Assembly (NCBI RefSeq): GCF_030159895.1
Contig: NZ_BSNI01000002.1
Span: 1,824,306 to 1,888,305 of the forward strand
Direction: 5' to 3'
DNA from: Maritalea porphyrae
GTDB taxonomy: Bacteria > Pseudomonadota > Alphaproteobacteria > Rhizobiales > Devosiaceae
Length of the DNA: 64,000 nucleotides
Of the stretch, positions 1-64,000 are shown in pieces; the stretch's first letter is position 1; each line of letters starts with the position of its first letter. The notes under the pieces are model-generated. The model was not told where the DNA came from and made no database searches. It saw nothing but the letters and a program-made list of their open reading frames with translations. The translations under genes were made by a program, and so were the position numbers.

Positions 1-92
1 CGCACAAGGCAAGCGCCTGTGATGGTTTAGCAATTGTGAATGCAGGTAAGAATTGAGAAAGCTAAAAATGTCAAATGTTTCAGTAACATATT

Positions 93-111
93 TTTAAGTT
101 TGAATCTTAAA
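93..111. promoter_or_regulatory. inverted repeat upstream of ldtR, possible MarR operator
   Basis: TTTAAG and CTTAAA arms flank a 7-base spacer, about 75 bases before the ldtR start, in an AT-rich stretch. MarR regulators commonly bind such palindromes and regulate themselves; binding of LdtR here is only inferred. Confidence 0.3.
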
Positions 112-185
112 CTGATTTTATCGCCCGCTCGCTAATTTGGCTGCATAGACACGAAAAATCGTGCGACCAAAACAGTGAGGCAATT

Positions 186-695
186 ATGACAATCAATACT
201 TTGAAAGTGCAGGCACACGTGCCTGATGAAGGGCACCAGTTAAAGCCCAGCTACCTAGAAGCAGTGTCACGCGTTGAACGCTTGCACCGCCGACTACTCG
301 ACCTTATTAAAGATGAATTCGATCGCATGGGATGGGACGATATTGGCCCGGTTCAAGCGATTATGATGTTTAACATTGGTGATTCAGAACTGACCGCCGG
401 CGAATTGCGCTCTCGCGGTTACTATTTGGGCTCCAATGTGTCGTACAACCTTAAAAAGCTTGTCGATACTGGCTACATCCACCAAGAAAAGTCGAAAACC
501 GATCGTCGCTCAGTGCGCATTCGGCTGACGCCTAAAGGTGAAGAAGTAGCTGAAGTTATTGACGAACTCTATGATCGTCACCTCAAGTCAATTGCAGAAG
601 TGGGTGGCCTTTCTCAAGAAGAATTCGAAGGCCTAAATACAGCACTCGCCCGTCTTGAACGGTTCTGGGTCGATCAAATTTTGTACAAACTCTAA
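186..695 (+). CDS. ldtR: MarR-family regulator LdtR
   Basis: A 169-residue winged-helix regulator. The DNA-binding core lies at roughly residues 60-120, with the recognition segment LGSNVSYNLKKLVDTGYI followed by the beta-wing region KTDRRSVRIRLTPKG. Its length, its N-terminal helix (SYLEAVSRVERLHRRLLDLI) and its position directly before an L,D-transpeptidase match LdtR of Rhizobiales and Liberibacter, known as a regulator of ldtP and osmotic stress tolerance. The start is preceded by GTGAGG at suitable spacing. Family and neighbour agree, so the name is fairly safe; the ligand cannot be told from sequence. Confidence 0.88.
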   Translation: MTINTLKVQAHVPDEGHQLKPSYLEAVSRVERLHRRLLDLIKDEFDRMGWDDIGPVQAIMMFNIGDSELTAGELRSRGYYLGSNVSYNLKKLVDTGYIHQEKSKTDRRSVRIRLTPKGEEVAEVIDELYDRHLKSIAEVGGLSQEEFEGLNTALARLERFWVDQILYKL

Positions 696-894
696 TACGC
701 ATACTTTTTGGTCCTCATCAGGACTGTTTGGTTGAGCGCGCGGGTTGTGTTGTTGGCAGATATTGTCGCGACACAGCCCTTTGCCGTTTGACGAGTTTCA
801 GCTTGTGCGAAGCTGCCCTGTGTTTTGCAAGTGACACATTGATGCCGTAAAGCCCATTTACAGCACAATTTGGGATGCTCCCGGTTGAGACAAA

Positions 895-938
895 CGCGCT
901 GCAATGCTAAACCAGCGCGCAATTATCCCGATTTAGCA
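895..938. promoter_or_regulatory. two interleaved inverted repeats before ldtP
   Basis: CGCGCTG (895-901) pairs with CAGCGCG (913-919), and TGCTAAA (905-911) pairs with TTTAGCA (932-938). The two repeats interlock within the 50 bases upstream of the ldtP start. They could be operators or alternative leader hairpins; neither resembles the repeat before ldtR closely enough to call a shared LdtR site. Confidence 0.25.
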
Positions 939-960
939 AGTTGTTTGGGGCTTACACAGC

Positions 961-2163
961 ATGAAAATTTCTGGTGCACACATCTTTACATTGGTCACCA
1001 GCGCATTGGTTGCGCTGTGCATTGGCGCGTCGAGCGCTGTTGCACAAGATGATGCCGTTTCGCCAAGCGAAGCGATCGACACAATCGAGCCAATTCTGTC
1101 ATATGACACAGCTTACAACCTGACGCTTGCGATCCAGAAATACGAAGCAATCGTTGCCGCAGGCGGCTGGGATAAGCTTTCACGTGGTACATACGGTATT
1201 AAAAATGGCGATGAGCAAGGCCATGTGCGCAGTTTGCGTCGGCGATTGGCCGCAACAGGTGATCTTGATCCCAACATTCGAATTTCTGATAAATTCGACG
1301 ATGAGGTGGAAGCCGCAGTAAAATTATTCCAAGCGCGTCACGGTTTGCGCACCACAGGCATTATCGATCAAGAAACGCTGATCACACTAAATGTAACGGC
1401 TGAAGAAAAATTGGCTCAGTTGCGCTTGAATCAAGCGCGGGTTGAAGAGGCCGTTTCTGCACTTTCTGATCGCTACATCGTTGTGAATATCCCGGCAGCC
1501 TCAATTGAAGCGGTGGAAAATGGCACCGTGCAACGTCGCCACACAGCAATTGTTGGTCGTATTGACCGTCAAACGCCAATTCTGACGTCAAAAGTGCATG
1601 AGATTAATTTTAATCCCTATTGGCACGTGCCTAAAAGCATCATTCGCCGCGACATCATCAAGTTTATGAATGATGATCCAAATTATTTGGCAAACTTCCG
1701 TATCAAGATTTATGGCAATGACGGCGAAGAACTAGATCCGGCCTCCATTGACTGGAATACCGATGAAGCCGTGCAATATTTGTTCCGCCAGGAACCAGGT
1801 GCGGAAAACTCAATGGGCCATGTGAAAATCAACTTTCACAATCCTCACGCCGTTTATTTGCACGACACGCCGCAAAAATCATTGTTTGGCCAGAACCGCA
1901 GGTTCCACTCTTCAGGTTGCGTGCGTGTAGAAGAAGTTGACGAACTGGTCACATGGTTGCTGTCGGGCAATGGCGACTGGGATAAGCTATCTGTAGATGC
2001 AACGTTTGCTTCTGGTGAGCGCCTAGATGTGCGCTTAAAGCAGCCGGTGCCAATCATTACGACTTACATCACCGCATGGGCAAACCGCCAAGGCGTGGTG
2101 TCATTCCGTGAAGATATCTACCAGTTCGACAAGCAGGGCCGTGTTGCGCTGCTCGCCGATTAG
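961..2163 (+). CDS. ldtP: periplasmic L,D-transpeptidase (YkuD) with peptidoglycan-binding domain
   Basis: Forms 3-3 peptide cross-links in peptidoglycan or attaches proteins to it. A Sec signal peptide spans residues 1-28 (cleavage after AVA before QDD). A PG_binding_1 domain follows at about 85-140 (RSLRRRLAATGDL... VKLFQARHGL). The YkuD catalytic domain covers about 170-345, with the active-site segment H316-S-S-G-C320-V-R-V and an upstream His in YLHDTPQ. At 400 residues it has the size of the two-domain rhizobial enzymes. It lies 265 bases after ldtR, in the same direction, which supports the LdtR-LdtP pairing. The substrate (Braun-type protein attachment or 3-3 linking) is not decided by sequence. 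Confidence 0.9.
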   Translation: MKISGAHIFTLVTSALVALCIGASSAVAQDDAVSPSEAIDTIEPILSYDTAYNLTLAIQKYEAIVAAGGWDKLSRGTYGIKNGDEQGHVRSLRRRLAATGDLDPNIRISDKFDDEVEAAVKLFQARHGLRTTGIIDQETLITLNVTAEEKLAQLRLNQARVEEAVSALSDRYIVVNIPAASIEAVENGTVQRRHTAIVGRIDRQTPILTSKVHEINFNPYWHVPKSIIRRDIIKFMNDDPNYLANFRIKIYGNDGEELDPASIDWNTDEAVQYLFRQEPGAENSMGHVKINFHNPHAVYLHDTPQKSLFGQNRRFHSSGCVRVEEVDELVTWLLSGNGDWDKLSVDATFASGERLDVRLKQPVPIITTYITAWANRQGVVSFREDIYQFDKQGRVALLAD

Positions 2164-2178
2164 GTATTTATTGCGGCT

Positions 2179-2382
2179 ATGAGCGGTCGCGAATCTACAA
2201 ATATTGGCAAAGTCTATTTCGAGTTCATCAAAATCGGTGGGCATGTTCGCGTGTCTGCGATTCATGAAGAAACCGGTATTGAAACGATGGCCATTGCACC
2301 TATTCAAGCAACCCAGCAGCACATGAAGCAGCTCGCTTTGGGCAAGCTCAAACGCAAACTCGAGCAACTGAGTAAGCAATAA
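2179..2382 (+). CDS. small conserved alphaproteobacterial protein, DUF6898-like
   Basis: A 67-residue basic protein starting 15 bases after the ldtP stop, so probably cotranscribed. The core VYFEFIKIGGHVRVSAIHEETGIET resembles the short DUF6898 family as I remember it; that assignment is from memory and unproven. The C-terminal 25 residues are rich in Lys, Gln and Leu and look helical. No signal peptide or membrane segment. Function unknown. Confidence 0.6.
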   Translation: MSGRESTNIGKVYFEFIKIGGHVRVSAIHEETGIETMAIAPIQATQQHMKQLALGKLKRKLEQLSKQ

Positions 2383-2398
2383 GCACCAAATAGACGAC

Positions 2399-2665
2399 AG
2401 GGCAAGGACCCGTCGATTTTATCCATTCTGCGCGTGGAAATTTGCGGGCTGACGCGGCGCAAATAGTTGGGAAGCCATGTGGCTTTCAATTCTTTGCAAC
2501 AAAGTCAGATTGCAAATTCACCGCGCCCAAAGGGTTCGATGGAGCAGCGAAACCTGCTGCACAAATCGGCCTTGCATATGCAGCGGCATGTCCTTCGTCC
2601 GATTTATTGGCATTTTTCACTGCTCCACCAAACAGAATTGTACAAAATCGACGGGTCCTTGCCCT
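2399..2665. repeat. 267-bp element bounded by perfect 22-bp inverted repeats
   Basis: Bases 2399-2420 are the exact reverse complement of 2644-2665 (arm core GGCAAGGACCCGTCGATTTT). It fills most of the 358-base gap between the DUF6898-like gene and glyA. There is no convincing coding content, no transposase fragment and no clear target-site duplication. It may be a MITE-like non-autonomous element or a structured RNA closed by a long stem. No second copy was noticed in this window. Confidence 0.6.
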
Positions 2666-2740
2666 TGACGGCTTGGATTACCCAATTTCGTATGATAAGC
2701 GGGGCGCACCGAAATTGGTCGTTAATCGCGAGGATTTTCC

Positions 2741-4024
2741 ATGACCGAAATTTTTCCAAATTTCTTCTCCAATTCGCTGGCGAATGTCGATGCCGATGTT
2801 GCGCGGGCAATTGATGCTGAACTCAAGCGTCAGCAAACTGAAATCGAACTAATTGCTTCTGAGAACATTGTTTCTAAAGCAGTAATTGAGGCGCAGGGTT
2901 CTGTGCTGACGAATAAATATGCCGAAGGCTATCCAGGCAAACGCTATTATGGCGGTTGTCAGCATGTGGATGTGGTCGAAAACTTGGCTATTGATCGCGC
3001 AAAGCAGCTTTTTGGCTGCGAGTTTGCCAACGTTCAGCCAAACTCTGGCTCACAAGCAAACCAAGGTGTTTTCCAAGCGCTTATTCAGCCGGGCGACACG
3101 ATTCTTGGCATGAGCCTTGATGCCGGTGGTCACTTGACCCACGGTGCGCGTCCTAACCAATCAGGCAAGTGGTTCAATGCAGTGCACTACGGTGTACGCA
3201 AGCAAGACGGCCTTTGCGATATGGATCAAGTGCGCGAAATGGCAAAAGAGCATCAGCCAAAGCTGATCATTGCTGGTTTCTCTGCATATTCTCGTCACCT
3301 TGATTTCGCTGCATTCCGTGAAATCGCTGATGAAGTTGGCGCGTTCTTCATGGTGGATATGGCACACGTTGCGGGCCTTGTGGCTGGCGGCAAATACCCA
3401 AGCCCATTCCCACATGCGCACGTGGCAACAACTACTACGCACAAAACATTGCGTGGCCCACGTGGCGGCATGATTTTGACCAATGATGCGGATATCGCGA
3501 AGAAGGTCAATTCAGCAATTTTCCCTGGTATTCAGGGCGGTCCTTTGATGCACGTTATTGCAGCAAAAGCAGTAGCTTTTGGCGAAGCTTTAACACCTGA
3601 CTTCAAGCAATATATCTCTGATGTGGTGGACAATGCTGATGCGTTGGCCAAATCAATCATTGGCGGCGGCTTGGACATCTTCTCAGGCGGAACGGACAAC
3701 CACTTGATGCTTGTTGATCTGCGCCCGAAAGGCGTTACCGGCAAGGCGACAGAAGCGGCACTTGAGCGTGCACACATTACCTGTAACAAAAACGCAATTC
3801 CGTTTGATACGGAAAAGCCATTCATTACCTCAGGTATTCGTGTGGGCACACCAGCGGCAACGTCACGCGGCTTCAATCAAGATGACTTCACCAAGGTTGG
3901 TGAGTTAATCGTTGAAGTGGTTTCAGGCTTGGCGGAGAATGGCGAAGAAGGTAATGCTTCAGTAGAAGCAGCGGTTCGTGAGCAAGTTAAAGTGCTTACT
4001 GACGCACACCCAATCTACGCATAA
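2741..4024 (+). CDS. glyA: serine hydroxymethyltransferase
   Basis: PLP enzyme that interconverts serine plus tetrahydrofolate with glycine plus methylene-THF, the main entry of one-carbon units. At 427 residues it is full length. The PLP lysine is K235 in [34 protein letters not shown] and [12 protein letters not shown] motifs are intact. The start is preceded by GAGG eight bases upstream. nrdR follows after 19 bases without an obvious terminator, so glyA probably heads the glyA-nrdR-ribD-ribE-ribH-nusB string usual in alphaproteobacteria. Confidence 0.98.
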
Positions 4025-4043
4025 TTTGCCTTAAGGAGGCACC

Positions 4044-4511
4044 ATGCGCTGCCCTTATTGCGGTAATCATGACACGCAAGTGAAGGATTCTCGGCCCACC
4101 GAGGATTCTAATGCGATTCGCCGTCGTCGAGTTTGCTCGGCGTGCGGCGGGCGTTTCACCACGTTCGAACGTGTGCAATTGCGTGAATTGATTGTCAGCA
4201 AAAAGTCAGGTCGCAAGGTGCCTTTTGATCGGGAAAAACTAAACCGGTCTATCAAAACTGCGCTGCGTAAGCGCGAAGTCGACGCCGAAGCTGCAGATCG
4301 GATGATCTCTGGCGTGGTGCGCCGACTTGAAAGCATTGGCGATGCGGAAGTCACGTCCGAACAAATTGGCCATCTAGTTATGGAAGGCCTTAAAGAGCTT
4401 GATGACGTGGCATTCGTGCGTTTCGCCTCTGTTTATAAGAATTTCTCAAAAGCCGACGACTTCAAATCGTTCCTGTCTAAGCTCGATGCGGACAGTTTGG
4501 ACGACGAATAA
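4044..4511 (+). CDS. nrdR: transcriptional repressor NrdR
   Basis: ATP/dATP-sensing repressor of ribonucleotide reductase genes. The N-terminal zinc ribbon uses C3, C6, C31 and C34, followed by an ATP-cone domain (about residues 49-139) beginning at [16 protein letters not shown]. It is 155 residues long, normal for the family. A very strong Shine-Dalgarno sequence (AAGGAGG) precedes the ATG. Its stop codon is followed directly by the ribD ATG, so translation is probably coupled. No nrd genes lie in the window. Confidence 0.97.
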
Positions 4512-5537
4512 ATGGCAACGCCGGCGGACATCAAATGGATGGACGCAGCAGCCAGACTAGCCTCCCGCTATCTCGGCACCACAGCTGACAACCCAACGGT
4601 TGGCGCGCTGATTGTTGATCCCAAAACACAAATTCTTATCGCACGTGGCGTAACCGCTGCAGGTGGTCGTCCACATGCAGAAACCCAAGCGATTGAAAAT
4701 GCAGGCGAAAAGGCGAGGGGTGCAACCCTCTTTGTCACGCTTGAGCCCTGCAACCACTACGGCAAAACGCCCCCATGTGTTGATGCGGTAATCGCTTCTG
4801 GACTGGGGCAGGTTGTGATCGGCCAAAAAGATCCAGACCCACGAACCAGTGGCAAAAGCATTGAGAAAATGCGTTTGGCTGGAATTGATGTGACGGTGCT
4901 TAACAAGCATCTGCCAACAGCATTGCTTCATAAAGCGTTTTTCAAGCGCGTCGAAACCAACTTGCCTTTTGTTACTGCGAAGTTAGCCGTTTCAAACGAC
5001 GGTATGGTTGGGCGCATAGGTGAGGGCAATGTGCCAATCACCGGTGCTGAGGCAAAAACATGGACGCATACGCTACGATCGCGCGTCGATGCCATAGCAG
5101 TGGGCGCGAAAACGGCAAACTTGGATAATCCATCGCTCAATGTGCGTTTGAAGGGTTTAGAAGTTAGAAGCCCCAAGCCCATGATCTTTACGAGCAAGCC
5201 TGAGACTGTTCCGGCCAGCTTGAAGTTGATTGCCGACCATGCGGCGCAGATCATAACCACGAATGGCGGATTGACGCAGGCGTTACGGGATGTTGCCAAC
5301 GCCGGCGTCAATCATCTGTTGATTGAAGGCGGACCTGCTTTGCTGAATAGCTTGCTTGAAGAAGGCTTGATTGATCAATTCTATCTGCTTGAAAGTGACA
5401 AAAATGTCGGCGAAAACGGTCAGCCGGCGGCCAGTGGCTCAAATATCCGCGACAAGCTGGCATCGTTTCAGTTTTTGGATTATTCAACTGAGCAATTGGG
5501 CGCGGACCGCGTCACCTTAATTCGAAGGAATGATTAG
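4512..5537 (+). CDS. ribD: bifunctional riboflavin biosynthesis deaminase/reductase RibD
   Basis: Catalyses steps two and three of riboflavin synthesis: deamination, then side-chain reduction of the pyrimidine intermediate. The N-terminal deaminase zinc site is H55-A-E57 with C80 and C89 (EPCNHYGKTPPC). The C-terminal reductase domain (about 150-341) keeps AVGAKTANLDNPSLNVR and LLIEGGPALLN. Its ATG abuts the nrdR stop and its own TAG overlaps the ribE GTG by one base. No FMN riboswitch is visible before it, in keeping with its place inside an operon. Confidence 0.96.
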   Translation: MATPADIKWMDAAARLASRYLGTTADNPTVGALIVDPKTQILIARGVTAAGGRPHAETQAIENAGEKARGATLFVTLEPCNHYGKTPPCVDAVIASGLGQVVIGQKDPDPRTSGKSIEKMRLAGIDVTVLNKHLPTALLHKAFFKRVETNLPFVTAKLAVSNDGMVGRIGEGNVPITGAEAKTWTHTLRSRVDAIAVGAKTANLDNPSLNVRLKGLEVRSPKPMIFTSKPETVPASLKLIADHAAQIITTNGGLTQALRDVANAGVNHLLIEGGPALLNSLLEEGLIDQFYLLESDKNVGENGQPAASGSNIRDKLASFQFLDYSTEQLGADRVTLIRRND

Positions 5538-6142
5538 TGTTCACTGGAATTGTCACGGATGTTGCCCAAATTCTCACTATTGATGAGCACCCCGATGGCC
5601 GCAAAATGCGAATTGGCACAGCTTTCGACACCAACGGTTTCGATTTGGGCGCTTCAATTGCCCATAACGGCATCTGTTTGACTGTTACCGCCAAACATAA
5701 TGAAGAAGGCGGTCAGAACTGGTTTGAAGTGTTTTTGGGACACGAAACCTTGTCTTTGACGACGGCAAGAAACTGGCAAGTTGGCGACAAAGTGAACCTT
5801 GAGCGGTCATTACGCCTGCAAGACGAATTAGGCGGGCATTTAGTGTCGGGCCACGTCGATGGCGTTGCAAAAATCGTGTCACGAGAAGACTTTAGCGACC
5901 AGTGCAAGCTGACTTTTGAAGTGCCCAAAGACCTGGCGCGTTTCATCGCGACAAAGGGGTCAGTGGCGCTAAATGGTACATCACTTACCGTCAACTGGGT
6001 TGAAGGCAATCAGTTCTCAGTTTTGCTGATACCGCATACGCTTGAAGTGACAAATTGGCACCTTGCGAAAGCCAATGATGAGATAAACATTGAAATTGAT
6101 CAGATGGCACGATATGCAGCCCGCCTGATAGAAATGCAATAA
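5537..6142 (+). CDS. ribE: riboflavin synthase alpha subunit
   Basis: Dismutates two lumazine molecules to riboflavin and the RibD product. The 201-residue protein has two similar Greek-key barrels starting MFTGIVTDV and LGGHLVSGHVDGVA, with SIAHNGICLTV and SVALNGTSLTV as the paired lumazine-binding segments. It starts at GTG, overlapping the ribD stop by one base (TAGTG). Also called ribC in some naming schemes. Confidence 0.96.
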   Translation: MFTGIVTDVAQILTIDEHPDGRKMRIGTAFDTNGFDLGASIAHNGICLTVTAKHNEEGGQNWFEVFLGHETLSLTTARNWQVGDKVNLERSLRLQDELGGHLVSGHVDGVAKIVSREDFSDQCKLTFEVPKDLARFIATKGSVALNGTSLTVNWVEGNQFSVLLIPHTLEVTNWHLAKANDEINIEIDQMARYAARLIEMQ

Positions 6143-6173
6143 AGCCCGCACGCTTGCGATTTTGGGGACAAAT

Positions 6174-6626
6174 ATGACCGATAAGCCAAAAATTCTGCTC
6201 ATTGAAGCACGCTTTTATGATGACTTGGCAGACGAACTTGCAGCGGGCGCTATTGAGGTGCTTGAAAAAGCAGACGCTGAAATTACGCGCATCTCTGTGC
6301 CGGGTGTTTTAGAAATCCCCGCTGCCCTATCGATGGCGCTAATCGGCGCTGAAGTTGCTGATGCTGACATTTATGATGGTTATGTGGTTTTGGGCGTGGT
6401 CATTCGTGGCGAAACAACCCATTATGATATTGTCGCCAATGAAAGCGCTCGCGCGATCATGAATATGGTGACGTCTGAAGGCTTGGCACTGGGCAACGGC
6501 ATTCAAACCGTTGAGAACCAAGAACAGGCATGGGCGCGCGCCAACCGTTCTGAAAAGAACAAGGGCGGCGGTGCAGCTGAAGCCGCTTTGGCCATGATTG
6601 AGAACAAGAAGAAGTTTGGACTGTAG
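6174..6626 (+). CDS. ribH: 6,7-dimethyl-8-ribityllumazine synthase
   Basis: Condenses the RibD product with dihydroxybutanone phosphate to give lumazine. The substrate segments are VPGVLEIPAAL and GVVIRGETTHYDIV, with the catalytic His in ETTHYD. The family alignment and the GGGGA ribosome-binding site just upstream favour the ATG at 6174 (MTDKPKIL) over an in-frame TTG twelve bases earlier. It has 150 residues and lies four bases before nusB. Confidence 0.96.
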   Translation: MTDKPKILLIEARFYDDLADELAAGAIEVLEKADAEITRISVPGVLEIPAALSMALIGAEVADADIYDGYVVLGVVIRGETTHYDIVANESARAIMNMVTSEGLALGNGIQTVENQEQAWARANRSEKNKGGGAAEAALAMIENKKKFGL

Positions 6627-6629
6627 CAA

Positions 6630-7112
6630 ATGGCTGGCGATAAACCTACAAAAGACCCCGGTAAAGCCAACCAACGCGGTGCAGCGCGCCTGGCAGCGGT
6701 GCAAGCGCTCTACCAAATGGATGTTGGTCGCGCACCATTCGACGCCACTGTGGAGCAATTCAAATTGTTCCACTTGGGCAAAGAGGTTGAAGGCGAAGAG
6801 TATTTGCCTGCTGACGAAGACTACTTCAAACAGATTTTGGACGGGGTGCGGACATATCAGGTCAAAATTGATCCGATTGTCGACAATTCGCTAGTTGAAG
6901 GTTGGCCTGTTACAAGAATCGACAGTACACTTCGTGCGATCCTGCGTTCTGCAGCATTTGAAATGCTCTACAAAAAAGACATTCCAGCTCGCGTCGTCAT
7001 CAGTGAATATGTCGATGTGGCCAATGCATTCTTTGACAAGGATCAGCCTGCAATGGTCAACGGCGTGTTGAACAACATCGCCACAACATTTCGGGCAGAC
7101 GAAGTGAAATAA
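6630..7112 (+). CDS. nusB: transcription antitermination factor NusB
   Basis: RNA-binding partner of NusE (S10) in ribosomal RNA antitermination. The all-helical fold shows an Arg-rich N-terminus (RGAARLAAVQALYQMDVG) and the C-terminal segment VVISEYVDVANAFFDKDQPAMVNGVLN typical of the family. The 160 residues match alphaproteobacterial NusB. It is the last of the ribD-ribE-ribH-nusB block, an order widely conserved. Confidence 0.95.
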   Translation: MAGDKPTKDPGKANQRGAARLAAVQALYQMDVGRAPFDATVEQFKLFHLGKEVEGEEYLPADEDYFKQILDGVRTYQVKIDPIVDNSLVEGWPVTRIDSTLRAILRSAAFEMLYKKDIPARVVISEYVDVANAFFDKDQPAMVNGVLNNIATTFRADEVK

Positions 7113-7124
7113 ACTGGAGACTAC

Positions 7125-8342
7125 ATGATGACCGAGCCCGAATTCGATAAAGCAAACAATGCGGGCCGGAACATCGGTCTTCTTGCCATTACCCAAGCAA
7201 CAGGCGGTTCAAGCCAAGCCATCATTATGGCTGTGGGCGCGCTGACGGCTGCCAATTTGGCGCCCGACAAGAGCATGGCAACGATTCCAACCACCGCTAT
7301 GATTATCGGTCTGGCGCTGATGGCAGGCCCGGCAACAAAGATCATTTATGCTTTGGGCCGAAAAAACGGTTTCTTGATTGGTGCAACACTTGGCGTTGTC
7401 GCTGGCATTTGTGCCGCGACGGCCGTGGCATTCTCATCATTTGTTTTGTTCGCCCTAGCGCTTTCAATTGTCGGCATGGGTGGCGCTTTCACCCAACAAT
7501 ATCGCTTCGCAATTGCAGATAGCGTGCCGGACGATATGAAAGCGCGGGCGATTTCGCTTGTTTTGCTTGGCGGCGTGGCTGCTGGATTTTTGGGGCCAAG
7601 GCTGTCCTATTTGGCAAAGGACTGGCTCGGCGGTGTAGAATTTGCCGGATCATTCCTCGTGATTTCAATATTGTCCGTTGTAGCGATCGTGATGCTTTCG
7701 CAAACACGCCTTGCGCCTATCGTGAAGCCTAAAGAAGGTGATGCCAAGGGCCGCAGCGCCATGGAATTGATCAAACTGCCCGAGATCAACATCCCGATCA
7801 TCACGGGGATTGTCTCTTATGCGCTAATGACCTTTGTAATGGTCGCAGCCCCATTGGCGATGGTGCATGTCTGTGGACACACAGCTGAACAGGCCACAAC
7901 GACAATCCAGTGGCATATCATTGCTATGTTTGCCCCAAGTTTGGTGACGGGCAACATCATCAACAAAATCGGCGCACACGCCACGGTCGCCATCGGTTTA
8001 ATTTTGATATTGGGCACGGCACTGATCAACTTAAATGGCGTTTCAGTGCTTCATTTCGACATCGCGTTGATCTTGCTGGGCGTTGGCTGGAACTTTGGCT
8101 TTATTGGGTCAACAACTCTGCTTTCAAAAGCCTATCGGCCAGAAGAAGCGTCAACCGCGCAAGGGTTGAACGAACCATTGGTGTTCGGTTCGATGGCAGT
8201 CGCGTCAATCTCATCTGGTGTATTGCTCAACACGCTCGGTTGGCAATCAATCAACGTGTTGGTGTTGCCCATCGTTACCGCCACATTGGCATTGCTGGCG
8301 TGGGGCGATTATCGTCAGCGCCAGTTGCGGGCCAATAGCTAA
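7125..8342 (+). CDS. MFS transporter
   Basis: A 405-residue, strongly hydrophobic protein with about twelve predicted membrane segments and the halves joined near residue 200 (KPKEGDAKGRSAMELIKLP). The LAKDWLGG and ALGRKNGFLIGA loops fit the major facilitator superfamily. It begins twelve bases after nusB behind CTGGAGAC, so it is probably in the same transcript. The substrate is unknown. A hairpin shared with convergent bamE ends transcription. Confidence 0.85.
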   Translation: MMTEPEFDKANNAGRNIGLLAITQATGGSSQAIIMAVGALTAANLAPDKSMATIPTTAMIIGLALMAGPATKIIYALGRKNGFLIGATLGVVAGICAATAVAFSSFVLFALALSIVGMGGAFTQQYRFAIADSVPDDMKARAISLVLLGGVAAGFLGPRLSYLAKDWLGGVEFAGSFLVISILSVVAIVMLSQTRLAPIVKPKEGDAKGRSAMELIKLPEINIPIITGIVSYALMTFVMVAAPLAMVHVCGHTAEQATTTIQWHIIAMFAPSLVTGNIINKIGAHATVAIGLILILGTALINLNGVSVLHFDIALILLGVGWNFGFIGSTTLLSKAYRPEEASTAQGLNEPLVFGSMAVASISSGVLLNTLGWQSINVLVLPIVTATLALLAWGDYRQRQLRANS

Positions 8343-8353
8343 GAACAAAAAAA

Positions 8354-8385
8354 GGCGAGGGGAGCTTATCGCTCAAACCCTCGCC
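8354..8385. terminator. bidirectional intrinsic terminator between MFS gene and bamE
   Basis: GGCGAGGG (8354-8361) pairs with CCCTCGCC (8378-8385). Seven A residues precede the stem, giving a U-tract for the minus strand, and ATCTTTC follows on the plus strand. It sits between two convergent genes. Confidence 0.75.
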
Positions 8386-8408
8386 ATCTTTCAAATATCG
8401 CAGCTTTG

Positions 8409-8849
8409 CTAGAAGCTTAGTGATCCCAGCAATTGCTCAACAAATGAGCGATCTTGGCCAAAGCCTGGTGTTTTGCGTGATACTGTCTCAACCACGCGAC
8501 CATCAGCAAGCGAATATACCGCTTTATCGATCACACGGTCTTTCTTGTCGAAATAAACAGCAACCACTGTGCGTTCTTTGACCGATTTTAGGCCAAACGC
8601 GGTTTGCTCAATCTTTGTTTCCACATAGTAGTAGGCTTCTTCATCGCCAAATGTGTTTTTGGATTGGGGGGAACCCATCACAAACTCAACCAATTGCTTG
8701 GAAACGCCTGGGCGAACTTGAGCTAGATTGTCTTCAGAAATATCATAGCCTTGGGTGCGCTGTTGCGTAAGGCAACCGGAAAGCGCAAGCGCTGCAGCGA
8801 ATACACTGATGAGTGAAAGGAAGCGGATTGCTGAACGCATGACCATCAT
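8409..8849 (-). CDS. bamE: outer membrane protein assembly lipoprotein BamE (SmpA/OmlA)
   Basis: Small accessory lipoprotein of the BAM complex, which inserts beta-barrels in the outer membrane. A lipoprotein signal ends in LALSGC with the acylated Cys at about residue 26. The SmpA_OmlA domain follows (VRPGVSKQLVEFVMGSPQS... YYYVETK... VAVYFDKKDRV). It has 146 residues and is transcribed divergently from the cytochrome chaperone gene, the usual alphaproteobacterial arrangement. Two further in-frame Met codons close to the start leave the exact N-terminus open by three residues. Confidence 0.9.
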   Translation of the reverse strand: MMVMRSAIRFLSLISVFAAALALSGCLTQQRTQGYDISEDNLAQVRPGVSKQLVEFVMGSPQSKNTFGDEEAYYYVETKIEQTAFGLKSVKERTVVAVYFDKKDRVIDKAVYSLADGRVVETVSRKTPGFGQDRSFVEQLLGSLSF

Positions 8850-9002
8850 TTAATTGGCTTTCTCACAAAAACTCGATTAACAAGACAAATAACGCATCGT
8901 AAAAAGGCGTTTCGAAATCTGTTTAGCTGCCAATCGCGTATGATGGCAAGACACAGATGGAACTTAAAAACCAGACCTGTAGCGGAACCGACAAAAAGAC
9001 TG

Positions 9003-9551
9003 ATGATTTTTAACCCGTTTCGTAAAGACCCATTCGCCGATGCGGCGCTAGCTGCCTACAACATCATTGTGGCGCAATCTCGGCACCCAGATTTCTACAC
9101 CGACCACGGCATCAAGGATAGCGTTACCGGTCGTTTTGACATGATTGCCTTGCACATGACGCTGGTGTTTCACCGTTTACACAAGGGCGATGAGCAGCAA
9201 AGAAAGTTCGCACAGTCGCTGTTTGATTTGTTTTTCAAAGACATGGACCGCTCACTGCGCGAAATGGGCGTGGGTGATATCACCGTGCCGAAAAAGGTCA
9301 AAAAGATGGGCGAAGTCTTTTACGGCCTACTGGGGGCAGTGAAGGATTCTTACGAGAATAAAGATGTTGCAACACTTGCGGATGCGCTAAACCGCAATAT
9401 CTATGATGGTGAAGATACGGCAAACGCCGACACACTAGCGCGCTATGCCATCGGCCAGACCGATCATTTGGCAAACCAAGACGAGATAATGCGCGGCTCT
9501 TTGAATTTCTTGGCGCCAGCGCAGTCAATCGCCAATATTGCGAGTGAATAA
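9003..9551 (+). CDS. ubiquinol-cytochrome c chaperone family protein (CBP3-like)
   Basis: A 182-residue protein with the chaperone signature YNIIVAQSRHPDFYTDHGIKDSVTGRFDMI and LHMTLVFHRL, homologous to mitochondrial CBP3, which aids cytochrome b and bc1 complex assembly. Family members begin near MIFNPFRKD, so I place the start at 9003, although the frame is open from 8940. No good ribosome-binding site separates the two choices. It is followed by yceD after five bases and is divergent from bamE. Confidence 0.85.
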   Translation: MIFNPFRKDPFADAALAAYNIIVAQSRHPDFYTDHGIKDSVTGRFDMIALHMTLVFHRLHKGDEQQRKFAQSLFDLFFKDMDRSLREMGVGDITVPKKVKKMGEVFYGLLGAVKDSYENKDVATLADALNRNIYDGEDTANADTLARYAIGQTDHLANQDEIMRGSLNFLAPAQSIANIASE

Positions 9552-9556
9552 CAATC

Positions 9557-10117
9557 ATGACGACCGAACAAAACAGCTTCTCCACTGAGCTTTCCACATT
9601 GTTGGATATGAATGTCCGCGTTGACGAGGTGCCGACTGAGGGGCGCAAATATGAGTTTAGCGCCGATGAAGAAACTTTGGCGCTGCTCATTGAGAACTCT
9701 CCTGCATCCAGCGTATCAAAATTCGACGGCCATATCGATATGCGCCCGATTCGCGGGGGTATCGAAGCAAAGGGACGCCTTAAGGCGGTTCTGCAGCAGC
9801 CTTGTGTGGTTACACTTGAGCCAGTTGATGAACAGATCGACGTGAATATTGAGCGCATTTATTTGCGCGGTGAAGAGCCAGAGCTTGATGTGACGGCGAA
9901 TGGTGAAGTGTTTGTCGATCTAGAAGCCAACGCCGACAATGAGTGGTTCGATGGCGATAAAATCGATCTAAGTGATTTCATCTACGAGCAGTTTTTGCTA
10001 AACTTGAATCCATATCCTAAGCTGGAAGGCGCACAAATGCCCGATGTCAAAGATGATGATGATCCGGGTGAACAGTCTCCATTTGCCGCGTTAGCGGCAC
10101 TGAAGCCGAAAGAGTAA
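9557..10117 (+). CDS. yceD: DUF177 / YceD family 23S rRNA accumulation protein
   Basis: A 186-residue acidic protein with the DUF177 core: RGGIEAKGRLKAVLQQPCVVTLEPV, then an acidic strand region and DLSDFIYEQFLLNLNPYPK near the C-terminus. YceD is implicated in 23S rRNA accumulation in bacteria and plants. In most proteobacteria it lies before rpmF-plsX; here plsX follows directly after 85 bases and rpmF is absent, normal for this order. Confidence 0.85.
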   Translation: MTTEQNSFSTELSTLLDMNVRVDEVPTEGRKYEFSADEETLALLIENSPASSVSKFDGHIDMRPIRGGIEAKGRLKAVLQQPCVVTLEPVDEQIDVNIERIYLRGEEPELDVTANGEVFVDLEANADNEWFDGDKIDLSDFIYEQFLLNLNPYPKLEGAQMPDVKDDDDPGEQSPFAALAALKPKE

Positions 10118-10202
10118 TTTCTCGAAAAGGTGCGAAAAAACTTGTATGCGGCTTATTCCGAGTTAAGCTGTTGATCAGTTTTGCTAAAAAACCAAAGCGA
10201 AT

Positions 10203-11282
10203 ATGGCAAAAAACATAACAATATCAGTCGACGCAATGGGTGGCGACAACGGGCCGGAGATCGTTCTCTTAGGCGCGAAAATGTCGCTTTTGGAGCGACC
10301 GAACACTAAATACATCTTTCACGGCCGTGAAGATGAGCTCAAACCGATTCTCAAAAAATACCCAGAACTTGAAGCCGTTTCTGAAATTCGGCATTGCGAT
10401 GTAGTGATTTCTATGGATGAAAAACCAACCCAAGCATTGCGCAAGGGGCGGGGCAATTCATCTATGTGGAATGCGCTGCAATCAGTGGCAGACGGTGAGG
10501 CGGACGCGGCGATTTCTGGCGGCAATACAGGCGCTTTAATGGCGATGGCCACGTTCTGTTTGCGCCCGATGGAAGGCATTTCGCGCCCGGCATTGGCAGC
10601 GATCTGGCCGACTTTGCGCACCGAGATCGTGGTGCTTGACGTGGGCGCCACGGTTGGCGCGGACGCGCAACAGCTTATTGATTTTTCAATTCTAGGCGCG
10701 GCGATGGCGCGTGCGCTGTTTGATATGAAAGAGCCTACTGTTGGTTTGCTGAATGTCGGTGTTGAAGAGGTCAAAGGCCTCGATGCGGTGAAAGAAGCAG
10801 CAAAAGAACTCAGCTCGCATACCGGCGGCGGCTATCAATATCACGGCTTTGTTGAAGGCGATGACATTGGCAAGGGCACCGTTGATGTTGTGGTGACCGA
10901 AGGCTTTACAGGCAATATTGCGCTGAAAACGGCAGAAGGAACCGCTCGCCAAGTTGGTACCTATTTGCGCACGGCGCTTACCCAAAACTGGGTCACAAAG
11001 CTTGGGGCATTAATTGCATCGGGCGGATTGCGCACGTTGCGCAACAAGATGGATCCGCGCAATGCGAACGGCGCGGTGTTTCTAGGGGTGAACGGAATCG
11101 TGATCAAAAGTCACGGTGGCACGGACGAGATCGGGTTTAAAAGCGCGCTTGGTGTCACCTACGAGATTGCACATAACCGTTTGATGGACCGCATTAAAAA
11201 CGGTCTAAAGAGATATGAAAAGTCAGGCGTGAGTGAAGAACACGACGACGACAAAAAGAATGATGAGGTAGCGTCAGCGTGA
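10203..11282 (+). CDS. plsX: phosphate acyltransferase PlsX
   Basis: Makes acyl-phosphate from acyl-ACP, the first step of the PlsX/PlsY route to phosphatidic acid. The N-terminus [28 protein letters not shown] and the C-terminal [15 protein letters not shown] are family hallmarks. It has 359 residues including a hydrophilic tail rich in Asp and Lys. Its TGA overlaps the GTG start of fabH, so the two are translationally coupled. Confidence 0.97.
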
Positions 11283-12253
11283 GTGGGGTAAAATCAGTAG
11301 TTCGGGGTGTTGGGCACTACTTGCCTAAGAATGTCGTCACCAACCACGACTTGGAAAAAAAGGTCGACACAACCCACGAGTGGATTGTTCAGCGTACAGG
11401 CATTGAACAACGTCATATCGCAGGCGAGGACGAGCAAACATCTGATCTTGCGCTAGGTGCGGCGAAAAACGCGCTTGCAGCCGCAGGCATGGACGCATCA
11501 GAAATTGATTTGATCGTTTTGGCAACAACAACGCCAGACCGCACATTCCCAGCCACAGCCGCACTTGTGCAGGAGAAATTGGGCATCACCCAAGGCTCCG
11601 CATTTGATATCCAAGCGGTCTGCTCTGGCTTTGTTTATGCGGTCGCAACTGCTGACAGCTACATGAAAAACGGCTTAGGCACCAAAGCGTTGGTGATCGG
11701 CGCTGAAACCTTCTCTCGTCTTTTGGATTGGGAAGATCGCACAACGTGCGTGCTGTTTGGCGATGGCGCGGGCGCGATGGTGCTCGAGGCTGTGCCTGAC
11801 GACACCGAAGGTGATCGTGGTGTGCTGTCCAACTGCTTGCGCTCGAACGGCGAGCATTGGGAAAAGCTTTACGTAGATGGCGGTCCATCGCTGACTCAAT
11901 CGGTCGGTTTTGTGCGCATGGAAGGCAAAGAAGTCTTCCGCCACGCTGTCGGTATGATCTCAGACGTGGTTGAGGGGGCTTTCGAAAAAGCCAACATCGA
12001 GCCAAGTGAACTTGACTGGTTTGTGCCACACCAAGCCAACAAGCGGATTATTGATGGCGCGGGCAAGAAGCTGAAAATTCCAGCCGACAAAGTCATCGTG
12101 ACAGTTGATAAACATGCAAACACGTCAGCTGCATCGGTGCCAATGGCACTCAGCATTGGCGTTGCGGATGGCCGAATCAAGCAAGGCGACTTGGTTATGC
12201 TTGAGGCGATGGGTGGCGGATTTACATGGGGCGCGTCATTGGTTCGGTGGTAG
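11279..12253 (+). CDS. fabH: beta-ketoacyl-ACP synthase III
   Basis: Condenses acetyl-CoA with malonyl-ACP to start fatty acid synthesis. The catalytic triad is visible as C115 (QAVCSGF), H251 (VPHQANKRI) and N281 (KHANTSA). The 324 residues are full length. It begins with GTG inside the plsX stop (GTGA). Together with plsX it links fatty acid initiation to phospholipid synthesis. Confidence 0.98.
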
Positions 12254-12342
12254 AAGCACAATAAGAGTTTGCTCTTCGTCATTGACCAGACCAAATGTCG
12301 CTACTATGCTCCTTAACATATTGAAAGCATTGCGGAGCGGAC

Positions 12343-12654
12343 ATGGCAGGGAAAACATTAACGCGCGCCGACTTGAGCGAAGCAGTTTATCAGCAAGTTG
12401 GCCTATCACGGGCTGAATCGTCTGATTTGGTCGAGCGTGTATTAGATTTGATGAGTGATGCGTTGGTCGCGGGGGAAAGCGTCAAACTATCATCATTCGG
12501 TTCGTTTTTAGTTCGATCTAAGAATGAACGGATTGGCCGGAATCCAAAAACCGGTGAAGAAGTACCGATTTTGCCAAGACGAGTTTTGGTTTTTAAGCCA
12601 AGCAATGTCTTAAAGGCTAAAATCAACGATAAGATGCTGAACGCAAAAAAATAA
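12343..12654 (+). CDS. ihfA: integration host factor subunit alpha
   Basis: DNA-bending HU/IHF-family subunit of 103 residues. The DNA-binding arm holds [22 protein letters not shown] and the N-terminal helices [31 protein letters not shown] are typical of IHF-alpha. It lies between fabH and a MerR regulator, the common order in Rhizobiales. A 90-base gap separates it from fabH, enough for its own promoter. Confidence 0.95.
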
Positions 12655-12679
12655 ACAATAGCGTTTAGCCAGTACAAGG

Positions 12680-13162
12680 GTGGAACCGTTGGAAAAGTCG
12701 CCAGACGCTTTTCGTACCATATCGGAAGCGGCGGACGAGCTTGACTTGCCTCAGCATGTCCTACGTTTTTGGGAAACACGCTTTTCGCAAATCAAACCGC
12801 TAAAGCGGGGCGGAGGGCGACGCTATTACAGACCGGACGATGTACAGCTTCTGCGCGGCATCCGATATTTGCTCTATGATGAAGGTTTCACCATCAAGGG
12901 CGTTCAAAAAATCCTCAAAGAAAATGGCGCACGCCACGTGATCACTATTGGTGAGACGGGGGCAATTGAGCCTGTGGTGCCCGTGGGCGGCAATGGCGAC
13001 AACGATGTAATCGAAGCACCGCAACTCGCAGCACCCGACGCCCAAACCCAACAATCTGGCAAAATCGACACATATTCTCGCGCGCGGCTCAACGAAGCGC
13101 TGCACGAACTGCTGGAATGCAAGCGGATTTTGGACAAGGCGACGGAAGAGCCGCTGAATTAG
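12680..13162 (+). CDS. MerR-family transcriptional regulator
   Basis: 160 residues, probably starting at GTG ([35 protein letters not shown]). The MerR winged HTH covers about 12-80, including [22 protein letters not shown]. There are no conserved effector cysteines in the C-terminal part, which is Gln/Pro-rich, then helical ([17 protein letters not shown]) and likely dimerises. This MerR gene is constantly found after ihfA and before a tRNA-Pro in Rhizobiales; its targets are unknown to me. Confidence 0.88.
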
Positions 13163-13204
13163 GGCTAAATTCTAAATGTCAGACTGGCACTGGGCGATAA
13201 ACCA

Positions 13205-13558
13205 ATGGAGACTTTTTGCTCATTTGAAGATTGGTTTGAAGAGCAGCCGATAAGTCTACACAGCACAATTTGTGGCTTGTCTTTGCTTGTTGAAGAAACG
13301 GCTCCAGAGCTTTCGCGGTCTAGCAAGTGGGGGAACGCGGTATGGCTAAAAGGGAGGCTGTCCCTGATATTCATTCACGCCAAGCCGGATCATCTTCAGT
13401 TCGGATTCTATGCGGGCGCTTTGCTGGATGACCCAAGTCAAATGCTTAAGGGAAATGCGAAATATGTTCGTCACGTCCCAGTTTATAACAACGAGTACAA
13501 CGCATTGAATATCGCAGCTCTAATTCGAAGCGCGGTTGAAGCCAAGCCATATCGGTAA
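13205..13558 (+). CDS. DUF1801 domain protein
   Basis: A 117-residue soluble protein resembling the YdhG/DUF1801 fold: LSLLVEETAPELSRSSKWGNAVWLKGR, then LSLIFIHAKPDHLQFGFYAGALLDDP and a C-terminal helix LNIAALIRSAVEA. The family is widespread and of unknown biochemical role. The gene sits between the MerR gene and tRNA-Pro on the opposite strand from the tRNA. Its ribosome-binding site is weak, so the start is provisional. Confidence 0.7.
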   Translation: METFCSFEDWFEEQPISLHSTICGLSLLVEETAPELSRSSKWGNAVWLKGRLSLIFIHAKPDHLQFGFYAGALLDDPSQMLKGNAKYVRHVPVYNNEYNALNIAALIRSAVEAKPYR

Positions 13559-13567
13559 GGTAAAAAA

Positions 13568-13644
13568 TGGTCGGAGTGGCCGGATTTGAACCGACGACCC
13601 TCTGTCCCCCAGACAGATGCGCTACCAGGCTGCGCTACACCCCG
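13568..13644 (-). tRNA. tRNA-Pro (anticodon GGG)
   Basis: Read on the minus strand, the acceptor CGGGGTG (5' end at 13644) pairs with CACTCCG, the anticodon loop in CTGTCTGGGGGACAGAG gives GGG, and the T-arm is GGTTCAAATCC. The CCA end is encoded (13568-13570). Confidence 0.95.
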
Positions 13645-13795
13645 AACTCATGCGCCTTGTTAGCCAAATTCGTTTGCAGACGCAAGCGCGGCTTTGCGCA
13701 AAAATCCTGTTGCCGAACATATCCGACCTTTTGCGACTTAACAGCTTGGCCAAATTGCGATAGCCATGCGCCGCATAGGCAATGGATAAGCAATA

Positions 13796-14785
13796 ATGTC
13801 ATTGATTGAGAATACAGGGATTGAGCGCGACAAGTTGATGGCGGCATTGCCCCTTTGGGCTGGTCTTGCTGGCGCGCGCGTTCAACTGATCAATCACACA
13901 GAAAATGCCACCTTTCGCTTGGATTTGCCGAGCGGAGCTAAGAGAATTCTGCGCGTTCACCGACCCGGTTACAACACGACTAACGCCGTTCTGTCCGAAC
14001 TAGCCTGGGCGAAAGCGTTGCGCGCTGATGCCAAGGTGCAAACACCTGTTGCCATTGCCGGGGTAAACGGCGAGCTGGTTCAAAGTGCGTCGGTCGGCGC
14101 GTCAGATGTACCGCAAATGATGGTGCTGTTTGAATTCGAAGAGGGGCGGGAACCCAAAGAGACTGAGGACCTAGCGCCTTGGTTTGTTGAACTGGGCCGA
14201 CTGGCTGCGACTGCACACAAGCACGTGCAAAATTGGCAACTACCCGAAAATTTCGAACGTTTGCGATGGACTGAAGAGACGATTCTCAACCCTGATGGGC
14301 TTTGGGGGGATTGGCGCAAAGCGCCGGGCATGACCAGTGACCTCAGAACAACCTTTGATCGGCTCGATGAATTGCTGCGCGAAAGGCTAAATGCATATGG
14401 TCAGAGTCAAGACCGCTATGGGCTTGTGCATGCCGACATGCGCCTTGCAAACCTTTTGATCGACAAAGATCAGATCAAGCTTATCGATTTTGATGACTGC
14501 GGTTTTTGTTGGTATTTATATGATTTCGCGGCAGCTATTTCATTCATTGAAGACAGCCCGACCATTCCGCAGCTCAAAATGGCCTGGCTGAAAGGCTATC
14601 GCGAAATTCGTGAGCTGCCACCAGAGGATGAATCGGAAATTGACACCTTTGTCATGTTGCGCCGCATGGCACTGACCGCTTGGATTGGTTCTCACGCTGA
14701 AACACCGTTTGCCCAAAGCCTTGCGCATGAATTTGTACCGCGTGGCGCGGTTCTAGCAGAGAAATACATCAAGCGCTTTGGTTGA
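13796..14785 (+). CDS. APH-family phosphotransferase (protein/small-molecule kinase fold)
   Basis: 329 residues with the aminoglycoside phosphotransferase/choline kinase fold. The Brenner motif reads HADMRLANLL, followed by the metal-binding IDFDDCGFCWYLYD. The N-terminal lobe has LRVHRPGY, where the ATP-binding lysine is replaced by Arg-Val-His. It resembles the YihE/HomK-like branch rather than drug-resistance enzymes, and resistance should not be inferred. It stands alone between tRNA-Pro and the exopolysaccharide locus. Substrate unknown. Confidence 0.8.
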   Translation: MSLIENTGIERDKLMAALPLWAGLAGARVQLINHTENATFRLDLPSGAKRILRVHRPGYNTTNAVLSELAWAKALRADAKVQTPVAIAGVNGELVQSASVGASDVPQMMVLFEFEEGREPKETEDLAPWFVELGRLAATAHKHVQNWQLPENFERLRWTEETILNPDGLWGDWRKAPGMTSDLRTTFDRLDELLRERLNAYGQSQDRYGLVHADMRLANLLIDKDQIKLIDFDDCGFCWYLYDFAAAISFIEDSPTIPQLKMAWLKGYREIRELPPEDESEIDTFVMLRRMALTAWIGSHAETPFAQSLAHEFVPRGAVLAEKYIKRFG

Positions 14786-14790
14786 CTGTA

Positions 14791-16053
14791 TTAGGGGAGG
14801 CGGCGTTCGTCTTTTTTGCCGTCAATCACGTCATATCCCGCTGAAACGCCCCAAATAATGCCCATCACCAAAAACAGGTGTCGCCAGTGGTCGATATCAA
14901 TAATCGCTGCTTCCATAATCAACGGTAAGAAGGTTGCAAAAGCAGGGATCATCAGCAAACGGTTGGGCGAAGCGATTGCGAGCGACGCGATAGCCCGCCA
15001 AAGCGTCATCAGAATGAGCCACACAAATGCGCCTCCGCCTAGCCAACCATAGTCCAGGAAAACCTTGAGATAGGTATTGTGCGGTTGTTCGGTCACCAGC
15101 ATCTGATCAAACTGCCATGGGCCAATGCCGAGCGGATTGTTGAGTGCCAGGGCGTATCCCCACGCCTGCCGGCCAAAACGCCCCGTTTCGCCGCCATCAT
15201 AGCTTTGGATCAGCGAAGCGCGCTGTTTGAACAGTTCTGCGACTTCAGGGATCATCAAAAGGCCAAGGATCGCCAGCACCAGCGCAATGACGCCTGAAAG
15301 CGCCAAGCCGATCATCCTAATGCGCTCGCGCGGCGTCGCCTCGAGCTTAAAGTTCAAAATGAATACCAAAATCACAGTCAGGAACAAATGCCCCCACGCG
15401 CCACGCGAGAAGGACACAAATACGCCAACCGCGATAATGCCAAACCAGATCGCGTTCATGAACATCTTGCGTGGGTTGCCAAGCAATATGCGTTGTACCA
15501 AATAGGCGGCTGGCAGGATAAGAAATGGGCCAAATACGTTTGGGTCTTTAAAGAACGCTTTTGCGCGACCATAGCGCAAGAACAGATCTTTGCCCGGCAT
15601 AAGCCCGAGATAGGCAAGGGCACCAATAGATGCGGCAAACACTGCGGCGAACAGGTAAGCCTTGTTGATCAGGCGCATGCGCTCATAGGGTTTTTCAGCG
15701 ACAAAGTTGGCGATGAAATAGCCTGTGATCAGCAGGAACACCGTCACGGTGGTGAAAATCATCCCCTTTGACAGGGTAGAATATTTCATCTGCAAAATGG
15801 CAACAAAAGCCGGTGGGATAAACAGCAATATCGCCATTAGAAAATTGTTGGTGCGGCGCGAAATCGGTAATCCACCCATCAATGCGCAAGCAAAAACGGC
15901 GAGGAACACCAGTTCGTACGGGGAGGGCTCAAACATCACCAACGCACCGCCCGCAATCCAAATTGGAACGAGCAACATCATCAGGCGATGAGCAAGCTCA
16001 CCGCCACTGACTTTTATGTTTTCGCTGGCAAAACTGGATTGAACCGACATCAA
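14791..16053 (-). CDS. O-antigen ligase / Wzy-type polymerase family membrane protein
   Basis: A 420-residue protein with about ten to twelve membrane segments and the Wzy_C region around FSRGAWGHLFLTVILVF and a large periplasmic loop with ETGRFGRQAWGYALALNNPLGIGPWQFDQ... QPHNTYLKVFLDYGWLGG. The NNPLGxG and HNxYL motifs are characteristic. In an exopolysaccharide locus it is more likely the polymerase than an LPS ligase. It lies ten bases after the priming transferase gene, in the same direction. Confidence 0.88.
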   Translation of the reverse strand: MMSVQSSFASENIKVSGGELAHRLMMLLVPIWIAGGALVMFEPSPYELVFLAVFACALMGGLPISRRTNNFLMAILLFIPPAFVAILQMKYSTLSKGMIFTTVTVFLLITGYFIANFVAEKPYERMRLINKAYLFAAVFAASIGALAYLGLMPGKDLFLRYGRAKAFFKDPNVFGPFLILPAAYLVQRILLGNPRKMFMNAIWFGIIAVGVFVSFSRGAWGHLFLTVILVFILNFKLEATPRERIRMIGLALSGVIALVLAILGLLMIPEVAELFKQRASLIQSYDGGETGRFGRQAWGYALALNNPLGIGPWQFDQMLVTEQPHNTYLKVFLDYGWLGGGAFVWLILMTLWRAIASLAIASPNRLLMIPAFATFLPLIMEAAIIDIDHWRHLFLVMGIIWGVSAGYDVIDGKKDERRLP

Positions 16054-16063
16054 AAGTTCCGCG

Positions 16064-17584
16064 TTAGTACGCGCCCTCGTTTTTGCTGACCAAGGAAATT
16101 GGGGTCATAAACAGGATGTAGAGATCTAGAAAGATCGACCAGTTTTCGATGTAGTAAAGGTCATGGTTCACACGCTGCATGATCTTATCGACCGTATCGG
16201 TTTCACCGCGCCAACCATTGATCTGCGCCCAACCGGTAATGCCTGGCTTCACGCGGTGCCGCGCGAAATAACCATCAACGGCATCATGGTACAAGCGATC
16301 ATCAGCCTTGGCTTGCAATGCGTGCGGTCGAGGTCCGCAAATCGACAATTCGCCGCGCAACACGTTGATAAATTGCGGCAATTCATCAATCGAGGTTTTG
16401 CGGATAAAACGACCAACGGAGGTGACCCGCGGATCGTCCTTTGTCACCAATTTGGCCGCTTTTTCATCCGACATGTCGGTGTACATGGACCGGAATTTAT
16501 AAATTTCAATCAGCTCGTTGTTAAAGCCGTGGCGTTTCTGTTTGAAGAAGACTGGGCCCTTGCTGTTCAATTTGATTGCGATGGCAGTGATCAGCATGAT
16601 TGGCGAAAATGCGATCAAAGCGATCGTAGCAAACACCATGTCAAACAACCATTTAGCGACAATGTTCCAGTCAGAAATCGGCTTGTCCGCCATATCAAAT
16701 ACGGGAACGTCGCCAAGGAAGGAGTAAGCGCGTGGCTTAAACTTGAGCTTGCTCATGTGTGCGCTTAGGCGAATATCAACTGGCAATACCCAAAGCTGTT
16801 TGAGCATTTGCAAAACACGTGTCTCTGCACTTACGGGCAAAGATACAATCACCAAATCGATGCGCGTCAACCGCGCGAACTCCACTAAGTCTTTGACTTT
16901 GCCAAGTTTAGGGCAGTCTGCAACTAGTTCAGGGGAGCGTTTGTCTGCGCGGTCATCAAACAAGCCAAGCAATTCAATGTCGTTCGTCGCTGTTTTCGTG
17001 ATGTTGCGAATAAGCTCTTCCGCATCAGGACCACCACCGACCAACACCGTGCGGCGCTTCAAACGACCGGCTTGTGTCCACTGAATAATCAAACTGCGCA
17101 CCGCAATGCGGTAGAAAATGAGAAATGCCGCGCCAGTTACAGCGAAACCCGTCACCCAAGCCCGAGAGTAAACCTCGCCGATTTTGAGCAAAAACAAACC
17201 AGAAATGACAATCAACACGGCAACGGCCCAAACGGCCAAAGCGCGCGTTATTTGTGTCAGTGTCGTCCGGTACTTCTGGATCGAATGGTTTTTGACGATA
17301 TTTTGCCCGAACAAGGCAACAGTCGATGTTGCAACTGACAATGCCAAATAATGCAATAGGTCGCCATCCGGTGCGTAGGCAGCGAAAACGGCCATGCCCA
17401 CCAGCACTAAAGCCAAAAATTCAATGGCTTGGACCACGCCAACAATAATCTTTGATGACATTGCCGGGTCGCTAGGGCGGTCAGCTATTTCTTTGCCCAA
17501 TTTGGACAGGGTGCTTTTTGCCACGCTCTCAGAGCGAGAGCCTACTAACTCGGAAACGACTTCTTTGGGGTCGATGCGGTACAT
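16064..17584 (-). CDS. undecaprenyl-phosphate glucose (hexose-1-P) phosphotransferase, WcaJ/ExoY type
   Basis: Attaches the first sugar phosphate to undecaprenyl phosphate to start a polysaccharide repeat. The N-terminal half has four or five membrane segments and a CoA-binding-like domain (TVLVGGGPDAEELI). The C-terminal catalytic domain has KRHGFNNELIEIYKFRSM, RKTSIDELPQFINVLRGELSICGPRPH and KPGITGWAQINGWRGET. I start at MYRIDPKEV (17584) because the longer frame begins with TTG in front of non-conserved residues. The sugar is probably glucose by family, unproven. Confidence 0.9.
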   Translation of the reverse strand: MYRIDPKEVVSELVGSRSESVAKSTLSKLGKEIADRPSDPAMSSKIIVGVVQAIEFLALVLVGMAVFAAYAPDGDLLHYLALSVATSTVALFGQNIVKNHSIQKYRTTLTQITRALAVWAVAVLIVISGLFLLKIGEVYSRAWVTGFAVTGAAFLIFYRIAVRSLIIQWTQAGRLKRRTVLVGGGPDAEELIRNITKTATNDIELLGLFDDRADKRSPELVADCPKLGKVKDLVEFARLTRIDLVIVSLPVSAETRVLQMLKQLWVLPVDIRLSAHMSKLKFKPRAYSFLGDVPVFDMADKPISDWNIVAKWLFDMVFATIALIAFSPIMLITAIAIKLNSKGPVFFKQKRHGFNNELIEIYKFRSMYTDMSDEKAAKLVTKDDPRVTSVGRFIRKTSIDELPQFINVLRGELSICGPRPHALQAKADDRLYHDAVDGYFARHRVKPGITGWAQINGWRGETDTVDKIMQRVNHDLYYIENWSIFLDLYILFMTPISLVSKNEGAY

Positions 17585-17675
17585 TTTAGTTGTGGTTCCT
17601 GAAAATTCCAATTTCAGGCACCACAATAGGGTTTAAGGCGTGAAAGCCGAATGAAACAGCATGGTAAATAAATTG

Positions 17676-18788
17676 CTATTGATTCAAATAGACCTGGGCA
17701 ATATCACCCGCCATTTTCTCTAATGAGAATTCCTCACCGACATGGGCAAGCAGCCGATTATTGCGGTTATTGAGGTCTTTATCGCCGTCCACATGGGCTT
17801 GCATTGCTTTGGCAAGCGCTCCCACATCCGCTGCTGGAACGAGTTGAGATTTTTCAGGCCCAAATATCTCGCCAATACCGCCCACGTTTGTTGCAACAAC
17901 GTTTTTGCGCGCTGCAATTGCCTCCATAACGACGTAAGGCAGAGATTCTTTGAGCGAAGGGACCACCGCAATGCCGGCCCGGGCAAATCCGTTTCGCGCA
18001 GGTTGGGCACCAGCAAATTCGACCTGCGACTCAATCCCCAACTCAGTACTTAATTCTTCAAATTGCTGCCTGTGGGGGCCATCGCCAATCAGCAAAAGCC
18101 GAGGTTTCGATCCATCATGTTTTGTAATTTGGGGCAGGGCGCGCAATAGATACTCCACGCCTTTGAGATCGCGCAGTTCGCCAACAAAGACAAAATCAAA
18201 CTCGCCATTCGACGGAACAGGCGTGAAGTCATCTTGGGATAGGCCGTTGTGAATCACAACTCCCTTGTCCCCCGGGTCCGCAATTTGCTCGCGATATGAC
18301 TTTGCTGCGAACTCGCTTTCAAAAATGATGTTATCACTAAATGGGATGAGGCTCTTTTCGAGAAGATGAAATATACGCCCAGCCGCAGAACTACTGGCAA
18401 AATGAAGCGCGCCACCATGCGGGGTATAAAGCTTTTTGACGTTGCGCTTGCCCAGTGCCGCCAATCGTGCGTGAAACCCGCCTTTTGCCCCATGACCATG
18501 CACAACATCAATATTGTGCTTTGAGATCAGCTTGCGGATTTGAAAAGGCGCTATGATGTCCTGTGGGCCAAAAAGCCGTGGGATAGCGATTGGGTGGACA
18601 CCTAACTTAAGATGCGGTTCCAACTTTTTCAGTTTGGTTTGAGATTCAGCATCAAATGATAGGGCGTCGACAACAACTCCGACCTCGTGGCCTTTGTCGT
18701 TCAAATAACCAGCCAAGTCGCACACATGGCGAAACAGTCCGCCAACTGGCGCGCGCAGAACTTGAAGTACGCGTAAGGGCTTAGTCAA
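17676..18788 (-). CDS. glycosyltransferase family 4
   Basis: 370 residues in the GT-B fold: N-terminal LRVLQVLRAPVGGLFRHVCDLAGYL, middle FVFVGELRDLKGVEYLLRALP and the donor-site region PSLKESLPYVVMEAIAARKNVVATNVGGIGE. It starts at TTG, supported by AGGA nine bases upstream. It is the only dedicated glycosyltransferase in this locus. It follows the Wza-like gene by 23 bases. Donor and acceptor unknown. Confidence 0.88.
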   Translation of the reverse strand: MTKPLRVLQVLRAPVGGLFRHVCDLAGYLNDKGHEVGVVVDALSFDAESQTKLKKLEPHLKLGVHPIAIPRLFGPQDIIAPFQIRKLISKHNIDVVHGHGAKGGFHARLAALGKRNVKKLYTPHGGALHFASSSAAGRIFHLLEKSLIPFSDNIIFESEFAAKSYREQIADPGDKGVVIHNGLSQDDFTPVPSNGEFDFVFVGELRDLKGVEYLLRALPQITKHDGSKPRLLLIGDGPHRQQFEELSTELGIESQVEFAGAQPARNGFARAGIAVVPSLKESLPYVVMEAIAARKNVVATNVGGIGEIFGPEKSQLVPAADVGALAKAMQAHVDGDKDLNNRNNRLLAHVGEEFSLEKMAGDIAQVYLNQ

Positions 18789-18811
18789 AATCTTTAATCC
18801 TGTGATTCAGG

Positions 18812-19378
18812 TTAGAGCCAGCGCTCATGCACAACAATCGTATCACCCGGTTGCACCAAATCATCCATGCTTGCCCGCAGCGTGATGACACCTGCGGCAC
18901 TGTTGCGATAGATCGTGACAGAGTTCTTTGCTGCAACATCTGAGAAACCGCCAGCCGTGCTAATCGCCGCTCTAACGGTCATGCCAAACACATATGAGAA
19001 CTGGCCAGAACTTGCGACTTCGCCTTGAATAAAGAATGGGCGATATTGGGCAACTTCAACGGCAACATTTGGATCACGCAGATAACCGCTTGCCAGTCGG
19101 GTGGTGATTAGGGCGCTCGTTGCGCTGACTGTCTTGCCCCGAACATAAACACGGCCAACAAGTGGCATAGAAATGTAGCCTGCATCGTCAATGCCATAGC
19201 TGTTTGTCAATTGATTGTCGTTATATACGGTCACGCGGAGCACATCGCCTGTATCAAGCGCGTAAGAGGCGTTTGATTGCTCATAATTTGGTGCAACAGA
19301 GCTATGGCTGCGCGGGCCAGAGGCACAAGCAGAAACCAACAATATCGCAAACAAGACGGCGAAACGCACCAAACCCAT
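18812..19378 (-). CDS. polysaccharide export lipoprotein (Wza/ExoF-like, short form)
   Basis: 188 residues: a lipoprotein signal ending LLVSAC, the Poly_export domain (YALDTGDVLRVTVYNDNQLTNSYGIDDAGYISMPLVGRV) and one SLBB repeat (FFIQGEVASSGQFSYVFGMTVRAAISTAGG). Full Wza proteins near 380 residues have extra D3 repeats and an outer-membrane helix; this one lacks them, like the short rhizobial export proteins. It is divergent from the co-polymerase gene. Confidence 0.88.
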   Translation of the reverse strand: MGLVRFAVLFAILLVSACASGPRSHSSVAPNYEQSNASYALDTGDVLRVTVYNDNQLTNSYGIDDAGYISMPLVGRVYVRGKTVSATSALITTRLASGYLRDPNVAVEVAQYRPFFIQGEVASSGQFSYVFGMTVRAAISTAGGFSDVAAKNSVTIYRNSAAGVITLRASMDDLVQPGDTIVVHERWL

Positions 19379-19423
19379 GACTCTATACCTTTTGAGATTC
19401 GAACTCTTGGGTCTTTTATGGGG

Positions 19424-19518
19424 CGTTTATGGTTAACAATCTGGAAAAATCGCTATTGCTGATTGTTCGAAGTCTTTTTGTAAATCAAGCAATATTAACT
19501 GAATTCTTACCATAAACG
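19424..19518. promoter_or_regulatory. mirror-image promoter elements in the divergent exopolysaccharide promoter
   Basis: The 10-mer ACCATAAACG occurs on the plus strand at 19509-19518, 48-57 bases before the Wzc-like start, and on the minus strand at 19424-19433, 46-55 bases before the Wza-like start. Each copy has the same orientation and distance relative to its gene, and similarity continues downstream (C-C-A-Y-A-A). This fits a common regulator or promoter class controlling both transcription units. Confidence 0.5.
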
Positions 19519-19565
19519 GGCCACAAGGGATTCTTGAAAAGATAGGACTTCGAAGGATTCTTCAT

Positions 19566-21749
19566 ATGACCCAGAATGGGGCCAGAAGCTACGAAGACGT
19601 GCAGATCAACGTCTACAACCTGTTTGCTGCGATCATTCGTGCGCTACCACGCATCATCGTGGTAACGGCGATTCTATGCGGTCTAACCTTCGTTTCATTT
19701 TCTTTTATGACGCCAAAATATTCCGCTGAGGCCAGTATTCTCTTAGAACCGCGAAGCGATAACTTCGCCCAGTCGGCGGCCAACCGTACAAGTCAAACCA
19801 GTCAGGCATCGGTTGACGGCGCGGCAATCGCTAGTCAGATCCAGCTTTTAAAGTCTCGGGAGACGTTGCTTAAAGTTGTCGATCAGTTGGATTTGCGGTC
19901 GAACCCTGAGTTCGTGGACACTTCCGTTGGTCCACTTGATATGGTTTTCGCACTGTTTTCGATAGGCGGTGGCAGCGATACTGAGGCCGTTGCAATATCA
20001 ACGGACGAGAAAATCATCGCGAAGCTAAATAAAAATCTTGTTGCCGCACAGGCTCGAGATAGTCGCGTGATCTCAATTAAATACACATCTAGTGACGCGG
20101 AAATGGCGGCGAAAATTGCCAATGCGCTTGCAAAAGCGCTTGTTGATCGTCGGTCCGGTTTGGCAATTGAAGATACATCTGATGCAAACCGGTGGCTCAA
20201 CCAAGAAATTGAACGCTTAAGTCGCGACGTTTCAGCAGCCGAAAGCGCCGTTGCCAACTTCCGTGTGGATAATGACTTGTTCCGTTCTTCGGAAAACAAC
20301 ACGTTGATCGGACAGCAATTGTCTGATCTGTCGCGCCAAATCAGTACCGTATCAGAGCGAAAGAATGCAGCGGCAACGCGTGCCAGGCTCATACGCGACC
20401 TGTTGAGTGCTGGGCGCAGCCTTGATTCTGTTCCTGACGTTCGTCAATCACCTATGATTCAACGTATGTCAGAGCAAAAGGCGAACTTTCAGGCGTCACG
20501 CGCACAGTCTGCCGCGACGCTGCTTGATAATCATCCGACTTTGCAGGCACTTGATGCGCAAATTCGCGATATCGATCGTCAAATACAATTGGAAGGTCGT
20601 CGCATTGCAGAATCGCTAGAAACTCAGGCGAAGATCGAAGGTGAGTTGGAGAAAACACTCCGTGATGATCTTGCCCGCCTTAAACTCTCAGCATCAGGCG
20701 CTGAGCGCAGCGGCGTAACATTGGCAGAGCTTGAACGCGAAGCGACGGCTAAGCGCGATCTGCTCAATACATTCCTCGCTCGCCAGAGTGAGGCTACTGC
20801 GCGCACCAACACGGGTGCGATTTTCCCTGACGTTCGAATTATTTCTACTGCATCGGTGCCAACGAAACCTTCGTCACCAAATAAACCGTTCTTGCTGATG
20901 TTGGTGGGCGGTATTTCGATTGTCCTGCAATTGGGCATGATCATCATTGGTGAACTTGCTGCCGGAAACTTGATTACTGTGCGCCAAGAGTTGCGAGATC
21001 AAGAGGACGATGGTTTGGCTGTTCGCGAGGAGCCAATGATGGCCCCGGTCGCCGTCGAGCCAGAACACGTTGCACAGGAAGAAATTGTCCCTGAGCCAAT
21101 GCCTGCGCCGGAAGCTGTAGAAGCTGAACAAGTGTTGGAGACGAAAGCTCCGGTTGTAGTGGAGCCGGAAAAGCCCGCTTCACCAAGGGCAAACACATCA
21201 AATGAAGCGACGCTAGCGGCGTTGGTTGGGCAAATCCGTCAATCTGAAAGTGGCATTGTGTTGGTTGCCAGCGCTGAACGTGATAGGCAAGACAGTGATC
21301 TCGCCACCCAGCTGCAGCAGGAATTGAGCGGCAACGGATCAGCTACAATCTTGGTCAATGCAGGTGGCGCGGACCACATTCAAATGCAAGGCCTCACTGA
21401 TATGTGCGACGGTAGCGCGGATTTTGGTGCCGTGATCAAACAAGGTGCCAATGAACATCAATTCTTTGTACCTTGGGGCACAAAGGATCGATTGTTGTTC
21501 AATAATGAGCGTTTCACCTTGATGATCGATGCGTTGAGCGAAATTTACGACCATGTGATCATTGAATGTGGCCCATTTGGCATGCGCGCACCGCTTGCGC
21601 CATTTGTTGAAATGGATGTGCCACTGATCATTGCGGCGGGTCGCCACCAAGCAATGCGTTCTGTTGAAATTACGGATGATGCAATGGCCCTTGGTTTTGA
21701 AAACATTTCATTCGCAACAACGGCTCAAGCAAAATCAGACGTAGCGTAG
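19566..21749 (+). CDS. Wzc/ExoP-like polysaccharide co-polymerase with degenerate BY-kinase domain
   Basis: 727 residues. The Wzz domain begins after a first membrane segment at about 20-45, and a long periplasmic coiled coil follows (about 190-390, ERLSRDVSAAESAVANFRVDNDLF). A GNVR-like stretch KPSSPNKPFLLMLVGG leads to the second membrane segment at about 440. After a Pro/Glu/Val-rich cytoplasmic linker comes a domain of about 180 residues shaped like a bacterial tyrosine kinase, but its P-loop position reads VLVASAERDRQDSDLA, Walker A' reads TILVNAGGA and Walker B reads HVIIECGP. No C-terminal Tyr cluster exists. Chain-length control is likely retained, ATP-dependent autophosphorylation is not. 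Confidence 0.88.
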   Translation: MTQNGARSYEDVQINVYNLFAAIIRALPRIIVVTAILCGLTFVSFSFMTPKYSAEASILLEPRSDNFAQSAANRTSQTSQASVDGAAIASQIQLLKSRETLLKVVDQLDLRSNPEFVDTSVGPLDMVFALFSIGGGSDTEAVAISTDEKIIAKLNKNLVAAQARDSRVISIKYTSSDAEMAAKIANALAKALVDRRSGLAIEDTSDANRWLNQEIERLSRDVSAAESAVANFRVDNDLFRSSENNTLIGQQLSDLSRQISTVSERKNAAATRARLIRDLLSAGRSLDSVPDVRQSPMIQRMSEQKANFQASRAQSAATLLDNHPTLQALDAQIRDIDRQIQLEGRRIAESLETQAKIEGELEKTLRDDLARLKLSASGAERSGVTLAELEREATAKRDLLNTFLARQSEATARTNTGAIFPDVRIISTASVPTKPSSPNKPFLLMLVGGISIVLQLGMIIIGELAAGNLITVRQELRDQEDDGLAVREEPMMAPVAVEPEHVAQEEIVPEPMPAPEAVEAEQVLETKAPVVVEPEKPASPRANTSNEATLAALVGQIRQSESGIVLVASAERDRQDSDLATQLQQELSGNGSATILVNAGGADHIQMQGLTDMCDGSADFGAVIKQGANEHQFFVPWGTKDRLLFNNERFTLMIDALSEIYDHVIIECGPFGMRAPLAPFVEMDVPLIIAAGRHQAMRSVEITDDAMALGFENISFATTAQAKSDVA

Positions 21750-21762
21750 CAAGGCGGCGAAC

Positions 21763-22818
21763 GTGTCAAACCTCAAATACCGTTTGATCAATTTGGCAAT
21801 GGAAGTTTTTGCATTGCCAAATGTGGCGAAGCTCATACGAAGGTTTTCCGATTGTCGCGGCGTCATCTTCACGCTGCACCGTGTGTTGCCAGACGCGCCA
21901 GCTGCGTTTTCGCCAAACGGCATATTGCAGATCACGCCTGAGTTTTTGGAAAGCGTTATCATTGAAGCGCGTGCCAATGGCTTTGATATTGTTGACTTGG
22001 ATGAGGCGTTGGACCGGCTGGAAGCAGACGAGGCGCAAGATCCCTTTGTCGTTCTTACTTTTGATGATGGCTACAAAGACAATCTTCAATACGCCTTGCC
22101 GATTTTAAAGAAACACAATTGCCCATTCACACTGTTTATTGCGCCCAACCTGATCGAGGCAAAAGCTGAAATTTGGTGGCAGGCGCTTGAGGATATTATC
22201 CGCGAAAACAACAGCGTCGAGTTTGATTTAGGGCAGGGGACCGAATATCGCGAAACATCAACTCCTGCCAGCAAATGTGAGGTTTTCGACGAGCTTTACT
22301 GGTATATGCGAAAAAAGCCTGAAGCGGATCGATTGCGTTTGCTGCATGCATTGGCAAAGCGCTATCAATTGGACCTCACAGCGCACTGTAGAGCGTTGAT
22401 TATGGAGTGGCAGGAGCTACAAGCATTCATCGATGAGCCGCTGTGTACCATCGGTGCGCATACGATGAACCATTATGAGTTGAAAAAGCTGCCGGAAGAC
22501 CAAATGGCAGATGAGATTTCAAAATCGGTTGAAACATTGGCGGAGAAAACGGGCAAGCGGCCAACCCATTTTTCTTATCCTGTGGGGGGACCATTGTCCG
22601 CCGGTCGACGCGAATTTGCGCAAGTGAAACGGCAAGCATTGGCAAGTGGTGTGACCACACGGCCTGGCGGGCTATACGCTGAGAACGCAGAGTTTCTAGA
22701 AGCGTTGCCGCGCATCTCACTTAATGGCAATTATCAAAAGCTGCGCTTCATTGACGTGTTTCTCACAGGCGCCATTTTCACCGCTCATAGCGGCATGAAA
22801 AAGGTCAATCTTGACTAG
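21763..22818 (+). CDS. polysaccharide deacetylase family protein (NodB fold)
   Basis: 351 residues starting at GTG, 13 bases after the co-polymerase gene. NodB motif 1 is LTFDDGYKDN with the catalytic and metal aspartates; motif 2 is GAHTMNHYEL with both metal His; a later segment reads HFSYPVGGP. The absence of a signal peptide suggests a cytoplasmic or peripheral site, so it could deacetylate lipid-linked repeat units. Its end overlaps the convergent DUF2842 gene by 14 bases. Confidence 0.88.
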   Translation: MSNLKYRLINLAMEVFALPNVAKLIRRFSDCRGVIFTLHRVLPDAPAAFSPNGILQITPEFLESVIIEARANGFDIVDLDEALDRLEADEAQDPFVVLTFDDGYKDNLQYALPILKKHNCPFTLFIAPNLIEAKAEIWWQALEDIIRENNSVEFDLGQGTEYRETSTPASKCEVFDELYWYMRKKPEADRLRLLHALAKRYQLDLTAHCRALIMEWQELQAFIDEPLCTIGAHTMNHYELKKLPEDQMADEISKSVETLAEKTGKRPTHFSYPVGGPLSAGRREFAQVKRQALASGVTTRPGGLYAENAEFLEALPRISLNGNYQKLRFIDVFLTGAIFTAHSGMKKVNLD

Positions 22819-23032
22819 GCGGTAACTCATGTGGGCGGGCTGACATCCATTTGATGGCCCAAGCTGCAGGGAAAAACCAGCACGACCCAGCGACGCAAAA
22901 GTAGATCAGCAAAATGATCGCGTGCGCATCCACCAAAAATTGTTCATAGATTATGCTGGCAAGCGTTGCATAAGCAATCACGATGAACAGCAAAAGCGGA
23001 ATACCCAAAAGCTTGCGCTGACTTAAACTCAT
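22805..23032 (-). CDS. DUF2842 small membrane protein
   Basis: 75 residues with two membrane segments (LGIPLLLFIVIAYATLASIIY and ILLIYFCVAGSCWFFPAAW) ending in IKWMSARP, as in the alphaproteobacterial DUF2842 family. The start at MSLSQRKLLG is chosen because the family begins just before the first membrane segment. It is divergent from ctaA. Function unknown. Confidence 0.75.
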   Translation of the reverse strand: MSLSQRKLLGIPLLLFIVIAYATLASIIYEQFLVDAHAIILLIYFCVAGSCWFFPAAWAIKWMSARPHELPPSQD

Positions 23033-23149
23033 TTTGAACCCTATCGTTGCGCGATGCGTAATAGCAAAGTGCGTCAATGCTTTCTCTTGCGTCATTGACC
23101 ACTTGGATTTAACACAAAGCCTCGTCCAAACAAGGGTAGAAACGCACTC

Positions 23150-24202
23150 ATGTCGGTATCAGATCAGATTTCACCAGAACAATTGCAGGAAAAAAAGCTA
23201 AAGCCCGTGCGCTATTGGCTCTACTTCTTAGCCGCTTTGGTGCTGTTGATGGTCATGGTGGGCGGTGCGACCCGCCTTACGGATTCTGGCCTATCAATTA
23301 CAGAATGGAAACCGATTTCAGGAACAATCCCGCCGCTTTCAATCGATGACTGGAATGCCGAGTTTGAAGCTTACAAACAAATTCCAGAATATCAGCAAAT
23401 CAACAAAGGCATGTCCTTAGAAGAGTTTAAGGGCATATTTTGGTGGGAGTGGGGACATCGATTTCTTGGACGTGTAATCGGATTTGCGTTTCTAATTCCA
23501 TTCCTCATCTTCTTGTTTCAAAAGCGATTGGACTGGAAACTCGCGCCTGCGCTGGCAATTCTATTTTTTATGGGCGGTTTTCAAGGCTTTTTAGGGTGGT
23601 GGATGGTTTCATCGGGCCTTAGCGAACGGGTAGATGTCTCTCAATATCGACTTGCCGCACATCTCAGCGCCGCCTGTGTGCTGTTCGTTTCACTAATTTG
23701 GGTGTCACGTCGCTTGCGACCAGCTCAGGTGCTTTGGGTGCAAAAAGGCTGGCCGTTGCTCATAAGCCTTTTAGGGATTGTCGTGTTCATTCAGATCGCC
23801 GCGGGCGCTTTCGTTGCAGGACTCGACGCTGGCTTTACCTACAATACTTGGCCGCTAATGGATGGCCGGTTTATCCCACAGAATTTGGCGCTGATTGATC
23901 CGCTTTGGCTCAATTGGTTCGAAAACATCACGGCCGTGCAGTTCAACCATCGCATGATTGCCTATCTCATCGTGGCACTTACCGTGGGTCTTACCTGGCA
24001 CGCATGGAGCAAAACGCAGTTTGATGGCGTTCACGGTTGGATGGTGATTATTGCCGCTTTGACCCTTTTGCAGGTCATTTTGGGCATTTTGACACTGATT
24101 TATGTGGTTCCGATGCATTTAGCGCTGGCCCATCAGGTCACAGCATTCATTCTTGTTGGTGCAATCACTGCCTATCTATCTGATATGTCACGACAAAATT
24201 AG
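23150..24202 (+). CDS. ctaA: heme A synthase (COX15/CtaA, type 2)
   Basis: Oxidises the C8 methyl of heme O to give heme A for aa3-type oxidases. 350 residues with eight membrane helices; the family sequence GGATRLTDSGLSITEWKPISGTIPP sits in the first periplasmic loop, and heme-ligating His occur in EWGHRFLGR, LAAHLSAA, FNHRMIAY and LAHQVTAF. The cytochrome oxidase genes are not in this window. It is divergent from the DUF2842 gene. Confidence 0.95.
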   Translation: MSVSDQISPEQLQEKKLKPVRYWLYFLAALVLLMVMVGGATRLTDSGLSITEWKPISGTIPPLSIDDWNAEFEAYKQIPEYQQINKGMSLEEFKGIFWWEWGHRFLGRVIGFAFLIPFLIFLFQKRLDWKLAPALAILFFMGGFQGFLGWWMVSSGLSERVDVSQYRLAAHLSAACVLFVSLIWVSRRLRPAQVLWVQKGWPLLISLLGIVVFIQIAAGAFVAGLDAGFTYNTWPLMDGRFIPQNLALIDPLWLNWFENITAVQFNHRMIAYLIVALTVGLTWHAWSKTQFDGVHGWMVIIAALTLLQVILGILTLIYVVPMHLALAHQVTAFILVGAITAYLSDMSRQN

Positions 24203-24259
24203 CGGTATTATTATACCGTAATGATAAGTTGTTGAAATATATAGATAAAAACTTTGCGC

Positions 24260-24288
24260 TTGACGTGCTGTGTAAACTTGTCTAAATC
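24260..24288 (+). promoter_or_regulatory. putative rplM-rpsI promoter
   Basis: TTGACG at 24260-24265, then CTAAAT at 24282-24287 after a 16-base spacer, resembling the alphaproteobacterial CTTGAC / CTATAT housekeeping pattern. It lies about 70 bases before rplM. Confidence 0.5.
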
Positions 24289-24356
24289 GCACCACGAACC
24301 GACTGGAAATCGGGATATAACCCGGTTTGGTTATCCAGCAAATCAAGGATTTGGAA

Positions 24357-24821
24357 ATGAAGACGTACTCGGCAAAACCGAGCGAGATCGAGAAGAAATG
24401 GGTCTTGATCGACGCAGAAGAAATGGTGGTAGGTCGCCTTGCTTCAGTTATCGCAACTCGTTTGCGTGGCAAGCATAAGCCATCTTTCACACCACACATG
24501 GATTGTGGCGACAATGTTATCGTCATTAATGCTGACAAGGTGAAGTACACCGGCAAGAAGATGGACAACAAAATCTTCTACTGGCACACAAATCACCCAG
24601 GCGGCATTAAAGAGCGCTCAATGCGCGATCTTCTTGAAGGTCGTTTCCCTGAGCGTGTATTGGAAAAAGCCGTTGAGCGTATGATGCCAGGTGGCCCGCT
24701 AACACGTGCCCAGTTGAAAAACCTCCGTGTATACGGTGGTGCAGAACACCCTCACGAAGCCCAAAATCCAGAGACATTGGACGTGGCATCTTTCAACCCT
24801 AAAAATAAGCGGGTGAAATAA
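24357..24821 (+). CDS. rplM: 50S ribosomal protein L13
   Basis: 154 residues, normal for L13: [29 protein letters not shown] near the start, [18 protein letters not shown] and MLPxGPL-like [20 protein letters not shown]. The ATG at 24357 is preceded by AAGGA at good spacing, so the ten extra upstream codons are dropped. The stop TAA shares a base with the rpsI ATG. Confidence 0.98.
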
Positions 24822-25309
24822 TGGCTGAACAAGAGACCATCAACTCGCTCGAAGAATTGGGCGAAGCAGCAGTAGTTGCAAACGAAGAAGCTGCTCCAGT
24901 TTATGAGCAAAAACTTGACGCACAAGGCCGTGCATACGCAACAGGCAAGCGTAAAGACGCTGTTGCTCGCGTTTGGGTAAAGCCTGGCTCAGGTAAAATC
25001 ACAATCAACGGTCGCGAAATGCCTAAATATTTCGCACGCCCAGTGTTGCAAATGGTTGTTCAGCAACCAGTTGTTGCTGCTGACCGTAAAGATCAGTACG
25101 ACGTAGTTGCAACCGTTTCTGGCGGTGGCTTGTCTGGTCAAGCTGGTGCGGTTCGTCACGGTATTTCTAAAGCCCTTACACATTACGAGCCTGCGCTTCG
25201 TCCTGTGTTGAAAAAAGGTGGCTTCCTTACACGTGATAGCCGTGTTGTTGAACGTAAGAAATTCGGTCGCGCAAAAGCTCGTCGTTCATTCCAGTTCTCA
25301 AAGCGCTAA
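24821..25309 (+). CDS. rpsI: 30S ribosomal protein S9
   Basis: 162 residues with the conserved core [46 protein letters not shown] and the basic C-terminal tail [16 protein letters not shown] that reaches the P-site tRNA. The N-terminal 40 residues are an acidic extension common in alphaproteobacteria. Cotranscribed with rplM and followed by an intrinsic terminator. Confidence 0.98.
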
Positions 25310-25340
25310 ACTTTACAGCACTTTGCTTCTACAAAATTTC

Positions 25341-25369
25341 AAAGGGTCGGCGTATGCCGGCCCTTTTTT
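25341..25369 (+). terminator. intrinsic terminator of rplM-rpsI
   Basis: AAAGGGTCGGC pairs with GCCGGCCCTTT around a GTAT loop, with one G-T pair, followed by six T. Confidence 0.88.
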
Positions 25370-25452
25370 GCATCTATTGGTCCAACCTCTTATTGCAGGG
25401 GCAATCCAACGGGTGTAATCTTGGGTTCTCTTCGCATGTGTAGGAACTTCAA

Positions 25453-26352
25453 GTGCAACGCTCGCAACCTCTAAAAGCCGCCTTCTGGATGGCAGGCGCA
25501 ATGGCGTCTTTCTCGCTCATGGCCATTGCGGGGAGGGAGCTTGGCGGCCACCTAGATACATTTGAAATCATGATGTATCGCTCGTTCCTTGGCGTGGTCA
25601 TTGTGTTGGTTGCCGCAAAACTGGCTGGAACACTTGGTGACATTGGTTTCACACAGTTGAAGCTGCACTTTGTGCGCAATAGCTGCCACTTTGTTGGGCA
25701 AAACTTGTGGTTTTATGCGGTGACAATTGTCCCATTATCCCAACTGTTTGCGTTTGAGTTTTCGTCCCCGCTCTGGGTTGTCGTCCTTGCACCCATCTTC
25801 CTTGGCGAAACGCTTACGCGGACAAAAATATTTGCTGCCTTGCTGGGTTTCACGGGCATTTTGATTGTTGCGCGACCGGGCAGTGTGGCAATTGATTCTG
25901 GCATTATTGCTGCGGCGACCTGTGCGATCTTTTTTGCTGGCACCACAATGGCGACGAAAAAACTCACCGGATCACAGTCAATCACTTCGATTCTATTTTG
26001 GTTGGTCACGATGCATTCGGTCTTTGGCCTTGTTTGTGCGGGGTTTGATGGGCAAATCGTTGTGCCCCAAGGCATGGAGATCGTGTTGGTGGTTATTATT
26101 GGTGTTTGTGGCCTATTGGCGCATTTCTGCATTACCAAAGCGCTCAATTTGGCGCCCGCAACAGTGGTCACCCCACTAGAGTTTTTGCGTTTGCCACTGA
26201 TCGCATTCATCGGATTTGTGCTCTACAAAGAAGCGTTTGAGTGGCCGGTGATCCTTGGTGCTGTGTTGGTCTTGGCCGCAAATACCATCAACATCCGTGC
26301 CGAAAACATGCGCAACAAGCGCTTGTCGCCAATTCGGCAAAACGGCGCTTGA
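25453..26352 (+). CDS. DMT-superfamily (EamA) transporter
   Basis: 299 residues, ten membrane helices in two EamA repeats; the first half holds YRSFLGVVIVL and FEFSSPLWVVVLAPIFLGE, the second FWLVTMHSVFG and PLEFLRLPLIAFIGFVLYKE. It starts at GTG behind TAGGAAC. The carrier's substrate is unknown. It precedes the sdpR-like gene by 51 bases in the same direction, but a separate promoter lies between them. Confidence 0.85.
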   Translation: MQRSQPLKAAFWMAGAMASFSLMAIAGRELGGHLDTFEIMMYRSFLGVVIVLVAAKLAGTLGDIGFTQLKLHFVRNSCHFVGQNLWFYAVTIVPLSQLFAFEFSSPLWVVVLAPIFLGETLTRTKIFAALLGFTGILIVARPGSVAIDSGIIAAATCAIFFAGTTMATKKLTGSQSITSILFWLVTMHSVFGLVCAGFDGQIVVPQGMEIVLVVIIGVCGLLAHFCITKALNLAPATVVTPLEFLRLPLIAFIGFVLYKEAFEWPVILGAVLVLAANTINIRAENMRNKRLSPIRQNGA

Positions 26353-26394
26353 CTCTATTTCGATATTTATCTAATTAGATGTTATTCGAAATAG
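26349..26394 (+). promoter_or_regulatory. putative sdpR-sdpI promoter with nested palindromes
   Basis: TTGACT (26349-26354) is a candidate -35 box. CTATTTCGA (26355-26363) is inverted as TCGAAATAG (26386-26394), and between them lies the perfect palindrome ATCTAATTAGAT (26369-26380), which overlaps a candidate -10. The arrangement suits autorepression by the ArsR-type protein encoded next. Confidence 0.5.
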
Positions 26395-26403
26395 AAGGCG
26401 CGT

Positions 26404-26673
26404 ATGAATTCCGTTTTTGAAGCATTGTCGCATCCGGTGCGGCGAAAGATCGTCAAGGTCCTTAAACGGGGCCCGCAATCGGCTGGCGAATTGGCTGATA
26501 TGTTTGATCTGACCAAACCGACCATGTCGACTCATTTTGCGAAACTCAAAAAAGCTGAATTGGTGCGCACAACCCGACAGGGCAATACCATTCTCTATCA
26601 CCTAAACGCGTCTGTTTTGGAGACCGCATTGAATGACTTGCTCGATTTTGGCCAAGGAAGTAACGATGACTAG
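26404..26673 (+). CDS. ArsR/SdpR-family autorepressor
   Basis: 89-residue winged-helix protein: FEALSHPVRRKIVKVLKRGPQSAGELADMF, recognition region LTKPTMSTHFAKLKKAELVRTTRQGNTILYHLN. No metal-binding cysteines, so it is the SdpR-like autorepressor branch and not a metalloregulator. It overlaps the SdpI-like gene by eight bases, the same repressor-membrane protein pairing as Bacillus sdpRI, where SdpI serves as both immunity protein and signal receptor. Confidence 0.88.
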   Translation: MNSVFEALSHPVRRKIVKVLKRGPQSAGELADMFDLTKPTMSTHFAKLKKAELVRTTRQGNTILYHLNASVLETALNDLLDFGQGSNDD

Positions 26674-27328
26674 ACTGCTCTCACCGATCAATATTCTGCT
26701 TATACTCGCCGTTTTTGCGCTCTTCATCTATGGCATGATGACCATACCAGGCGATCAACTGGTCCCTGTGCACTGGAATATCTATGGCGAGGTCGACTAT
26801 ACAATCGCTGCTGAGTGGGCGCTTTGGATCGGTCCCTTGGAGGTGGTTGTTGCGCTTGGCGCTTTTTGGTTGGCGCGTACCAGGTTGCCAAAAGACGAGT
26901 TTGCAGCGGGGCAGGCGCTTGTAACAGTATCGGTGTCCATTGCGTTGGCTGCCGGGCTGTTTGTCCAATCGATCGTGGTGTTCGGTGCACAAGGCGCTTT
27001 GTTTGATGTGCCACAATTGGCAGCTGTCTTTATCGGTCTTGTCATGCTTATTTTAGGCAACTACTTGCCGAAATCGCAAACCAATCGGTTCGCGGGGGTC
27101 CGGTTACCTTGGACAATGAGTTCTGAAAGTGTATGGGCGCGCACACACCACTTTGCCGGCAAATGCTTCATGCTTGCAGGTCTTTTGATCGTCCTTGTTG
27201 GGCTGATCAATTTGGGTGGTCCTGCAATCTTGTTGCTGACACTTGGCTGTGTGTTTTTGGCGGTGCTTGCCACCGTGATCTACAGCTATAGCATTCGCGA
27301 AAATGCCAAAGTTGAAAAGGCGAACTGA
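26666..27328 (+). CDS. SdpI-family membrane protein (DUF1648 + SdpI)
   Basis: 220 residues with six membrane helices. DUF1648 is at the N-terminus (PVHWNIYGEVDYT), and the SdpI segment includes GNYLPKSQTNRFAGVRLPWTMSSESVWARTHHFAGK. AAGGAAG upstream sets the start at 26666, inside the end of the repressor gene. In Bacillus SdpI gives immunity to the SdpC toxin; no toxin gene is visible here, so a role in sensing envelope damage is as likely. Confidence 0.88.
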   Translation: MTRLLSPINILLILAVFALFIYGMMTIPGDQLVPVHWNIYGEVDYTIAAEWALWIGPLEVVVALGAFWLARTRLPKDEFAAGQALVTVSVSIALAAGLFVQSIVVFGAQGALFDVPQLAAVFIGLVMLILGNYLPKSQTNRFAGVRLPWTMSSESVWARTHHFAGKCFMLAGLLIVLVGLINLGGPAILLLTLGCVFLAVLATVIYSYSIRENAKVEKAN

Positions 27329-27343
27329 TCTGGGGTTGTGCCG

Positions 27344-28636
27344 CTATTGTGCGGCACTGCCTCGACGTACTGCTTCAGACTCATAGTTGGTGATTACGTC
27401 ACCGATTATATCGCAAGCGCGCTTACAACCATCCTCGGCGTTGAGTTTTGCCGCAATTGCTTCAGCCCCAGCCTTGTAGGCTTTATTTGTCGCTAGCTGT
27501 CGCAACGCATAAGCCAAATCATCTGACGTCAATTTACGCAGTGGAACTGGCTTTGGACCGCATCCGAGCTGATGAACTCGGCGACCCCAGAACGGTTGAT
27601 CCATGGTTTGTGGGACAACAAAGGCAGGTTTGCCCGCATGAAGCCCCGCTGACGTGGTGCCCGCACCACCGTGGTGCACAACGCCCGCAACATATTTGAA
27701 CAATTTGTCGTGTGGCGCACGGCGTATCGCATAAATACTGTCAGGCAAGTCATCTGGGTTGATGCCACCCCAACCACGACCCACGACCAATCGGCCGCCC
27801 CATTTTGCAACAGCTTCTTTCAAAATCTGTGTGTTGCGCTCTGCGCCAAACGGCATTGATCCGAAACCCACATAGATTGGTTTTGAACCGTTGGCCAAAA
27901 ACTCTTTGAAGCTCTCACTCGGCTCCCAGCCAGTTTGGTCTTTCAATTGCCAATAACCGCATACATGCGCAGATTGCGGCCAATCGTCAGGGCGTCGGCT
28001 CACATGAGAAGAGTAGGCATAAAGCGCGGGCAGATCGATGCCATTATTGTCTTTGAAGAAGCCGCCCTTTTTGCGCGGTTCCATGCCCATCAATGCCTTG
28101 CGCAATTTATTGCGCGGCCAATCATAAAACATTTGCTGCCAGTTCATCGGCGCATGTGAAATATAATTGAAGGCTGGTCCCAGATCTGGACCATCATAAG
28201 CAACAATTGGGAATTCACTGGTTGCGGTTAAAGGCTGCAATGCGGACATCATCACAGGGATGTCCAATGCTTCGCCAATATCGATACAAAATGTCGTATT
28301 CATATTGGCAATAAGAAGGTCTGCACCTTGCGCCATTTCCCATGAACGTCGTGCAGCGATTTCGACGATCTTTTGGCCCTGGCGCATCAAACGCGGTGCG
28401 CTTGTCAGCACAGATTTGCTGACGATTTCATCCAAATTTGATTGTTTTACAAAGGCTTGGATGTTCCTTCCAAGCGAGAAAAAGTCGAGGCCGTACGCCT
28501 CTATCATTTCCCTAAAGTCGTTGGGCGCACCCAATACGACCGAATACCCTCGATCCCGAAGAGCAACTGCCAAAGCCACATAGGGCTGGACATCACCTTG
28601 CGTGCCGATCGTGGCGATCGCAATGCGTTTTGCCAT
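27344..28636 (-). CDS. GT1-family glycosyltransferase (sterol/lipid or natural-product type)
   Basis: 430 residues in the GT-B fold. N-terminus IAIATIGTQGDVQPYVALAVALRDRGYSVVLGA matches the UDP-glucose:sterol glucosyltransferase branch, and the donor site is VHHGGAGTTSAGLHAGKPAFVVPQTMDQPFWGRRVHQLG. The start at MAKRIAIA (28636) follows GAGG. Candidates for the acceptor are membrane lipids such as diacylglycerol or hopanoids. It is convergent with the SdpI gene and divergent from argC. Confidence 0.83.
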   Translation of the reverse strand: MAKRIAIATIGTQGDVQPYVALAVALRDRGYSVVLGAPNDFREMIEAYGLDFFSLGRNIQAFVKQSNLDEIVSKSVLTSAPRLMRQGQKIVEIAARRSWEMAQGADLLIANMNTTFCIDIGEALDIPVMMSALQPLTATSEFPIVAYDGPDLGPAFNYISHAPMNWQQMFYDWPRNKLRKALMGMEPRKKGGFFKDNNGIDLPALYAYSSHVSRRPDDWPQSAHVCGYWQLKDQTGWEPSESFKEFLANGSKPIYVGFGSMPFGAERNTQILKEAVAKWGGRLVVGRGWGGINPDDLPDSIYAIRRAPHDKLFKYVAGVVHHGGAGTTSAGLHAGKPAFVVPQTMDQPFWGRRVHQLGCGPKPVPLRKLTSDDLAYALRQLATNKAYKAGAEAIAAKLNAEDGCKRACDIIGDVITNYESEAVRRGSAAQ

Positions 28637-28782
28637 CAAAACCTCACTTCCCACAACTCCACAGCGCCTCAAAAAAGCCGCCGCGCCCACTCATCGTACC
28701 ATTTACAACGCCTTACAGCGCAGATAAAACAGCGCAAACGGACATATTTCTTTCGCACAATCAACCAAAGAGGGCAAGTATC

Positions 28783-29835
28783 ATGAGCCAGAAGCTCAAC
28801 GCCGCACTGCTGGGTGCCTCCGGATATACAGGGGCAGATTTGATGCGATTGGGCGTCCGTCACCCCAATATTGATTTCACTGTACTCACCGCCAATACGC
28901 ATGCTGGAAAGCCCGTAGAGGAGGTGTTTCCGCACTTAGGTGGTGTTGACCTTCCACAATTGCAACGTGCTGATGACATTAACTGGTCTGAGCTCGATGT
29001 TGTTTTCTGTGGATTGCCACACGCAACTAGCCAGCAAATTGTGTCAGAAATCGTGAAATCGACTGATCGGCCAAAAATTGTTGATATGTCAGCCGATTTC
29101 CGGCTGCGTGACCCAGCGCAATATAAGGCGTGGTATGGCAATGACCACGTGGACCCACAATTGCAGGATATCGCGGCCTACGGTTTAACCGAGCATAATC
29201 GAGATGCGATTCGCTCGAAACGGATTATCGCGTGCCCAGGTTGCTACCCTACGGCCACATTGATTGCGCTGCTGCCGCTCGCAAAAGCATCTTTGATAAA
29301 TGTTGAGGCGCTGATCATCGACGCGAAGTCAGGCGTGACCGGCGCGGGCAGGGGATTGAAGCAAAACACGCTGGCGGCTGAGGCAGGCGAAAGCTTGTCA
29401 CCATATGCAGTTGGTGCCCATCGCCATACAGCGGAGCTTGAGCAAGAAATTGGTGCGGTTTCCGGCAAAGAGATCAAGGTGAATTTCACACCTCACTTGA
29501 TTCCGATGTCGCGTGGTGAACTGATCACTGCTCACCTTGAGCTGGAAAGTGGCAAGTCAGTCAATGACTTACGGGCAGTCCTGGAATCAAACTACCAAGA
29601 TGAGCCATTTGTGCGCGTATTGAGTGAAGGCAAGATGCCATCAACTGGCATGGTGCGTGGTTCAAATACTTGCGTCATCAATGTGTTTGAAGATCGAATT
29701 CCAGGTCGTGCAATTGTCATTGCAGCGCTCGACAATTTGGTCAAGGGAAGTGCTGGTCAGGCTCTGCAAAACTTCAACGTCGCGTTCGGCATTGAAGAAA
29801 CGACGGGCCTTAGCCAAATCCCAATGTTCCCGTAA
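28783..29835 (+). CDS. argC: N-acetyl-gamma-glutamyl-phosphate reductase
   Basis: Third step of arginine biosynthesis. 350 residues, the type-1 length. NADP-binding LLGASGYTGADLMRL, catalytic Cys in ACPGCYPTATLIALLPL and the family segments GVTGAGRGLKQ and VNFTPHLIPMSRGE. AGAGGG precedes the ATG at 28783; the 51 open codons before it are not conserved-looking and overlap the neighbouring promoter region. Confidence 0.97.
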   Translation: MSQKLNAALLGASGYTGADLMRLGVRHPNIDFTVLTANTHAGKPVEEVFPHLGGVDLPQLQRADDINWSELDVVFCGLPHATSQQIVSEIVKSTDRPKIVDMSADFRLRDPAQYKAWYGNDHVDPQLQDIAAYGLTEHNRDAIRSKRIIACPGCYPTATLIALLPLAKASLINVEALIIDAKSGVTGAGRGLKQNTLAAEAGESLSPYAVGAHRHTAELEQEIGAVSGKEIKVNFTPHLIPMSRGELITAHLELESGKSVNDLRAVLESNYQDEPFVRVLSEGKMPSTGMVRGSNTCVINVFEDRIPGRAIVIAALDNLVKGSAGQALQNFNVAFGIEETTGLSQIPMFP

Positions 29836-29845
29836 TAGGAGAATC

Positions 29846-30265
29846 ATGGCGGAGATTTTCGAATTCTCTGATCGCGGTGAATTGCTGTCGCAAATCGAAG
29901 ACGGTTTGCGCCAGTTCAACGCGCGAGCAAACCCGGACATTGCCACCGACGATTTTGGTTTTGCGGCGAAAAATGCGCAGGATGAGTTGATTGGCGGTGT
30001 GTGGGTGCGCGCAAGGATGGGCGCAGCGGAAATCGACACGCTTTGGGTTGCAGATGGCAACAAGGACAAGGGGCTCGGTTCTAAATTGCTAAGGAAAGCT
30101 GAAGCCGAAGCGATAGTTCGTGGCGCTTCGCTGATCCACTTGAACACTTTTGATTTCCAAGCGCCCCGATTCTACCAAAAACACGGCTACGAGATTTTTG
30201 GCGAAATCTGCTTCCCAAACGGCACCACGAAATTCTGGATGAAGAAACAGGTTGGAATAATTTAG
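29846..30265 (+). CDS. GNAT-family N-acetyltransferase
   Basis: 139 residues with the acetyl-CoA binding segment ADGNKDKGLGSKLLRKAEAEAIVRGA and the C-terminal FYQKHGYEIFGE. It starts ten bases after argC behind TAGGAG, so the pair is probably cotranscribed. The substrate is unknown; location with argC does not by itself show a role in arginine synthesis. Confidence 0.85.
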   Translation: MAEIFEFSDRGELLSQIEDGLRQFNARANPDIATDDFGFAAKNAQDELIGGVWVRARMGAAEIDTLWVADGNKDKGLGSKLLRKAEAEAIVRGASLIHLNTFDFQAPRFYQKHGYEIFGEICFPNGTTKFWMKKQVGII

Positions 30266-30342
30266 CCAAATGTTTCAATCGTTTAAATTCGATTTTGGAA
30301 TCGATTTGCGAGCCTCTTGATTCATTTTGTGAGGCGCATCGT

Positions 30343-31677
30343 CTATTGTCTGTCTAACATTTTGTACCAAGCAAAGGCCGGTGGCAGCAGGTGTCGCCGC
30401 AAGGAGCCGAGTTCAAATTTTCTCATTTGTTTTTGCATACAATACGGATGCGGCATTTTTTGCTGCCCAAGTGCTATATCTGCAACTAGGGCGCCGCAAT
30501 AGGGTGCCATGCTGACGCCATTGCCATGATATGCCATTGCGGCGAATGCGTTATCCATGCCTCGCAATGGCCCTGCGAACGGCACCAAATTACGAGACAT
30601 GCAGATAAGGCCCGACCAAAAATATTCGGTTTCCACATTCGCCCACGACGGAAAGAATCGATCAAAATCTGCCCGCGCAACTTGCTCGGTTTGGGCGAGG
30701 CTATTCGCGCTAGCTCGAACCGACCCGCGCAAGCCAAAAAGCAGCCTGTTGTCAGGCAATAGGCGGAAATAGTGCAAGAGATTGCGTGCATCCACCACCA
30801 TTTGGCGGCTAGACCAGCCTTGGGCTGCAATTTCCTCTTGGCTAAGTGGACGGGTGACAAGAATGTTTGACTGAACAGGCATGTATCGCCCGGCGAGCTT
30901 TGACGGCACATCGTCACTCGAATAGCCGTTGGTCGCGATCAAGAGCTTTTTTGCACGGATTTGGCCAAGCTTAGTGCGCAATTCAAATCCGTTATGTTCA
31001 GAAATATCTTCAACAACGCTGTTCGCATAAATGCGAACGCCTTTCGTTTGCGCGGCCCTTAGCAGCCCACTCATTAGCTTTGCTGGGTTCAATGCAAATC
31101 CGACGGGCAAGTTCACTGCGCCGTGGAATTCCTCACTCGCCATGCCGGCACTAATCATGTCTTGCTTATCTAAAAATTGGGATTTAAGCCCATAGCGCCG
31201 ATAATATTGTTCGCCATACGCCTTTACGGACGCAATCGACTTCTGGTTATGGGCAGCAAAAGTATAGCCGTTCGAATGTCGATCAACGTCAATTTGGTGC
31301 TCAACGATTAATCGCTCAACCAAGTCGACAGCAGCTCGTTCTGCCAGAAAATAGCTCTGAGCATCTTCCGTGCCGAATTTCGTTTCAATTTGCTTGTCCG
31401 AGAGATTTGAACCGCCAACGGAAACTAGCCCGCCATTGCGGCCAGAAGCGCCCCAGCCAGGTGTTTGGGCATCGACAACCACGACGTCAGCGCCATGTTC
31501 AGCGAGTCGAATTGCGGCAGTAATCCCCGTAAAGCCAGCACCCACAATTGCAAAGTCGCAACTAATGTCGTCAGTAACCGAGGGGAAACTCAATTCGTCT
31601 TTTGCGAGAAATTGGTTCCAATAGCAGCGCTCAATTGGCCCATCGCCGTAAGCAAAGTGCTCATAAATCCGCTTCAT
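30343..31677 (-). CDS. FAD-dependent oxidoreductase, gamma-glutamylputrescine oxidase (PuuB/OrdL) type
   Basis: 444 residues of the DAO fold. The dinucleotide motif is AIVGAGFTGITAAIRLAEHGADVVVVDA, then GWGASGRNGG typical of PuuB-like enzymes, and a C-terminal FAD segment GMDNAFAAMAYHGNGVSMAPYCGALVAD. The Met at 31677 has GGAGG seven bases upstream and is preferred over an earlier in-frame ATG. Such enzymes oxidise amines of polyamine or amino acid derivatives. No puu genes surround it, so the substrate is open. Confidence 0.85.
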   Translation of the reverse strand: MKRIYEHFAYGDGPIERCYWNQFLAKDELSFPSVTDDISCDFAIVGAGFTGITAAIRLAEHGADVVVVDAQTPGWGASGRNGGLVSVGGSNLSDKQIETKFGTEDAQSYFLAERAAVDLVERLIVEHQIDVDRHSNGYTFAAHNQKSIASVKAYGEQYYRRYGLKSQFLDKQDMISAGMASEEFHGAVNLPVGFALNPAKLMSGLLRAAQTKGVRIYANSVVEDISEHNGFELRTKLGQIRAKKLLIATNGYSSDDVPSKLAGRYMPVQSNILVTRPLSQEEIAAQGWSSRQMVVDARNLLHYFRLLPDNRLLFGLRGSVRASANSLAQTEQVARADFDRFFPSWANVETEYFWSGLICMSRNLVPFAGPLRGMDNAFAAMAYHGNGVSMAPYCGALVADIALGQQKMPHPYCMQKQMRKFELGSLRRHLLPPAFAWYKMLDRQ

Positions 31678-31784
31678 TGCGCCTCCACATTGCTTACTCG
31701 CCATATTGCAGAGTTAGATTGACGCAAACGTACGATTTCGCAAGCAAATTTCAAATTCACTTGGCGCAATAGTGCCCAGTTGAG

Positions 31785-32351
31785 TTACCCAAACAAGCTT
31801 AGTTGCGGAAGCGTGTCGACGTCATTTTGCTTATCGGCATGCTCCTTCTTTTTAGTTTTTTGCTTGGGCTTGGAATGTTTTCTCGGCTGTGTAGGCGGTT
31901 CGACCGTTTCTTCTATTTCAGCTTCAATTGCTGGAGCTGCTTGATGTTGAACTCCTGTCGCTACTATGAACAGTGGGGCCAGTAGATCATCCATCTCGTC
32001 TGACATCCGCGTGTATGCAGTTTGTCCCTGCAAGCGCAGTTCTTCGCCTTTCTTGCTCAAAATGAAGTGTTTTGCGCGCGCGTCACGTTTGCATGGTTTT
32101 ACCCTGACAAGCTTGCGCTTTTCCAGCTTGTCCATCATCGCGCTCGCCGATGCTTTGTTGACGCCCATGGCGGTCACAATGTCGTGCAAGTGCTGGCCAT
32201 GAAAGTCTTCTTTCTCGCTCAGAACGGCTTGTTCATGCACAGCGCATAGATATTCAAACTCGCTATAGCTCAAGCCGAGCGAGTTAGCGTTCTTCATCCA
32301 AAAACGGTGTGTTAGACGGTGGATCTGTTCCAGCTTAAGTGCAAGAGACAT
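31785..32351 (-). CDS. MarR-family regulator with a lysine-rich tail ending in QLSLFG
   Basis: 188 residues. The MarR winged helix spans about 25-125 (LHDIVTAMGVNKASASAMMDKLEKRKLVRV... RDARAKHFILSKKGEEL). From about 140 it becomes a low-complexity Glu/Pro/Lys linker (KHSKPKQKTKKKEHADKQ) and ends LPQLSLFG. QLSLF matches the canonical DNA-polymerase sliding-clamp binding pentapeptide. A clamp-binding tail on a MarR protein is unexpected; it may be chance, but both the linker and the terminal position suit a docking peptide. It is followed by the PuuB-like gene on the same strand after 108 bases. Confidence 0.85.
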   Translation of the reverse strand: MSLALKLEQIHRLTHRFWMKNANSLGLSYSEFEYLCAVHEQAVLSEKEDFHGQHLHDIVTAMGVNKASASAMMDKLEKRKLVRVKPCKRDARAKHFILSKKGEELRLQGQTAYTRMSDEMDDLLAPLFIVATGVQHQAAPAIEAEIEETVEPPTQPRKHSKPKQKTKKKEHADKQNDVDTLPQLSLFG

Positions 32352-32479
32352 GATTGGGACCTAATCAAAGCAAGAATGTTCGGTTTGCGCACTAAATGCA
32401 GCGCAAGCCGTTGCGTCAATTGGAAAAACACAGACCGCAAGACCATCCACAATTTTGCAAATGTTTGCGCAGTGCCTGT

Positions 32480-33553
32480 CTAGCTGACTTTGACGATCAC
32501 ATTGACCATGCGAAGCGTAACCCGTGCGTGATCTGGATCGAGTTGATCATATTGGTCAAAGATTTTGTTCGGGTCATTGGATGGAATACGCAGCTGGCTG
32601 GTGCGCAGAGCATCAATGAGCGCATATACTTCAAACGAGAGTTCGAGTGCGCCCGCAATTAGGGCCAAGAAGTCACCTTTGATATTCACAATGCCCTTAT
32701 TGACTTCTTCCTCTGGCAGGTTTGCGGCCCATGCCATCATGGTGGCAATCGATTTTAGGCGCGATTGTTCTGCCAATAGCTTTATTGCTTGCTCAAGAGA
32801 TCGGTGACCGCCTTCAACTTGTTGGATCAGCGCAACGGTTTCAATTCGATCCGGGTTATCGTCGGTTTTGCCTTCTTCGGTTAAGCGCTGCGATTTTTTG
32901 ATCAACCGATGAAGCAGGGTGCTGTCACTTTGTACAAGCTGGTCAAGAATAGCTTTTCCGTCTGCATCCACATGGTCCAAGATGTGTTGTGCAGTTTCGG
33001 CCGGCAAATCTTCGCGCGTAATCAGCGCCTGCATAATTCGCTCGTCGGTCTCGCTGTTCTTCGCCAGTGTAGAAAAACCGTTGCTTGAGATTTTTGCCGT
33101 CTCATTTTGCGCGACAGACTGCATCACCACGCCTTCTTCAAACTTAATCAGATTGTCAGTAACATTCGCCGACAAATGCTCGCGCTTAGAGATTGCTAGC
33201 CGGTGTTCCGTCGATGCTTTGTTTGCAACTTCAATCAGGTCAGTTTCTTCCAACTGTTTTGATCGTTGCAACACAGGTTCTGCCACCTCAACATCGTCAG
33301 CAAACGCCAAGGCCTTCACCAGGTCGAGCGGAGAACCACAAGAATCGCAAACTTGGTTTGCCAGTTCGACTTGTACGCTCTGCGCCATCTCGCTGAGCAG
33401 TCTGCATAGGACCTCGCCAAACACACTGACTTGGTCGTTGGTGGCACGTCCATTGGAATGAAGGAATAGTTTGACAACTTCATGCGCTAGCTTGCGTCGT
33501 TCGCTATTGTCCTGCGCAGATTTGACCTTTTCAAGAAGTTCCATCGTCACCAT
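32480..33553 (-). CDS. DUF2336 domain protein
   Basis: 357 residues, almost wholly helical and repeat-like, with no signal peptide or membrane segment. It shows HEAT-like pairs such as EVAEPVLQRSKQLEETDLIEVANKAS followed by HRLAISKREHLSANVTDNLI, which is the usual DUF2336 pattern (AEPLLR-S-LSD-L, R-LS-VSDAL). Function unknown; the family is almost confined to alphaproteobacteria. Two Met codons three apart leave the start slightly open. It diverges from the aminotransferase gene. Confidence 0.82.
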   Translation of the reverse strand: MVTMELLEKVKSAQDNSERRKLAHEVVKLFLHSNGRATNDQVSVFGEVLCRLLSEMAQSVQVELANQVCDSCGSPLDLVKALAFADDVEVAEPVLQRSKQLEETDLIEVANKASTEHRLAISKREHLSANVTDNLIKFEEGVVMQSVAQNETAKISSNGFSTLAKNSETDERIMQALITREDLPAETAQHILDHVDADGKAILDQLVQSDSTLLHRLIKKSQRLTEEGKTDDNPDRIETVALIQQVEGGHRSLEQAIKLLAEQSRLKSIATMMAWAANLPEEEVNKGIVNIKGDFLALIAGALELSFEVYALIDALRTSQLRIPSNDPNKIFDQYDQLDPDHARVTLRMVNVIVKVS

Positions 33554-33818
33554 CCCAAACTGATGTTCTCATCTTGGATGGATTGGCTTGAGAATGTGTG
33601 TGTGAACACAAACAATTTTTCATTAAAATGCGTGCGAAAGGCATCAACTAGAATTGGACATTGGCCAGGACAACTTCTAACAAGCCCGAAAAAGCGCAAG
33701 GTGGTTCTCAATTATTCTTTTAAAAACCACATTCATTCATAATAGATGCTATAGCGCAGATTGCGCGACGTGCATGTTGCACCGCATTAACCCCTAATAT
33801 GAGGTCGAAAGAGAGAAA

Positions 33819-35030
33819 ATGACCGAAGAGTTTCACCGCATCCGCAGACTACCCCCTTACGTGTTTGAGCATATCAATCCGATCAAGGCGGCGGCGCGAG
33901 CGGCGGGCACGGACATTATCGATCTCGGCATGGGCAACCCAGATTTGCCGACGCCAAAACATATTGTTGAAAAGCTGCAAGAAACGGTCAAAGACCCGCG
34001 CACGCACCGCTATTCAGCGTCTCAGGGTATACCGGGGCTGCGCAAGGCTCAGGCATCCTATTATGGCCGCCGGTTTGGCGTGAAGCTTGATCCAGATACA
34101 CAAGTTGTTGCAACGCTCGGTTCAAAAGAGGGCTTTGCCAACATGGCGTCAGCCATCACGGCGCCGGGCGACGTCGTTTTGGTGCCAAACCCAACTTATC
34201 CGATTCACTCATTTGGGTTTATCATGTCCGGTGGCGTTGTGCGCTCTATGCCAGCTGAGCCAAACGAGCATTTCTTTGAAGCGCTAGACCGTTCAGTGCG
34301 TCACTCAATTCCAAAGCCAATCGCTTTGATTCTGAACTATCCAGCCAACCCAACTGCTTATGTAGCAGATTTGGACTTCTACAAACGCGTAGTTGATTAC
34401 TGTAAAAAGCACGAAATCTTCATCCTGTCGGATCTGGCTTATTCAGAAATCTATTTCGAAGATACGCCGCCACCATCAATTCTTGAGGTGCCGGGGGCAA
34501 TGGACATCGCTGTGGAATTTACGTCGATGTCAAAAACCTTCTCCATGCCGGGTTGGCGCATGGGTTTTGCAGTAGGCAACGAGCGCCTGATTAAGGCACT
34601 TAAGCGCGTAAAGTCCTATTTGGATTATGGCGCATTTACGCCGATCCAAGTGGCTGCCGCAGCGGCGCTTAACGGACCAGACGATTGCGTGAAAGAAGTG
34701 CGCGACATCTATAAACATCGTCGCGATGTTTTGGTCGAGAGTTTTGCGCGGGCAGGGTGGGACGTAACGCCACCACCGGCCACGATGTTTGCATGGACAC
34801 CAATTCCGGATCAGTTTGCGCATCTTGGCTCAGTCGAATTCGCAAAGATGTTGATCGAGCAGGCAGATGTGGCCGTAGCGCCCGGTTTGGGCTTTGGCGA
34901 ATATGGCGACAACTATGTGCGCATTGCATTGGTGGAAAACGAACAACGCATCCGCCAAGCCGCACGCAACATCAAAAAGTTTATGTCGAACAACGGCAAC
35001 GGCAGCAATGTTGTGCCGATGAGCAAATAA
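33819..35030 (+). CDS. pyridoxal-phosphate aminotransferase (class I, alanine / LL-DAP aminotransferase type)
   Basis: 403 residues. PLP lysine in SMSKTFSMPGWRMGF, with DLGMGNPDLPTP, NPTYPIH and NYPANPT as fold-type I landmarks. Rhizobial homologues are often labelled LL-diaminopimelate aminotransferase, but the position upstream of hom, glpX and recJ is a conserved order that suggests a role in aspartate-family or alanine metabolism. GAGAG precedes the ATG. A strong terminator follows. Confidence 0.85.
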   Translation: MTEEFHRIRRLPPYVFEHINPIKAAARAAGTDIIDLGMGNPDLPTPKHIVEKLQETVKDPRTHRYSASQGIPGLRKAQASYYGRRFGVKLDPDTQVVATLGSKEGFANMASAITAPGDVVLVPNPTYPIHSFGFIMSGGVVRSMPAEPNEHFFEALDRSVRHSIPKPIALILNYPANPTAYVADLDFYKRVVDYCKKHEIFILSDLAYSEIYFEDTPPPSILEVPGAMDIAVEFTSMSKTFSMPGWRMGFAVGNERLIKALKRVKSYLDYGAFTPIQVAAAAALNGPDDCVKEVRDIYKHRRDVLVESFARAGWDVTPPPATMFAWTPIPDQFAHLGSVEFAKMLIEQADVAVAPGLGFGEYGDNYVRIALVENEQRIRQAARNIKKFMSNNGNGSNVVPMSK

Positions 35031-35057
35031 CCAATCTTGGTCTAACGAGTATTTTGT

Positions 35058-35093
35058 AAAAACGCAGTGTCGGTAACCGGCGCTGCGTTTTTT
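35058..35093 (+). terminator. intrinsic terminator after the aminotransferase gene
   Basis: A stem of about sixteen base pairs with two G-T pairs, arms AACGCAGTGTCGG and CCGGCGCTGCGTT, loop TAA, ending in a run of six T. Confidence 0.88.
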
Positions 35094-35184
35094 GTGTTAG
35101 TTTTTATTTTTGTGAAATGAAGCTTGGCCCAATAGCCAACTTAAGTATAGTGCAGCCCTGTTTCAAATTTGTGACGTTGCTTTT

Positions 35185-37326
35185 GTGAAAACTAGATTTA
35201 TTGTATTTTTTTTATCAGTGGCAGTTGGGTTGTTTTTCGTTCCGCTTCTCTTGCGGACACTCGCAGCTGACTCTCTTGCCCTAAACCCTTCTATTATGGA
35301 CATGCGCGCTTCGGCTTTCGATTTTCTGATTGTTGCCGTCATCTTGTTTGTTTTCAGTTTCATATCTGGTGGGCTCAACCCAATCATAACGGCAGTGGTG
35401 ATCGCATTGTTCGGTTTAATCACGTTGTGCAACATGGAGTTTGTTCGCGTATTTGGCGAGCCGATAGAGTTTAGGCAAGCGGGATACCTTTTTGATCCAA
35501 CGTTTTTCTTCGGTTCTGCCATCAGAGTTTCGACCCCCTGGGTTTTTGCTGTTTATGGTGCAGTTGTTGCTGGGGTGATTTGGTCAGCCAAGAGCTTGGA
35601 ATTGGACATCAAACGAAAGATGTTTTTGTCTGCCGCTGTTGGGTGCTCAATATTGTTGTTGTTGCCGAACAACAGTAATACCGCCGCGTGGCGTGAGCTG
35701 AGTGTGTTACAACATAGCAGTCAGAGTTTTTTCAATGCCGTCAACGGGCGACAAGAATATCACGCCGCACTCGAGATCAGTGCCGAGGCATTTGCGGAGG
35801 TTGAACGCAGTCTAAAGCATGATGTTGATGGAGTGTCTCTGATTAATGAGCCGCTTAACAAACCCAACATCCTGCTAATTGTCTTGGAAAGTGTAGCTGG
35901 TCCCTTTTTGCCTTCAATCGCTTTGCAGCATGGCGTAGACAGTGATGTCAAAATGAGAAACTTGGATGAATTCTCTAAGCGCGGGCTTTCATATTCTCGT
36001 TTTATGACGCATCAGGTGCAGACCATGCGCGGAACCTATGCAATGTTATGTGGTGATCTACCCCGTTTTTCATTTGAAATGCCAAAACTAGAGGTTGCTG
36101 CCCTAAGTGGAAATCGGTTGCGATGTCTGCCACAAGTGCTCAAAGATCATGGTTATTCAACAAACTACCTACAAGCCGCGCCGCTGTCATACTCCAATAA
36201 GGACACGGCATTGCCATTGATTGGTTATGATGTAGCACAAGGAGCAGAGTGGTTCGGGAAAGACTTGGTTGGGGCTGGCTGGGGTGTTGGCGATGATGCA
36301 TTGTTCCAAGAAGCTTTAAAAATAGTATCTTCGCTAAATGACAAAGATCAGCCTTGGTTCTTAACAGTACTCAATGTGGGCACTCACCATCCGTTTGATC
36401 AGGTGCCTAGCAGTTTTGTTGGTAGCAGCGACCAAAAGACCCGTTCATTTGAATATCTTGATTATGAGCTGGGCAAGTTTATCAACCAGTTGTCAGATCG
36501 ACGAGACCTGTCGAACACACTCATTGTAATCACCAGTGATGAAGCAGGTGGTTTGATGGGGCGGGGGACGCCTGCTGTGCAAAAATTGGCGCGCAACCTT
36601 GGTACAATGACGATGGTTCACCCATCCCTGCCATCACGGCGCATCGACGACGTTTTCGGACAAATTGATTTTGCGACGACCATTGTCGATTTACTTGGTA
36701 TAACGGGGGAGACCCAGTTTCAAGGACGATCAGCTTTTCGAGAGTACATTAAGCCTCGCAAAATCTTCGCATTTCACAATTATGGAGGTACGCTCTTCGA
36801 GCTTTCACAAAATATGGTTGTGATGTGTACAGTAGAGCTAAGCAAGTGCGAGTGGTTTGAAATGCCCGGCGGTCAACTTGGCAAGTTGAGCCAAACTTCA
36901 TCGAAAAACGCTATTCCGCCCACCATGCTAGCAGCACTGGAGTTGAGCGAACCACGAGTGCCGGACGTCGAATTCAAGCTCATGGAAGAAGATCAGCAAT
37001 TTACCATTGAAGATGACGGCGCGTACGTTTTTTGCTGCCAATATATGAAGTTGGCAGGCAATCGCTCTTTGCTAATCGATTTGCACATTGAGTTTGAGCC
37101 CGAAATCGATGGGGTAGCTCTCCACTTCGATGTTGTTAGTAACAAAAATGGCGTGTTCACAACGCATTATCAAAAAACTGAGCAAGCGAATAGCGCCGGA
37201 AGTTTTGTTTTGCGCAAACTACTTCGATTTACAAAAGACATCGAGGAAGTTGAAGTGCGGATGCATGTAGATGGAGCCTCAAAATTAGTTTCGAAAAAAG
37301 CAATTCTTCAAGTTCAATCATTCTAG
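35185..37326 (+). CDS. membrane-anchored sulfatase-fold transferase/hydrolase (LTA synthase-like)
   Basis: 713 residues. About four membrane helices fill residues 1-150. The catalytic domain follows (about 225-560): NILLIVLESVAG supplies the first metal residue, FMTHQVQTMRGTYAMLCGDLP the likely nucleophilic Thr, FLTVLNVGTHHPF the metal His, and VIVITSDEAGG-like LIVITSDEAGG the last site. The C-terminal 150 residues have no family I recognise. Such enzymes move phosphoglycerol or phosphoethanolamine onto glycans, or cleave sulfate/phosphate esters. It starts at GTG without a clear Shine-Dalgarno sequence and stands between a terminator and the hom promoter, i.e. inserted in an otherwise conserved gene order. 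Confidence 0.82.
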   Translation: MKTRFIVFFLSVAVGLFFVPLLLRTLAADSLALNPSIMDMRASAFDFLIVAVILFVFSFISGGLNPIITAVVIALFGLITLCNMEFVRVFGEPIEFRQAGYLFDPTFFFGSAIRVSTPWVFAVYGAVVAGVIWSAKSLELDIKRKMFLSAAVGCSILLLLPNNSNTAAWRELSVLQHSSQSFFNAVNGRQEYHAALEISAEAFAEVERSLKHDVDGVSLINEPLNKPNILLIVLESVAGPFLPSIALQHGVDSDVKMRNLDEFSKRGLSYSRFMTHQVQTMRGTYAMLCGDLPRFSFEMPKLEVAALSGNRLRCLPQVLKDHGYSTNYLQAAPLSYSNKDTALPLIGYDVAQGAEWFGKDLVGAGWGVGDDALFQEALKIVSSLNDKDQPWFLTVLNVGTHHPFDQVPSSFVGSSDQKTRSFEYLDYELGKFINQLSDRRDLSNTLIVITSDEAGGLMGRGTPAVQKLARNLGTMTMVHPSLPSRRIDDVFGQIDFATTIVDLLGITGETQFQGRSAFREYIKPRKIFAFHNYGGTLFELSQNMVVMCTVELSKCEWFEMPGGQLGKLSQTSSKNAIPPTMLAALELSEPRVPDVEFKLMEEDQQFTIEDDGAYVFCCQYMKLAGNRSLLIDLHIEFEPEIDGVALHFDVVSNKNGVFTTHYQKTEQANSAGSFVLRKLLRFTKDIEEVEVRMHVDGASKLVSKKAILQVQSF

Positions 37327-37350
37327 TTGCGCTGCTATAGGATTTGCTGG

Positions 37351-37378
37351 TTGACGAATAGGACATTTCCTATTTAAG
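37351..37378 (+). promoter_or_regulatory. putative hom promoter with a near-perfect palindrome
   Basis: TTGACG (37351-37356) is directly followed by AATAGG (37357-37362), six bases, and CCTATT (37369-37374); the inner bases pair too except one. TTTAAG (37373-37378) is a possible -10. A second ATAGGA lies shortly upstream. A repressor bound here would block the promoter. Confidence 0.4.
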
Positions 37379-37440
37379 TGCGGGCGATGTGTTTGCATGC
37401 TGGCAATTTTGCCGTCATCCACAAACGAGTGCGTAGAAAA

Positions 37441-38955
37441 ATGTCTGAGTTAGAACAGTTCCGAATGCGGGTTGAGCGCTTTATTGAACGCCACAACTGG
37501 ACAGCCACGCGATTTGGCCGTGAATTGGCCGCCGATCCCCAATTTGTATTCAACTTGCGCGAAGGCCGAGAGCCTCGCGCAGAAACACGAAACAAGATTT
37601 CCGACATGATTCAAAAAATTGAAAAAGAAAACTCAAATGCAGGCGCACCAATTCGAATTGGGGTGGCGGGTGTCGGCACGGTCGGGGCTGCATTGGTCAA
37701 TATGTTGCAAGACCAACAAGATGATGTGCAAAAGCGCTTTGGTCGCGATATCGAGGTAACAGCTGTTTGTGCACGCTCTCGTTCAAAGGATCGCGGTGTC
37801 GATTTGAGCGCTGTAGAATGGTTCGATGATCCGGTCCAGCTTGCAAAATCCGATTCTATCGATCTCTATGTGGAATTGATGGGGGGCGAAGATGGTCCTG
37901 CACTTGCAAGCATACGCGCTGCGCTTGAGGCAGGCATTCCTGTTGTAACGGCAAATAAAGCGCTGATTGCCAAGCACGGCGTTGAAATTGCGCGGCTGGC
38001 GGAAAAATATCAAACATCATTCAGTTTCGAAGCAGCGGTGGCTGGCGGTATTCCGGTGATCAAAACATTGCGCGAAGGCTTGGGTCTTGCGCGGGTGCAG
38101 CGCGTTTACGGCATCATGAACGGGACGTGTAACTACATCCTGACACGCATGTCGAACGAAGATATATCCTTTGCTGCTTGCCTGAAAGATGCGCAGGAGC
38201 TTGGTTATGCTGAAGCTGACCCAACTTTTGATATTGAGGGATTTGACACAGCGCACAAACTAGCGATTGTCACAAGTCTTTGCTTTGGAACTGAAATTGC
38301 TGCCGACGAGATGTTCGTAGAAGGAATCACACGCATTGATCAGGCAGATATCAAAGTGGCAGACGATTTGGGCTTCAACATCAAATTGCTCGGCGTCGCT
38401 CAGCGCACGCCTGACGGTATCGAGCAGCGTGTTCACCCGACCTTGATCCCCAAGACATCGACAATTGCAGGAATTGATGGGGTATTGAACGCTGTGGCAC
38501 TTGAAACCAACCATGTGCAAGAACTGCTGATGGCGGGGCCAGGCGCAGGCGGTGATGCAACAGCGGCTTCAGTGTTGGCGGACATTTTTGATAGTGCACG
38601 CGGTACATTGGTGCCGCCACTCGGTATGCCGGTAGACGAGCTCGCGCCATACAAAAAGGCGCGCATGCGTGCACATGAAGGTGGCTACTTCATACGACTA
38701 AATGCTAGGGACATTCCGGGCGCGCTAGCTGCTATAGCGTCTCGCATGGGTGAGAGTGACATTTCGCTGGAAAGCGTCATCCAACGTCCAGATTTGGTTG
38801 TTAATGATCCTGAGGCGGGTGATGTGGCAACTCGGACAGTGGTTTTGATCACTCAAGAGACAATGGAACAGTCTGTGCGCCAGACGCTTGATCAGGTCGC
38901 GCAAGACGGATTTATTGTTGGCACTCCGCAAGTTATTCGTATTGAACGGTTCTAA
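37441..38955 (+). CDS. hom: homoserine dehydrogenase with N-terminal HTH-like extension
   Basis: 504 residues. Residues 1-65 form an unusual extension (RFIERHNWTATRFGRELAA, then DPQFVFNLREGREPRAET) resembling small XRE/lambda-repressor-like domains. The enzyme begins at about 73 with the NAD(P) loop IRIGVAGVGTVGAALV; the catalytic segment includes MGGEDGPALASI, VTANKALIAKHG and GTCNYILTRM, and a C-terminal ACT domain follows (IPGALAAIASRMGESDISLESVIQ) for feedback control. It reduces aspartate semialdehyde to homoserine for threonine and methionine. No good internal start separates the two parts, so a true fusion is likely. Confidence 0.93.
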   Translation: MSELEQFRMRVERFIERHNWTATRFGRELAADPQFVFNLREGREPRAETRNKISDMIQKIEKENSNAGAPIRIGVAGVGTVGAALVNMLQDQQDDVQKRFGRDIEVTAVCARSRSKDRGVDLSAVEWFDDPVQLAKSDSIDLYVELMGGEDGPALASIRAALEAGIPVVTANKALIAKHGVEIARLAEKYQTSFSFEAAVAGGIPVIKTLREGLGLARVQRVYGIMNGTCNYILTRMSNEDISFAACLKDAQELGYAEADPTFDIEGFDTAHKLAIVTSLCFGTEIAADEMFVEGITRIDQADIKVADDLGFNIKLLGVAQRTPDGIEQRVHPTLIPKTSTIAGIDGVLNAVALETNHVQELLMAGPGAGGDATAASVLADIFDSARGTLVPPLGMPVDELAPYKKARMRAHEGGYFIRLNARDIPGALAAIASRMGESDISLESVIQRPDLVVNDPEAGDVATRTVVLITQETMEQSVRQTLDQVAQDGFIVGTPQVIRIERF

Positions 38956-39023
38956 TTGCCTGCGCAATTGACCAATTCAATCGAAATCACCGTTTTGGGG
39001 ACAGACACAAGAAGGCGTCAATT

Positions 39024-40013
39024 ATGGCACATACTGCGAAATCAGCACTAAGCGAACCAGCAATCGTCGATCGCAACCTGACACTAGAAATCGTACGGGT
39101 AACCGAAAATGCGGCAATTGCTGCTGCCGAATGGCGCGGAAAAGGCGATGAAAAGTCTGCTGACCGCGCTGCTGTGGAAGCGATGCGCGAAGAGCTGGGC
39201 AAAGTTACCGTTGCTGGTCGGGTGGTCATTGGCGAAGGCGAGCGCGACGAAGCGCCAATGCTTTACATCGGCGAAGAAGTTGGCTTAGGCGAAGGCGCCA
39301 AAGTAGACATCGCTGTTGATCCGTTGGAAGGCACAACATTGTGCGCAAAAAACCAGCATGATTCTTTGGCAGTTTTGGCCATGGCCGAGCGCGGCGGCTT
39401 GTTGCACGCCCCAGACGTCTACATGGAAAAAATCGCTGTTGGTCCGGGCTACGAGCCAGGCATCGTGCAGCTTGACCGTTCAATTACAGAAAATGTGCAG
39501 GCTGTTGCCAAGGCACGAGGTGTGTCGGCTGCAGAGATCACTGTTTGTGTGCTTGACCGTCCACGTCACGCAAAGATCATTGATGAGCTGCGCGAACTTG
39601 GCGCATCCATTAAGCTGATCAACGATGGCGATATTGCTGGCGTAATTCACACAACTGACCGCGAAGAAACTGGCATAGATATCTATGTTGGTACTGGCGG
39701 CGCACCAGAGGGCGTGCTGGCTGCTGCGGCGTTGCGCTGTGTTGGTGGGCAAATGCAAGGTCGTCTTGTTTTGGACACTCAAGAAAAGCGAGAGCGCGCT
39801 GCGCGCCTTGGCATTGAAGACCCAGATCGCATTTATGATGTAACCGACTTGGCATCTGGCGACGTCTTGTTTGCCGCAACCGGTGTAACAGATGGCTCAA
39901 TGCTTGACGGCGTGAAAATCCGTCCGAATTACTTTGAGACATCAACAATCGTTATGCGTTCTTGGTCGAAAACAGTGCGCTGGATTGATGCACGCCATTT
40001 GCGCGACAAATAG
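39024..40013 (+). CDS. glpX: class II fructose-1,6-bisphosphatase
   Basis: Gluconeogenic enzyme, 329 residues. Metal and substrate segments: GRVVIGEGERDEAPMLYIGEEVG, IAVDPLEGTTLCA and YVGTGGAPEGVLAAAALRCVGGQMQGRL. It follows hom by 68 bases, with GAAGG near the start. The hom-glpX-recJ order is conserved in rhizobia; here a PfkB-type kinase and a 500-base gap separate glpX from recJ. Confidence 0.97.
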   Translation: MAHTAKSALSEPAIVDRNLTLEIVRVTENAAIAAAEWRGKGDEKSADRAAVEAMREELGKVTVAGRVVIGEGERDEAPMLYIGEEVGLGEGAKVDIAVDPLEGTTLCAKNQHDSLAVLAMAERGGLLHAPDVYMEKIAVGPGYEPGIVQLDRSITENVQAVAKARGVSAAEITVCVLDRPRHAKIIDELRELGASIKLINDGDIAGVIHTTDREETGIDIYVGTGGAPEGVLAAAALRCVGGQMQGRLVLDTQEKRERAARLGIEDPDRIYDVTDLASGDVLFAATGVTDGSMLDGVKIRPNYFETSTIVMRSWSKTVRWIDARHLRDK

Positions 40014-40047
40014 TCGACACATCACGCGACATTCTGATAATGAATTT

Positions 40048-40078
40048 GAGGCACCCAAACTGGGTGCCTCTTCTTTTT
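40048..40078 (+). terminator. intrinsic terminator of glpX, abutting the next ribosome-binding site
   Basis: GAGGCACCCA pairs perfectly with TGGGTGCCTC around AAC, followed by TTCTTTTT. The Shine-Dalgarno GGGGTGA of the kinase gene begins immediately after it. Confidence 0.9.
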
Positions 40079-40087
40079 GGGGTGACA

Positions 40088-40984
40088 ATGTCGAAAAATC
40101 AAAACGTTTTGGTTCTTGGTGGCGCAAGTTGGAACACGATGATCTATTTGGAGCAATTGCCTGACGGTATCCCAAAAACGATAGCAGATGCGCAGTTCCA
40201 TGATGGCGCTGGATCAACCGGCATTGGCAAGGCGTTTGCGCTGAAACAATTTGGGTATGATCCCGCATTGCAAATCGTGATTGGTGACGATGAGCGTGGC
40301 AAGAAGATCATGGCCGAGTGTACGACACGCGGCGTAAAAACGATCGTAGACTTGGATCATGCGCCAACCCCACAGCACTACAATCTAATGGACAAAGATG
40401 GGCAGCGTATCTCAATTTTTAGGGAAAATGGGGCCGCTGATCCTAAGGTGCAGACTGACCGCCTAGCGCCCATCATCGCAAAGTCAGACACAATCTTCCT
40501 CAACATCACCGCATCAAGTGTGCCAGTGTTGCCCTTGCTTGAGCGGGCGAAGGCTAAAGTCTATGTCGATTTGCACGATTACGATGGCCAGAACCCATGG
40601 CATGAACAGTTTATCGTACACGCGGATATGGTGCAGTTGTCTGATGAGCAATTGGAACAACCAGAAATGGTCGTTCGGAGCCTATTGGAGCGAGGTATGG
40701 AGCTTGTTGTTCTTACAAAGGGCAAAGAGGGCTCAACGCTTTATACCGCAGATGAATTTATCGAGATCGCTCCTTGCGAGGCGAGTGTAAAAGACGCGAA
40801 TGGTGCAGGGGACACTTTCGCTGTCGCCCTATGGCACGCACTGCAAGAAGGTATGTTGCTTGAAATTGCGGGAAAATTTGCTGCATCGGCAGCGGCACTG
40901 TGTGTTGAAAGCGTGGATATCGTGCCGAGAACCCTTACCACTGACGCCGCAAATCAACGCATGAACCGTTCAAAAATCAATTAG
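40088..40984 (+). CDS. PfkB-family carbohydrate kinase
   Basis: 298 residues of the ribokinase fold: N-terminal VLVLGGASWNTMIYLEQLP, GAGSTGIGKAFALKQFG, and the C-terminal signature VKDANGAGDTFAVALWHAL with the catalytic Asp in GAGD. The substrate is probably a sugar or nucleoside. I place the start at 40088 (MSKNQNVLV) after GGGGTGA, because the longer frame runs through the glpX terminator. How it is transcribed past that terminator is unclear. Confidence 0.88.
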   Translation: MSKNQNVLVLGGASWNTMIYLEQLPDGIPKTIADAQFHDGAGSTGIGKAFALKQFGYDPALQIVIGDDERGKKIMAECTTRGVKTIVDLDHAPTPQHYNLMDKDGQRISIFRENGAADPKVQTDRLAPIIAKSDTIFLNITASSVPVLPLLERAKAKVYVDLHDYDGQNPWHEQFIVHADMVQLSDEQLEQPEMVVRSLLERGMELVVLTKGKEGSTLYTADEFIEIAPCEASVKDANGAGDTFAVALWHALQEGMLLEIAGKFAASAAALCVESVDIVPRTLTTDAANQRMNRSKIN

Positions 40985-41004
40985 CGGGGCAAAAAGCCCC
41001 GCTA
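40982..41004 (+). terminator. GC-rich hairpin at the end of the kinase gene
   Basis: TAGCGGGGC pairs with GCCCCGCTA around AAAAA; the first three bases are the stop codon. No T-run follows, so termination is plausible but not certain. Confidence 0.5.
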
Positions 41005-41489
41005 ACCGGACGCGCAATTGCACGCCATTTTAATAAAAGTTGAGCTGTTTTGCTATGCGCAACGCAAGCTGCGTTGGACACAATGGGCGCGAAACAGCGA
41101 GTAAGTGCACAACAACTGATGTCCTACCATCAAGAGTTATGTGTTGATCACTCAAATTGACCACTCGCACCGCGTTCGTGTGTTCAGACGAAAACAGGGT
41201 CGCAGCCGAAGCGAACCAACTAGTTTTGCCTAAAGTGTTCTTCGCGAATGCTTGATATAAGTAGTTTTAACTACGTAATTTCAGTATTCGCATGTCTAAA
41301 ATGAAAAATACTCAATATTGATCGATTTTGTCGTACAATAGATGAAATAAATGTAAAATACAGCATAAATGTATGATAATTGCTGTACGCAATTGGCCGT
41401 ATACATTTGGCTTCTGCCTATTTGTTCCTCAACACGAAAATTTGGAGTTTTCACTCGACGAATGGCAGCTTGGGCGCTAGCAATTAGCT
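40985..41489. other. 505-base non-coding stretch before recJ
   Basis: No coding sequence is supportable. The first half is of average composition with a loose inverted repeat near 41110-41155. The second half (about 41240-41410) is very AT-rich and carries a promoter candidate, two copies of ATAAATGTA (41347-41355, 41365-41373), a stem TACAGCA/TGCTGTA (41359-41365, 41381-41387) and GTATACATTT just after. It may hold a small RNA or a regulated recJ leader. Confidence 0.5.
41252..41281 (+). promoter_or_regulatory. putative promoter with palindrome in the spacer, upstream of recJ
   Basis: TTGATA (41252-41257) and TAATTT (41276-41281), 18 bases apart. The spacer contains GTAGTT-TT-AACTAC (41261-41274), a possible operator. 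It lies about 210 bases before recJ. Confidence 0.4.
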
Positions 41490-43280
41490 ATGTTGCAGCA
41501 AACTAGATACTTCTTAGGTGTTGAAAAGTCCGTCTCTGGTCGCCAATGGCTTGATCGGCTTGACGAAAATTCGGTTCGCACCGCCACAGCAATGAGCCAG
41601 CAAATCGAAGTCAGCGAGATTGTTGCGCGCGTGATGGCCGCGCGTGGTGTGGCCTTGGAAGAAGCAGAACAATTCCTGGCGCCAACAATTCGAGATCTTA
41701 TGCCAGACCCGGATCAACTGACCGGAATGAGCCAATTGGTTGAACGGCTAGTTTCAGCTGTAGTGAATAACGAACAGATCGCGTTGTTTGGCGACTACGA
41801 TGTGGATGGTGCAACGTCGGTGGCGTTGATGACCCGCTACCTGTCTGGAATAGGGCTTGATCCGCTCATCTACATCCCTGATCGCATATTTGAAGGCTAT
41901 GGGCCAAACAACGGTGCGATCGACCAGCTAATCAACGATGGGGCAACGCTCATCGTGACACTTGATTGCGGCACAACCAGCCACGGCCCAATCGCTCACG
42001 CGAAGTCAAAGAATGTAGATATTGTGGTGATTGATCACCACTTGGTAGAAGGCGAGTTGCCAAGCGCCGACGCGTTAGTCAATCCAAACAGGCCAGACGA
42101 TATTTCAGGGTTGGGGCACCTTTGTGCCGCAGGCGTTACTTTTATGGTGCTTGTTGCGCTCAATAGGCGCTTGCGCGATGAGGGTGTTTCGCCCTTGCCC
42201 GATTTGATGGCAATGACGGACCTGGTTGCGCTGGGCACCGTTTGTGATGTGGTGCCGCTAAAGGGATTGAATCGCGCATTTGTACAGCGCGGTATTGAAG
42301 TTATGCGTAAAGGTTCAAATATGGGCATCGCGTCACTTGCAATGGCGGCACGCGTGTCCGGTCCTTTAAATCCCTATCATCTGGGATTTGTTGTGGGTCC
42401 GCGAATTAATGCCGGTGGACGCATTGGCGATGCGGGGCTGGGAGCGAAACTGTTGGCAACCAGCGATGAGCACGACGCTATGCATATTGCCGCGCAGCTT
42501 GACCAACTTAATACCGAACGACAGCAGATCGAGAAACAAGCCGTGGATGAAGCTGTTGCTGTGGCCGAGGCGGAAATTGGCGAAAGCGACGGGCCGCCGG
42601 TTATTGTGGTGGCTTCGCCGGATTGGCATCAGGGCGTTGTTGGTCTGGTTGCCGCACGGCTAAAGGAGCGGTTTAACCGACCCGCATTTGCTATTTCACA
42701 ACGTCCAGATGGAAGTGGCACGGGGTCGGGCCGTTCGATTTCTGGAGTTGATCTTGGTGCCGCTGTTCTGGAGGCTGTAAGCAAGGGCATTATCCCCAAA
42801 GGTGGCGGCCACGCGATGGCTGCGGGGATTTCTGTCGCATCAGGAGAAATTGGCCCGTTCCGCACATTCCTTTGCGAAAAGCTTGAAGACGCGGTAGCAG
42901 CAGCACAAAAAGACAGTGGAATCAAAATTGATGCTGCGCTTACAGCGCGCGGCGCCACCGTTGATTTCCTTCACTCTATTGAAAAGGCAGGGCCATTTGG
43001 CTCAGGCAACCCTGGTCCAGTGTTTGCGCTGCCCGCGCATCGAGTTACTTTTGCCGATATTGTTGGGGTTGGCGGACATGTAAAAGTTAGCATGGTTTCG
43101 CAAGATCGGGCGCGGATCAATGGCATCGCATTCAGGGCCGCCGGTTCAGCGCTTGGACAATTTTTACTTGAAGCAAGAAATTCTGATCCGATTCATGTGG
43201 TTGGCACGTTATCAATAAACCATTGGCAAGGCCGAGAAGAGGTGCAGCTAAGGATTATGGATGCGGCGCCAATCGGCTGA
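41490..43280 (+). CDS. recJ: single-stranded-DNA-specific exonuclease RecJ
   Basis: 5'-3' ssDNA exonuclease of recombination and mismatch repair. 596 residues. DHH-phosphoesterase motifs: ALFGDYDVDGATS, LDCGTT, VIDHHLVEGELP; the DHHA1 part has KGGGHAMAAG and the C-terminal OB-like domain contains FGSGNPGPVF. The N-terminus RYFLGVEKSVSGRQWLDRL aligns with RecJ starts, supporting 41490 despite a weak ribosome-binding site. Confidence 0.95.
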   Translation: MLQQTRYFLGVEKSVSGRQWLDRLDENSVRTATAMSQQIEVSEIVARVMAARGVALEEAEQFLAPTIRDLMPDPDQLTGMSQLVERLVSAVVNNEQIALFGDYDVDGATSVALMTRYLSGIGLDPLIYIPDRIFEGYGPNNGAIDQLINDGATLIVTLDCGTTSHGPIAHAKSKNVDIVVIDHHLVEGELPSADALVNPNRPDDISGLGHLCAAGVTFMVLVALNRRLRDEGVSPLPDLMAMTDLVALGTVCDVVPLKGLNRAFVQRGIEVMRKGSNMGIASLAMAARVSGPLNPYHLGFVVGPRINAGGRIGDAGLGAKLLATSDEHDAMHIAAQLDQLNTERQQIEKQAVDEAVAVAEAEIGESDGPPVIVVASPDWHQGVVGLVAARLKERFNRPAFAISQRPDGSGTGSGRSISGVDLGAAVLEAVSKGIIPKGGGHAMAAGISVASGEIGPFRTFLCEKLEDAVAAAQKDSGIKIDAALTARGATVDFLHSIEKAGPFGSGNPGPVFALPAHRVTFADIVGVGGHVKVSMVSQDRARINGIAFRAAGSALGQFLLEARNSDPIHVVGTLSINHWQGREEVQLRIMDAAPIG

Positions 43281-43475
43281 TCCAAAAGCCGAATGCACCC
43301 CAAAATTAACGCTAAATCAATGGCTTGTGAAATGGGGTTGCAACAAAAAAACAGCCTCGTTAAACTTCTATTAGTAATTTGAGGGAGGCCTTGGCGTAGC
43401 GGATTTAAAGGCTTTAGCGCAGATTTGTGCGATTTTTTATAGTCTTATCCCGCGCGATATACGCCGGAAAGTGGT

Positions 43476-44714
43476 ATGAGTGACTTTGCACTAGATCGCG
43501 CGAACACATCAAACTCCGTGTGGTCAAAAATAGTATCTAACCTTGTCGGCTGGATCGGGAAACGGTCTGTTGGTCGAATCAAACATGGCTGTCTGAAGAT
43601 TATTTTGCCTTCAGGCAAAACCATAAATTTGGGCGATCCCGCAAATGCCGGACCTCACGCGCAGCTTAAACTGAACAATTTCAATGTAATTCGTGAATCG
43701 GCCCGACGCGGCACTGTAGGCTTTGCGGCCGCTTACATGAACGAAGACATTGAAGTTGATGACCTAGTGAAGGTTTTCACCTTCTTCCTGCTTAATCGTG
43801 AACAACTGGTGGGCAAAAAGCCAAACCTGTTCCGACGTGCAGCGCACGACATGGCGTACCATCTATCGCGGCGTAATACGAAGGAAGGCTCAAAGAAGAA
43901 CATCTCAGAGCACTATGATTTGGGCAACGACTTCTATTCGTTATGGCTTGACCCATCGATGGTCTATTCGTCAGCTCTTTTCAATGATGAAAATCAAACG
44001 CTTACCGATGCGCAGTGGGCAAAGAACCATCTGGTTGCCGACATGGCAGGAGTTAAGAAAGGCGCATCTGTTCTCGAAATTGGTTGTGGTTGGGGCGCGT
44101 TTGCCGAAACCGTTGCCAAAGATTATGCCGCGACACTAAAGGGCATTACGCTTTCAACGGAACAACTCAAATTTGCCAAACACCGCATGGAAGAACACGG
44201 CCTATCCGGCAAAACCGAGTTGGTGATTGAAGATTATCGAGACACTGAAGGTCAGTTTGACCATGTTTGTTCAATTGAAATGATCGAAGCCGTGGGGGAA
44301 GATCATTGGCCAGTTTATTTCAAAACCGTACATGACCGTCTCAAACCTGGCGGAACTGCTGCGATTCAAGCGATTACGATCAACGAAATTGATTTTGAGC
44401 ACTATCGCAAAAACGTTGATTTCATCCAGCGCTACATTTTCCCCGGGGGTATGCTTCTCACCGAAACGGCGATGAAAGAGCAGGGCGATGCCGCAGGACT
44501 GACCCTTGAGCGGCAAGAACTCTTTGGTCAATCATACGCCAAAACCTTGCGTATTTGGCGCGAGAACTTCCTTGAAGCATGGCCAGAGATTGAAAAGCTA
44601 GGCTTTGACGATGTGTTCAAACGCAAATGGGTCTATTATCTGAGCTATTGCGAAGCTGGTTTTGCTGAAGAGATGATCGACGTGGGCGTCTATCAATATC
44701 GGCGCAACGACTAA
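43476..44714 (+). CDS. cyclopropane-fatty-acyl-phospholipid synthase family methyltransferase
   Basis: 412 residues with an N-terminal lipid-binding domain and a SAM methyltransferase domain from about 150: ISEHYDLGNDFYSLWLDPSMVYSSALF, motif I VLEIGCGWGAFAETV, CSIEMIEAVGEDHWPVYF and YIFPGGMLLTE. These are classic Cfa signatures. Canonical Cfa is the likely identity; paralogues in alphaproteobacteria make the exact product (cyclopropane or methylated fatty acid) uncertain. Confidence 0.88.
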   Translation: MSDFALDRANTSNSVWSKIVSNLVGWIGKRSVGRIKHGCLKIILPSGKTINLGDPANAGPHAQLKLNNFNVIRESARRGTVGFAAAYMNEDIEVDDLVKVFTFFLLNREQLVGKKPNLFRRAAHDMAYHLSRRNTKEGSKKNISEHYDLGNDFYSLWLDPSMVYSSALFNDENQTLTDAQWAKNHLVADMAGVKKGASVLEIGCGWGAFAETVAKDYAATLKGITLSTEQLKFAKHRMEEHGLSGKTELVIEDYRDTEGQFDHVCSIEMIEAVGEDHWPVYFKTVHDRLKPGGTAAIQAITINEIDFEHYRKNVDFIQRYIFPGGMLLTETAMKEQGDAAGLTLERQELFGQSYAKTLRIWRENFLEAWPEIEKLGFDDVFKRKWVYYLSYCEAGFAEEMIDVGVYQYRRND

Positions 44715-44729
44715 GAAGACGACCCTAAT

Positions 44730-44751
44730 GGGGAGGCGTTCTCGCTTCCCC
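44730..44751. terminator. hairpin between convergent genes
   Basis: GGGGAGGCG pairs with CGCTTCCCC (one G-T pair) around TTCT. It lacks a clear U-tract on the plus strand, so it is only a likely terminator. Confidence 0.45.
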
Positions 44752-44761
44752 GGCAATCATA

Positions 44762-45289
44762 CTATTTCTTTATGAAATCTGCCTTCGAGTTGCGCAACTC
44801 ATGTTCGCGCATGCGCTTTTGAAATTGGCGTTGCTCCCAATCGGGACCAAAAAACTTCAAAAAACCAAATACGGTCAAGAGATGCATGGCAATTGCAAAG
44901 GCCCATGGACCAATCGCCCAAACAACCCACCAAACGCCAGGCGTCAGCCAAGCATTGAAGGCCACGAGACAGGGCGCAACAATGATGAAGACAATTAGAT
45001 GCTTGTAGAAGTCCTTTAGGTTCTTCACGTATTTTATTGCTTCAGATTCTAAATATGACTTTGAATTATCGTCTTCTAGATGTGTGTCTTCTGCTGAATG
45101 CGCCATTTTTTGTTCCTCAATGAGTGTGGCAACATTGGTTTCAAAAACGGCGGCAAGGCATTTTAAAGACTCAAGGTTTGCGGTCCGTCCAGCCTCTAGG
45201 CGCTGGACAGTGCGTGTGCTAATCCCTGCTGCTTCTGCGAGTTGTTCTTGTGTCCATCCGCGTTCGGTTCTTCGTCCAATAATGCTCAT
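44762..45289 (-). CDS. membrane-anchored XRE regulator (HTH + 2TM domain)
   Basis: 175 residues. An XRE helix-turn-helix fills about 1-60 (RTERGWTQEQLAEAAGISTRTVQRLEAGR), a linker follows, then a two-helix 2TM domain (LIVFIIVAPCLVAFNAWL and VWWVVWAIGPWAFAIAMHLLTVFGFLKFFG) and a basic C-terminal tail. The HTH is therefore tethered to the inner membrane. AGGA before 45289 selects that start. Targets unknown. Confidence 0.83.
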   Translation of the reverse strand: MSIIGRRTERGWTQEQLAEAAGISTRTVQRLEAGRTANLESLKCLAAVFETNVATLIEEQKMAHSAEDTHLEDDNSKSYLESEAIKYVKNLKDFYKHLIVFIIVAPCLVAFNAWLTPGVWWVVWAIGPWAFAIAMHLLTVFGFLKFFGPDWEQRQFQKRMREHELRNSKADFIKK

Positions 45290-45378
45290 TTTGTTTCCTG
45301 TCATTTACCGAACTCTGGCTAGCCCAATGCCAACAAGGTGGCCACGTCACGGAAGCGACATCAAGGCGACAATGCCCG

Positions 45379-46152
45379 TCAGTTCCGGGGCTGATGCTTG
45401 TCAACCGACTTGACGAGTTTAGACATAACCCAATGGTACAAGTGGTCAGGCAGCATCCCCAGCAGGCGCATCGGCCACATTAGCCGGCGAGGGAACGCCA
45501 CCCTGAAGCGAGATGGTTTTCGCATTCCGCGCATTATACGATCTGTTGCCTCATCAACGGACATCAAGAATGGCATCGGAAATTCGTTTTTTTGCGTGAG
45601 TTCCGTGTCAACAAAACCCGGCAGAATAAGCTGCACGTTTATCGAATAGATTGACAGCTCAATTTTGAGCTGCTCGGCGAGATAGTGGAGTGCAGATTTG
45701 ATGACACCATAGCTACCGGTGCCGGGTAGGGCACGAAACCCTACCGGAGAACCAATGAATGCAATATGACCTGACTTCCGCTCTTTCATCGACGAGAGAA
45801 TGGGTTCAAGCGCTGCTGTTACACCAAGTAGACCAATAGCCATGCCTTTTGTAGCACGGTCGTGAAATCCGAGTGTTTCACCACCATGCACCGCGCAAAA
45901 CACGATCAAATCGAGATGGCCAAATCTATCAAGAATTTCATTGGCGCAGGCGGTCGTTGCATCGTGGTCAGCAACATCTAATGCGAACGCATGCATTTTT
46001 GGTTGGTGCGAAACCATTTCCTGCAATCGCTCAGCCCGGCGCGCTGAAATCGCGACTTGATACCCTTCGTTGGCTAATCGCGTTGCAAGCGCAGCACCTA
46101 GTCCAGAGCTTGCGCCAATTACCCAGGCTGTTTTCTCTGGTGCGTCAATCAT
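45379..46152 (-). CDS. SDR-family NAD(P)-dependent oxidoreductase
   Basis: 257 residues of the classical short-chain dehydrogenase fold: cofactor loop IGASSGLGAALA, ALDVADHD, catalytic Ser in IGSPVGFRALPGTGSYGVIKSAL with the Y-x-x-x-K pair, and LPGFVDTELT. Arg-rich cofactor site (SARRAERL) suggests NADP. Its ATG overlaps the stop of the upstream GT39 gene by four bases, so they are coupled. Substrate unknown; a role with lipid- or sugar-modifying neighbours is possible. Confidence 0.88.
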   Translation of the reverse strand: MIDAPEKTAWVIGASSGLGAALATRLANEGYQVAISARRAERLQEMVSHQPKMHAFALDVADHDATTACANEILDRFGHLDLIVFCAVHGGETLGFHDRATKGMAIGLLGVTAALEPILSSMKERKSGHIAFIGSPVGFRALPGTGSYGVIKSALHYLAEQLKIELSIYSINVQLILPGFVDTELTQKNEFPMPFLMSVDEATDRIMRGMRKPSRFRVAFPRRLMWPMRLLGMLPDHLYHWVMSKLVKSVDKHQPRN

Positions 46153-47675
46153 TCATCCGCAATCAGATTTGTGTTGCGCGGTTTGTAGTTTGTCCCAAGA
46201 TACAATTCGTAAGTCAGTAATTCGTAGCCAAACCGCTCTACGGTGAACTCTCCAATTTTTTCAAGCGTCTCAAACCGTTTCTGTGTTTCCCCCATGTGCC
46301 CAAATTCATCCTGCAATATTAGGCCAGTGCCACCAGCAATTCTGGCGCGATCCTCCCAAATATCGAATTGAGAAGGGCGAACTTCTATTGCAGTGATGTC
46401 AGTGCGTTGCATGGCAAACGAGAGCTGAGAAGCTGACTGAAAGCGCGTTGCAGCCACAAAATCAGTCTTGTGCTTTTGTTCCGCCTGTTCGACAAAATCA
46501 GCAATCTCGTGCCAGCCATACACGGTGGCCGCTTCGATGTCGCGTTGCCCCAGCACGTTTGCAATTGGTACAATAGTGTAGTTCGCACACACAAGGCTGA
46601 TAACAACCACGCCGAACCAAATATGCGAAAGCGCTAGCCATTTGCGCATTGCCAGCACCGGCAGCATCACAAGCATCAAAATGTAAGAAAGATCACTCCA
46701 ATACCAGAGCGTAAATGAAAACAGCGAGATGAACATGAAGGTGCCAGTAGACATTACCGTCACCAAACGCGCGAGCCATATCCCGACGCCGAAAAAGTCA
46801 GCATTTGTAGATTGTCGGAACAAGCGAACGAACGGTGGCACAAGGAATGGTCCGAACAACAGTAGCGTCACCAGAACGAAATTGAAGAAGCTGTCAGAAT
46901 TAAACTCGCTCAGCCATTGGGCGCCATGCCGATCATTGAAATGAAAGCCAAAGGACGCAAAATCCTTGTTCAGATTCCAAATCAGAGTTGGCGTTTGCAT
47001 TGCAATGGTGAGGGTACCTGCCAAGTAAATGTGTGGCTTTGCCAACAAATGCCGCAGTTTGGGATGCCCAATCACCAAAATCGCAATCGCTAACCCCATA
47101 AACACCGCGCTATATTTCGTTAGCCCCGCAAGCCCCAAAAAGAACGCGCCAAGATAGAGATGGGAATGTGAACCGGCCTTGTTCTGTGCTTCGTCGCCAA
47201 GATAGCAAGTGAAGAAGTACATTGCGGCCAATGAAACAAAAATCAGCAGATGGTCGTGATAGACTAGGGTGGACCAAACGAATAGTGTTGGTGAGGCAGC
47301 GATCATCAATGTAAGGAAAAGAAATACGCGATGTTGATGCTGTGGCAATATCCGTCCCGCGTAGGCCCACAAAACCCACAATGAGCCGACGGCAGTCAAA
47401 ACTGATGCAATACGTAGTCCAAACAAGGATGTGCCAAAAACCGCGTCAGTGAGCCCTAGAAGCCATCCAGCCAGCCCTGGGTGGTCGAAATAGGATAGGG
47501 CAAGGTTTTGGCCCCACAGCCAATAGTAGGCTTCATCGCCCAATGGTTGCATTAAGAAGCTAGCTGCAAATTTCACCAGCGCTAGATACAAGAGCACCCC
47601 AATCATAAACCGAACAGAAAGCCCAGCTGTTGCCGATTCAAGTATCAGTTTGTCGTTTGGCCGCTTGTCCGCCAT
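46149..47675 (-). CDS. GT39/GT83-type membrane glycosyltransferase (ArnT-like)
   Basis: 508 residues with about ten to twelve membrane helices. The first periplasmic loop has the catalytic acidic motif GDEAYYWLWGQNLALSYFDHPGLAGWLLGLTDAVFG, as in ArnT and related enzymes using polyprenyl-phosphate sugars. A soluble C-terminal part follows. It is paralogous to the gene at 49253-50770. Acceptor may be lipid A, another lipid or a glycan. Confidence 0.85.
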   Translation of the reverse strand: MADKRPNDKLILESATAGLSVRFMIGVLLYLALVKFAASFLMQPLGDEAYYWLWGQNLALSYFDHPGLAGWLLGLTDAVFGTSLFGLRIASVLTAVGSLWVLWAYAGRILPQHQHRVFLFLTLMIAASPTLFVWSTLVYHDHLLIFVSLAAMYFFTCYLGDEAQNKAGSHSHLYLGAFFLGLAGLTKYSAVFMGLAIAILVIGHPKLRHLLAKPHIYLAGTLTIAMQTPTLIWNLNKDFASFGFHFNDRHGAQWLSEFNSDSFFNFVLVTLLLFGPFLVPPFVRLFRQSTNADFFGVGIWLARLVTVMSTGTFMFISLFSFTLWYWSDLSYILMLVMLPVLAMRKWLALSHIWFGVVVISLVCANYTIVPIANVLGQRDIEAATVYGWHEIADFVEQAEQKHKTDFVAATRFQSASQLSFAMQRTDITAIEVRPSQFDIWEDRARIAGGTGLILQDEFGHMGETQKRFETLEKIGEFTVERFGYELLTYELYLGTNYKPRNTNLIADE

Positions 47676-47743
47676 ACTCGCCTCATATGCCCAAAACTAC
47701 ATGACAGCTCTATAGGCGGTTTCAACAATTAGGGCCAGAGCAA

Positions 47744-48277
47744 CTATCTCTCGATTGTGCCGGTGCGCCGGATCTTTTTTTGCAGCAACAAAACCGCATA
47801 CATCAATGCTTCAGCTGTTGGCGGACAACCTGGCACATAGATGTCTACCGGGATTATGCGGTCGCAACCACGCACCGTCGAATACGAGTAGTGGTAATAT
47901 CCGCCCCCGTTTGCACAAGATCCCATGGAAATGACGTATCGTGGCTCTGCCATTTGGTCGTAAACTTTGCGCAAAGCTGGTGCCATTTTGTTGGTAACGG
48001 TGCCTGCAACAATCATAAGGTCCGCTTGTCTAGGTGTGCCTGGAAATGCCATGCCAAGGCGTTCAAAATCGTATCTTGGCGTCAAGAATTGCATCATTTC
48101 AACCGCGCAGCAGGCCAAGCCAAAACTCAGCAAATGAAGTGAGCCGGTTCGTGCCCAATTTATCAACGCGGATGCGCTGGTGACAACATGTCCTTTGTCG
48201 GCCAATTCGTTTGAAAACAGCTCCCAATTGTCACCATGTATCGAATCTTTATTCGTGAGGTTGTTTTGATGGTTCAT
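47744..48277 (-). CDS. nuoB: NADH-quinone oxidoreductase subunit B, orphan copy
   Basis: 177 residues. All four N2 cluster cysteines are kept: the adjacent pair in [10 protein letters not shown], one in MGSCANGGG and one in [11 protein letters not shown]. The start at [10 protein letters not shown] (48277) follows GGAGCG. In complex I this subunit passes electrons from N2 to quinone. No other nuo gene is in the window, so it is separated from any nuo operon and may be a second, differently expressed copy. It is divergent from an AraC regulator. Confidence 0.88.
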
Positions 48278-48347
48278 GATTTCGCTCCGCTGTGTTTTGC
48301 GACAGAACTTGTGAAAATCATGTGTTTGGGTATAGAACGAATGCGAC

Positions 48348-49259
48348 ATGTTTGATGATAGTTTCGTTGAAAGAGAAGTGATTGGACGCGCCGATAAATC
48401 GAAGGCAAAAGCCAAACTTCTGTGGCCAGATACGCCACTTGCTTCTTGCATTGCCACGGGTGTTGTGCGGGATACGCGCGGCGCAAATCTATGTTTTGAG
48501 GACCGATACAACAACTTCTCGACATCTCCTTACTGCGCCCTGTCTTGGATTGTAGAGGGTACTGTTCGGGTGTCGAACAATTCGACTGGAATCGATCCGC
48601 GAGAATGGCCCTTGATGCCGAAAGTCGCCGTTAGTGGGCCCACCGATACGCCAACGGTCTCTTGGAACGACGCTGATGTATTTGCTGTTACAATAGGGTT
48701 TTTGCCTGACGCATGGTTTGCGCTAACCGGCATATCTGCAGCCAAGGTTGCAAATGAGATTTTTGACGCGCATGAATTTCTTCCACCAGAATTCGCACCA
48801 AGTTTAAAATGCTTTTCGCCAACTGAAGATGTTGATGAGGGGTTTCAAAGGCTTCAAGACTGCCTAATTCCAATTTGGCGTCGAAACCGGCCCACACATG
48901 CGATCATTCCGAACGATTTATCAGACTGGATCAATCGTGGATTGGCGAAACTTGCGACCAATGGGGTTGGCAAATCAACCCGCCAGTTGCAACGAAGAAT
49001 CAAGCAATGGACTGGACTAACACGGCGCGAAATTCAAGCGCATAGCAGAGGCGAAGAGCTTTATAAGAGTTTCTTGGCGTCACGCGGCGATACAAGCTTC
49101 AGTATCTCGCAACTTGCTGCAGAACACGGCTATGCTGATCAGTCCCATTTGGGTCGAGACGTCAAACGCATTACCGGCATGTCGCCGAAACAAATAGACG
49201 ACCTCTTCGACCATGAGGAGCGTTTTTGGTACTATCGACTGCTCAAGGATTTCTATTGA
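48348..49259 (+). CDS. AraC-family transcriptional regulator
   Basis: 303 residues. The C-terminal double HTH covers about 205-290: [26 protein letters not shown] and [33 protein letters not shown]. The N-terminal 200 residues form a sensor domain without a clear cupin signature. It starts 70 bases from nuoB, in the opposite direction, so nuoB is an obvious candidate target. Its end overlaps the convergent GT39 gene by seven bases. Confidence 0.87.
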
Positions 49260-50770
49260 TCCTGTGGTGGTATGAAACCTTCACCGAGATAGAATTCGTA
49301 GGTTGAGACTACTCTGTCCATTCTTACGATTTGATAATCCTCAATCTTCCTTACAGACCTGAACTTGTCTGTTATGTCTTCAAGTTCGCCAAACCGGTCG
49401 TGCAAAATCAAAGCGTTTGCGCCAGCAGGTAGGTTCTTGCGGTCAACAAAATTGTAGTGGGACACTTTGTCGGAAAGATCATAGATATCAACATTGTCCA
49501 TCGCGAAGCCGAGGTTCCCGGTACCTTGGTATGTCGTTGTTGCCAAATATTCTGGGGCAATATTTTGAACATGGTGTTCTGTGCGCCGAGCCAATTCCGG
49601 CCAACCAATCATGCGTGCACTTTCAGGTTCAGTTGCACCAGTTAAGTAGGCAACAGGCATGACTGTAACGGTAAACAGACCAACTAAAGTGACCAATATG
49701 CCAAAAATAACATGCCCCCAAACAACCCACATGTGTCTAATAAGCAGCGGCAAATATACGAGCATCAAAGTGTAAGCGACACAGTTCCAATACCAGTGAA
49801 CCGACCCGCGGGTCGAAAGGTAGGTGAAGGTCACTAGGGAAGTCAGTATGACAGCTCTCGCGATCCAGACACCGAATTCAACGAATGCATCATCGTTTTT
49901 AAATGGCATGAATAGTGCAATCATTGGAATGACCATCAGCGGCCCAAAATATAGCAAGGTGGAATAAATATACCGCAAGAATGTAGCTGCATGAAATTGA
50001 ACATCACGTCCATCTTCGAACCTCGTGCTCACATGAAGTTTGAATGACAAGAAATCGTTGCCAATATTCCAAAGCAGTAACGGTGTGAGACACAAAACGG
50101 TTACGATTCCCGCAGCGTAGATGTGCTTTTTAAGAAGCATCAGGCGCAGTTTGGGATGCAATACAACAAGACCCGCCACTGCGACGCCCATAAATGCGGC
50201 ATTGTATTTGGTAAGGCCCGCAAGGCCCAATAGAATAGCGGCAACATAAAGAGACCGCACTCTCGCATTCTTATCTCTGGCAAATGCTGCAAAATAGTCA
50301 GCGAAGTAATAAGCTGCACCTAAGCTTAAAAATATCAACAAATGATCATTATAGACGATTGTTGACCAAACGAGCAGCGTTGGCGCACCCAAGAACACAA
50401 CGACTGTCAGCAGGAGGTGGAGCCCAGGCGCCTGCGGTGAAAGCCTTTTTGCGAACAGCCAAAAAAACCAAAGAGTGCCAGCAAAACTGATAAATGTTCC
50501 AGCGCGTAAGCCAACGACGTTTGTACCAAAAACAGCGTCGGTTATACCTATCAGCCAAACGTTTAGTGGAGGGTGGTCATAGTAGGACAATGCAAGCATT
50601 TGTGACCAAGTCCAATAATAGGCCTCGTCGGCTGCGACCTCGGCAAAAAACGCGAATGCTAGTTTTAGGGTGAACAATATAGCAAGCATTGCAATTAGCG
50701 GTTTTGGCGAAACCCAAGTGTGAAACGAGGTATTGACTGCAAAGTCACTGTTTTGATTTGGCACAGGCAT
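49253..50770 (-). CDS. GT39/GT83-type membrane glycosyltransferase, paralogue of 46149-47675
   Basis: 505 residues with about ten to twelve membrane helices and the same first-loop motif, ADEAYYWTWSQMLALSYYDHPPLNVWLIGITDAVFGTNVVGLRAG. The start at MPVPNQNSDF (50770) follows AAAGAG; the longer frame would begin inside the tRNA-Glu terminator and is rejected. The close resemblance to the other GT39 gene suggests duplication, with the nuoB/araC pair now between them. Confidence 0.85.
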   Translation of the reverse strand: MPVPNQNSDFAVNTSFHTWVSPKPLIAMLAILFTLKLAFAFFAEVAADEAYYWTWSQMLALSYYDHPPLNVWLIGITDAVFGTNVVGLRAGTFISFAGTLWFFWLFAKRLSPQAPGLHLLLTVVVFLGAPTLLVWSTIVYNDHLLIFLSLGAAYYFADYFAAFARDKNARVRSLYVAAILLGLAGLTKYNAAFMGVAVAGLVVLHPKLRLMLLKKHIYAAGIVTVLCLTPLLLWNIGNDFLSFKLHVSTRFEDGRDVQFHAATFLRYIYSTLLYFGPLMVIPMIALFMPFKNDDAFVEFGVWIARAVILTSLVTFTYLSTRGSVHWYWNCVAYTLMLVYLPLLIRHMWVVWGHVIFGILVTLVGLFTVTVMPVAYLTGATEPESARMIGWPELARRTEHHVQNIAPEYLATTTYQGTGNLGFAMDNVDIYDLSDKVSHYNFVDRKNLPAGANALILHDRFGELEDITDKFRSVRKIEDYQIVRMDRVVSTYEFYLGEGFIPPQDQ

Positions 50771-50842
50771 CTCTTTGGATAATTTGTGCGACTGAATTAG
50801 CTTAGTTTGATTTGAATGACTAGCTTTCGTACCGCTAAACAC

Positions 50843-50866
50843 AAAAAAACCGGCCATAAAGGCCGG
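50843..50866 (-). terminator. intrinsic terminator of tRNA-Glu
   Basis: On the minus strand CCGGCC pairs with GGCCGG around TTTAT, then seven T. It follows the tRNA-Glu gene. Confidence 0.85.
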
Positions 50867-50896
50867 CTTCTTGTTTCGCCCAACTCATCAAAGAGT

Positions 50897-50972
50897 TGGC
50901 GCGCCCTACGGGACTCGAACCCGTGTTTCCGCCGTGAAAGGGCGGCGTCCTAGACCGCTAGACGAAGGGCGC
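50897..50972 (-). tRNA. tRNA-Glu (anticodon TTC)
   Basis: On the minus strand the acceptor GCGCCCT pairs with AGGGCGC, the anticodon loop CTTTCAC lies in the stem CCGCC/GGCGG and gives TTC, and the T-arm reads GGGTTCGAGTCCC. CCA is encoded. Confidence 0.95.
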
Positions 50973-51089
50973 TAGCGAACTGTGTGGACCGTATATTGAC
51001 GTTCATCGAAAGACGCAAGAGGCAATTTCATTTTTTTGAACTTTTTTCCAAAAAAGTCTGATTTTTCAATCGGAACCCGTGGAAAAAAC

Positions 51090-51539
51090 TCAACATCCCT
51101 TAAACATTACGGGTTGCCGATAGCCGTTTGGCCGCTTGCGAATGTCTACGTGTATGAACTTACGACCCGGATAGCAGCCAAGACCGCCCACCTCACCAGT
51201 TTTTTTCATAAAGGCAATTAGTTTTGACTTTGAAACGCCGGGAATGAAAACGTCTGCTGCCATACATTTCTGGTGATAGGAGCCCCAAGCACCGCCAACT
51301 TTCCAATTGTGAAATGGATTGCGATAGCCCGATGTTACAACCGCTGCGCGCTTGAAATGCATTTCTGCTTTCCACAACACAAAGCGAAGCTTTGGAAGCA
51401 AGCAAAATGTTTGCACCTTTGAGTGCTCAACATAAAGTCCATACTTTTTGTTGTAATTCGTTCCGCCGGTAAATCCGCCCATAGATGCGCAGCCTGCCAG
51501 CACACTGACACTAAGTAAAAGAGCAATAAGAACGCGCAT
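51090..51539 (-). CDS. M15-family peptidase lipoprotein (DUF882-like)
   Basis: 149 residues. A lipoprotein signal ends SVLAGC at about residue 16. The peptidase M15_3 fold shows VTSGYRNPFHNWKVGGA, the zinc segment SYHQKCMAADVFIPG and the second half-site RKFIHVDIRKRP. Such proteins are putative D,D- or L,D-carboxypeptidases acting on peptidoglycan in the periplasm. Upstream lies a hairpin that ends two bases before the ATG. Confidence 0.82.
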   Translation of the reverse strand: MRVLIALLLSVSVLAGCASMGGFTGGTNYNKKYGLYVEHSKVQTFCLLPKLRFVLWKAEMHFKRAAVVTSGYRNPFHNWKVGGAWGSYHQKCMAADVFIPGVSKSKLIAFMKKTGEVGGLGCYPGRKFIHVDIRKRPNGYRQPVMFKGC

Positions 51540-51541
51540 GA

Positions 51542-51572
51542 AACGGCTCGCAAAAATGGAAAACGAGCCGTT
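51542..51572 (-). promoter_or_regulatory. hairpin overlapping the ribosome-binding region of the M15 gene
   Basis: AACGGCTCG (51542-51550) and CGAGCCGTT (51564-51572) pair perfectly; on the minus strand the 3' arm ends two bases before the ATG and includes the only Shine-Dalgarno-like GAG. A second hairpin (51579-51586 with 51596-51603) lies just upstream and may end gloA. Confidence 0.45.
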
Positions 51573-51646
51573 AAGATAGACTGGCGATGACTAACCGCCA
51601 GTCAATGAGAATAGTTAAGATTTTATCTTTTTGAATAAATCCTCGT

Positions 51647-52063
51647 TTACCATTCGCCTACATTTGGCATGGATGCCCAAGGTTCTTTTGGCTCCAGATC
51701 GCCTTCTTGCAGTAGCTCAACTGAAATATTGTCAGGTGAGCGAACAAAGGCCATGTGCCCGTCGCGTGGTGGGCGGTTGATTGTGTATCCCATATCCTGC
51801 AGGTGCGCGCACAAGGCATAAATGTCTTTCACACGATAGGCGAGGTGACCAAAGTTGCGCCCGCCATCATATCCCTTTTCGTCCCAGTTATGGGTAAGTT
51901 CAATTTCACCGCCGTCATCACCTGGCGCGGCCAAAAAGATAAGCGTAAAGCGACCTTTTTCATTGTCATAGCGACGTGTTTCAGTGAGGCCCAGACCTTC
52001 GCAATAGAACCGCAAACTCTCGTCTACATCTGATACGCGCACCATTGTGTGCAAATATTTCAT
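51647..52063 (-). CDS. gloA: lactoylglutathione lyase (glyoxalase I)
   Basis: 138 residues of the VOC fold. Metal ligands match GloA: H5 (KYLHTMVRV), Glu in GEIELTHNW, His in FGHLAYRV and Glu in ISVELLQ. Detoxifies methylglyoxal-glutathione hemithioacetal to lactoylglutathione. The GRNFGHLAYRV segment and missing long insert suit the Ni/Co-type bacterial enzyme. It has its own promoter region of about 240 bases shared with the cold-shock gene. Confidence 0.92.
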   Translation of the reverse strand: MKYLHTMVRVSDVDESLRFYCEGLGLTETRRYDNEKGRFTLIFLAAPGDDGGEIELTHNWDEKGYDGGRNFGHLAYRVKDIYALCAHLQDMGYTINRPPRDGHMAFVRSPDNISVELLQEGDLEPKEPWASMPNVGEW

Positions 52064-52332
52064 CTTGATTCCTCTCGTGACTATCGGGGACTACCCTGCG
52101 GATTATTGCGTATTTGGCAACAATTGCGATACTTGAATGTGAATAACTCTCAAATACTTATCTGATTGAAGGGCCAACGTTTTTGCGCGTATTGCAATTT
52201 AGACGTGCATGTTGTTTGCTTGAATGGTTAATGAATTCTAATTATTTACTTAACAAATTGCGATGAATCGGACAAACTTAGAACTTAGTAAGGTGTACCC
52301 TGTTTGTGGTGGGACAGGCGAGACAGAAGGAC

Positions 52333-52959
52333 ATGGCGATTATGGGGGCCAAATTCACAGCCGATGTAGACAGTGATGTCGAGTACGAAGGCCAGGAGCC
52401 ATCGACCGGTAGCGCTAGTGAAGCAATAAAAGATCCAACTGTAGACGTTATTGAAATTGCCGGCTCAATTAAATGGTTTGATGTAGCCAAAGGTTTTGGT
52501 TTTATCGTGCCAGATAATGGCATGCCGGATGTGCTTGTTCATGTGACATGCTTGCGACGCGATGGCTTCAAGACAGCCTATGAAGGTGCGCGCATTGTTG
52601 TAGAAGCGCTAGATCGCCCGGGCGGCTTGCAGGCTTTCCGCATTTTGTCGATGGATGAATCGACGGCAAAGCATCCCGCGCAAATGGAACCTCCTAAAAC
52701 GCATGTGGTCGTCGAGCCGACATCAAAGCTGGAACGATTGCAAGTAAAGTGGTTTAATCGGTTGCGCGGATTTGGTTTCTTGTCTGCAGGCGAGGGACAT
52801 CCTGACATTTTCATCCATATGGAAACACTACGACGCTTCGGGTTAGCTGAGTTGCGTCCCGGTCAATATGTATTGGCTCGTTACGGCGATGGACCAAAAG
52901 GATTGATGGTTGCCGAAATACGGCCAGATGGATGGGGCGACGCACCGTCTTCGCACTAA
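52333..52959 (+). CDS. double cold-shock-domain protein
   Basis: About 208 residues with two cold-shock domains. The first has GSIKWFDVAKGFGFIVPDNGMPDVLVHVTCL and the second LQVKWFNRLRGFGFLSAGEGHPDIFIHMETL; RNP1 is KGFGFI and RGFGFL. An acidic N-terminus precedes them. The start is uncertain among GTG 52306, ATG 52333 and ATG 52342; AGAAGGA lies just before the latter two. RNA-chaperone or antiterminator roles are typical. It precedes the DUF192 gene by two bases, a common alphaproteobacterial pair. Confidence 0.87.
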   Translation: MAIMGAKFTADVDSDVEYEGQEPSTGSASEAIKDPTVDVIEIAGSIKWFDVAKGFGFIVPDNGMPDVLVHVTCLRRDGFKTAYEGARIVVEALDRPGGLQAFRILSMDESTAKHPAQMEPPKTHVVVEPTSKLERLQVKWFNRLRGFGFLSAGEGHPDIFIHMETLRRFGLAELRPGQYVLARYGDGPKGLMVAEIRPDGWGDAPSSH

Positions 52960-52961
52960 AT

Positions 52962-53429
52962 ATGAATTCAACCTCCCTGAATTACCTGGCGCGCACACTG
53001 TGCGCCTTTTTTCTTTTCGCTTCGCTTTCGGCCTGTTTTGCGAGTGAAGAAAAACTCACGCTGATTTCCGAAAGTGGTGAGCATCATTTCAATATCGAGT
53101 TGGTGGATGACGATGCATCGCGCGCCCAAGGCTTGATGTTTCGCACCAACTTGGCAGACAACGCTGGCATGTTGTTCGATTTCCACGAAGAACGGCCCGT
53201 ATCGTTCTGGATGCGCAATACGCTTATCCCGCTGGATATGATTTTTGTTAGGGCGGATGGCGTTATTGTCAACATCCATTCGAACGCACGGCCACAGGAC
53301 CCAACACCCATCCCTTCAGCCGGGCCGGTTCGTTTTGTTTTTGAAATTGTTGGCGGCGGGGCGTTCAAGATCGGTCTGAAGGCTGGCGATAGATTAGTGC
53401 ATCCGCGCGTTGTTCAATCGGCCAACTAG
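52962..53429 (+). CDS. DUF192 exported protein
   Basis: 155 residues. The lipoprotein-like signal ends ASLSAC at about residue 25, and the DUF192 domain holds RAQGLMFRTNLADNAGMLFDF, VSFWMRNTLIPLDMIFV and FVFEIVGGGAFKIGLKAGDR. Function unknown; the fold is a small beta-barrel. Codons 9-18 contain a perfect intrinsic terminator, so expression must pass it. Its end overlaps the convergent permease gene by four bases. Confidence 0.85.
   Translation: MNSTSLNYLARTLCAFFLFASLSACFASEEKLTLISESGEHHFNIELVDDDASRAQGLMFRTNLADNAGMLFDFHEERPVSFWMRNTLIPLDMIFVRADGVIVNIHSNARPQDPTPIPSAGPVRFVFEIVGGGAFKIGLKAGDRLVHPRVVQSAN
52988..53017 (+). terminator. intrinsic terminator inside the signal-peptide codons of the DUF192 gene
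   Basis: GGCGCGCA pairs with TGTGCGCC (one G-T pair) around CAC, followed by TTTTTTCTTTT. It lies 29 bases after the cold-shock gene stop yet within the next reading frame. Confidence 0.8.
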
Positions 53430-54562
53430 TCCAGTGTCTTGCGGAACCGCAATAGCGCAATTGTTGCAAAACCAAGAGTAAACAATAGCAAAACTGACAT
53501 GGGTTTCTGCACAGCCTGGTAGTCAGCCCCTTTAAGCATGACCGCACGTACGACCCTCAGGAAATGGGTGAGGGGAAACATTTCGCCAATATATTGTGCC
53601 CAAATCGGCATGCCGCGAAATGGAAACATGAATCCGGAAAGTAAGAGCGAAGGCAAAAAGTAGAAGAAAGTCAGTTGCATCGCTTGCATTTGCGTCTTTG
53701 CGACGGTGGAAATGGTGTAGCCCAACAGCACTAGTGCAGATACGAAAATCAAAATACCCGTTAGCAATAGGGGCATCGAGCCTGCAAATGGCACATTGAA
53801 CAGCAGTTTTGCCGCAATCAACACGACCGAGACCTGTACTGCACCGACCGCGAGATAGGGCAAAACCTTGCCCAACATGATCTCTAGCGACGTTGCCGGC
53901 ATGGCAAGCAAGTTTTCCATTGTGCCGCGTTCCGTTTCTCGTGTCAGAGCCATGGATGTCATCATTACCATCGTCATCTGCAAAATCACGCCAAGAAGGC
54001 CGGGAACAATGTTGTATTGCGTTATGCCCTCCGGGTTGTATCTTTTGTGCACAACGACTTCTAATTGTTGGCCTTTTTGCCGCGCCAATTGTGCTTCTAA
54101 CCCTTGCGCACGTGAAATAGCCTTTGAGGCGACAGAGCTAAGTGTCGAAATGGCGCCAGAGGCGACAGATGGGTCTGTTGCATCCGCTTCAACAAGGATT
54201 TGAGGGCGGTCGCCGCGTTCGATGCGCCGAGCAAAGTCCGAAGGTACGGTAACCACAAAAGAAACAGAGCCATCAGCGATCAAAGCCTCGGCCTCGGCTG
54301 GACTGACCGCAATGTGGCTAAATCGATAATAGCCAGTCATCTCTAACGCAGTCACCATTGCGCGTGTATATTGATCATGGGAGTTCGTGACTAAGGCAGC
54401 TGGCAACGCTTTTGGGTCATTGTTGATTGCAAATCCAAATAGGATAAGTTGCATCAAGGGTACGCCAAGCATCATGCCAAAAGTGATGTGGTCACGCCGC
54501 ATTTGAATGGTTTCTTTAGCAAGCAGGGCAAGCAACCTGACGAGAGAGAAGAACCGGTTCAT
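53426..54562 (-). CDS. ABC-2 type transporter permease (YbhS/YbhR-like)
   Basis: 378 residues. One N-terminal membrane segment, a periplasmic domain (about 45-175) and five further helices with TRETERGTMENLLAMPATSLEIMLGKVLPYL, the DUF-ABC2 signature. It starts within the ATPase stop (ATGA). It forms the membrane channel of the export system encoded here; only one permease gene is present, whereas E. coli has two (ybhS, ybhR), so a homodimer is likely. Confidence 0.9.
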   Translation of the reverse strand: MNRFFSLVRLLALLAKETIQMRRDHITFGMMLGVPLMQLILFGFAINNDPKALPAALVTNSHDQYTRAMVTALEMTGYYRFSHIAVSPAEAEALIADGSVSFVVTVPSDFARRIERGDRPQILVEADATDPSVASGAISTLSSVASKAISRAQGLEAQLARQKGQQLEVVVHKRYNPEGITQYNIVPGLLGVILQMTMVMMTSMALTRETERGTMENLLAMPATSLEIMLGKVLPYLAVGAVQVSVVLIAAKLLFNVPFAGSMPLLLTGILIFVSALVLLGYTISTVAKTQMQAMQLTFFYFLPSLLLSGFMFPFRGMPIWAQYIGEMFPLTHFLRVVRAVMLKGADYQAVQKPMSVLLLFTLGFATIALLRFRKTLD

Positions 54563-55476
54563 TGCATATTGTCCGCAGAATTGGCCATGAATTGAATGAA
54601 CACGTCTTCAAGGCTGGTCTCGCCCAAATGATAGCTGTACGCAAGTTCATTTGAATGGCGCGCAAGTGTTTGAGATAACTGCTTTTCGTCTTGCCCAACA
54701 ACATGCAAACTGTTGCCAAACGGCGCAACTTGGTCGACACCCGGAAGAGACTTCAACGCTTTTGCAACTGTGTTGATTTGCTGACCTTCCACCACAAATG
54801 TTGCCAAATGTGCGCCATCGATGACTTCTTGAACCGTCCCGCTAGCCAGCAGGTTGCCGTACGAAATGTAGTTGATGCGGTGGCATCGCTCGGCTTCGTC
54901 CATATAGTGAGTGGATACCAAAACTGTCATACCGTTGGCCGCAAGCGCATGTATTTCGTCCCAAAATTCACGTCGTGCTTTTGGGTCCACGCCAGCCGTT
55001 GGTTCATCCAGCAGAAGTAGTTTTGGCTTGTGCATTATGCACGCCGCAAGGGCCAATCGTTGCTTCCAACCGCCAGACAAACTTCCTGCAAGTTGATGCC
55101 TGCGGCTGGTGAGGCCGAGCGTATCCAACGTTTCACGTACATATTGCTTGTAGGGTGACAACTGGTGAAGTCGCGCGACAAAGTCCAAATTCTCTTCAAT
55201 TGACAGGTCCTCATAAAAAGAGAACTTCTGCGTCATATAGCCGACTTGGTTTTTGATTTTGTGCTGTTCAGTCTTAAGGTCAAATCCAAGAACTGTGCCG
55301 CCGCCAGAATCTGCAGTGAGTAGGCCACACATAACGCGGATCGTTGTGGTCTTGCCTGATCCATTGGGCCCCAAGAACCCGGAAATCTCGCCTTCTGCCA
55401 CGGACATCGTCACGTCATTTACGACGGTTTTGTCGCCATATCTTTTGACTAGATTCTGAACGTCTATGGCATTCAT
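54559..55476 (-). CDS. ABC transporter ATP-binding protein (YbhF-like, single domain)
   Basis: 305 residues. Walker A GPNGSGKTTT, Q-loop YMTQKFSFYEDL, signature LSGGWKQRLALA, Walker B KLLLLDEPTAGVDP and switch His in VSTHYMDEAERC. E. coli YbhF has two such domains; this has one plus a C-terminal regulatory part. It overlaps both neighbours by four bases. Confidence 0.93.
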   Translation of the reverse strand: MNAIDVQNLVKRYGDKTVVNDVTMSVAEGEISGFLGPNGSGKTTTIRVMCGLLTADSGGGTVLGFDLKTEQHKIKNQVGYMTQKFSFYEDLSIEENLDFVARLHQLSPYKQYVRETLDTLGLTSRRHQLAGSLSGGWKQRLALAACIMHKPKLLLLDEPTAGVDPKARREFWDEIHALAANGMTVLVSTHYMDEAERCHRINYISYGNLLASGTVQEVIDGAHLATFVVEGQQINTVAKALKSLPGVDQVAPFGNSLHVVGQDEKQLSQTLARHSNELAYSYHLGETSLEDVFIQFMANSADNMQ

Positions 55477-56423
55477 TGTTCTAAACTTGCCAAATCAACA
55501 TTGACGATTTGGCCCGGCTTAAGTCTGAATGAGTGCTCGGTAGGCTTTGCCTCCACCAAAAACACCAGCTTCTGCCGGTTCTCAAGCGAGTAGATTACAG
55601 GCGGGGTAAATTCAGGTTCATTCGCAACATATGTGATTTCTGCGGTTAGATTATCTGGGCAGCCGTCACATTTGACCTCAAGAATAGAACCAACGTTCAA
55701 GGAAGCTATGTTAGCCTCTGGCACATAGACTTGAAGTGAAACGGCTCCGTCTGGCAGCAGCGATAAAACAGGTGCTTGCGGTCCAGCGATTTCGCCCTCA
55801 TTTCGGATGATGTCAAATACAACGCCATCCTTTGTTGCTGACAAAACGCGTTTCGATAATCGCCATTCTGCATTGGCTAATGCAGCCTCTGCTTGCTTTA
55901 CAGCGGCTTGGGCAACCGCAATCTCTTCAGGTCTGGCAGGAAGCCTTGCAACGGCGAGGTTCGCTTGCAGTTCACTGACGCGTGCAGCGCTAACATCTTT
56001 TTGTGTTGATGCAAGTTCCAGTCTCGCCTTGGCAATCACACCGCGGTCAAAGAGCGCTTTTTGGCGATCATATTCACGTAACGCCTCTTCTGCTTGTACC
56101 TGCGCAGACTGTAGCGAAGCATCAATTACCGCAATTTCTTCGGGTCGACGCCCGTGAGAGATGTTTTGAAGCGTATTTGTTGCTTGTGCCAAGCCCGCGC
56201 GCGCCTTTGCAACAGCAATTTCAGCGTCGCGCTGTTCAAGTTGCACCAAACTGTCGCCGGCATTGTATCTGTCGCCTCGAGACAGTTCGATCGATTCAAT
56301 TTGCGCTATTTCTACCGGAGCAAGCAGCACAAATTGGCCTTCCACGTAACCAGACGCCAGAGGCAAGGGCGCAGCACAGGCGCTAAAAAGTGATGCAATG
56401 AAGGGCAGGTTGCACAGATCCAT
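55473..56423 (-). CDS. HlyD-family periplasmic adaptor (YbhG-like)
   Basis: 316 residues. N-terminal signal of lipoprotein type (ASLFSAC), then a barrel-sandwich segment, a long coiled coil (about 65-190, AKARAGLAQATNTLQNISHGRRPEEIAVI and a matching second strand ARLPARPEEIAVAQAAVKQAEAAL), and the beta-barrel with RVLSATKDGVVFDIIRNEGEIAG. It links the inner-membrane ABC transporter to an outer-membrane channel. It starts at the base where the TetR stop ends. Confidence 0.9.
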   Translation of the reverse strand: MDLCNLPFIASLFSACAAPLPLASGYVEGQFVLLAPVEIAQIESIELSRGDRYNAGDSLVQLEQRDAEIAVAKARAGLAQATNTLQNISHGRRPEEIAVIDASLQSAQVQAEEALREYDRQKALFDRGVIAKARLELASTQKDVSAARVSELQANLAVARLPARPEEIAVAQAAVKQAEAALANAEWRLSKRVLSATKDGVVFDIIRNEGEIAGPQAPVLSLLPDGAVSLQVYVPEANIASLNVGSILEVKCDGCPDNLTAEITYVANEPEFTPPVIYSLENRQKLVFLVEAKPTEHSFRLKPGQIVNVDLASLEQ

Positions 56424-57109
56424 TACGTTTTGTTCCGTACACGCGCAGCAATAATCATGTCTTGCAGGTTTTGCAGAACCATTTCGCTGATCTGTTCGGC
56501 CTCAGGCTTGCCGATTCGTTCCCAGCCTAAGCGACGAACAACCAACGGTTCGCCAATTCGGAAATAGAGGGCTTGGCCCAAAACCGAAAAGACGCGCATG
56601 ATTGTTTGAGAGTCTTCGGCGGGATCGCCTGTGGCGACGCTCCAAAGCCTGCAGAGTTTTTTGTGGAGTGGTTCCAACAGATGAGTGTAAATCTCATCAA
56701 GTACTTCACCTTGCTCTGAGACCTCTTGGAGGAGGAACGCCGCCATATTGCGCGAATTGGGGTGTGAAAGCATCAGTTTGATGACACTGCCAAGTGCATT
56801 AGATAGCTGCTCAGTCGCTTCATCAGGACTTAGGGCATCAGAATCGGGTAGAGCGCGCGCCGCAGTAGCCGCCACTAAGCTGGCAATGGAGCGAGCGCAA
56901 GCACGCCGCAGCCCTTCTTTTGATCCGAAATAATAAGATATCGAGCCGATATTGGCTTTTGCAGCTTTTGCAATTTCGCGGGTAGAAGTCGCGGCAAAGC
57001 CGTTTTTAGAAAAAAGCGAGATTGCTGTCTGCAACAATGCGTTCTTCGTATTGTCGTCCGCATTCGAGCCCTTATCAGACCGTGTGTGCGTACCTTCTTC
57101 TTCCCACAT
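56423..57109 (-). CDS. TetR-family regulator, CecR (YbiH)-like with DUF1956
   Basis: 228 residues. HTH at about 20-65: TISLFSKNGFAATSTREIAKAAKANIGSISYYFGSKEGL, then the DUF1956 C-terminal ligand domain (NSRNMAAFLLQEVSEQGEV). The same partner set as E. coli cecR-ybhG-ybhF-ybhS-ybhR supports a drug-responsive repressor of its own operon. ATG at 57109 is preceded by AAGGG; an adjacent TTG is less likely. Candidate operators lie 120-160 bases upstream. Confidence 0.9.
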   Translation of the reverse strand: MWEEEGTHTRSDKGSNADDNTKNALLQTAISLFSKNGFAATSTREIAKAAKANIGSISYYFGSKEGLRRACARSIASLVAATAARALPDSDALSPDEATEQLSNALGSVIKLMLSHPNSRNMAAFLLQEVSEQGEVLDEIYTHLLEPLHKKLCRLWSVATGDPAEDSQTIMRVFSVLGQALYFRIGEPLVVRRLGWERIGKPEAEQISEMVLQNLQDMIIAARVRNKT

Positions 57110-57510
57110 CAAAACAACCCTTAATCACCGATACTGCCGATTTTCGTTTCAATTCTCGCAATGAGCACCAATCCGATGTGCTTTGAGAGAGTTGATCAAC
57201 CGGCACTCTTTGCATCTACAGAGAGAATTTAATCAAGTGTTTGAATAAAGTCAAACGATTGATTAAACCGATATCGCGTGGTGGCTTTTGATGGTCTGAA
57301 ATTGATATGAGATGGGGCAGGGCCTATTTTGCTTCTCAAAAACAAAAGCATGTTGAGAAGTGGGAGCTGTTCAATCAGCTATTGCGCTTGGCTGCCAGCT
57401 CACAAAGCGCAATGATGCACATGGGGCTGACCCTGATTTTTACTCGTCGTCATTTGCGATGTGCCACTATGTATTTCCCAGAAGGTGCAGCATGATGACT
57501 TACTTTGCGG
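57110..57510. other. 401-base non-coding stretch between the CecR-like operon and a LuxR-type gene
   Basis: Holds a 10-base palindrome GTTGATCAAC (57191-57200) and the two TCAA-N4-TTGA sites listed separately. The remainder (57268-57510) has open frames of about 60 codons on the plus strand but no conserved-looking protein and no clear ribosome-binding site. Confidence 0.5.
57228..57267 (-). promoter_or_regulatory. tandem TetR-type operator candidates upstream of the CecR-like operon
   Basis: Two palindromic sites TCAAGTGTTTGA (57233-57244) and TCAAACGATTGA (57251-57262), 18 bases centre to centre, enclosed by larger inverted arms TTTAATCAA and TTGATTAAA (57228-57236, 57259-57267). The 17-base half-sites match at 15 positions. 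They lie in the likely promoter of the tetR-hlyD-ATPase-permease operon. Confidence 0.5.
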
Positions 57511-57918
57511 CTAACTCGCGGCGGCAATTCCTTCGCGCAGCCGGTCTGCTGATTGTCCGGACTCAATGAGTGTTTCAAGGACCGCGAAATATCGGGCCGC
57601 AACCACCATATTGCCAACTTCCATTTTTTGAATGAAACGCGATTTGTGCACATCAACTGTACGCGGGCTGATCTTAAGTTTTTCGCCGATTTGTACCGCT
57701 GTTAGACCCTCGATAACCTGTTCAAACACCTCGAACTCGCGTGTCGTTAAGCGTTCTAGCTTCCGAGCAAATAGTAAAAGCTCAAATGAGTCGGGGACGG
57801 GATTGGATCTATCGCGCTGAAGAATGGTTGAATTCTCATTCAACCAATTTACCAGCATCAGATGCCTGTCATCCTTGTCGCCTGACTTCTTGACTTTGTT
57901 AAGCTTCAACTCATTCAT
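57511..57918 (-). CDS. LuxR-type HTH transcriptional regulator without receiver domain
   Basis: 135 residues. The C-terminal LuxR HTH covers about 60-125: LERLTTREFEVFEQVIEGLTAVQIGEKLKISPRTVDVHKSRF. The 55 residues before it do not form a receiver or autoinducer domain. The start at 57918 follows GGGAA; a TTG four codons earlier is disfavoured. It is downstream of the autoinducer-type LuxR gene in the same direction after 89 bases and may be its target. Confidence 0.85.
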   Translation of the reverse strand: MNELKLNKVKKSGDKDDRHLMLVNWLNENSTILQRDRSNPVPDSFELLLFARKLERLTTREFEVFEQVIEGLTAVQIGEKLKISPRTVDVHKSRFIQKMEVGNMVVAARYFAVLETLIESGQSADRLREGIAAAS

Positions 57919-57987
57919 TTTTGTTCCCAATATTCAAAGTATGTATTTCACTGTAGTCGATTATGCAGCCAAGAGTAACTAATATCA

Positions 57988-58007
57988 CTACCCCCAAATG
58001 GGGGAGG
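57988..58007. promoter_or_regulatory. palindrome CCCCC-AAAT-GGGGG between the two LuxR-type genes
   Basis: CCCCC (57991-57995) and GGGGG (58000-58004) around AAAT, flanked by further weakly paired bases. It lies 73-87 bases before the small HTH gene, a fitting site for a LuxR-type activator. The adjacent GGCTA-AAT-TAGCC (58006-58018) may instead mark the end of the upstream gene. Confidence 0.4.
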
Positions 58008-58727
58008 CTAAATTAGCCCTTGCCTAACTGCTGTAACTACAGTGTGGAGTTTGTTGCTGCATTGTAGTTTGCGCTGACAGTTCTGAAGATATGATTTTAC
58101 TGAATGATCAGAAATTGACAGAATTTGCGCAGTCTCCCACACAGATTTGCCCTCTGCAGCCCATTTGAGCACCTCAAATTCGCGCATTGAAAGGTTGGCG
58201 CGTTTATTTTGCGGTTTTCGAATGTTTAGTGCAAGCGCGTTGAATTGATAAGCGAATAGGAACAGATGCGGCATGACTTCATTGCGCAATTCTATCCATT
58301 CTTTGTCCGGAACATCAGCATTAAATGACAGCGCACACAACTCACCCTGAGGTCCAAAAATAGGAATCGCAAATCCTTGTCGGCCCAAACCATGTTCAAC
58401 GGATTCACCAAAAAAGGCACTTTCTTGCGGCGAATCGTGCTTTTCCGCCTCCCAGTCAAAAGGAGTAGGGCTATTCGCTGCCCGTTTAATGACAGGATCG
58501 ATCACATGGTAGTTTTGGCTAAAATACCGCTGCAGCCAGTCTTCCGAATAGGTGGATATTGCGTCAAACGCTAAGCGTGGAGACTGCTTGCCTGGGTTTA
58601 GAATGCCGTAGGCAATGTGCTTACCATTGTATTTAGCGGCTGTTTTGTGCAAATGGCCGATGGCCTCCTCACGTGAGGAGAATTCAATGTCATCTGTAAT
58701 AAATTGTTCTACAGAAAATCCGGCCAT
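58008..58727 (-). CDS. LuxR-family regulator with autoinducer-binding domain (LuxR solo)
   Basis: 239 residues. The N-terminal autoinducer domain keeps the ligand-pocket residues in DWLQRYFSQNYHVIDPVIKRA and PTPFDWEAE (the W, Y, D and W positions of TraR/LuxR). The HTH is LSMREFEVLKWAAEGKSVWETAQILSISDHSVKSYLQNC. No luxI-type synthase is in the window, so it may listen to outside or distant signals. The start at ATG 58727 is preferred to the GTG three codons earlier. Confidence 0.88.
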   Translation of the reverse strand: MAGFSVEQFITDDIEFSSREEAIGHLHKTAAKYNGKHIAYGILNPGKQSPRLAFDAISTYSEDWLQRYFSQNYHVIDPVIKRAANSPTPFDWEAEKHDSPQESAFFGESVEHGLGRQGFAIPIFGPQGELCALSFNADVPDKEWIELRNEVMPHLFLFAYQFNALALNIRKPQNKRANLSMREFEVLKWAAEGKSVWETAQILSISDHSVKSYLQNCQRKLQCSNKLHTVVTAVRQGLI

Positions 58728-58871
58728 CAAATACACACAAAAATTTTTGATCGTTTGAAAATTATCAAGTGTGGAACATAGATCAATATATTCCTACGTC
58801 GAGCTATTTTTCACAAATTCGTTAATTAAAGTCCTTTTTTGCCCAATTCAACCTAACATTGTGAACAAAAT

Positions 58872-58896
58872 GGGAGAAACGCATAGCATTTCTCCC
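58872..58896 (-). terminator. terminator-like hairpin after the kefC-type gene
   Basis: GGGAGAAA pairs with TTTCTCCC around a nine-base loop. On the minus strand it is followed by ATTTTGTT, a weak U-tract. Confidence 0.55.
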
Positions 58897-58921
58897 CCGA
58901 AAATAGGATTCGATAGCTAGA

Positions 58922-60832
58922 TTACTCTTCAACCTCTTCTGGCCGACGCCCTGGTGGCATCCACGCACGATCAATTGCGCCTTTGTGTCCTTTGGTGGAA
59001 CCAACCATTGCGCGATCCATTTCGTCTCGCACTTCTTTTGCTTTCGCAATGTAGGGTTCATTTTCCAACACCGGAATGTCTGGATTATAAAGCGCCGCCA
59101 TTTCACGAATGCCCCAAAGGTCCTGTTGAACAAATGCCGTCGATATCTTTTCAGCTTCATAGGGGTGCACGCCCAGACCTTCGAGGGCCGACCTGCCAGC
59201 GCGCACAGAACTATCAAATGTTTCCCTAATCATGTCGTTCGCGCCTGCGTAATACATGTCATAAACCGAATGGCGATCTTTGGCCCTTGCAACAATGTGA
59301 ATATCAGGGCGGACCTGCCGAGCGTGTCGAACGATCTCTAGGGCGCGCTCTTCATCATCAATTGCAACAACGATCATTTTTGCTTCTTCAAGACCCGCAG
59401 CGTGCAATAAGTCTGGCCGGGAGGCGTCGCCAAAAAATGTCTTAACGCCAAAACGGCCAACTCGATCAACGGCTTCTGTGCTCAAATCCAAAACAACAGT
59501 TTTATAGCCATTGCCTAAAAGCATGCGATTTACCACTTGGCCAAATCGGCCAATTCCAGCAATGATCACGGTCCCTTGTTCTGAGATTTCGTCAGCCTCG
59601 CGTTCCTGATCTTGTGTTAGTTTTGGCAGCAACAATCGCTCGTAGCCGATAAACAGGGCCGGGGTGAGAAGCATCGAAAGCGCAACGACCAGCAAGAGTA
59701 GTTGAGAGAGTTCGCCCGAGATTACGCCGTTCTGAACAGTGAAGGACAATAGTACAAAGCCAAATTCACCGGCTTGAGCCAATCCCAATGTAAAAAGCCA
59801 TTTGTCCGCGCCTTTGAGTTTGAACACGAGAGCAAGGCAGAACAGAACGGCCGCTTTGATTGCCATCAGGCCAACAGTAAGACCAATAACCAAGCCGAAT
59901 TGCTCAAACAGATAGCCAAAGTTTATGCCTGCGCCAACCGTGATAAAGAATAGGCCGAGCAACAAGCCCTTGAACGGATCAATATCGCTTTCCAGTTCAT
60001 GTCTAAACTCGGAGTTGGCCAAAACCACACCTGCCAGAAAAGTACCCAAGGCTGGCGAAAGGCCAACAAGCATCATCAAAAGGGCAATGCCGACAACCAA
60101 CAGCAATGCAGCTGCTGTAAACACTTCGCGCAACTTCGCTCCGGCTATGAAACGGAAAAGGGGGCGTGACAAATAGTGTCCACCAACAACGACAGCAACA
60201 ACAGCAAGAACCGTAACTCCAGCAACCTGCCAGCCCGCAAGCCCTTCAATGAGGCTCATTTCAGCCCCATGGCCGCCAGACCCACCATGGTCGTCATGGT
60301 GCATATGATCGACTAGCTCTTTAATGGCCAATAGCGGGATAAGCGCGAGCATTGGGATTACGGCGATGTCTTGGAATAGCAGTACCGAAAAGCTCGACTG
60401 GCCGCCATCACTCTTCATCAAGCCTTTTTCATTCAGCGTCTGCAACACAATCGCGGTAGAGGAAAGCGCAAACACAAGGCCAACGGCAATCGCGCTTTGC
60501 CATTGGACACCCAGTAAGTATGCGATGGTGCCAATTATTGTAGCTGTTGCGCCGACTTGTAGGCCGCCAAGGCCCAGCAGTCTATTGCGCATGTCCCACA
60601 AGGCTTTGGGCTCAAGCTCCAAGCCAACCAGGAATAGCATCATAACAACGCCAAATTCGGCAAAGTGCTGAATATCTTGGGTTTCAGAACCCACAAGGCC
60701 AATCACCGGGCCGATTACAATACCTGCAATCAAATAACCTAGAACCGAGCCCAGCCCTAAGCGCTTGGCAATTGGTACCGCAATCACGGCCGCACAAAGA
60801 TACACGAATGCTTGAAACAACAATCCAGACAT
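58922..60832 (-). CDS. CPA2 monovalent cation:proton antiporter, KefC/KefB type
   Basis: 636 residues. Twelve to thirteen membrane helices make the Na_H_exchanger domain (about 1-390, with LAQAGEFGFVLLSF and GLLLGLFFITVGAGINF). The soluble TrkA-N domain follows (TVIIAGIGRFGQVVNRMLL, FGDASRPDLLHAAGL). A His-rich loop HMHHDDHGGSGGHG lies at about 174-187. KefC exports K+ in exchange for protons under electrophile stress, gated by glutathione conjugates. It overlaps the KefF-like gene by one base and forms an operon with it. Confidence 0.9.
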   Translation of the reverse strand: MSGLLFQAFVYLCAAVIAVPIAKRLGLGSVLGYLIAGIVIGPVIGLVGSETQDIQHFAEFGVVMMLFLVGLELEPKALWDMRNRLLGLGGLQVGATATIIGTIAYLLGVQWQSAIAVGLVFALSSTAIVLQTLNEKGLMKSDGGQSSFSVLLFQDIAVIPMLALIPLLAIKELVDHMHHDDHGGSGGHGAEMSLIEGLAGWQVAGVTVLAVVAVVVGGHYLSRPLFRFIAGAKLREVFTAAALLLVVGIALLMMLVGLSPALGTFLAGVVLANSEFRHELESDIDPFKGLLLGLFFITVGAGINFGYLFEQFGLVIGLTVGLMAIKAAVLFCLALVFKLKGADKWLFTLGLAQAGEFGFVLLSFTVQNGVISGELSQLLLLVVALSMLLTPALFIGYERLLLPKLTQDQEREADEISEQGTVIIAGIGRFGQVVNRMLLGNGYKTVVLDLSTEAVDRVGRFGVKTFFGDASRPDLLHAAGLEEAKMIVVAIDDEERALEIVRHARQVRPDIHIVARAKDRHSVYDMYYAGANDMIRETFDSSVRAGRSALEGLGVHPYEAEKISTAFVQQDLWGIREMAALYNPDIPVLENEPYIAKAKEVRDEMDRAMVGSTKGHKGAIDRAWMPPGRRPEEVEE

Positions 60833-61443
60833 TATTGTACGCCTTCCAAAATGGGGAGCTCTTCGATGTTTAGCAATGGCTGATTTTGCGCAGCTTCGTA
60901 GTCAAAAGTTTCGTCACGAAGGGCAGTAAGCAAATGCGAATACGCTGTTGAATGATCGTCCAAACGACCATCGTTGCTCGCTCGTAGTGAAGCAAACAAT
61001 GCCAATGGTGGCAAATATCGCATGGAGCAGAGATTGGCGGTTTGCTCAAGCGGCGTTAGAAATGTCTGCAAACTATGTTTGTTGTAACCCTCATCTTGAT
61101 AGGCGTGCTCTGGCCCACCAACGGTAACAACCGGCATAAGGCATTTGCCTGCCAATGCCTTGCCACCTTCACCATAGGCAAAACCATACTCAAGCACCAA
61201 ATCCTGCCATTCTTTCAAAATGGACGGCGTCGAATACCACATTAGAGGGAACTGAAAGATAATTATGTCGTGGGCGAGCAGCTGTTCTTGCTCTTTGTCG
61301 ATTTCAATTTTGAACCGCGGATACCGGGCGTAAAGATCAACAAATGTAACATCATTCAAAGACTGCGCTGCGGCGATCATCTGCTTGTTCGCAGTTGAGT
61401 GTCGCGGCGCTGGATGTGCGTAGAGCACCAGAATCGATTTCAT
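60832..61443 (-). CDS. KefF-like NAD(P)H-quinone oxidoreductase, ancillary to KefC
   Basis: 203 residues of the flavodoxin_2 fold: ILVLYAHPAPRHSTANKQM at the FMN site, IIFQFPLMWYSTPSILKEWQDLVLEYGFAYG and GGPEHAYQDEGYNKHSLQTFLTPL. KefF and similar proteins bind the KefC carboxy domain and are needed for its full activity. It directly precedes and overlaps the antiporter gene. Confidence 0.9.
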   Translation of the reverse strand: MKSILVLYAHPAPRHSTANKQMIAAAQSLNDVTFVDLYARYPRFKIEIDKEQEQLLAHDIIIFQFPLMWYSTPSILKEWQDLVLEYGFAYGEGGKALAGKCLMPVVTVGGPEHAYQDEGYNKHSLQTFLTPLEQTANLCSMRYLPPLALFASLRASNDGRLDDHSTAYSHLLTALRDETFDYEAAQNQPLLNIEELPILEGVQ

Positions 61444-61566
61444 GATTTCTCCCCAAACTCCATCTCACGATATGAGCTTGGGAAGGATTTGGAAAGTACC
61501 AAGAATTTGGCAGAATCCTGAGCAAGATTCTGCACATTTGCACCTGAGTAAATGACTAGTTTTGAG

Positions 61567-61737
61567 CTAGGTGCCAATTACAGGCGCAAAATAGCTCCCT
61601 AAATAATAGGGCCATACAATTAAGCCTAAAAGCCCGCTCCAGAAGCCCAGTTTCAAATATCCGACTGTAAACAGCCATCCGATAAACCATAGCATTCCTG
61701 TGCCGCTATGCTGCGTAATATTGATTTTGCGTTCCAT
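61567..61737 (-). CDS. small membrane protein of unknown function
   Basis: 56 residues starting MERKINITQHSG at 61737, after AAGGGAAC. Two hydrophobic stretches, MLWFIGWLFTVGYLKL and GFWSGLLGLIVWPYYLGSYFAP, rich in Trp, Gly and Tyr. I do not recognise the family. The strong ribosome-binding site supports a real gene. It stands 123 bases upstream of the KefF-like gene in the same direction, perhaps in the same transcript. Confidence 0.65.
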   Translation of the reverse strand: MERKINITQHSGTGMLWFIGWLFTVGYLKLGFWSGLLGLIVWPYYLGSYFAPVIGT

Positions 61738-61989
61738 TACTAAGTTCCCTTTGCAAAAACACCTCGGAATATGCAGTGTTACTGTTATCAATAAAAAGGA
61801 AATAGTAATTGAGAGAGGTCAATTCAAGAGTATTGGTTGGTCCAATATTGTCAAAGGATGATTTCTGCTTGAGTTAAAAATCTAGTTGTTTGTTTTTCAT
61901 TTACAAAAGCAAATGACCAAATAATAAGATCAAATGCGCCGCATTAAACGGCGAGGGATTCGTCGAAAAGACGATAAAGGGAGCAAAAC

Positions 61990-62481
61990 ATGTACAAACA
62001 ACTTTTTGGTGCCATCGCGATTGCGGGGCTGGCATTTACTGTGCCTTTGGCGGCGCAGGAACTTACCGCTTGGGATCAGGTTGCCGGCTGGGATGTGATG
62101 GTCGATCCATCATTGGGCAATGGCTGTCTCATACAAGCCGCATATCAAGACGGATCTGTCGTGCGCATTGGTTTCGATCGCATCAATGAATCTGGCTATC
62201 TCACCGCGTTCAATGAAAGCTGGGGCGAAATCGTTGAAGGCGAAACCTATGCCGTTGGGTTCGCGCTGGACGATGAGGCCTATGAAGGTGAAGCAAAAGG
62301 TATCTATCTAAATGGCGTACCAGGCGCTGATATCGCTTTCACCAATACTGAATTCCTGTGGGACTTGGCGAAAAAGTACACGCTAACTCTGTATAACGAT
62401 GGCGAAGAGGTTATGGCGATTGATCTTGAAGGCTCATATGCCGCTCTAGAAGCCGCTGTGGAGTGTCAAGAAGAACAATAG
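61990..62481 (+). CDS. secreted/periplasmic protein of unknown function
   Basis: 163 residues with a Sec signal peptide (residues 1-22, cleavage after PLAA near QELTAWDQ). The mature part is acidic with a Cys in GNGCLIQAAYQDG and a second near the C-terminus (AVECQEEQ), which may form a disulfide. AAGGGAGC sets the start. Repeated beta-rich patterns such as VVRIGFDRINESGYLTAFNESW suggest a small beta domain. I cannot name the family. Confidence 0.75.
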   Translation: MYKQLFGAIAIAGLAFTVPLAAQELTAWDQVAGWDVMVDPSLGNGCLIQAAYQDGSVVRIGFDRINESGYLTAFNESWGEIVEGETYAVGFALDDEAYEGEAKGIYLNGVPGADIAFTNTEFLWDLAKKYTLTLYNDGEEVMAIDLEGSYAALEAAVECQEEQ

Positions 62482-62520
62482 GCCGCTGCTTAAGTCGGAG
62501 CATTGTTGCTTTAATCAATG

Positions 62521-62555
62521 AACCCGCCAACAATTTGGCGGGTTCTTTTTGTTTT
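62521..62555 (+). terminator. intrinsic terminator between convergent genes
   Basis: AACCCGCCAA pairs perfectly with TTGGCGGGTT around CAAT, then CTTTTTGTTTT. Confidence 0.88.
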
Positions 62556-62808
62556 AAAGATCTTTGATGATTTTAATCAGGAAAAGCAGCACTACAGCAC
62601 CAATCGTTGCGCGGATGATTGCACCAAATATTCCTGCGCTAATAATTATACCTAGCGAAGGCAACAAGATGCCAGCGACAAACGCGCCAACAATGCCAAC
62701 AACCATGTTGCCCAAAAGGCCGAATCCAAACCCTTTGACGATTTTGCCCGCGAGCCAGCCCGCAATTGCGCCGACAAATAGAAAGGCGAGTAAGCTACCA
62801 ATGCCCAT
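62554..62808 (-). CDS. GlsB/YeaQ/YmgE-family stress membrane protein
   Basis: 84 residues, three hydrophobic segments with glycine-rich packing: LLAFLFVGAIAGWLAGKIVKG, GFGLLGNMVVGIVGAFVAGILLP and IIRATIGAVVLLFLI. This is the transglycosylase-associated/YeaQ pattern. The start at 62808 (MGIGSLLAF) follows AAGGGGA. Inner-membrane protein linked to general stress in enterobacteria, role unknown. Confidence 0.87.
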   Translation of the reverse strand: MGIGSLLAFLFVGAIAGWLAGKIVKGFGFGLLGNMVVGIVGAFVAGILLPSLGIIISAGIFGAIIRATIGAVVLLFLIKIIKDL

Positions 62809-62859
62809 GACATTCCCCTTTGCTTGAATGGTGTGGACTACAAGTAGTGGCTGCACCCC

Positions 62860-64000
62860 TTATTTCAAGGTATTGGCAATTTGCCTGAACAAAACAACTG
62901 ATTCAAATTCATGGTCTTTGAACTTGGGATCGGCCGCCGATTTGACGATTACGACGTTCTTTGCGGGATTTACGTAGATCATTTGGCCCCAAATCCCGAT
63001 TGCGGCGAAGTCTTGATTGTTGCCTTTGGGTAGCCACCACTGATGTTGGTAGCCCCATTCGCCATATATTTTACCACGTTCCAGATATGGCTTCGCCGGT
63101 GAAGTTGCGGTTTCAACCCAAGCAGAACTTACAATTCTGTGGCCATTCAATGTGCCATTGTTCAGCATCAGAAGTCCGAGTTTGGCGTAATCGCGCAGTG
63201 TAGCGTTAAGTGCCATAAAGCCCAACTCCGTGCCGTAGAGGTCTGTATTCCAGTATGCGCTGGATGACATGCCTGCTGGTTGCCAGATCTTTTTGTGAAG
63301 GATGTCAACTAACGGTTTGTTGTAAACAGAGCGCAATACATATGAAAGAACTTGAGTGTTTATGCTTGCATAGTCGAATTGTTTGCCTGGCGAACTTTTG
63401 CTGTCGTAACTCCCTGTGAGCAGATCAATCGGCTGTGCCCAAATGAACATCTTGTCAAAAATCGTGTAGCTGTCTGTCGATTTGTCTTCATAGATTTCGC
63501 TGAATGCAATTCCGGTGGACATTTGCAATGCATCTTCGATCGTTACATCTGCAAACGCAGAGTCTTTCAACTGCGGAATGTGTTTAATGATTGGATCATC
63601 AACCGACAGAAGACCTTCACTTTGTGCAATGCCGATCAAAGTCGAAACAAAACTTTTTGCCACTGAAAACGAAGTGATGTTCGTCGAGGCATCATATCCG
63701 TCTATGTACCACTCATGCACAATCTTCCCGTCTTTGATGACCAAAAGACCGGTGGAACTGCTACGTTCAATGAAATCACGCACCGAGTGGATACGGTCAT
63801 TGTATTGATAGTTTTCAACAATTTGCTTGAGCTGCTCCTCAAATCGCAAGGGTGCGGTAGATGCCGGAACGTGCGAGGCAGGGAACACCTTGTCCATGTT
63901 GGCAAAGTTTCCAACGCGTCGCTCTGGGCTAAAAAGCAACAACTTTGGTTCAAAATAGGATGACCATAGTCCCCACATGGCGGCCCCAATGGCCATCAGA
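62860..64000 (-). CDS. serine hydrolase, beta-lactamase/family VIII esterase fold (5' end outside window)
   Basis: At least 378 residues; the reading frame stays open to the right edge, so the true start may lie beyond it. Catalytic SxxK is in TSFSVAKSFVSTLIG, a Tyr motif in FDYASINTQVL, and the third box region is YGEWGYQHQWWLPKG. The N-terminal hydrophobic stretch (AAMWGLWSS) may be a membrane anchor or signal. This is the class C beta-lactamase/penicillin-binding-protein-like esterase fold, not evidence of drug resistance. Substrate unknown. Confidence 0.85.
   Translation of the reverse strand, partial: LMAIGAAMWGLWSSYFEPKLLLFSPERRVGNFANMDKVFPASHVPASTAPLRFEEQLKQIVENYQYNDRIHSVRDFIERSSSTGLLVIKDGKIVHEWYIDGYDASTNITSFSVAKSFVSTLIGIAQSEGLLSVDDPIIKHIPQLKDSAFADVTIEDALQMSTGIAFSEIYEDKSTDSYTIFDKMFIWAQPIDLLTGSYDSKSSPGKQFDYASINTQVLSYVLRSVYNKPLVDILHKKIWQPAGMSSSAYWNTDLYGTELGFMALNATLRDYAKLGLLMLNNGTLNGHRIVSSAWVETATSPAKPYLERGKIYGEWGYQHQWWLPKGNNQDFAAIGIWGQMIYVNPAKNVVIVKSAADPKFKDHEFESVVLFRQIANTLK

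Follow-up and report, generated by a model that had tools for sequence, protein, structure and literature searches.

Homoserine dehydrogenase (Hom) of Maritalea porphyrae carries at its N-terminus a small helix-turn-helix (HTH) domain that, to judge from sequence comparison, is a relative of Cro, is nearly fixed in the family Devosiaceae and very probably recognizes the promoter of hom itself. Hom seems to control its own gene, given the predicted fold of this domain, a nearly private operator, the parallel loss of head and half-site in one genus and the presence of related half-sites at unrelated genes that encode the domain. This is the part that stands of the self-contained feedback regulator proposed in an earlier, sequence-only reading of the region, whereas control by a ligand is retained by analogy. 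The kinship with Cro, the near-fixation in the family and the fusions of the domain to further enzymes go beyond that reading. We consider it highly likely that the protein is a trigger enzyme, that is, Hom with an ACT-like domain whose captured Cro-type head would repress its own promoter in a ligand-tuned manner; DNA binding, the sign of the regulation, the geometry of the oligomer, the capture and the ligand control are the elements of this scheme that we infer.

A predicted HTH domain fused to homoserine dehydrogenase

The window analyzed here, 64,000 nucleotides of M. porphyrae (Devosiaceae), contains on the forward strand an open reading frame (ORF, 37441-38955) for a protein of 504 amino acids, in which a predicted in-frame HTH domain of about 62 residues of the lambda-repressor/Cro type precedes an ordinary Hom (Table 1), bearing out the fusion that had been read from the sequence. 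Residues 70-503 match the Hom model NF004976 over the whole domain, with 510.1 bits against a curated cut-off of 205, and the Pfam families Homoserine_dh and NAD_binding_3 both score above their cut-offs. The best solved relative of the enzyme part is 3mtj, and 6dzs is likewise a Hom. Alignments comprised 19 of 30 family sequences and the window protein with 49 of 65 homologues, respectively; K173, E258, D269 and K273, which we take to be the catalytic Lys, Glu and Asp residues of Hom, are invariant in 50 aligned family sequences, and the enzyme part looks intact. The expectation of a normal Hom with an ACT domain holds for the enzyme, whereas the ACT match, with 25.8 bits, stays slightly below the Pfam cut-off of 27; the C-terminal, ACT-type part shows a beta-alpha-beta-beta-alpha-beta order in the AlphaFold2 model.

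Table 1. Features of the fused hom gene of M. porphyrae and of its upstream region (window coordinates)
Feature	Position	Strand	Evidence
Cro-like HTH domain, residues 1-62 (predicted)	37441..37626	+	AlphaFold2 helices, fold matches, family survey, column scan
Predicted recognition helix FVFNLR, residues 35-40, with N38	inside 37441..37626	+	AlphaFold2; column 38 top of scan
Linker, approximately residues 63-69	37627..37647	+	Block of low pLDDT at residues 61-70, mean 62
Hom NAD-binding and catalytic domains, approximately residues 70-404	37648..38652	+	Pfam, NCBIfam, 3mtj
C-terminal ACT-type domain, approximately residues 405-504	38653..38952	+	Pfam ACT 25.8 bits, strand/helix order in the model
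Putative operator core TAGG-N6-CCTA (TAGGACATTTCCTA)	37359..37372	+	75/80 vs 0/5053; ends 68 bases before ATG
-35-like TTGACG beside the operator core	37351..37356	+	TTGAC 80/80 vs 286/5053
Place of the left half-site: CTGG here (diverged), CCTA in most relatives	37347..37350	+	Register of the three-site form
Extra TAGGA half-site, upstream	37338..37342	+	Sequence

For residues 1-70, no Pfam family, HTH families included, exceeds its cut-off, the only match being DUF7726 (14 bits against a cut-off of 26), and no convincing PDB chain was found for the head by sequence (best E-value 0.51). PHROG 4779, a transcriptional regulator, matches the head with an E-value of 0.0014, and a relative with tandem domains matches HTH_3, only below the cut-off. 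AlphaFold2 places helices at residues 3-18, 22-28, 35-40 and 47-68 (pLDDT 81 for the head modeled alone); in the full-chain model, the blocks of the head have pLDDT values of 85-92, and the model is weak at the linker (residues 61-70), the length and residues of which vary among the relatives. The nearest solved folds listed, judged by their names, are mostly lambda-repressor-like HTH proteins and have modest scores; these matches include HipB, SinR, C.AhdI, ClgR, P22 c2 and a POU-specific domain, none with an E-value below 0.001, the structural Z-scores are below 8, and Foldseek matches of the 72-residue model are weak (best E-value 0.44). The structure prediction envisaged from the sequence alone thus yields a four-helix HTH, consistent, at modest match scores, with a four- to five-helix fold of this kind, and the fold and its matches support the XRE-type identity initially suspected, with DNA binding as a prediction.

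HppE, an epoxidase with an HTH-like domain that is not known to bind DNA, is also among the structural matches to the head, and the seemingly intact enzyme part could use the head for assembly. Yet, as detailed below, half-sites are found at hom only where the head is present, head and half-site appear to have been lost in parallel, and related elements lie at unrelated genes encoding the domain, all of which makes a structural or oligomerization head that has ceased to bind DNA highly improbable; a DNA-binding head is the reading followed here.

Distribution of the fusion and the translation start

A survey of Hom proteins for the N-terminal extension first described from the window detected it in 126 of 136 Devosiaceae genomes (116 of the 119 good ones) and in none of 23 from outside the family. 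The carriers are soil and sea bacteria and include Devosia, Pelagibacterium, Maritalea, Cucumibacter and Arsenicitalea, among which Maritalea and Pelagibacterium belong to the Devosiaceae; in 120 of the 126 carriers, counted from a list, the head lies within an open frame of at least 500 amino acids. The first survey had found a Hom match reaching residue 1 in 32 of 37 family genomes (30 in one piece, two in two pieces), and a set of 24 genomes, one from each of 24 further families of the order, yielded 23 Hom matches (one of them, in G051, a fragment), none of which reached residue 1. The three good genomes that lack the head are G034 and G029, which lost it, and G008, where the hom match runs to the end of the contig. 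A chance fusion or an annotation artefact was considered and rejected because 116 of the 119 good family genomes carry the head.

The ATG at 37441 is the start that aligns with those of the relatives; an alternative upstream GTG at 37378 could lengthen the ORF. Inside the head, codon 56 of the window gene (37606) is also an ATG, and 64 of 65 homologues have ATG at the corresponding codon of the alignment, codon 57. A Shine-Dalgarno-like motif precedes this internal ATG in none of the 65, a weak test that says little because the main ATG is also without the motif in most of them (it is present in only six of 65, and before 8% of random internal codons). Standalone relatives, too, frequently have Met at this position, which suggests a structural reason for the conservation of the ATG. 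A separate Hom made from an internal start seems unlikely, and the comparative evidence lends good support to head and Hom being made as a single chain.

A putative operator upstream of the fused hom genes

The regions upstream of the fused hom genes in Devosiaceae (80 of 95 relatives were retained) share a block, CCTA-N8-TAGG-N6-CCTA, in which the spacing is constant and the first spacer contains TTGAC. The register of the block was anchored on this TTGAC, which is present within 120 bases upstream of hom in all 80 loci, compared with 286 of 5053 control windows. TAGGA/TCCTA half-sites occur in all 70 non-redundant upstream regions of fused hom genes (the k-mer counts used these 70 of the 80), as opposed to 206 of 5053 control windows, and in none of the 200-base regions upstream of 20 non-fused hom genes from 20 other families. 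The core, TAGG-N6-CCTA, was detected in 75 of the 80 Devosiaceae regions (the exact form is missing in five) and the complete three-site form in 64 of the 80, compared with none of the 5053 control windows in either case. Between the last half-site and the ATG lie 13-40 bases, 56 in one case and 68 in the window.

On the scale of whole genomes, the exact three-site form occurs once each in 100 of 136 family genomes, in 99 of them at hom when coordinates were compared by eye (two of the 99 in the opposite orientation), and is missing in 36, the window genome included. A control pattern, the same block read backwards, gives about 47 scattered hits in 37 genomes; an isolated hit of such a pattern thus means little, and the only three-site hit away from hom (in G003) may be a chance match. 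Judging from these counts, the operator appears to be almost private to hom. The window genome contains three exact copies of TAGGNNNNTTCCTA, one of which precedes hom, and the second lies inside an ABC-permease-like ORF (named by eye). The third copy (TAGG-N6-CCTA, locus L143, 1501-1514) overlaps the stop codon with which an smc-like ORF ends, and a GNAT-like ORF begins 10 bases further on, both ORFs being identified by eye.

With respect to gene order, the end of an aminotransferase gene lies within 260 bases upstream of about 13 of the 20 non-fused hom genes (by eye), and the gap between the aminotransferase and hom matches is at least 78 bases in 66 Devosiaceae loci. In the window, a gene for a sulfatase/LTA-synthase-like membrane protein (35185-37326, named by eye) separates hom from the aminotransferase gene; of the 80 Devosiaceae loci, L032 alone shows a match in this interval.

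Apparent parallel loss of the head and the central half-site

The Devosiaceae genus g12 appears to offer a natural experiment, in which the head is kept in three of seven species (G560, G016, G024) and lost in four (G034, G562, G029, G561; loci L268-L271), the genomes without the domain being drafts of 74-90% completeness. The central half-site reads ATGG, ATGG and TAGG in the carriers, so that GG is kept in all three, but two of the three already have ATGG; the four losers have CTTG, CCTG, ACGA and AAGT, with GG lost in each. Every loser keeps one flank, the left CCTA in G034 and G562 and the right TCCTA in G029 and G561, and TTGAC is kept in all seven species. In the Hom tree, one domain-bearing species is nested among the losers (moderate support; one row is a fragment), which suggests that the domain was lost twice or more, barring a regain. 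Head and central half-site thus seem to have disappeared in parallel.

The same comparison bears on the sign of the regulation, which is unreadable from sequence; some lambda-like repressors also activate, and the head might accordingly activate hom, or both activate and repress it. Yet the half-sites lie on either side of TTGAC and reach into the likely -10 element, which is the layout of a repressor, and TTGAC has been retained where the domain was lost, which would be expected of a promoter that functions independently of the head. Activation is therefore an improbable reading, and repression is the one that we prefer.

Relatives of the head in CI/Cro switches of phages and prophages

In IMG/VR, 34 viral contigs encode the domain. 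In 24 of these, the gene is divergent from an S24-like gene, with half-sites in all 24, whereas among nine other viral copies with upstream sequence and no recognized divergent S24, half-sites are present in two and absent in seven; many of the viral loci are near copies of one another and these counts refer to the unthinned set. A divergent S24 gene with half-sites between is the position of Cro, which is thus occupied by relatives of the head only, in 24 of the 34 viral loci; hom has no S24 neighbor, so its head is related to Cro through the domain and does not stand in Cro's position. In the family f39, which we presume to be Sphingomonadaceae, 110 of 119 genomes encode the domain, in most cases within a short open frame, and in all four loci viewed (L167, L168, L170, L177) it is divergent from an XRE-S24-like gene (by eye, with Pfam for L170 only). 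For 30 standalone genes of this family, a de novo k-mer count put GTAGGA/TCCTAC first among the 6-mers (29 of 30 compared with 13 of 290).

Among the proteins compared, the closest one outside Devosiaceae is a standalone, S24-paired protein (L322) with 40 of 61 residues identical to the nearest Hom head; viral copies share up to 37 of 51 aligned residues with the nearest Hom head and 23-28 of 43-52 with that of the window. A tblastn search with one standalone protein retrieved nothing in named phage records and three plasmids. Phage and prophage Cro-type proteins with a CI-like S24 partner thus have the same domain and TCCTA/TAGGA half-sites as Hom but, as far as seen, are not fused to enzymes, and we infer that the head was captured from a prophage-like CI/Cro switch.

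Two further arrangements were observed. In the proteins encoded in L120, L121, L123, L128, L129, L132 and L138-L141, the domain is present twice in tandem, and a helix-turn-helix comes after the second copy; the only tandem protein tested (L175) has HTH_17 by Pfam and an adjacent S24 gene. Furthermore, a chromosomal, CI-like XRE-S24 gene occurs order-wide (L146, 1240-1875), with TTTACA and ATAGGA/TCCTA in front of it in many loci.

The head on other enzymes and a predicted specificity residue

The domain is not confined to Hom. Seven genomes of the genus g442 (family f22; L323, L325-L330) encode it fused to CysD, the small subunit of sulfate adenylyltransferase, identified by NCBIfam in two of the seven and by eye in the others. 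TCCTA lies two bases before the ATG in all seven, and TAGG-N6-CCTA at -16 in four. Single loci encode fusions to CoaBC (L324) and to the class II fumarase FumC (L178; upstream region in L125), and in both cases the 150 bases upstream contain TCCTA or TAGGA. Proteins in which the domain is fused to a methyltransferase-like part of about 400 residues, recognized by eye, are present inside and outside the order of the window (L130, which is the same as L182, L133, L332 and L335); their residue 38 is R, TCCTA/TAGGA is absent upstream, and no Pfam match was found for the three tested (L130 as L182, L332, L335). No Hom was seen by eye among the carriers from other families in the wider search. The fusions to several enzymes suggest that the module was reused several times.

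A scan of 66 domain columns (106 ORFs were found, those with less than 100 bases upstream were left out, and 54 were kept at less than 70% identity, among them L137, probably a chance match) singled out column 38 as the best predictor of TCCTA/TAGGA upstream, with a z of 14.9, followed by column 34 with 6.1. Among the 54 dereplicated domains, half-sites accompany 36 of 37 with D, N or Q in column 38 and one of 17 with other residues, the p-values being inflated by the common ancestry of the sequences and by a D/N/Q grouping that was defined with the data in view; the background in 150-base windows elsewhere in the loci is 28 of 668 and 14 of 251. Proteins without half-sites mostly have R or another residue at position 38, the exception being L138, which has D38 and no half-sites, and the tandem-domain proteins of the dereplicated set, except L132, lack TCCTA/TAGGA upstream. 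Residue 38 is therefore a predicted specificity residue.

These observations also bear on the possibility that the hom operator is read by a separate chromosomal XRE-S24 regulator of the CI-like L146 type, with the Hom head as a passenger or a weak competitor. CI and Cro normally share operators, the S24 partners are divergent from the domain in viral contigs, and ATAGGA/TCCTAT precedes the L146-type gene in 18 of 30 loci (29 of the 30 from Devosiaceae), as TCCTA or TAGGA does in nine of 16 loci from other families (by eye). Yet S24 matches, some of them weak, were found in 60 of 61 genomes searched, and half-sites are present at none of the 20 non-fused hom genes. In g12, the S24 gene is at least partly present in all seven species (in pieces in G562 and G029), including the four domain-loss genomes, but the hom operator of these four has lost the central GG. 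Finally, whether half-sites are present correlates with the residue that the Cro-like domain has at position 38. Given that S24 also occurs in families and species without the operator at hom, an S24 regulator as the sole reader is unlikely, and recognition by the Hom head is the preferred explanation; the two may share the operator in the manner of CI and Cro.

We consider it fairly probable that Alphaproteobacteria repeatedly domesticated prophage Cro, together with its TCCTA/TAGGA operator, as an autoregulation head on Hom, CysD and, in single loci, CoaBC and FumC, the methyltransferase-like fusions being a variant without the operator, and that these proteins form a new class of single-chain enzyme-repressors.

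A putative trigger enzyme

By sequence and prediction, the fused Hom combines a DNA-binding domain and an enzyme in one chain, and by phylogenetic footprint the operator lies in the promoter of its own gene, both as in a trigger enzyme. The Hom oligomer would set several HTH heads on the TCCTA/TAGGA half-sites, which would flank and overlap the -35 and the likely -10 elements of the hom promoter, and plentiful Hom would shut off its own transcription. By analogy, this repression probably responds to the ligand state, through either threonine bound by the ACT domain or substrate/NADPH.

Solved Hom structures (3mtj, 6dzs) represent the same enzyme over residues 70-503 and, among those listed, align from residue 69 onward only. 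The closest parallel in design is trifunctional PutA, like the window Hom a metabolic enzyme with an N-terminal DNA-binding domain. PutA is described, in PMC5293562, as an autogenous repressor that acts through this domain. In PutA, a ribbon-helix-helix is joined to a catabolic flavoenzyme, whereas the Hom fusion has a Cro-like head on a biosynthetic enzyme and its module is found on several enzymes; the model of the head is all-helical and lacks the N-terminal strand of a ribbon-helix-helix.

Another biosynthetic enzyme with an N-terminal HTH is BirA, a biotin ligase and repressor that controls the genes of its pathway. The likeness extends to the HTH on a biosynthetic enzyme, whereas BirA has a winged helix and controls another operon. 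To our knowledge, only a small number of enzymes act as repressors of the genes that encode them, and each is usually regarded as an isolated case. No paper on a Cro-like head on Hom, CysD, CoaBC or FumC was found among the open-access matches listed, for queries without CoaBC and FumC as terms.

The fusions described here join one phage-type repressor domain to no fewer than four unrelated enzymes, two of which have half-sites next to their genes in several species each. They thus offer a series in which the conversion of a metabolic enzyme into a regulator can be studied, complete with a predicted specificity residue and, in the species that lost the domain, a natural knock-out series. If the domain was indeed domesticated from prophage Cro together with its operator, the half-sites common to these enzymes and to viral CI/Cro switches imply that such enzymes and resident or incoming prophages could cross-regulate one another.
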